From NCBI RefSeq assembly GCF_946479975.1, contig NZ_CAMLIX010000074.1, positions 1-19,816 of the forward strand: a DNA stretch of 19,816 bases, given 5' to 3'. The DNA comes from an uncultured Flavobacterium sp. Lineage in GTDB: Bacteria > Bacteroidota > Bacteroidia > Flavobacteriales > Flavobacteriaceae. The position numbers were made by a program, and so were the translations under genes. The notes under the pieces are model-generated. The model was not told where the DNA came from. It searched no databases and was given only the letters and a program-made list of their open reading frames with translations. Shown here in pieces: positions 1-19,816 of this stretch (within the stretch, counting starts at the first letter, position 1; the number at the start of each line of letters is the position of its first letter).

Positions 1-117
1 ATGTCATGGTGGTAAGACAAAGCAAAAATAAAGACAACAGCATTTTAAATTTCTTCATTTTAATATATTTTTCTGATTAGGGTTTGTAAATATACCTTTT
101 TCAAAATAAAATATATG

Positions 118-152
118 AAAAATCCGACCAGTATTTCACCAATCGGATTTTT
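118..152. terminator. Bidirectional hairpin terminator downstream of the left araC gene
   Basis: The arms AAAAATCCGA (118-127) and TCGGATTTTT (143-152) are perfectly complementary around a 15-nt loop. A T-run follows the stem when read on either strand, so it can end leftward transcription from the AraC gene and any rightward transcription from outside the window. Positions 1-117 hold no gene I can support. Confidence 0.7.
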
Positions 153-173
153 GAATATTGCCATAATTTTCTT

Positions 174-234
174 TTGCCACGAATTACACTAATTAACACA
201 AATAATTCGCGAAAATTTGTGTAATTCGTGGCAA
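174..234. repeat. Intergenic inverted repeat with 16-bp perfect arms
   Basis: TTGCCACGAATTACAC (174-189) is the exact reverse complement of 219-234, with about 29 nt between. It lies immediately downstream of the AraC stop codon. No T-run follows the stem on the minus strand, so it looks like a dispersed intergenic repeat and not the main terminator. From general knowledge, similar CCACGAATTACAC palindromes recur in Flavobacterium genomes. Confidence 0.7.
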
Positions 235-244
235 ATAGAAGTTA

Positions 245-1117
245 CTAGCTAATTATAATCTTATGTTCATGTCGGTATTGCGAAGCGCTTTTACCTGTAT
301 ATTGTTTAAATGATTTACTAAAGTGACTGAAATTATTAAATCCACTTTCGTAACACACTTCATTTATACTCATTGGCTGTTCTGCCAAAAGTTTTGAGGC
401 GTGAACCAAACGGTATTCATTTACAAATTCTGTAAATGTTTTATTGGAAATCTTTTTAAAATAACGGCAAAACGAAGGCGTTGTCATACTTACTAGACTC
501 GAAACCTCATCTATAGAAATCGATTCTTGAAAATTATCTTTCACAAAATTAAAAACTACATTAATACGATCATTATCCTGTGTCTGTAATTCGAGTGAAA
601 AGCCATCAGCATTTAAGATCGTATATTCATCAGCCGATTCTAATTCGTCTAAAACACTTAAAAGTGTCATAAGACGCTGTAATGGCGACTCGTTTTCCAT
701 CATTTCTATTTTATGTCCAAGACGATTTTTTGTTTCACCGCCAAAAGCGATGCCGCCTTTAGCCTGATTCAAAATGTTTTGGATCTTTTTCATTTCTGGA
801 GCGCCTAAAAAATCACCTCCTAAAAATTCGGGTTTAATATGAATAACAGTTTCTGTTGTATTTCCTGTCTGCTCATTTGTAAAACCGCAATGTGGCAAAT
901 TGGCTCCTATTAAAAGTAAACTACCATTGGTATAATAAGAAACGTGGCTTCCTATTTGTCTCTTCCCTGCCCCGCCATTTATATAAACCAACTCAATCTC
1001 TGGATGATAATGCCATAAATGAGCTTTACTATTGGTCTTTTCGGCGTGTTTGGTGTAGGTAAAAGAACTTCCGTATGAGTTAGTTATCACTTCAAGAGCT
1101 GGGGCAATTGTCTTCAT
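245..1117 (-). CDS. AraC-family transcriptional regulator with N-terminal cupin domain
   Basis: A 290-residue regulator. The N-terminal third is a cupin-like sensor domain with the pattern HLWHYHPEIELVYI, a glycine turn and a later NLPHCGF, as in AraC_binding domains. The C-terminal ~100 residues form the paired helix-turn-helix of HTH_18 (IDEVSSLVSMTTPSFCRYFKK, then the second HTH INEVCYESGFNNFSHFSKSFK), ending TGKSASQYR. An in-frame Met exists 14 codons upstream (1159). The Met at 1117 (MKTIAPALEV) is preferred because a consensus -7 box, TAATTTTG (minus strand, 1142-1149), lies between the two. It is divergent from the secreted-protein family A-D. The 30-bp block in front of A-C also occurs at 1172-1201, next to this promoter, so I infer it regulates itself and A-C. 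The inducer cannot be told from sequence. Confidence 0.88.
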   Translation of the reverse strand: MKTIAPALEVITNSYGSSFTYTKHAEKTNSKAHLWHYHPEIELVYINGGAGKRQIGSHVSYYTNGSLLLIGANLPHCGFTNEQTGNTTETVIHIKPEFLGGDFLGAPEMKKIQNILNQAKGGIAFGGETKNRLGHKIEMMENESPLQRLMTLLSVLDELESADEYTILNADGFSLELQTQDNDRINVVFNFVKDNFQESISIDEVSSLVSMTTPSFCRYFKKISNKTFTEFVNEYRLVHASKLLAEQPMSINEVCYESGFNNFSHFSKSFKQYTGKSASQYRHEHKIIIS

Positions 1118-1141
1118 GATAATTTCTTTAAAAAATAATAG

Positions 1142-1149
1142 CAAAATTA
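1142..1149 (-). promoter_or_regulatory. -7 box of the left araC promoter
   Basis: On the minus strand this reads TAATTTTG, a full match to the Flavobacterium -7 consensus TAnnTTTG. It sits about 25 nt upstream of the Met at 1117. No TTG is found at the usual -33 distance; that position is occupied by the start of the 30-bp block at 1172-1201, which would suit a promoter needing an activator or being blocked by a bound repressor. Confidence 0.55.
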
Positions 1150-1171
1150 ACAAAATCACCTAAAATAATTT

Positions 1172-1201
1172 AAATTTTAACCTATAACGGTTTCGTAAAT
1201 G
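1172..1201. promoter_or_regulatory. Copy 1 of the 30-bp regulatory block, upstream of araC
   Basis: These 30 bp, with core AACCTATAACGGTTTCG, are identical to 1434-1463 in front of secreted protein A and nearly so in front of B and C. The core has AACC and GGTT arms around 6 bp and also two TAAC direct repeats 7 bp apart. Similarity fades after 1206, so this copy lacks the paired GARAATAYAG half-sites of the other copies. It abuts the -33 position of the araC promoter, in the opposite orientation to that gene. The rest of 1206-1433 shows no gene or clear structure. Confidence 0.65.
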
Positions 1202-1433
1202 CGAATTTTACATTAAAACAACGTTCTTAATACTGCGGATTTTATATCAAAATCGGCTTTTTTTTCAGGTCTCATTTTTTTTCTCTATATTTTTTTAAAG
1301 AATCTCATTTAAAACAGGAAATATTACCAATATAGTAATTTTTGTAAGAAAAATAGAAATTTTAAGATGTATTCAATTTTTAAAAAACTTTGAAGAATAA
1401 CAATCAAATTAACAAAAACATAAGATTTAAATC

Positions 1434-1527
1434 AAATTTTAACCTATAACGGTTTCGTAAATGAGAATACAGCATAGAAATTGGAAAATATAGTTGTTAA
1501 AATAACACACATGCTGCTATAACTTTG
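1434..1527 (+). promoter_or_regulatory. Operator and promoter of secreted protein A (copy 2)
   Basis: In order: the 30-bp block (1434-1463); half-site GAGAATACAG (1463-1472); half-site GAAAATATAG (1484-1493), exactly 21 bp later; TTG -33 box (1494-1496) abutting the second half-site; a 23-bp spacer; and TAACTTTG (1520-1527), a perfect TAnnTTTG -7 box. A 21-bp direct repeat touching the -35 region is the classic arrangement for AraC/XylS activators. The expected leader is about 30 nt. Confidence 0.7.
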
Positions 1528-1565
1528 CCTCAGAGAAATGAACTAAAAATTTAAATACCACGAAT

Positions 1566-1928
1566 ATGAAAAAGATAATGAGATTAAGTTTAGTATGCGC
1601 AGTACTTTTAACTGGAATGAGTACTTACGCAATTGATGGAAATGAAGCTTTAAATCTTCATGTTTTAAAAGCAAATGGCAAGGTTATTGCTTTTGGTATT
1701 AATCAACTTCAAAAAGCAGTTATCAGTATTTACGATACAAATGGTAATTTAATTTACACTGAAAATGCTTCTGGAAAAAACGGAATTTTAAGAACTTTCA
1801 GTTTAGAAGAGTTTCCACAAGGAGCTTACGTTTTAGAAGTTGCTGATAATTTTAAAAAAGTAAAATACGATATTACTGTAAATTCAAATAATTCAGTTTT
1901 ATCTTCAAAAGGAACTACTTCTAACTAA
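1566..1928 (+). CDS. Small secreted beta-sandwich-like protein A (DUF3244 / sorting-domain-like)
   Basis: A 120-residue protein and the first of four tandem paralogues. Residues 1-22 are a signal peptide (MKKIMRLSLV... ending STYA before IDG), so the protein is probably exported. The mature part is one small domain whose order, an NLHVLKANGK strand, an ISIYDTNGNLIYTE strand pair, an FSLEEFPQGAYVLEV turn and a KYDITV last strand, resembles DUF3244 and the type IX secretion C-terminal domain. Here that fold makes up the whole protein with no cargo. About two thirds of the first 105 residues match paralogue B by eye. The C-terminal tail is shorter than in B and C. Function is unknown. It is preceded by the shared operator and followed by its own 3' UTR and terminator. 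Confidence 0.85.
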   Translation: MKKIMRLSLVCAVLLTGMSTYAIDGNEALNLHVLKANGKVIAFGINQLQKAVISIYDTNGNLIYTENASGKNGILRTFSLEEFPQGAYVLEVADNFKKVKYDITVNSNNSVLSSKGTTSN

Positions 1929-1949
1929 GAAGTAAATATTATAAAGGTT

Positions 1950-2082
1950 AAGTGCTACTTCACGGCACTTAAAATTTTTATACTCTAATACAGTATAAAA
2001 AGTGAGGTTAGATAGTTAGTAAGTTAAAAACTTTCAAAAGTTTTAAAAACAGCTCTTTGTGGTTACTGAGCTGTTTTTTTTT
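1950..2082 (+). terminator. Structured 3' UTR and terminator of gene A
   Basis: Three hairpins lie in series: AAGTGC/GCACTT (1950-1970), TTTTTATACT/AGTATAAAAA (1975-2001), and the terminator AAAACAGCTC/GAGCTGTTTT (2046-2077) with a following T-run. From 1974 to about 2101 the sequence matches that after gene B with one substitution and two small indels. Confidence 0.85.
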
Positions 2083-2104
2083 GCTCTATACTTTTTTGTT
2101 TACC

Positions 2105-2270
2105 GTAACGTTTTTATCGCAAAGAGCGCAAAGATTTTTTAATCAAATATTAAATATAAACGCAAAGTTCGCAAAGCTACATCCATATCGCTTTGCGAAC
2201 TTTTTATTAATTTACTAAAAAAGACCTAGTGTGCTTTGCGTAAACCTTTATGCTCTTTGCGGTAAAATCA
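2105..2270. repeat. Nested GCAAAG-type intergenic repeat, copy 1
   Basis: The outer arms GCAAAGAGC (2119-2127) and GCTCTTTGC (2252-2260) enclose a perfect 14-bp inner stem, AAAGTTCGCAAAGC (2164-2177) with its complement at 2190-2203. The unit recurs between genes B and C and in degraded form near 16667-16765. No coding sequence is supported here; 2271-2383 also shows no gene. Confidence 0.75.
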
Positions 2271-2383
2271 ACATTACTACATTCCTACATTTTTTAAAGA
2301 AATCATTACCTCATTGTTAATTGAAAATTATGAAAAACGTTGAAAAATAAAAGGCGTTTAAGCCAAAATGGTAAATATAATTC

Positions 2384-2477
2384 AAATTTTAACCTATAAC
2401 GGTTTCGTAAATGAGAATATAGCATAGAAATAGGAAAATATAGTTGTTTAATACTACTTACATCCGAAGTAATTTAG
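2384..2477 (+). promoter_or_regulatory. Operator and promoter of secreted protein B (copy 3)
   Basis: Same layout as copy 2: core AACCTATAACGGTTTCG (2391-2407), half-sites GAGAATATAG (2413-2422) and GAAAATATAG (2434-2443) exactly 21 bp apart and matching at 9 of 10 positions, TTG (2444-2446), 23-bp spacer, and -7 box TAATTTAG (2470-2477). The -7 box departs from TAnnTTTG at one fixed position, the same departure as in copy 4. Confidence 0.7.
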
Positions 2478-2516
2478 CATCAGAGAATTAGAACTATTAA
2501 TTTAAAACTAAATACC

Positions 2517-2921
2517 ATGAAAAAGATTATCAGAATGAGTTTAGTAGCTGCGTTGCTTTTCACAGGAATAAGCACTTACGCAATTGATGGCACTGCAGAG
2601 TTTAATCTTCACGTTATAAAAGCTAACGGCAAATTAATTAGTTTTGGTCTTAACCAAACTCAGAAAGCAAATTTGACAATTTATGCTAAAGATGGATCTG
2701 TGATCTATTCTGAAAAAGCTTCTGGAAAAGATGGCATCTTAAGAACGTTCAGCCTGGAAGAATTTCCAGAAGGAATTTATTTTTTAGAAATTGAAGACAA
2801 TACAAAAAAAGCAAAATACGAAATCTCTGTAACTGATACTGTTACTGTTTTATCTCAAAAAGCAGTTTCTTCGGTTTACAAATCAGATTCTGCTAAAAAT
2901 ACTAGCGTTGCAGTACGCTAA
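2517..2921 (+). CDS. Small secreted beta-sandwich-like protein B
   Basis: A 134-residue paralogue of A and, more closely, of C. The signal peptide (residues 1-22) is nearly the same as C's at the DNA level. The mature domain keeps IDG, NLHVIKANGK, the GKDGILRTFSLEEFP core and a KYEISV final strand. It carries a longer C-terminal tail ending SSVYKSDSAKNTSVAVR, shared with C and absent from A; the tail is Ser/Lys-rich and has no cysteine, so no lipid or disulphide anchor is suggested. The start at 2517 is fixed by conservation of MKKI and by the upstream promoter. As for A, the role is unknown; a cell-surface or periplasmic protein made under AraC control is my inference. Confidence 0.85.
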   Translation: MKKIIRMSLVAALLFTGISTYAIDGTAEFNLHVIKANGKLISFGLNQTQKANLTIYAKDGSVIYSEKASGKDGILRTFSLEEFPEGIYFLEIEDNTKKAKYEISVTDTVTVLSQKAVSSVYKSDSAKNTSVAVR

Positions 2922-2926
2922 AAAAG

Positions 2927-3034
2927 TTTTTATACTATACAGTATAAAAAGTGAGGTTAGATAGTTAGTAAGTTAAAAAACTTTCAAAAGTTTTAAAAAC
3001 AGCTCTTTGTGGTTACTGAGCTGTTTTTTTTTGC
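2927..3034 (+). terminator. Structured 3' UTR and terminator of gene B
   Basis: Holds the hairpin TTTTTATACT/AGTATAAAAA, here with a 4-nt loop, then the terminator AAAACAGCTC/GAGCTGTTTT (2996-3027) with a T-run. It is almost the same as the gene A 3' UTR and unlike that of gene C, although B's coding sequence is closer to C's. Confidence 0.85.
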
Positions 3035-3049
3035 TCTATATTTTTTTGT

Positions 3050-3410
3050 TTAATCGTAAAGTTTTACCGCAAAGAGCACAAAGCTATATTTAGACGTAAA
3101 GTTTTTTTACCGCAAAGAGCGCAAAGATTTTTTAATTTAAGATTACGCGTATAAAACGCAAAGTTCGCAAAGCTTTACCAACATAGCTTTGCGAACTTTT
3201 TTATTCTTTAAATTTTACTCGAAAATACTTAGCGCACTTTGCGTAAACCTTTGCGTTCTTTGCGTTAAAATCTTCTTTAAAAAACTTAAAGTTCTAAAAA
3301 GTTATATTTTCACGGCTTTGCGAACTTTTTTAATCTATAAAACTTACTTCAAAAAACTTAGCGTGCTTTGCGTAAACCTTTGCGTTCTCTGCGGTTAAAT
3401 ATTTTTCATT
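3050..3410. repeat. Nested GCAAAG-type intergenic repeat, expanded copy 2
   Basis: A longer version of the 2105-2270 repeat. The 15-bp stem AAAGTTCGCAAAGCT (3160-3174) pairs with 3185-3199. ACCGCAAAGAGC motifs flank it on the left, and two successive complementary motifs of the type GCGTAAACCTTTGCGTTC lie on the right (about 3235-3272 and 3360-3395), indicating internal partial duplication. A 69-codon open frame across it is a product of the repeats, not a gene. Confidence 0.7.
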
Positions 3411-3503
3411 TTCGTAAATAAATTCTTAACCCATTGTAAAGTTAAAATCAATAAAAAGCTTAAACAATAATAAGCGAATTAACAAAAACATTAAAAATAA
3501 TTC

Positions 3504-3596
3504 AGTTTTAACCTATAACGGTTTCGTAAATGAGAATATAGCATAGAAATTGGAAAATACAGTTGTCTTTTACCTTGTAATACATAAGTAATTTAG
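3504..3596 (+). promoter_or_regulatory. Operator and promoter of secreted protein C (copy 4)
   Basis: Core AACCTATAACGGTTTCG (3510-3526), half-sites GAGAATATAG (3532-3541) and GAAAATACAG (3553-3562) at a 21-bp period, TTG (3563-3565), 23-bp spacer, and -7 box TAATTTAG (3589-3596). Spacing is identical to copies 2 and 3 throughout. Confidence 0.7.
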
Positions 3597-3636
3597 CATC
3601 AGAGAATTAGAACTAATAATTTAAAAACTAAGTACC

Positions 3637-4038
3637 ATGAAAAAGATTGCAAAATTGAGTTTAGTAGCAGCGTTGCTTTTCACAGGAATAAGCACTTACG
3701 CAATTGATGGAAATGGAGAATTCAATCTTCATGTATTAAAAGCTAATGGAAAACTGATCACTTTCGCACTTAACAAATTACAGAAAGCCAATTTAGCTAT
3801 TTATGATAAAGACGGAACTTTAATTTATTCTGAAGTCGCTTCTGGCAAAGAAGGAATTTTAAGAACTTTTAATTTAGAACAATTTCCTGAGGGAACGTAT
3901 ATATTAGAAGTAGAAGATACTATGAAAAAATCAAAATACGAAATCACAATTGACGATCATGCGTCATTATCAAGAAGTGCAGTTTCGTCTGTTTACAAAT
4001 CAGGATTTGGTAAAAGTACAAGTGTTGCTGCACGTTAA
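3637..4038 (+). CDS. Small secreted beta-sandwich-like protein C
   Basis: A 133-residue third paralogue. Signal peptide residues 1-22 (ending ISTYA before IDG); mature domain with FNLHVLKANGKLITF, NLAIYDKDGTLIYSE, GILRTFNLEQFPEGTYILEVED and KYEITI strands; C-terminal tail SSVYKSGFGKSTSVAAR like that of B. It has its own copy of the shared operator. Unlike A and B its 3' UTR has diverged, although it keeps the same terminator stem. No catalytic motif is visible. A binding or structural surface role is possible but unproven. Confidence 0.85.
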   Translation: MKKIAKLSLVAALLFTGISTYAIDGNGEFNLHVLKANGKLITFALNKLQKANLAIYDKDGTLIYSEVASGKEGILRTFNLEQFPEGTYILEVEDTMKKSKYEITIDDHASLSRSAVSSVYKSGFGKSTSVAAR

Positions 4039-4045
4039 AAATTTA

Positions 4046-4143
4046 TACTTTTTAAAGGTATAAAAGAAGGTTAAAAAAAATAACTTTTATTTATTGTTTG
4101 AAGAAAAGAACAGCTCTTGATGACTCAACGAGCTGTTTTTTTT
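4046..4143 (+). terminator. 3' UTR and terminator of gene C
   Basis: AACAGCTC (4109-4116) pairs with GAGCTGTT (4130-4137), followed by a T-run. The stem matches those after A and B but the loop differs. An upstream TTTATAC/GTATAAA hairpin near 4043-4066 appears to be the diverged counterpart of the TTTTTATACT hairpin of A and B. Confidence 0.8.
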
Positions 4144-4362
4144 ACCCCAAAATTAAATGTAAACTTTACACTAAACTTGTTTCTGAAAAGATATTCTTAT
4201 AAATACAACTTGTTGATTTTTAAGCTTTAAAAAAATATTAGAAAAAAAATAAAAAATCCAATCCAGAACTCCAGTAAATACGTACATAGTTCAAACAAAA
4301 TGCAGAAATAGTTTTAATTCAACAACTTAAGTGTTTAAAAAACCGAATTTATTGCTAAAAAT

Positions 4363-4370
4363 TAAATTTG
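4363..4370 (+). promoter_or_regulatory. -7 box of gene D
   Basis: TAAATTTG is a full TAnnTTTG match about 50 nt before the Met at 4421. It lies inside the longer open frame that begins at the GTG at 4331, which argues against that upstream start. No copy of the 30-bp block or of the GARAATAYAG pair is seen in 4144-4362, and nothing else recognisable is there. Confidence 0.55.
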
Positions 4371-4420
4371 TATTTGTAGTTTTACGCGTTCCACATTTAG
4401 TAATTAACATTAAAAAAAAC

Positions 4421-4807
4421 ATGACAAAATTTACCAAAGCAGGTTTAGTTGCTGCCTTTTTTTTAGCGACTGTTTTTACCTATGCCATTGATGGAAAAGG
4501 TGATTACGTTCTAAACATTAAAACAGGAAACGGAAAAGTAGTTAGCTTTACTTTAGACACTGTTGAAAATTCATCTTTCTCAATTTATGATGAAAGCCAC
4601 AATTTACTTTATGCAGGAAACGCTGCAGCAAACAATTTAGAAGTTTCTAAAACAATTAGTTTAGAGAGTTTTCCAGCAGGAACTTACGTTCTTGAAGTGA
4701 AAGCAAACGACAAAATTTCGAAACACGAGATTAAAGTTGCTGCAAAAAAAGTAAAAGCAGTAAAGTTAGACGAAACTGTTAATCAGAGTCCGTCTTTCCG
4801 TCGCTAA
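4421..4807 (+). CDS. Small secreted beta-sandwich-like protein D, divergent paralogue
   Basis: A 128-residue protein with the same plan as A-C: signal peptide (MTKFTKAGLVAAFFLATVFTYA before IDG), a YVLNIKTGNGKVVSF strand, FSIYDESHNLLYAGN, ISLESFPAGTYVLEV and a KHEIKV last strand. It is much more distant than A-C are from each other, and its tail is lysine-rich (AAKKVKAVK) and ends SPSFRR. The frame is open from a GTG at 4331, but that stretch precedes the -7 box and does not look like a protein, so 4421 is chosen. It lacks the operator shared by A-C and is probably regulated differently. Confidence 0.8.
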   Translation: MTKFTKAGLVAAFFLATVFTYAIDGKGDYVLNIKTGNGKVVSFTLDTVENSSFSIYDESHNLLYAGNAAANNLEVSKTISLESFPAGTYVLEVKANDKISKHEIKVAAKKVKAVKLDETVNQSPSFRR

Positions 4808-4836
4808 GCTTTTTTTTTTCAACGAAAAATTCTAGA

Positions 4837-4871
4837 AAGCAGTTCTTTTACCAGAAGAACTGCTTTTTTTT
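4837..4871 (+). terminator. Terminator of gene D
   Basis: AAGCAGTTCTT (4837-4847) pairs with AAGAACTGCTT (4855-4865), followed by a run of T. Confidence 0.85.
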
Positions 4872-4916
4872 ATTTGACTCTTTTTAATAGATATTAAAGA
4901 TAAATTCAATTATCAC

Positions 4917-5500
4917 TATATTGTCATTTCGACGTAAGGAGAAATCTCCACAAGAAACTCTATAAAGATTGACGACAAACTATGCGTTGGATGTATTCAT
5001 CCCTGCAAAAAACCTTTGCGCTGAATGGATTAAAATCCATCCCTACAATATGATTCGTTCCTTCGGAACTTTTATAAAACTAGTTCAGAAAAAACCCCAA
5101 TATTCTCATTTCGACTGAGGAGAAATCTCCGTAAACAACTCTACAAAGATTGGCGACAAACTATGCGTTGAATGGATTAAAATCCATCCCTACAATATGG
5201 TTCGTTCCTTCGGAACTTTTATGAAATTCTTATGAGAAATTATCACAATATTGTCATTTCGACAAAGGAGAAATCTTCGCAAGAAACTCTACAAAGATTG
5301 ACGACAAACTATGCGTTGAATGGATTAAAATCCATCCCTACAATATGGTTCGTTCCTTCGGAACTTTTTATAGAACTCGTTAAAGAACCCACAATCTTGT
5401 CATTTCGACGGAGGAGAAATCTTCGCGAGAAACTCTGCAAAGATTGACGACATTCTATACGGAGCTATTTACGGAGACTTCTCCTGACGTCGAAATAACA
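4917..5500. repeat. Array of palindrome-containing intergenic repeats (four direct, one inverted)
   Basis: Units begin with a TCATTTCGAC ... GGAGAAATCT motif at about 4922, 5105, 5253 and 5399. They continue through AAAGATTGACGACAAAC, the palindrome ATGGATTAAAATCCAT (7-bp arms) and the hairpin GTTCCTTCGGAAC. Units 2 and 3 are about 148 bp and highly similar. Unit 1 has an insertion carrying a second, degraded palindrome. Unit 4 is truncated and faces an inverted copy of the leading motif at 5473-5500. I see no gene in 4872-5544; a 71-codon frame across units 3-4 is repeat-derived. This looks like a REP-like family. Confidence 0.75.
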
Positions 5501-5544
5501 AACTATATGAAATTTTATTCTTTTACTGGTACAAGTAATGATTT

Positions 5545-5580
5545 TCAAAACAAAAAACCTCTCATTCACATGAGAGGCCT
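5545..5580 (-). terminator. Terminator of icmF
   Basis: CCTCTCAT (5558-5565) pairs with ATGAGAGG (5570-5577) around TCAC. Read on the minus strand, the stem is followed by a T-rich tract (plus-strand A-run 5545-5557), 25 nt beyond the icmF stop codon. Confidence 0.8.
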
Positions 5581-5604
5581 TCCATAAATCTATTAAGCAA
5601 ATAA

Positions 5605-8600
5605 TTACATATTCCTTCTATACTGCCCACCAACCTCAAACAACGCCGAAGTAATCTGCCCTAAAGAGCAAACTTTTGTAGCTTCCATTAAATAATCGAA
5701 TAAATTTTCGTTTTTAATTGCGGCTTCTTGCAGTTTGTTTAAATGCTCGTTTACTTTTGCTTCGTGGAAATTATGCAGGTTGTCCAGCATTGTAATCTGG
5801 TATTGCTTTTCTTCTTCTGTGGCACGAATTACCTCAGCTGGAATTACCGTTGGCGAACCTTTTGAACTCAAGAAAGTATTTACACCCACAATTGGGAAAT
5901 CTCCGTTGTGTTTTAAAGTTTCATAATACAAACTTTCTTCCTGAATTTTAGAACGCTGGTACATCGTTTCCATAGCACCAAGAACGCCGCCTCTTTCTGT
6001 GATTCTGTCGAATTCTTGTAAAACGGCAGCTTCAACTAAATCGGTTAATTCTTCGATGATGAATGAACCTTGAATTGGGTTTTCGTTTTTGGCTAAACCT
6101 AATTCTTTATTAATAATCAGCTGAATCGCCATGGCACGACGAACTGACTCTTCTGTTGGAGTTGTAATCGCTTCGTCGTAAGCGTTGGTGTGCAATGAAT
6201 TACAGTTATCGTAAATCGCATACAAAGCTTGTAATGTTGTTCTAATATCGTTGAAATCTATTTCCTGCGCGTGCAACGAACGTCCGGATGTCTGAATATG
6301 ATATTTCAGCATTTGTGCTCTTTCGTTGGCTCCGTATTTCAATTTCATCGCTTTTGCCCAAATTTTACGCGCCACACGTCCAATAACTGAATATTCTGGA
6401 TCTACTCCGTTGGAGAAGAAGAACGATAAGTTTGGTCCAAAATCGTTGATGTTCATGCCACGGCTCAAATAATATTCCACGTAAGTGAAACCATTTGAAA
6501 GTGTAAAGGCTAATTGCGTAATTGGATTTGCTCCCGCCTCGGCAATATGATATCCTGAAATCGAAACCGAATAAAAATTACGAACGTTTTTGGTAATAAA
6601 ATATTCCTGAACGTCACCCATTAATCGTAACGCAAATTCGGTTGAGAAAATACAGGTATTTTGTGCCTGATCTTCTTTTAAAATATCAGCCTGAACCGTT
6701 CCACGGACTTGAGATAATGTTTTTACTTTGATTTCATTATAAACCTCCAAAGGCAAAACCTGATCTCCGGTAACGCCCAAAAGCATTAATCCCAAACCGT
6801 TGTTTCCTGCTGGAAGTTCGCCTTGGTATTTCGGTCTTTCGATTCCTTTTTCCTTATATATATTGTTGATTTTAGCTTCAACTTCATTTTCTAAATCATT
6901 TGCTTTGATGTAAATCTCGCATTGCTGATCGATTGCCGCATTCATAAAGAATCCTAAAAGCATTGGCGCAGGCCCATTGATCGTCATACTTACAGATGTC
7001 AAAGCATGAACCAAATCAAAACCTGAATATAGCTTTTTGGCATCGTCCAAACAACAAATCGAAACTCCGGCATTTCCGATTTTGCCGTAAATATCCGGAC
7101 GCACATCTGGATCATTTCCGTATAAAGTTACACTATCAAAAGCCGTAGAAAGACGTTTTGCAGGCATTCCCGAACTCACATAATGAAAACGTTTATTGGT
7201 TCTTTCCGGTCCGCCCTCGCCCGCAAACATTCTCGAAGGATCTTCGCCCTCACGTTTAAACGGATACAATCCCGAAGCAAACGGAAATTCTCCTGGAACA
7301 TTCTCTTGTAAATTCCAACGCAGGATATCGCCCCACGCTTCATATTTAGGTAAAGCAATTTTCGGAATTTGTAAATGTGATAAACTTTCAGAATGTGTCG
7401 CGATTTTGATTTCTTTATCACGAACTTTAAACGAGTAAACTGGATTTTTGTATTTCGCTACTTTATCAGCCCAACTCAGAATAATTTCCCAATTGTATGG
7501 ATCTAAATCCATTTTTACTTTATCAAATTGATTTAGTAAAAGGTTTAAGAAGATTCTGTTTTCATTAAGTCCTTCGACTTCATTCCCGATGACAGTCGAA
7601 TCATCGATTCCAGCTTTTGTAATTTGTGGCAATTTACCAGAAACAGATTCTATAGTTTTGAAGATTCCGTATAATTTTTGTGCTACTTTTTGCTGCGAAA
7701 TTGCCGTTTCATCATAACTTCTGTTATTCTCTGCAATTTCAGATAAATAACGTGTTCGGTGTGGCGGAATCACAAATATTTTCTCGCTCATTTCTTTGGT
7801 GATTTCAAAAGTCGATTTCAAATCTGAATCGGTTTTTTCTACCACTTTATCCATGATTGCTTTGTAAAGCGTGTTCATTCCAGGATCGTTAAACTGCGAA
7901 GCAATGGTTCCGAAAACCGGCATTTCATCTGGATTTTTATCCCAAAGATTATGATTGCGCTGGTATTGTTTTTTTACATCGCGAATTGCATCAAGCGCAC
8001 CACGTTTATCAAATTTGTTTAAAGCCACTAAATCGGCAAAATCAAGCATGTCGATTTTCTCCAATTGTGTGGCAGCACCAAATTCTGGTGTCATTACATA
8101 TAAGGATACATCAGAATGATCCATAATCTCCGTATCCGATTGACCAATTCCTGAAGTTTCCAAAATAATCAAATCGTATTTGGCCGCTTTTAAAACCTGA
8201 ATTGCTTCGGCTACATATTTAGATAAAGCCAAATTCGACTGACGTGTCGCCAGCGAACGCATATAAACTCTCGGATTATTTATGGCATTCATACGGATTC
8301 TGTCTCCTAAAAGCGCGCCTCCAGTTTTTCTCTTTGAAGGATCTACAGAAATCAATCCGATTGTTTTTTCGGGGAAATCAATTAAGAAACGGCGAACCAA
8401 TTCGTCAACCAAAGAAGATTTTCCTGCTCCTCCTGTTCCTGTAATTCCTAAAACTGGAATTTTAGAAGTTGAATTTATTTCATGAATTTTATCAAAAACT
8501 GGTTTTGCAATTTCAGGAAAGTTTTCTGCTGCAGAAATCAAACGTGCAATTGCTGTTGGCACTTTATTTTCGATATGATCAATTTCTCCTTTCAATTGAT

Positions 8601-9045
8601 CTCCAATAGGAAAATCAGATTGTTCTACCAAATCATTAATCATTCCTTGAAGTCCTAAAGAACGACCATCGTCTGGAGAATAAATTCTGGTAATACCATA
8701 TTCATGTAATTCTGAAATTTCACTTGGCAAAATTACACCACCTCCGCCTCCGAAGATTTTAATGTGACCCGCTCCTTTTTCGCGAAGCAAATCATACATA
8801 TATTTAAAGTATTCATTGTGTCCGCCTTGATAAGAAGTCATTGCAATTGCATTTGCATCTTCTTGAATAGCGGTGTTTACCACTTCTTCGACACTTCGGT
8901 CGTGACCAAGGTGAATTACCTCAACTCCCGTTGACTGGATAATGCGGCGCATAATATTGATGGCAGCATCGTGTCCGTCAAAAAGTGAAGCAGCAGTAAC
9001 AATTCTTACTTTATTTTTAGGATTATATGGTTTTTGTTGTTCCAT
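5605..9045 (-). CDS. icmF: Fused acyl-CoA mutase with G-protein chaperone (IcmF type, coenzyme B12-dependent)
   Basis: This 1146-residue fusion carries out B12-radical carbon-skeleton rearrangement of an acyl-CoA (isobutyryl-CoA to butyryl-CoA in characterised relatives). Residues 10-140 are the B12-binding domain (DGHDAA from 23, SYQGG from 71, GGGG from 99). Residues 195-415 are the MeaB-like GTPase (Walker A GTGGAGKS 203-210, NKFD 343-346). Residues ~560-1146 are the mutase barrel ([47 protein letters not shown]). Aligned by eye with methylmalonyl-CoA mutase and IcmF as I remember them, the two specificity positions are Tyr594 and Gln795: Gln is IcmF-like, whereas Tyr is typical of methylmalonyl-CoA mutase. 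An insertion near 710-780 seems longer than in proteobacterial IcmF. The gene is monocistronic, divergent from the L,D-transpeptidase gene. Exact substrate uncertain. Confidence 0.93.
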
Positions 9046-9333
9046 TTTATGAATATGATAATTTTATGGGAGCAATTTACAAATTATTTTAATATTTGAT
9101 CATTGTCATAGCTGTATGTTAACAAAAAAATATAACGTTTTCGGAATCTATGGGTAACAAAATTTCTAACTATCTGATTTATATTATATAAACCTACTAC
9201 ATGGCAATTTTGAAAAATCTAATTTAAATAAAACAACTTCATTATCAACATCCTAAAGTAATTTTACAAACGTAGAAACGACCCCAAATTTTTACCCAAA
9301 AAACTTTAAATCTAAGTATAACGTAAAAATTAA

Positions 9334-10920
9334 ATGAAAATGAAAACATTTATTCCACTAAGCTTAATTATAGCTATTAGCTTTAGTTTATTTTCTTTCA
9401 ATAGCTATGAAAGAAAAGAAACTAAAGGAAACAAAATTTTAAATGACACCTATAAATCTTTAAATAATAATGATTTAGACGAAAACAATGAAGTTACAAA
9501 CAACTTCTTCAAAAGATACTCTGATTTAAAAAAATACAGATCTGAAGTAATGTCATTATACAAAAACAGATCATTAGGAACAATCTGGTATGATGAAGAT
9601 GAAATTAATGAATTTGCTGGAGTTTTATACGAAAAAGCAAAAAAAACAACTGATTTAATTGTTCCTTATCAAAAAGAAATTGATCAGCTTTTTAGCAATT
9701 CATCAGAAACTACTCTTTCTAAAACAGATGCAGATATGCTTTTGAGCTCTCTGTATGTTCTTTACACCAAAAAAAATAATGCTGACAAGAAAAAAATAGC
9801 TTACAACGATATGTTGAAAGATTTCCTTAATTACAGTACAATTGAGGAGGCAAATAATACAGTAGCATCTGACGCTAAAGTAGAATACGATCAATATTAT
9901 AAATTGCAGGATGTTTTAAAAAAATATAAAAAATTAGAACGTTCTCATAAATGGAAACCTATTGAAACAGAAGTACCTTATAAAGATTTACGTCCAGATG
10001 CCGTATCCAATACTATTGCTCAAGTTAGAACCCGCTTGTATTTATTGGGGGATTTAAAAGAGGATTCTAAGAGCGATTTTTATGATAGAGAATTAATGGA
10101 TGCCGTGATGAAATATAAAGTTCGTAACGGATTTAAACCAAATTATATTCTTGCCGAAGAACATATTAAAGAAATGAATGTTTCGCTTTCTGATAAGATC
10201 GCAACTTTGAAACTTAATATGGAAAGATGCCGTGCTATTGCTGCTCAAATTGCTGCAAACGATGAATATGTTTTAGTAAATGTTCCTTCTTATGAAATGG
10301 TTTATGTTAAAAACGGAAAAGTACAATTGACTTCGCCTGTATTTGTTGGTGCGCCTTTAACTAAAACAACTATTTTTAATGGAGAAATTGACAGAATCGT
10401 TTTTAGTCCATATTGGACAGTACCGCAAAGTATTGTGCAAAACGAATTAAAATCTAAAATCGCTTCAGATCCTAATTATTTGGCTGAGAAAAACATGGAA
10501 ATGGTAAACGGAATGGTAAGACAAAAACCAGGTCCAGACAACTCTTTAGGATTGGTGAAATTTATGTTTCCAAATGCAGAAGATATTTATATGCACGATA
10601 CGCCGTCTAAAACTTTATTTGATTTTGAAAAAAGAACATTCAGCCACGGTTGTATCAATGTGAAACTTGCTAAAGAATTAGCGGTTGCTATGCTTCAGGA
10701 TTATCCAGAATGGACACCGGCAAAAATTGATAAAGCTATGGAAGGTAAAACAGAAAACAGCTTTAAATTGTCTAAAAAAGTGCCGATTTTTATCACTTAT
10801 TTTACTTCGATGGTAAATGAAAATGGCGAAATTGGATTCTTTCAAGATGTTTACGAGAAAGATGCTGAATTAACTCGTGAATTGTTTCCAGAAAAAGAAA
10901 ATGAATTGGTTAACAATTAA
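9334..10920 (+). CDS. L,D-transpeptidase (YkuD domain, YcbB-like)
   Basis: A 528-residue envelope enzyme expected to form 3-3 cross-links in peptidoglycan or to attach proteins to it. Residues 1-24 are a hydrophobic signal or anchor. A long charged helical region follows to about 210. Residues 222-290 (RPDAVSNTIAQVRTRLYLLG) resemble a peptidoglycan-binding-like domain. The YkuD catalytic domain spans about 310-460, with YMHDTP (His421) and SHGCIN, giving catalytic His438 and Cys440. The order resembles the YcbB/LdtD class. The usual Arg of HGCxR is Asn here (HGCIN). Two start codons stand two codons apart (9334 and 9340); either gives the same exported protein. The 288-bp gap to icmF shows no clear promoter to me. 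A strong terminator follows. Confidence 0.9.
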   Translation: MKMKTFIPLSLIIAISFSLFSFNSYERKETKGNKILNDTYKSLNNNDLDENNEVTNNFFKRYSDLKKYRSEVMSLYKNRSLGTIWYDEDEINEFAGVLYEKAKKTTDLIVPYQKEIDQLFSNSSETTLSKTDADMLLSSLYVLYTKKNNADKKKIAYNDMLKDFLNYSTIEEANNTVASDAKVEYDQYYKLQDVLKKYKKLERSHKWKPIETEVPYKDLRPDAVSNTIAQVRTRLYLLGDLKEDSKSDFYDRELMDAVMKYKVRNGFKPNYILAEEHIKEMNVSLSDKIATLKLNMERCRAIAAQIAANDEYVLVNVPSYEMVYVKNGKVQLTSPVFVGAPLTKTTIFNGEIDRIVFSPYWTVPQSIVQNELKSKIASDPNYLAEKNMEMVNGMVRQKPGPDNSLGLVKFMFPNAEDIYMHDTPSKTLFDFEKRTFSHGCINVKLAKELAVAMLQDYPEWTPAKIDKAMEGKTENSFKLSKKVPIFITYFTSMVNENGEIGFFQDVYEKDAELTRELFPEKENELVNN

Positions 10921-10944
10921 ATAAAAACCAACAAAATATTTTTA

Positions 10945-10986
10945 AGAGAATTTATCAAGTCAAAATTTGATAAATTCTCTTTTTTT
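10945..10986 (+). terminator. Terminator of the L,D-transpeptidase gene
   Basis: Perfect 14-bp stem, AGAGAATTTATCAA (10945-10958) with TTGATAAATTCTCT (10967-10980), an 8-nt loop and a run of T directly after. Confidence 0.92.
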
Positions 10987-11107
10987 TATGCGCAAAATTG
11001 ACCTTATATTGTTATTTTTTAGGCTTTTAGTTCCAATTTAAATAGTTAAACTTCTAGAACTTTGCAAAATATTATACCACTATTTATTATTTAAATTTTA
11101 TTTAATC

Positions 11108-11431
11108 ATGAAAACAAATAATACCGAAGGCTTAACAATGTTCGAAATAAATGTATTGGTACAACAAGGCGGAAAATTTGTTGCTTTTCCTAATGCAATT
11201 TCGAAACTCTTCAAGAGGTTTAAGCTTTCAAATGTTTACTTTATTCGTCCAAACGAAACTACTTTTAAATATGCGCTTAAACATTTCTTTTTGAATTTGT
11301 CATTAAGCTGGCGTATCATGCCTTACGCACCAATCTATATGCTGAAATCTTTGCTTTACCTTCTTGTAGGCGGAAAAGATTATACGCTTACTATATTAGA
11401 TGATCTCAACCAAAATTCTGTTTATAATTAA
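11108..11431 (+). CDS. Small hypothetical protein, basic, with hydrophobic C-terminal half
   Basis: I do not recognise this 107-residue protein. It has no signal peptide. Residues 11-31 (MFEINVLVQQGGKFVAFPNAI) look like a beta-rich start, residues 33-39 are basic (KLFKRFK), and residues 70-89 (IMPYAPIYMLKSLLYLLVGG) are hydrophobic enough for a membrane-associated helix. A second possible start is Met11 (11138). A -7-like GAACTTTG (11057-11064), one mismatch from TAnnTTTG, lies 44 nt upstream of the first Met. The next gene begins 32 bp after its stop with no terminator between, so the two probably form an operon. Codon use resembles the neighbours. Confidence 0.65.
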   Translation: MKTNNTEGLTMFEINVLVQQGGKFVAFPNAISKLFKRFKLSNVYFIRPNETTFKYALKHFFLNLSLSWRIMPYAPIYMLKSLLYLLVGGKDYTLTILDDLNQNSVYN

Positions 11432-11463
11432 TTACTAATCAAGTAACTTACAGAAAACTAATC

Positions 11464-11763
11464 ATGTCTATGGATAAATACCAGTTATTTATTGATGCTT
11501 TTTTAGATTTTGATGAGACTACAAGATCAAATATTGGTTTTGATGAAGATAAGTTTGAAAAAACATGTTTATTGTTACGCAATTTAAAACCGATAATTCA
11601 AGCAAACAAAACTATACCCTTAAATCTTGCCGATGTTTTTATTGATTTATACAGTGCGATAGAAAGTTGCGCGTATAGACATGATGAAAAGATGAAACAA
11701 AAAATTCTGCATGCTGCAGATAAACTTGCAGCTATTGCTAGAGATGTAATTTCAGAAAGTTAA
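11464..11763 (+). CDS. Small hypothetical helical protein
   Basis: A 99-residue acidic protein without signal peptide or membrane segment. The pattern of hydrophobic residues suggests a bundle of about four helices (YQLFIDAFLDF, FEKTCLLLRNLKPIIQ, LADVFIDLYSAIESCAY, MKQKILHAADKLAAIARDVI). I recognise no family or motif. Met3 (11470) is an alternative start. It probably shares a transcript with the upstream gene, 32 bp away. Positions 11764-11892 show no terminator that I can identify. Confidence 0.6.
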   Translation: MSMDKYQLFIDAFLDFDETTRSNIGFDEDKFEKTCLLLRNLKPIIQANKTIPLNLADVFIDLYSAIESCAYRHDEKMKQKILHAADKLAAIARDVISES

Positions 11764-11892
11764 GCTTAAAGAAGCCAGAATAAATGTGATCTATTATTCT
11801 TATTCTTCTAAATGTTCTTTATTTGCAAAATCATAAATTAAAGATATAGATTTTTACAGAAGTAAATCTCGCAACGCAAATAAAATTTTAAA

Positions 11893-12456
11893 ATGAAATC
11901 TTTATTCAGTCTGTTTTTTGGACTTCTTGTATACATTACTGCATTTGCTCAATCTGCGGGAAATTATCAAGCGTATTTAGGTCGAATAACACAGTTCTCA
12001 AAACCTTTCAGAATTTTACATAATGAGGTTGACGCGCAAGGCAACGGAAGCGTAGAGTTTACGAATGCGAAAAATCAAGTGCTTCGTTTTCGCTTACGGA
12101 ATAATAAATTGCAACCTGGATCCTGCCGTATTGCATTTGAAATATATTATTATCAAAATAATTATTTGACAAAAATCGAATCGCTTGACAGCAATGGAAA
12201 ATTAATTGGCTGTAATTTAAAACTGCACGGAGAAGCAGTCACAGCATTTATTATTGAAAAACCTAACTTATACCTTCAAAGAAAGAAAATAATTGATAAT
12301 GCCGAAGGTAATATTGAGATGAAAGATGACAGCGAAGAAAAAATTATTCGCGTACAGCTTTTTGAATATAACTACAAGCCAATAATCGAACTTAAACCTT
12401 CTTATATTTCAAGCAAATCCTATTGGGAACAGAATATCCGTATGTCTTGGCCGTAA
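11893..12456 (+). CDS. Hypothetical secreted protein
   Basis: A 187-residue protein with a clear signal peptide: MKSLFSLFFGLLVYITAFAQ, likely cleaved after AFA at 19. The mature part is rich in strands and aromatic residues (FRILHNEV, GSVEFTNAKNQVLRFRLRNN, RIAFEIYYYQNNYLTKI, VQLFEYNYKPIIEL) and contains two cysteines (positions 78 and 106) that could form a disulphide in the periplasm. No family was recognised. It stands between an unrecognised gene pair and a DUF4197 lipoprotein that has its own promoter. Confidence 0.65.
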   Translation: MKSLFSLFFGLLVYITAFAQSAGNYQAYLGRITQFSKPFRILHNEVDAQGNGSVEFTNAKNQVLRFRLRNNKLQPGSCRIAFEIYYYQNNYLTKIESLDSNGKLIGCNLKLHGEAVTAFIIEKPNLYLQRKKIIDNAEGNIEMKDDSEEKIIRVQLFEYNYKPIIELKPSYISSKSYWEQNIRMSWP

Positions 12457-12543
12457 ATTTAAGGGTCAAATGTCCTAGTTTCTAAAACGCTTATTTGAGT
12501 CATGTTAAGTTTACAACAAAATGTTACTTCCGTTTAAATAAAA

Positions 12544-12577
12544 TTGTGGCTTTGTTTTTGAATAAGTAGTATTTTTG
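12544..12577 (+). promoter_or_regulatory. Promoter of the DUF4197 lipoprotein gene
   Basis: A TTG (12544-12546) and TATTTTTG (12570-12577), a full TAnnTTTG match, are separated by 23 bp, the upper end of the accepted range and the same spacing as in the operators of A-C. The start codon is 21 nt after the -7 box. Confidence 0.5.
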
Positions 12578-12598
12578 AAACTTAAATAAAACTCCATA

Positions 12599-13315
12599 AT
12601 GAAAAAGATTTTACTAATAGCCGTAACATTTTCTCTTACTTCGTGTGCGCAAGTACAACAGACTTTAAATCAGTTACCACAAATAGCTTCTCAGCTTCCT
12701 GCTGGAAATGCAGATATTGCTTCTGGATTGAAAGAAGCACTAAACAAAGGAATTACGCAGCAAGTAAGTAAATTAACTGCAGTTGACGGGTTTTATAAAA
12801 ACGAAGCCGTAAAGATTTTAATGCCTGCAGAACTTCAAAAAGTAGATGCTACTTTAAGAAAAGTTGGTTTGAGTTCACTTGCAGATGAAGGAATTAAAAT
12901 GCTAAACCGCGCTGCCGAAGATGCTGTAAAAGAAGCAACTCCAATTTTTGTTACTGCCGTAAAAAATATGTCGTTTACAGATGCTAAAAACATTCTTTTA
13001 GGAAATGACAGCGCTGCAACAAGTTATCTACAAGGAAGTACAACAACTACTTTGTACGGAAAATTTAATCCTGTAATCAAAAGCTCATTTGAAAAAGTGG
13101 GTGCAGATGTGGTTTGGAAAAATATCATCACAAAATACAATACGATTCCGTTAGTTAAAAAAGTAAATCCAGATTTAACTGATTATACTACAACTCAGGC
13201 TTTGTCTGGTGTATTCAAAATGATTGCTGTAGAAGAAAAAGAAATTCGTAACAACATTTCTGCGAGAACAACTCCTTTATTAAGAAGTGTTTTTGCTATG
13301 CAAGACAGAAAGTAA
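12599..13315 (+). CDS. DUF4197 family lipoprotein
   Basis: A 238-residue protein. The signal ends in a lipobox, LTSC, with the lipidated cysteine at residue 16, so it should be membrane-anchored. The remainder matches my memory of DUF4197: ASGLKEALNKGITQQVSKLT, then GFYKNEAVKILMPAELQKV, LRKVGLSSLADE, AVKEATPIFVTAVKNMSFTDAKNILLGNDSAATSYLQ, and the ending LFKPVI-like FNPVIKSSFEKVG. The function of the family is not known to me. It has its own promoter and is followed by a 112-bp gap containing a fragment of a CAAAG-type repeat (13328-13360), with no obvious terminator before purU. Confidence 0.85.
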   Translation: MKKILLIAVTFSLTSCAQVQQTLNQLPQIASQLPAGNADIASGLKEALNKGITQQVSKLTAVDGFYKNEAVKILMPAELQKVDATLRKVGLSSLADEGIKMLNRAAEDAVKEATPIFVTAVKNMSFTDAKNILLGNDSAATSYLQGSTTTTLYGKFNPVIKSSFEKVGADVVWKNIITKYNTIPLVKKVNPDLTDYTTTQALSGVFKMIAVEEKEIRNNISARTTPLLRSVFAMQDRK

Positions 13316-13427
13316 TTTTTTAAAAGGCTCAAAGATGCAGAGTTACAAAGAAGCAAAGGATTTACAGCTGCCTTAATACAATTAAACAGATTAACGATTA
13401 ACCGATTGAACCAAAAAACAAAACCAA

Positions 13428-14282
13428 ATGCAGAAAATAACCATTTTAATTCACTGTAAAGATCAAAAAAATATTATTGCCTCAGTGACTACTTTTATTG
13501 CTAAAGTTGGTGGTAATATCACGTACATTGATCAGCACGTTGACGTAGAACAAAATGTATTTTTTATGCGATTGGAATGTGAGTTTACCAATACTGAAAT
13601 TACAATTGAAAGTTTCAAAGAAGATTTTGACCAAGCTTTAGCTTCCAAATTTGATATGTCTTGGGATATGTACAGTCAGGAACAAAAACCTAAAATGGCA
13701 TTATTTGTTTCTAAATATGATCATTGTCTTTTTGATATTTTAGGACGTTACAGCGCTGGTGAATTGAATATCGAGATTCCGTTGATTATTAGTAATCATA
13801 ATGATTTAAGATCTATTGCTGAACGTTTTGATATTCCGTTTCATTATGTTCCTTTTACAAAAGACAATAAAGAAGAAGGTGAAGCCAAACAAATTGAATT
13901 ATTAAAAAGATATGAGATCAATTTTATTGTCTTGGCGCGTTATATGCAAATTATCACTCCAAAATTGATTTCGCTTTACGAAAATAAAATCATCAATATT
14001 CATCATTCGTTTTTGCCGGCTTTTCCTGGTGCAAAACCGTATCATTCGGCTTTTAAACGTGGTGTAAAAATTATTGGTGCAACAAGTCATTATGTTACAG
14101 AAGAATTAGATGAGGGTCCGATTATCGAGCAAGATATTTCGAGAGTTTCGCACATTCATTCTGTAGAAGATTTTATTATGAAAGGACGTGATTTAGAACG
14201 CATCGTTTTAGCAAGAGCCATAAAATTACATTCTGAACGTAAAACAATGGTTTATAGTAATAAGACAGTGGTTTTTTCTTAA
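13428..14282 (+). CDS. purU: Formyltetrahydrofolate deformylase
   Basis: A 284-residue cytoplasmic enzyme that hydrolyses 10-formyl-THF to formate and THF, balancing one-carbon pools for purine synthesis. Residues 1-80 form an ACT regulatory domain (ITILIHCKDQKNIIASVTTFIAKVGGNITYIDQH). Residues 88-284 form the formyltransferase-like domain: FVSKYDHCLFDIL, ARYMQIITPKLI, the NIHHSFLPAFPGAKPYH motif and GATSHYVTEELDEGPIIEQD. The expected catalytic triad Asn190, His192 and Asp228 is intact. Length is normal for PurU. It is convergent with the catalase gene across a repeat-filled 320-bp gap. Confidence 0.95.
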   Translation: MQKITILIHCKDQKNIIASVTTFIAKVGGNITYIDQHVDVEQNVFFMRLECEFTNTEITIESFKEDFDQALASKFDMSWDMYSQEQKPKMALFVSKYDHCLFDILGRYSAGELNIEIPLIISNHNDLRSIAERFDIPFHYVPFTKDNKEEGEAKQIELLKRYEINFIVLARYMQIITPKLISLYENKIINIHHSFLPAFPGAKPYHSAFKRGVKIIGATSHYVTEELDEGPIIEQDISRVSHIHSVEDFIMKGRDLERIVLARAIKLHSERKTMVYSNKTVVFS

Positions 14283-14600
14283 AGATGCTAAGTTTCTGAG
14301 ATACTAAGATTCTGAGATTTACATTCTTTCGATTTGGGTTTGTTTTTTTAATTCAATTTATACTCCGTTAGTAGAAAAAAATGCTCAAACGAAGAAATCA
14401 AACGTTCCTACGGAACGTAAGCTCACTACACTACATTAATTCTACCAACCAAACATTCCTACGGAATGAACTTTGCGGTCGTAAAAATAATAAACCCGAC
14501 AGGTTTTAAAAACCTGTCGGGTTACTTTATAGATAATAATTAAGAATCTAAAAAAAAACTTAGCTTCTTAGAACCTTAGCCCCTCAGAACCTCAAAAAAA
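14283..14600. repeat. Repeat-filled gap between purU and katA, with a bidirectional terminator-like palindrome
   Basis: No gene is seen here. CTAAGTTTCTGAGA-type repeats at 14286-14325 face related inverted motifs at 14555-14595. Two hairpins, ACGTTCCTACGGAACGT (near 14401-14419) and CATTCCTACGGAATG (near 14454-14468), resemble the GTTCCTTCGGAAC hairpin of the 4917-5500 array. A 31-bp palindrome at 14493-14523 has 15-bp arms (AACCCGACAGGTTTT) around one base and could stop transcription from both sides. Confidence 0.7.
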
Positions 14601-14602
14601 AC

Positions 14603-16096
14603 CTATCTCGCTCTAATCGCTAATCTTGGATCATCAAAGTTATCAACTTCATCCATTGTCATTCCAAGAGCATTTGCTACACCTTCTCCATAAGCTGGAT
14701 CGGCTTTGAAACAGTTTCTAATATGACGAACCTGAATAAATTTCTGCGCTCCTCCTACTTGTCCCGCTGTATTTTTAAACAAAAGCTGTTTTTTCTCCTC
14801 TGTCAATAAACGGAATAAAAGTCCAGGTTGTGTAAAATAATCACTGTCGTCTTCTCTAAAATTGTGCGCATACGCATCACCGTAAATTGCCAATGGCGGT
14901 TCTTTTGTTTCCGGCTGATCCTGCCATTCACCAAAACTATTTGGTTCATAGTGTTTTCTTCCTCCAAAATTACCATCTACACGCATTGCGCCGTCTCTGT
15001 GGAAACTGTTGTACGGACATCTTGAAGAGTTTACTGGAATTTGATAGTTGTTTACTCCTAAACGGTAGCGATGAGCATCTCCGTAAGAGAACAAACGTCC
15101 TTGAAGCATTTTATCTGGTGAGAAACCAATTCCTGGAACTACGTGTGCTGGATTAAAAGCGGCTTGCTCTACTTCTGCAAAATAATTTTCAGGGTTTTTA
15201 TTTAGTTCGAATTCTCCAACTGGAATTAGCGGAAAATCTCCTTTTAACCAAACTTTAGTCAAATCGAATGGGTGGAAACGATATGTTTTTGCTTGTTCTT
15301 CTGACATGATCTGAACAAACATTTTCCATTTTGGGAAATTACCTTCTTCAATCGCATCAAATAAATCTCTTTGATGACTTTCTCTATCTCTTCCAACTAA
15401 AGAAGCTGCTTCTTCATCTGAAAGATTCTCAATTCCTTGCTGTGAAACCAAGTGGAATTTTACCCAATGTCTTTCGTTTTGTGAATTGATAAAACTAAAA
15501 GTATGACTTCCAAATCCGTGCATTTCTCTATACGATCTCGGAATTCCTCTATCGCTCATTACAATAGTAACCTGATGTAATGCCTCTGGTAATAATGTCC
15601 AAAAATCCCAATTGTTATCAGCACTTCTCAAATTGGTTTTTGGATCACGTTTTACGGCATGGTTTAGGTCAGGAAATTTCATTGGATCACGGAAAAAGAA
15701 TACTGGAGTATTATTTCCAACCAAATCCCAATTTCCTTCATTTGTATAAAATTTCATGGCAAAACCACGGATATCTCTTTCCGCATCAGCAGCACCTCTT
15801 TCTCCTGCAACAGTAGAAAAACGTACAAACATTTCGGTTTTCTTACCAATTTCCGAAAACAAGTCGGCTTTAGAATATTTGGTAATATCATGTGTCACTG
15901 TAAAAGTCCCGTATGCGCCCGAACCCTTAGCATGCATTCTTCTTTCTGGAATAACTTCGCGATCAAAATGTGCCATCTTTTCGAGGAACCAAAAATCTTG
16001 TAATAATACAGGTCCGCGAGGCCCAGCTGTCTGAATGTTCTGATTATCAGGAACTGGTGCTCCCGTTACAGTTGTTAATTTTTTCTTTTCTTCCAT
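14603..16096 (-). CDS. katA: Monofunctional haem catalase, small-subunit type
   Basis: A 497-residue cytoplasmic enzyme that breaks hydrogen peroxide down to water and oxygen. The distal haem pocket shows His55 ([16 protein letters not shown]) and Asn128 ([15 protein letters not shown]). The proximal haem ligand is Tyr338 in [14 protein letters not shown]. The length and the [13 protein letters not shown] start fit clade-3, NADPH-binding catalases. The start at 16096 is supported by a consensus -7 box TATATTTG on the minus strand at 16120-16127, giving a leader of about 18 nt; no clear TTG -33 box is found. The gene is alone on its strand. The tandem small RNA-like modules begin about 140 bp upstream on the other strand. 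Confidence 0.96.
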
Positions 16097-16119
16097 TTTG
16101 CTGATTTTTAATGTTTTAT

Positions 16120-16127
16120 CAAATATA
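16120..16127 (-). promoter_or_regulatory. -7 box of katA
   Basis: Minus-strand TATATTTG is a full TAnnTTTG match 23 nt before the katA start. A TTG at the expected -33 spacing is missing; the nearest is about 27 bp upstream, so an activator may be required. Confidence 0.5.
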
Positions 16128-16233
16128 CAAACTTATATTTACGATATTCATAAACAAAATTGATTGTAATTATATTTTAATAATCAAAAATTATTTAACG
16201 TTGCAGAAAGCTTAAAACCTGTACTTTAAAAAT

Positions 16234-16386
16234 CTTAACGTATGTCCAACAAAGTAATAACAAAACCTTAACAGCGTAACGTCGATTTATGTCTGACCTT
16301 TGTAATGTAATAAACTGGTTATTTATTATTTTGGTTTTGGTTAGTTAAATGATGCCGGCGTCTTCGAGATGCCGGCATTCTTTTTT
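16234..16386 (+). ncRNA. Putative small RNA module, copy 1 (promoter, RNA, terminator)
   Basis: A -7-like GACCTTTG (16295-16302) would start a transcript near 16309. No sensible reading frame follows. The predicted ~78-nt RNA opens with a hairpin AATAAA/TTTATT (16309-16314 with 16322-16327), continues with a U/G-rich single strand (UUUUGGUUUUGG), and ends in a strong terminator, ATGCCGGC (16352-16359) with GCCGGCAT (16371-16378) extended by TCT/AGA, then a T-run. The stretch 16245-16386 recurs 230 bp downstream with 10 substitutions in 142 positions and no indels; the central 45 nt (16306-16350) are unchanged. I recognise no known RNA family. Confidence 0.55.
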
Positions 16387-16463
16387 GAATTAAATTCCAA
16401 TAAAAAATCCCAAATTTCAATTTCCTTCGAAAACAGTTAACTGCAAAGAATGGACTGTTTAAC

Positions 16464-16616
16464 ATTAACTTACTTCCAACAAAGTAATAACAAGATCTTA
16501 ACAGCATAACGTCGATTTATATCTGATCTTTGTACTGTAATAAACTGGTTATTTATTATTTTGGTTTTGGTTAGTTAAATAATGCCGACGTCTTTAAGAT
16601 GCCGGCATTCTTTTTT
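16464..16616 (+). ncRNA. Putative small RNA module, copy 2
   Basis: Tandem copy of the preceding module. The -7-like box is GATCTTTG (16525-16532), the AATAAA/TTTATT hairpin and U/G-rich segment are identical, and the terminator stem is 16582-16589 with 16601-16608, carrying one A-C mismatch, followed by a T-run. Nearly all differences from copy 1 are transitions. The 88 bp between the modules (16387-16474) show only weak similarity to the sequence before copy 1 and hold no gene. Confidence 0.55.
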
Positions 16617-16666
16617 GGTATCAATTGGAGTTTGTTTAGGTTTCAAGTTTTACTTTGAACATAATT

Positions 16667-16765
16667 TAACCGCAAAGTTCGCTAGGTGTTTTTTAGTAAT
16701 ACTTAATATTAAACGCAAAGTTCGCAAAGCTTTGTAAACAATTAGTTTAGCCAACTTTGCGGTTA
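16667..16765. repeat. GCAAAG-type intergenic inverted repeat, copy 3
   Basis: The perfect outer arms TAACCGCAAAGTT (16667-16679) and AACTTTGCGGTTA (16753-16765) enclose a central CGCAAAGTTCGCAAAGCTTTG. This is the same family as the repeats at 2105-2270 and 3050-3410. Confidence 0.7.
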
Positions 16766-16784
16766 GATAAAACACTTTCCCCAT

Positions 16785-16843
16785 TTTGGATACAACTACT
16801 AGAGATTTGGATACTCTGGAATAACAACAACTGCAGATCTTTG
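16785..16843 (+). promoter_or_regulatory. Probable AraC-type operator and promoter of the aldo/keto reductase gene
   Basis: TTTGGATAC occurs at 16785-16793 and again at 16806-16814, an exact 9-bp direct repeat with a 21-bp period. A -7-like GATCTTTG (16836-16843) follows, the same variant as in the small RNA module. The second half-site lies at or just before the -33 position, where AraC/XylS activators touch RNA polymerase; no TTG is present at a standard spacing. An AraC gene lies just downstream of the reductase. Confidence 0.6.
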
Positions 16844-16877
16844 TATTATCAAATTTTAATCTAAAAATTTAAAGTAA

Positions 16878-17891
16878 ATGATGGATACAATAAAAAAAAT
16901 AAAATTAGGAAATCAGGGATTAGTTGTTCCGAATATTGGTTTAGGCTGCATGGGAATGACACAAATTGCAGGAAATGATATTTATGGCAAAGCCGATGAA
17001 GCTGAATCGATAAGAACAATTCACCGCTCGCTAGAATTGGGAGGTAATTTTCTTGATACTGCAGATTTGTACGGACCTTTACATAATGAAAGACTGATTG
17101 CAAAAGCCATTAAAGGAAATCGAAACGCTTACAGTATTGCAACGAAATTTGGTTATGAAATCGACGATAACGAAGAACTGACTTGGAAGTTTAACGGGAA
17201 AAAGGATTATGTAAAAAAAGCAGTAGAACGATCTCTTAAAAATTTAGGAACAGATTATATCGACTTGTATTATTTACACCGATTAGATCCCAACACTCCA
17301 ATTGAAGAAACTGTTGGTGCAATGGCAGCGTTAGTAAAGGAAGGAAAAGTGGGTTATATCGGTCTTTCTGAAGTTTCGTCTGAGACGATTAGAAAAGCGC
17401 ACAATATTCATCCTTTAACTGCTGTACAAACTGAATATTCTCTTTTTGAAAGAAGTGTTGAAGAAGATGGGATTTTAAAAACATTAGAAGAATTAAATAT
17501 TGGTTTCGTTGCTTATTCTCCACTCGGAAGAGGTTTTATTTCAGGAGAAATTCAACATCCTGAGGATTTTGCAGAAAATGATTTCAGAAGAACTATTCCG
17601 CGTTTTCAAGGCGAGCAGTTTTACAAAAACATCGAACTTCTAAAAGAAATAAATGGTATTGCTGCCGAAAGAAATATTACAGCTTCACAATTGGCATTGG
17701 CATGGATTACCTCTAAAGGTTTTTTAGCAATTCCAGGCACAAAACGTGTCAAATATCTCCAAGATAATATCGCTGCAGCCCAACTGGTTTTAACTGCCGA
17801 AGAACTAAACAGACTAGAAAGCATTATTCCGTTAGGTACTATTACAGGCGATCGATATGATGCATCTGGAATGGCAAGCGTTAATTTATAA
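16878..17891 (+). CDS. Aldo/keto reductase family oxidoreductase
   Basis: A 337-residue NADPH-dependent reductase with a TIM-barrel fold that would reduce aldehydes or ketones in the cytoplasm. The catalytic tetrad is visible: Asp60 and Tyr65 (NFLDTADLYGP), Lys90 (IATKFGYE) and His134 (DLYYLHRLDP). The C-terminal cofactor region AIPGTKRVKYLQDNIAAA is typical, as is the opening LGNQGLVVPNIGLGCMGM. It resembles the YakC/AKR13-like group; the true substrate cannot be read from sequence. Two adjacent Met codons (16878 and 16881) are possible starts. The AraC gene that follows on the same strand, and the 21-bp direct repeat upstream, suggest substrate-induced expression. Confidence 0.93.
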   Translation: MMDTIKKIKLGNQGLVVPNIGLGCMGMTQIAGNDIYGKADEAESIRTIHRSLELGGNFLDTADLYGPLHNERLIAKAIKGNRNAYSIATKFGYEIDDNEELTWKFNGKKDYVKKAVERSLKNLGTDYIDLYYLHRLDPNTPIEETVGAMAALVKEGKVGYIGLSEVSSETIRKAHNIHPLTAVQTEYSLFERSVEEDGILKTLEELNIGFVAYSPLGRGFISGEIQHPEDFAENDFRRTIPRFQGEQFYKNIELLKEINGIAAERNITASQLALAWITSKGFLAIPGTKRVKYLQDNIAAAQLVLTAEELNRLESIIPLGTITGDRYDASGMASVNL

Positions 17892-17908
17892 AAACTTAAA
17901 ATGTTTAC

Positions 17909-17945
17909 AGGAAAAGTTATCTTTACGATAACTTTTCCTCTTTTA
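17909..17945 (+). terminator. Terminator between the reductase and araC genes
   Basis: Perfect 13-bp stem, AGGAAAAGTTATC (17909-17921) with GATAACTTTTCCT (17927-17939), loop TTTAC, then CTCTTTT. It makes independent or attenuated transcription of the downstream regulator likely. Confidence 0.85.
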
Positions 17946-17956
17946 AATATCCTTTT

Positions 17957-18877
17957 ATGAAAAAAGAAGTTCAAACTCCGCATACCATACATTCAATTTC
18001 AGAACTGCATTCTTTACTTCAGATTCCGAAACCAGAACATCCATTGGTAAGTTTTGTCGATTTGCGCAACATAAGCTGCCAGTTTGATTCTAATTTAAAA
18101 ACGTTAGTTTATGATTTCTATACCATTTCCATCAAAAAAGGATTTGAAGGAAAGATGCGATACGGCCAGAATTATTATGATTTTGATGAAGGCGTAATGG
18201 TATTTATGGGTCCTGGACAAATTATTTCTACCAAAGTTCCTGCTACCACTTATGTTTATGGCGCCATGTTAGTCATTCATCCCGATTTTATCCAGAATTA
18301 TCCTTTGTCCAAAAAGATTAAAGAATACGGCTATTTTTCTTATGCCGTAAATGAAGCGTTGCATCTTTCTGAAAAAGAACAAAATATGATTACCGGAATT
18401 ATGCAAAATATAGAACAGGAATATCTTTCGTCTATAGATGCGTTTAGTCAGGACGTTATGATTTCGCATATCGAATTGCTTCTTAATTATTGTAATCGTT
18501 TTTACAACCGACAGTTTCTAACCCGAAAAACGGCTAACAATACGCTTTTAATAAAATTAGAAACACTTTTAGCTGCTTATTTTGAAAGCGATAAAGTTCA
18601 AAAATTAGGATTACCGACTGTTGCCTACATTTCAGAAGAATTAAATGTTTCTCCCAACTATTTAAGCGATATGTTGCGTTCTCTAACGGGGCAAAGTACG
18701 CAGCATCATATTCACAATAAAATTATTGAAAAAGCAAAAGAACTGCTTACTACAACTTCTTTAAGTGTGAGCGAAACGGCTTATCATTTAGGTTTTGAAT
18801 ATCCGCAGTCTTTCAATAAATTGTTTAAAAGCAAAACAAACGTTTCGCCTTTAGAATTTAGAAATTCGTTTAGTTAA
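17957..18877 (+). CDS. AraC-family transcriptional regulator
   Basis: A 306-residue regulator. Residues 1-195 form an effector domain without an obvious cupin His motif (YDFYTISIKKGFEGKMRYGQNYYDFDEGVMVFMGPGQI is characteristic of this AraC subgroup). Residues ~205-304 contain two helix-turn-helix motifs (VAYISEELNVSPNYLSDMLRS and LSVSETAYHLGFEYPQSFNKLFK) and end in the usual NVSPLEFR. It lies 65 bp after the aldo/keto reductase gene, separated by a terminator, and I infer that it controls that gene through the TTTGGATAC repeats. Its stop codon shares the palindromic TTAA (18874-18877) with the stop of the convergent gene. Confidence 0.92.
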   Translation: MKKEVQTPHTIHSISELHSLLQIPKPEHPLVSFVDLRNISCQFDSNLKTLVYDFYTISIKKGFEGKMRYGQNYYDFDEGVMVFMGPGQIISTKVPATTYVYGAMLVIHPDFIQNYPLSKKIKEYGYFSYAVNEALHLSEKEQNMITGIMQNIEQEYLSSIDAFSQDVMISHIELLLNYCNRFYNRQFLTRKTANNTLLIKLETLLAAYFESDKVQKLGLPTVAYISEELNVSPNYLSDMLRSLTGQSTQHHIHNKIIEKAKELLTTTSLSVSETAYHLGFEYPQSFNKLFKSKTNVSPLEFRNSFS

Positions 18878-19674
18878 TTCTTTAATCTTTCGTGAAGTAA
18901 TTTAAAATACGAAAAAGCTTTTAACAATCTGCTTCCGTGCCAGGAGAACATTTCGCCATCTACAAAAACAGTTTTGGCGTGATGCGTAAATCTTCCTATT
19001 TCAAAAGCATCTTCTTCTTTAAAAGGATAAGGTTCTGATGAAAGAAAAACAAGATCTGGATCGCCTTCTAATCGCATTTTTTTTAATTCGATTTCGGGAT
19101 AACGTCCTTTGTCTTCGTAAATGTTTTTAAAATGATTTAGTTTTAACAACTCATTTATATAGGTATCATTTCCAGCAACCATATAGGGATCTTTCCAGAT
19201 AAAATAGGCAGCTTTTTTTTCCTCTATATCTTGAATATAGTTTTTGAAATCGCTCAAGGCGAATGCCAATTTGTTATTCCACTTTTGGGCTTCGGTTCTG
19301 CAATTGAATAATTGTCCGAAGTCTGAAATCATTTGGAAATTATCTTCTATAGCAACAATATTAGTTACCCAAACTGGACAAATTGCACTTAACTGCTTAA
19401 CAATTTCCTGAGTACTCTCCTCTTTATTACAAATGATAATATCAGGCTGCAATAATTTTATTTTTTCGAAATGAATTTTCTTCGTCCCACCCACAATCTT
19501 CTTAGTAGATTTAAGATGAAACGGATGCACACAAAATTTCGTGATTCCGATAATTTTTTCTTCTAAACCTAAATCATATAATAATTCGGTTTGAGAAGGG
19601 ACCAGCGAAATAATTCGTTTTGGAGCGTTTTCAAAAGAATGAATTGTACCTAATTGATCTATTAATTGTTTCAT
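18874..19674 (-). CDS. Helical-backbone metal receptor (BtuF/FecB-like) protein lacking a signal peptide
   Basis: A 266-residue protein with the fold of cobalamin and siderophore ABC substrate-binding proteins: KRIISLVPSQTELLYDLGL (19-37), IGITKFCVHPF, LQPDIIICNKEES, a long backbone helix near 115-150, YMVAGNDTYINELLKL, PDLVFLSSEPYPF and a final GSRLLKAFSYFKLLHERL. The length fits BtuF. The N-terminus MKQLIDQLGTIHSFENAPKR is polar with no signal peptide or lipobox, so as written it would stay in the cytoplasm, and no upstream in-frame Met with a signal is evident. No permease or ATPase gene is in the window. Alternative view: a cytoplasmic protein that keeps the receptor fold for another use. 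It overlaps the convergent araC stop by 4 bp. Confidence 0.85.
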   Translation of the reverse strand: MKQLIDQLGTIHSFENAPKRIISLVPSQTELLYDLGLEEKIIGITKFCVHPFHLKSTKKIVGGTKKIHFEKIKLLQPDIIICNKEESTQEIVKQLSAICPVWVTNIVAIEDNFQMISDFGQLFNCRTEAQKWNNKLAFALSDFKNYIQDIEEKKAAYFIWKDPYMVAGNDTYINELLKLNHFKNIYEDKGRYPEIELKKMRLEGDPDLVFLSSEPYPFKEEDAFEIGRFTHHAKTVFVDGEMFSWHGSRLLKAFSYFKLLHERLKN

Positions 19675-19680
19675 AGATTT

Positions 19681-19740
19681 CGGTCGCAGTCGCAGTTTTC
19701 AGTCGCAGTGACCTGTGACTGAAAACTGTGACTGAAAACT
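19681..19740. repeat. GTCGCAGT-type short tandem and inverted repeat
   Basis: GTCGCAGT units in tandem (from 19683) are followed by AGTTTTCAGTCGCAG (19694-19708), which pairs with 19713-19727 with one G-U or mismatch position, and GTGACTGAAAACT is then repeated at 19728-19740. It stands just upstream of the metal-receptor gene start. The last ~75 bases of the window show no gene I can confirm. Confidence 0.6.
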
Positions 19741-19816
19741 TTATTTATTAGCAATGATTTCTTCCATTTATTTTTTCCATCCAATTTTTATTAATATTGT
19801 TTTTTTTAAGTGCTTT

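Follow-up and report, generated by a model that had tools for sequence, protein, structure and literature searches.

A tandemly duplicated small RNA of Flavobacterium with a candidate Pho box and complementarity to SusC gene starts

To our knowledge, few small RNAs (sRNAs) of the Bacteroidota outside Bacteroides have a proposed circuit. Two described sRNAs lie nearest to the one considered here, FopS in function and Rfp18 by taxon. In the available text of their description, FopS and GibS of Bacteroides thetaiotaomicron are short, occur as paralogues, carry their seed in single-stranded form, and end in an intrinsic terminator (PMC11697453). Our RNA is like them in these features, and pairing near the start codons of SusC-type mRNAs, shown for FopS in the same text, is predicted for ours (PMC11697453). 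As far as that text goes, the two differ in copy number (12 to 15 copies of FopS per genome versus one to three tandem copies among the matches listed for ours), in layout (in FopS, the 5′ single strand is directly followed by the terminator, whereas ours has a 5′ hairpin before the seed), and in control (canonical promoters and bile-stress induction for FopS, a predicted Pho-type box for ours) (PMC11697453). By analogy, we would say that our RNA works like FopS, not that it is FopS, and we claim no kinship; an Rfam scan at E ≤ 10 listed no FopS family, if Rfam 15 has one. Rfp18 of F. psychrophilum, which we compared by description alone, is, like our RNA, a genus-conserved structured Flavobacterium sRNA, and in the accessible portion of its report its third stem-loop pairs with metalloprotease and adhesin mRNAs (PMC9723704).

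Our preferred reading of the locus, which we consider probable, is that of a PhoB-induced sRNA that represses SusC translation and is FopS-like in function; transcription, PhoB as the binder, and repression are the parts of it that we infer. The window, meaning the whole stretch of DNA analyzed, is 19,816 nucleotides (nt) from an uncultured Flavobacterium sp. (contig NZ_CAMLIX010000074.1), and its homologues likewise mark it as DNA of this genus. Between a catalase gene (14603 to 16096, − strand) and an aldo/keto reductase gene (16878 to 17891, + strand, identified by Pfam) lies a direct repeat, 16235 to 16396 and 16465 to 16626, with a length of 162 nt, an identity of 90%, and a spacing of 230. 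This recovers the two modules 230 bp apart that were reported in a preliminary description made from the sequence. Ungapped over the 162 positions, the copies differ by 17 substitutions; 10 of the 17 fall within 16245 to 16386, reproducing the earlier count of 10 over 142 positions, and none falls within 16306 to 16350, the 45-nt core that had been called frozen, which is identical in both copies. With an even scatter of the 17 changes, 4.8% of trials contained an unchanged stretch of 45 or longer, and hence the identity of the core in the window pair alone goes no further than suggestive; the strength comes from the comparison with other genomes.

In both copies, a block of short repeats and then a −7 box with TTTG precede a hairpin, which is followed by an unpaired stretch rich in U and G and lastly by the stem of the terminator. 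The hairpin and the U/G-rich stretch, already recognized as common to the modules, were found in the folds of both copies. Changes do occur in the promoter region, as had been stated, but the four-repeat 11-bp box within it, unmentioned earlier, is spared. No sense-strand open reading frame (ORF) of ≥60 amino acids (aa) spans the modules, which agrees with the earlier observation of no open frame; the ORF listing (≥60 aa) contains an antisense ORF of 62 aa at 16319 to 16507, which we took to be meaningless. The modules had also been said to match no RNA family, and indeed Rfam gave no family for them at the gathering score and nothing real at E ≤ 10, where the best hit, L20_leader, reached 29.4 bits against a cutoff of 58.7.

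The −7 box is placed at −12 to −5 in the available part of a published study (PMC9723704). In the window, the box is GACCTTTG in copy 1 (16295 to 16302, + strand) and GATCTTTG in copy 2 (16525 to 16532, + strand). The earlier identification of a −7-like box holds for the TTTG, but the TA of the TAnnTTTG consensus is missing (replaced in copy 1, making the box weak). From the published placement, the RNA would start at G16307 and G16537, where the conserved block begins, 2 nt upstream of the starts near 16309 and 16539 that had been suggested. With the start set by the box and the end by the terminator, each copy is predicted to encode an sRNA of about 80 nt with the same core (16307 to 16386 and 16537 to 16616, both on the + strand). 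Folding of copy 1 gives a 5′ hairpin, GUAAUAAA-CUGGUUA-UUUAUUAU (16307 to 16329, + strand), in which seven of the eight pairs have both-side changes among relatives. The single-stranded segment between hairpin and terminator is UUUUGGUUUUGGUUAGUU. Within it, the pairing and enrichment tests described below point to UUUUGGUUAGUU (16335 to 16346 in copy 1 and 16565 to 16576 in copy 2, + strand), the 3′ half of the U/G stretch, as the proposed seed, in place of the UUUUGGUUUUGG first put forward. The intrinsic terminator of copy 1 (16351 to 16386, + strand) consists of a stem at 16351 to 16379 followed by a T run; its sequence drifts and its pairing is kept. A strong terminator had been credited to each module. 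The stem folds in both, but the terminator scan flagged copy 1 only, the stem of copy 2 having one mismatch. Each module is, then, a stand-alone intergenic unit with its own intrinsic terminator and its own promoter, the latter recognized by sequence only.

An alternative fold of the 80-nt RNA is equally stable (−23.3 versus −23.2 kcal/mol, copy 1). In it, AACUGGUU around the loop masks GGUUAGUU, so that the seed is hidden; if this fold forms, it could tune the activity of the RNA.

A scan for a 20-mer of the core in one genome per species gave at least 120 stretches, most of them labeled Flavobacterium. The full core was present in 116 of 120 stretches among the matches listed, a near-invariance that is partly built in because the loci were found by the exact 20-mer; the 16 nt upstream of the 20-mer, which were not selected for, were present in 156 of 160 matches among those listed (L001 to L120). 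Tandem copies (two or more) occurred at 39 of the 116 loci, with spacings of 188 to 492 bp in the 38 loci measured, again among the matches listed. In 37 of 38 two-copy loci among these matches, first and second copies paired with the window's first and second better than when swapped, by a small mean margin (3.41 versus 3.24 of 4). The duplication looks old from this comparison, and, if it is, cores that stay identical between diverged flanks are the result of selection, or of conversion limited to the core, and not of recent copying.

A covariance search, proposed in the preliminary description, was made with a model built from the 33 copies of alignment A1 (an initial set of 33 rows less the incomplete L052 and L117, plus the two window copies). 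At E ≤ 1e-3, and with some weak matches lost to filters, it matched 236 of 398 genomes of the genus Flavobacterium, with one to three copies per genome among the matches listed. A sample of 299 genomes from the family gave 6 matches, of which one is the center genome, one (G068) is also in the genus sample, and four are weak, at 40 to 42 bits. The neighborhood recurs: upstream stands a purU-like gene, or a catalase or katG-like gene comes in between, and downstream there is an aldo/keto reductase gene, an alpha/beta-hydrolase-like gene, or BtuF-like plus pyrF-like genes (several of these names are our own reading of the sequence). A tie to the adjacent catalase was considered and dropped because other loci have a purU-like, a katG-like, or a different gene there.

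In 36 divergent copies (L167 to L200), the 5′ stem is often rebuilt in other letters, for example, GUUAUAAAU/AUUUAUAAU in L192 and AUGUGCAA/UUGCGCAU in L167. Over 43 rows, 98.2% of pair cells were standard and 12 of 13 pairs had changed on both sides, and neither value was equaled in 500 shuffles; the figure leans upward because the rows had been aligned to the model and 2 of the 43 are probable antisense chance matches. GGUUAGUU persists in most divergent copies, and variants of the seed occur in the genus, e.g., UUUAGGUUAGUU. Judged from these alignments, the modules form a real sRNA family selected as RNA, with its structure kept by compensation. Genus-wide conservation, compensatory changes, and a promoter region and terminator for each copy all support the original idea of a duplicated trans-acting sRNA, the trans action being suggested by complementarity.

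Three genomes of the family carry a related element (L167, L168, and L169, 1501 to about 1584), whose stem is rebuilt but which retains the CUGGUUA loop and GGUUAGUU; GC-rich sequence resembling a terminator comes next, and, by eye, no Pho-type box lies upstream. It is possibly a differently controlled relative.

PhoB and PhoP boxes, in their Escherichia coli and Bacillus subtilis forms, are direct repeats at an 11-bp period, and TTAACA resembles the PhoP half-site of B. subtilis. Like these, the window box consists of direct repeats at an 11-bp period upstream of a promoter; it differs in the number of its units, four, and in its position, 25 bp from a −7 box of the Bacteroidota type. In copy 1 (16235 to 16273, + strand), the half-sites of this predicted Pho box are of the TTAAC(A) type: TTAACG (16235 to 16240), CCAACA (16246 to 16251), ATAACA (16257 to 16262), and TTAACA (16268 to 16273). 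Copy 2 has four half-sites at the same 11-bp period (16465 to 16503, + strand). The three-repeat form AACA-TAACA-TTAACA was found at the exact 11-bp period in 151 of 155 homologous promoters; TAAC stood one period further upstream in all 71 distinct boxes, and the gap from box to TTTG was 25 nt in 150 of the 151 homologues.

In six genomes, the three-repeat pattern, with one mismatch allowed, matched 26 loci, and we inspected the neighboring genes at 12 of them. Nine of the 26 were the sRNA copies themselves. The non-sRNA matches that recurred lay before a DUF47-PHO4 operon (L219, L224, and L225; PhoU_div and PHO4 by Pfam) and in the gap that separates a response regulator gene (phoB) from a TonB-dependent receptor gene (L214, L218, and L226); the others examined were scattered. 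The protein at L209, a candidate phosphate porin, had no Pfam match and was not counted as a phosphate gene. From gene order and domains, we infer that L214 is the equivalent of Fjoh_0545 of F. johnsoniae, the TonB receptor whose gene neighbors phoB. In the available text of a study of Pi depletion in that species, the fold changes (apparently log2) of Fjoh_0545 and phoB were 8.02 and 3.06, and a phytase-linked TonB receptor and its operon were also Pi induced (PMC8115612).

The two recurring associations were examined in 20 of the 33 genomes that matched DUF47, most of the more divergent proteins being set aside, and in 20 of the 41 that matched phoB; the discovery genomes G001 to G003 were outside this sample. 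Upstream of the DUF47-PiT phosphate permease operon, TTAACA-N5-TTAACA with ≤1 mismatch was present in 17 of 20 genomes (L421 to L440), compared with 5 at period 6, 0 or 1 at periods 7 to 10 and 12 to 16, and an average of 0.1 in shuffles. In the region between phoB and the TonB receptor gene, allowing ≤2 mismatches, 19 of 20 genomes had the repeat at period 11, against 3 to 9 at other periods and an average of 5.2 (at most 9) in 40 shuffles; at ≤1 mismatch, it was found in 1 of 20, no better than at other periods. TTAACA-N5-TTAACA before DUF47-PiT is, on this comparison, a candidate for the Flavobacterium Pho box. The sRNA and the phosphate genes have a box type in common, and the 11-bp repeats of the window are likely, though not proved, to be a Pho box; the phytase promoters and the phoB region of genome G044 run contrary.

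OmpR-family regulators commonly bind 11-bp direct repeats, so the sRNA could be real and pair with SusC mRNAs while its box is read by another member of that family, or in response to another signal. Three of our results favor this. The promoter of the phytase-linked TonB receptor lacked the box in 12 of 12 genomes at ≤2 mismatches, the 26 pattern matches in the six genomes were no excess over the 29 obtained with the reversed pattern, and the phoB region of G044 failed the two-unit test, its middle unit being degenerate (19 of 21 regions have the repeat if it is added). Against it stands the recurrence of the box before the phosphate permease operon and, in looser form, beside phoB. The phytase and G044 results led us to lower slightly our confidence in the preferred reading and in its broader form (given below) and to raise slightly that in a different regulator, which we regard as unlikely yet to be taken seriously. 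When a profile of the box was run over 2.4 Mb of G044, the sRNA promoter alone stood out (28.4; the next score elsewhere was 16.5), and other periods yielded as many middling matches. Twelve genomes were searched for PhoX (PF05787), with no match. The phytase-linked promoters (L389 to L400) have a conserved block of their own around ATAACACTATGTTAAT and TTCGCA, which may be a looser repeat or another control.

On the target side, UUUUGGUUAGUU, which is unpaired, is complementary to AACTAACCAAAA-like sites that closely precede SusC start codons. In G044, where the SusC class was noticed post hoc, 5 of 18 TonB-receptor-like proteins ranked in the top 5% of predicted pairing, a number reached by none of 60 shuffled RNAs, and their mean rank was equaled by 2 of 60. 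Because the class had been seen after the fact, a held-out test was run on 20 SusC genes (TIGR04056 above the cutoff) from two other genomes, comprising 13 of 13 from G018 and the first 7 of 13 from G006, with none from G025; the start codon was taken as that of the longest ATG frame. Twelve of the 20 starts fell within the top 5% of 1,996 G044 gene starts (binomial, 2e-11). Their mean energy was −12.47, versus −8.39 ± 0.94 for shuffled RNAs, and 0 of 300 shuffles were as low. The result was less clear at a cutoff of ≤−14 kcal/mol, which 4 of 20 starts passed and where 2 of 300 shuffles also reached 4.

Among all 6-mers in the 45 nt before 32 SusC starts (12 of them the G044 discovery set), AACCAA was the most enriched, occurring before 16 of 32 versus 1.2 expected. 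The next were TAACCA, AACTAA, ATTAAC, TTAACC, and ACTAAC, all pieces of AACTAACCAAAA or AATTAACCAAAA; the site takes AACTAACCAA-like forms and the form AACTAACC. Among 30-nt windows, pairing was strongest in those that begin 40 and 30 nt ahead of the ATG and dropped on both sides. In these windows, 14 to 16 of 32 SusC starts paired at ≤−11, versus 18 to 27 of 400 random gene starts. A SusC gene that is apparently the same by its N terminus retains the site in three genomes (G044 1412435, L445, and L456). At 16 outgroup SusC starts, AACCAA was absent (0 of 16) and the energy was −8.13 versus −8.01, with 125 of 300 shuffles as low; the outgroups, which are defined by taxon (Bacteroides, Parabacteroides, Phocaeicola, and Cytophagales; 16 of 20 plasmid records listed from 133 that matched), also have a different base composition.

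There was no genome-wide excess. In 16 genomes, the exact 12-nt complement, CTAACCAAAACC, was rarer than its reversed control (49 versus 77), and at −14 kcal/mol the unpaired segment matched 46 of the 1,996 G044 gene starts, not clearly above the 28.8 ± 13.1 of 24 shuffles. What the RNA has is a conserved single-stranded seed complementary to a coherent class of targets. Among the best predicted partners in G044 (−16.9 kcal/mol) was the start of an 819-aa protein (C1:1313493, + strand) that, by our reading, looks like a membrane pyrophosphatase and is possibly a phosphate-related target.

The AACTAACCAA-like stretch before SusC genes might instead be a translation or transcription element of their own, matched by the sRNA through coincidence or serving another RNA. 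The evidence for pairing is complementarity throughout, the site lies at the presumed ribosome-binding position, and the missing genome-wide excess fits this explanation as well. We nevertheless judge it improbable, given that, among 300 shuffled RNAs of the same composition, none equaled the sRNA's average match to the held-out SusC starts, that few of the 400 random gene starts pair as strongly, that the site is missing at the 16 outgroup starts, and that GGUUAGUU persists in most divergent copies of the RNA itself.

It is equally doubtful, in our estimation, that the module is already catalogued as one of the 85 Rfp RNAs, be it Rfp18 or a different one. Rfp18 is, in the accessible text, structured and widely conserved in the genus, as would be expected in that case, but it pairs with metalloprotease mRNAs through a third stem-loop, whereas the RNA predicted here has two stem-loops and an unpaired seed (PMC9723704). 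Nor do we give much credence to a decoy role for the GGUU-rich single strand, in which it would bind a protein (in the manner of CsrB, or as a ligand of RbpB-type RRM proteins) and not act as an antisense seed. GGUU is repeated in the loop and linker of many copies, and the available text on RbpB has it binding single-stranded stretches of Bacteroides sRNAs (PMC11697453), but a decoy does not predict the enrichment of sites before SusC genes; protein binding and pairing are not mutually exclusive. That the repeat is a functionless mobile or palindromic element, as two near-identical copies in a window with other repeats might suggest, is scarcely credible in view of the recurrent neighborhood, the one to three copies per genome among the matches listed, and the compensated structure.

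The preferred reading, a PhoB-induced repressor of SusC translation, would work as follows. Each module would be a stand-alone gene for a trans-acting sRNA of about 80 nt. Phosphate starvation would activate the response regulator PhoB, which would bind the four TTAACA-type repeats, spaced at 11 bp and ending 25 bp upstream of the −7 TTTG, and turn on an otherwise weak promoter. The sRNA's UUUUGGUUAGUU would pair with AACUAACCAAAA- or AAUUAACCAAAA-like sites about 10 to 40 nt upstream of the start codons of SusC-type TonB-dependent transporters. Because the site coincides with the expected binding position of the 30S subunit, repression would be the likely outcome; ribosome entry would be blocked, and fewer sugar importers would be made while phosphate uptake systems are built. 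The identical tandem seeds would give a higher dosage. Sequence comparison shows the RNA family with its conserved structure, the box type common to phosphate loci, and the SusC complementarity; the circuit is weakest in what it says about which protein binds the box and in which direction regulation goes.

We lean, if only slightly, toward a broader form of this proposal, in which a genus-wide PhoB-driven sRNA would be a master brake on SusC transporters that couples phosphate starvation to carbohydrate uptake at the level of translation and that evolved independently of FopS. If the proposal is true, both ends, signal and targets, would be in hand for a conserved RNA in Flavobacterium, a phosphorus-scavenging, glycan-degrading genus, and SusC mRNAs would appear to be a recurrent hub of sRNA control across the phylum. 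The candidate Pho box would also give a sequence definition usable to map that regulon in Flavobacterium. Among the open-access papers listed, judged by their titles and the starts of their abstracts, we recognized none on a Flavobacterium Pho box or on a PhoB-controlled Bacteroidota sRNA.

Other features of the window are recorded here. Four tandem, related genes for small secreted proteins (120 to 158 aa) lie at 1566 to 4807; the first has Por_Secre_tail and DUF3244 matches just above the cutoff, and the first three have a 300-nt repeat in common at 72 to 74% identity. Beyond them, at 4915 to 5461, are four copies of a 72-nt intergenic repeat, 146 to 181 bp apart, three of which have 72 to 89% identity to the reference copy. 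Many short CGCAAAG repeats, direct and inverted, lie between genes at 2112 to 3408 and at 16664 to 16768, the latter just downstream of the sRNA copies. By Pfam, the gene at 5605 to 9045 encodes a fused B12-binding, MeaB-type GTPase, and methylmalonyl-CoA-mutase-like protein of 1,146 aa, which we take to be an IcmF-like arrangement.
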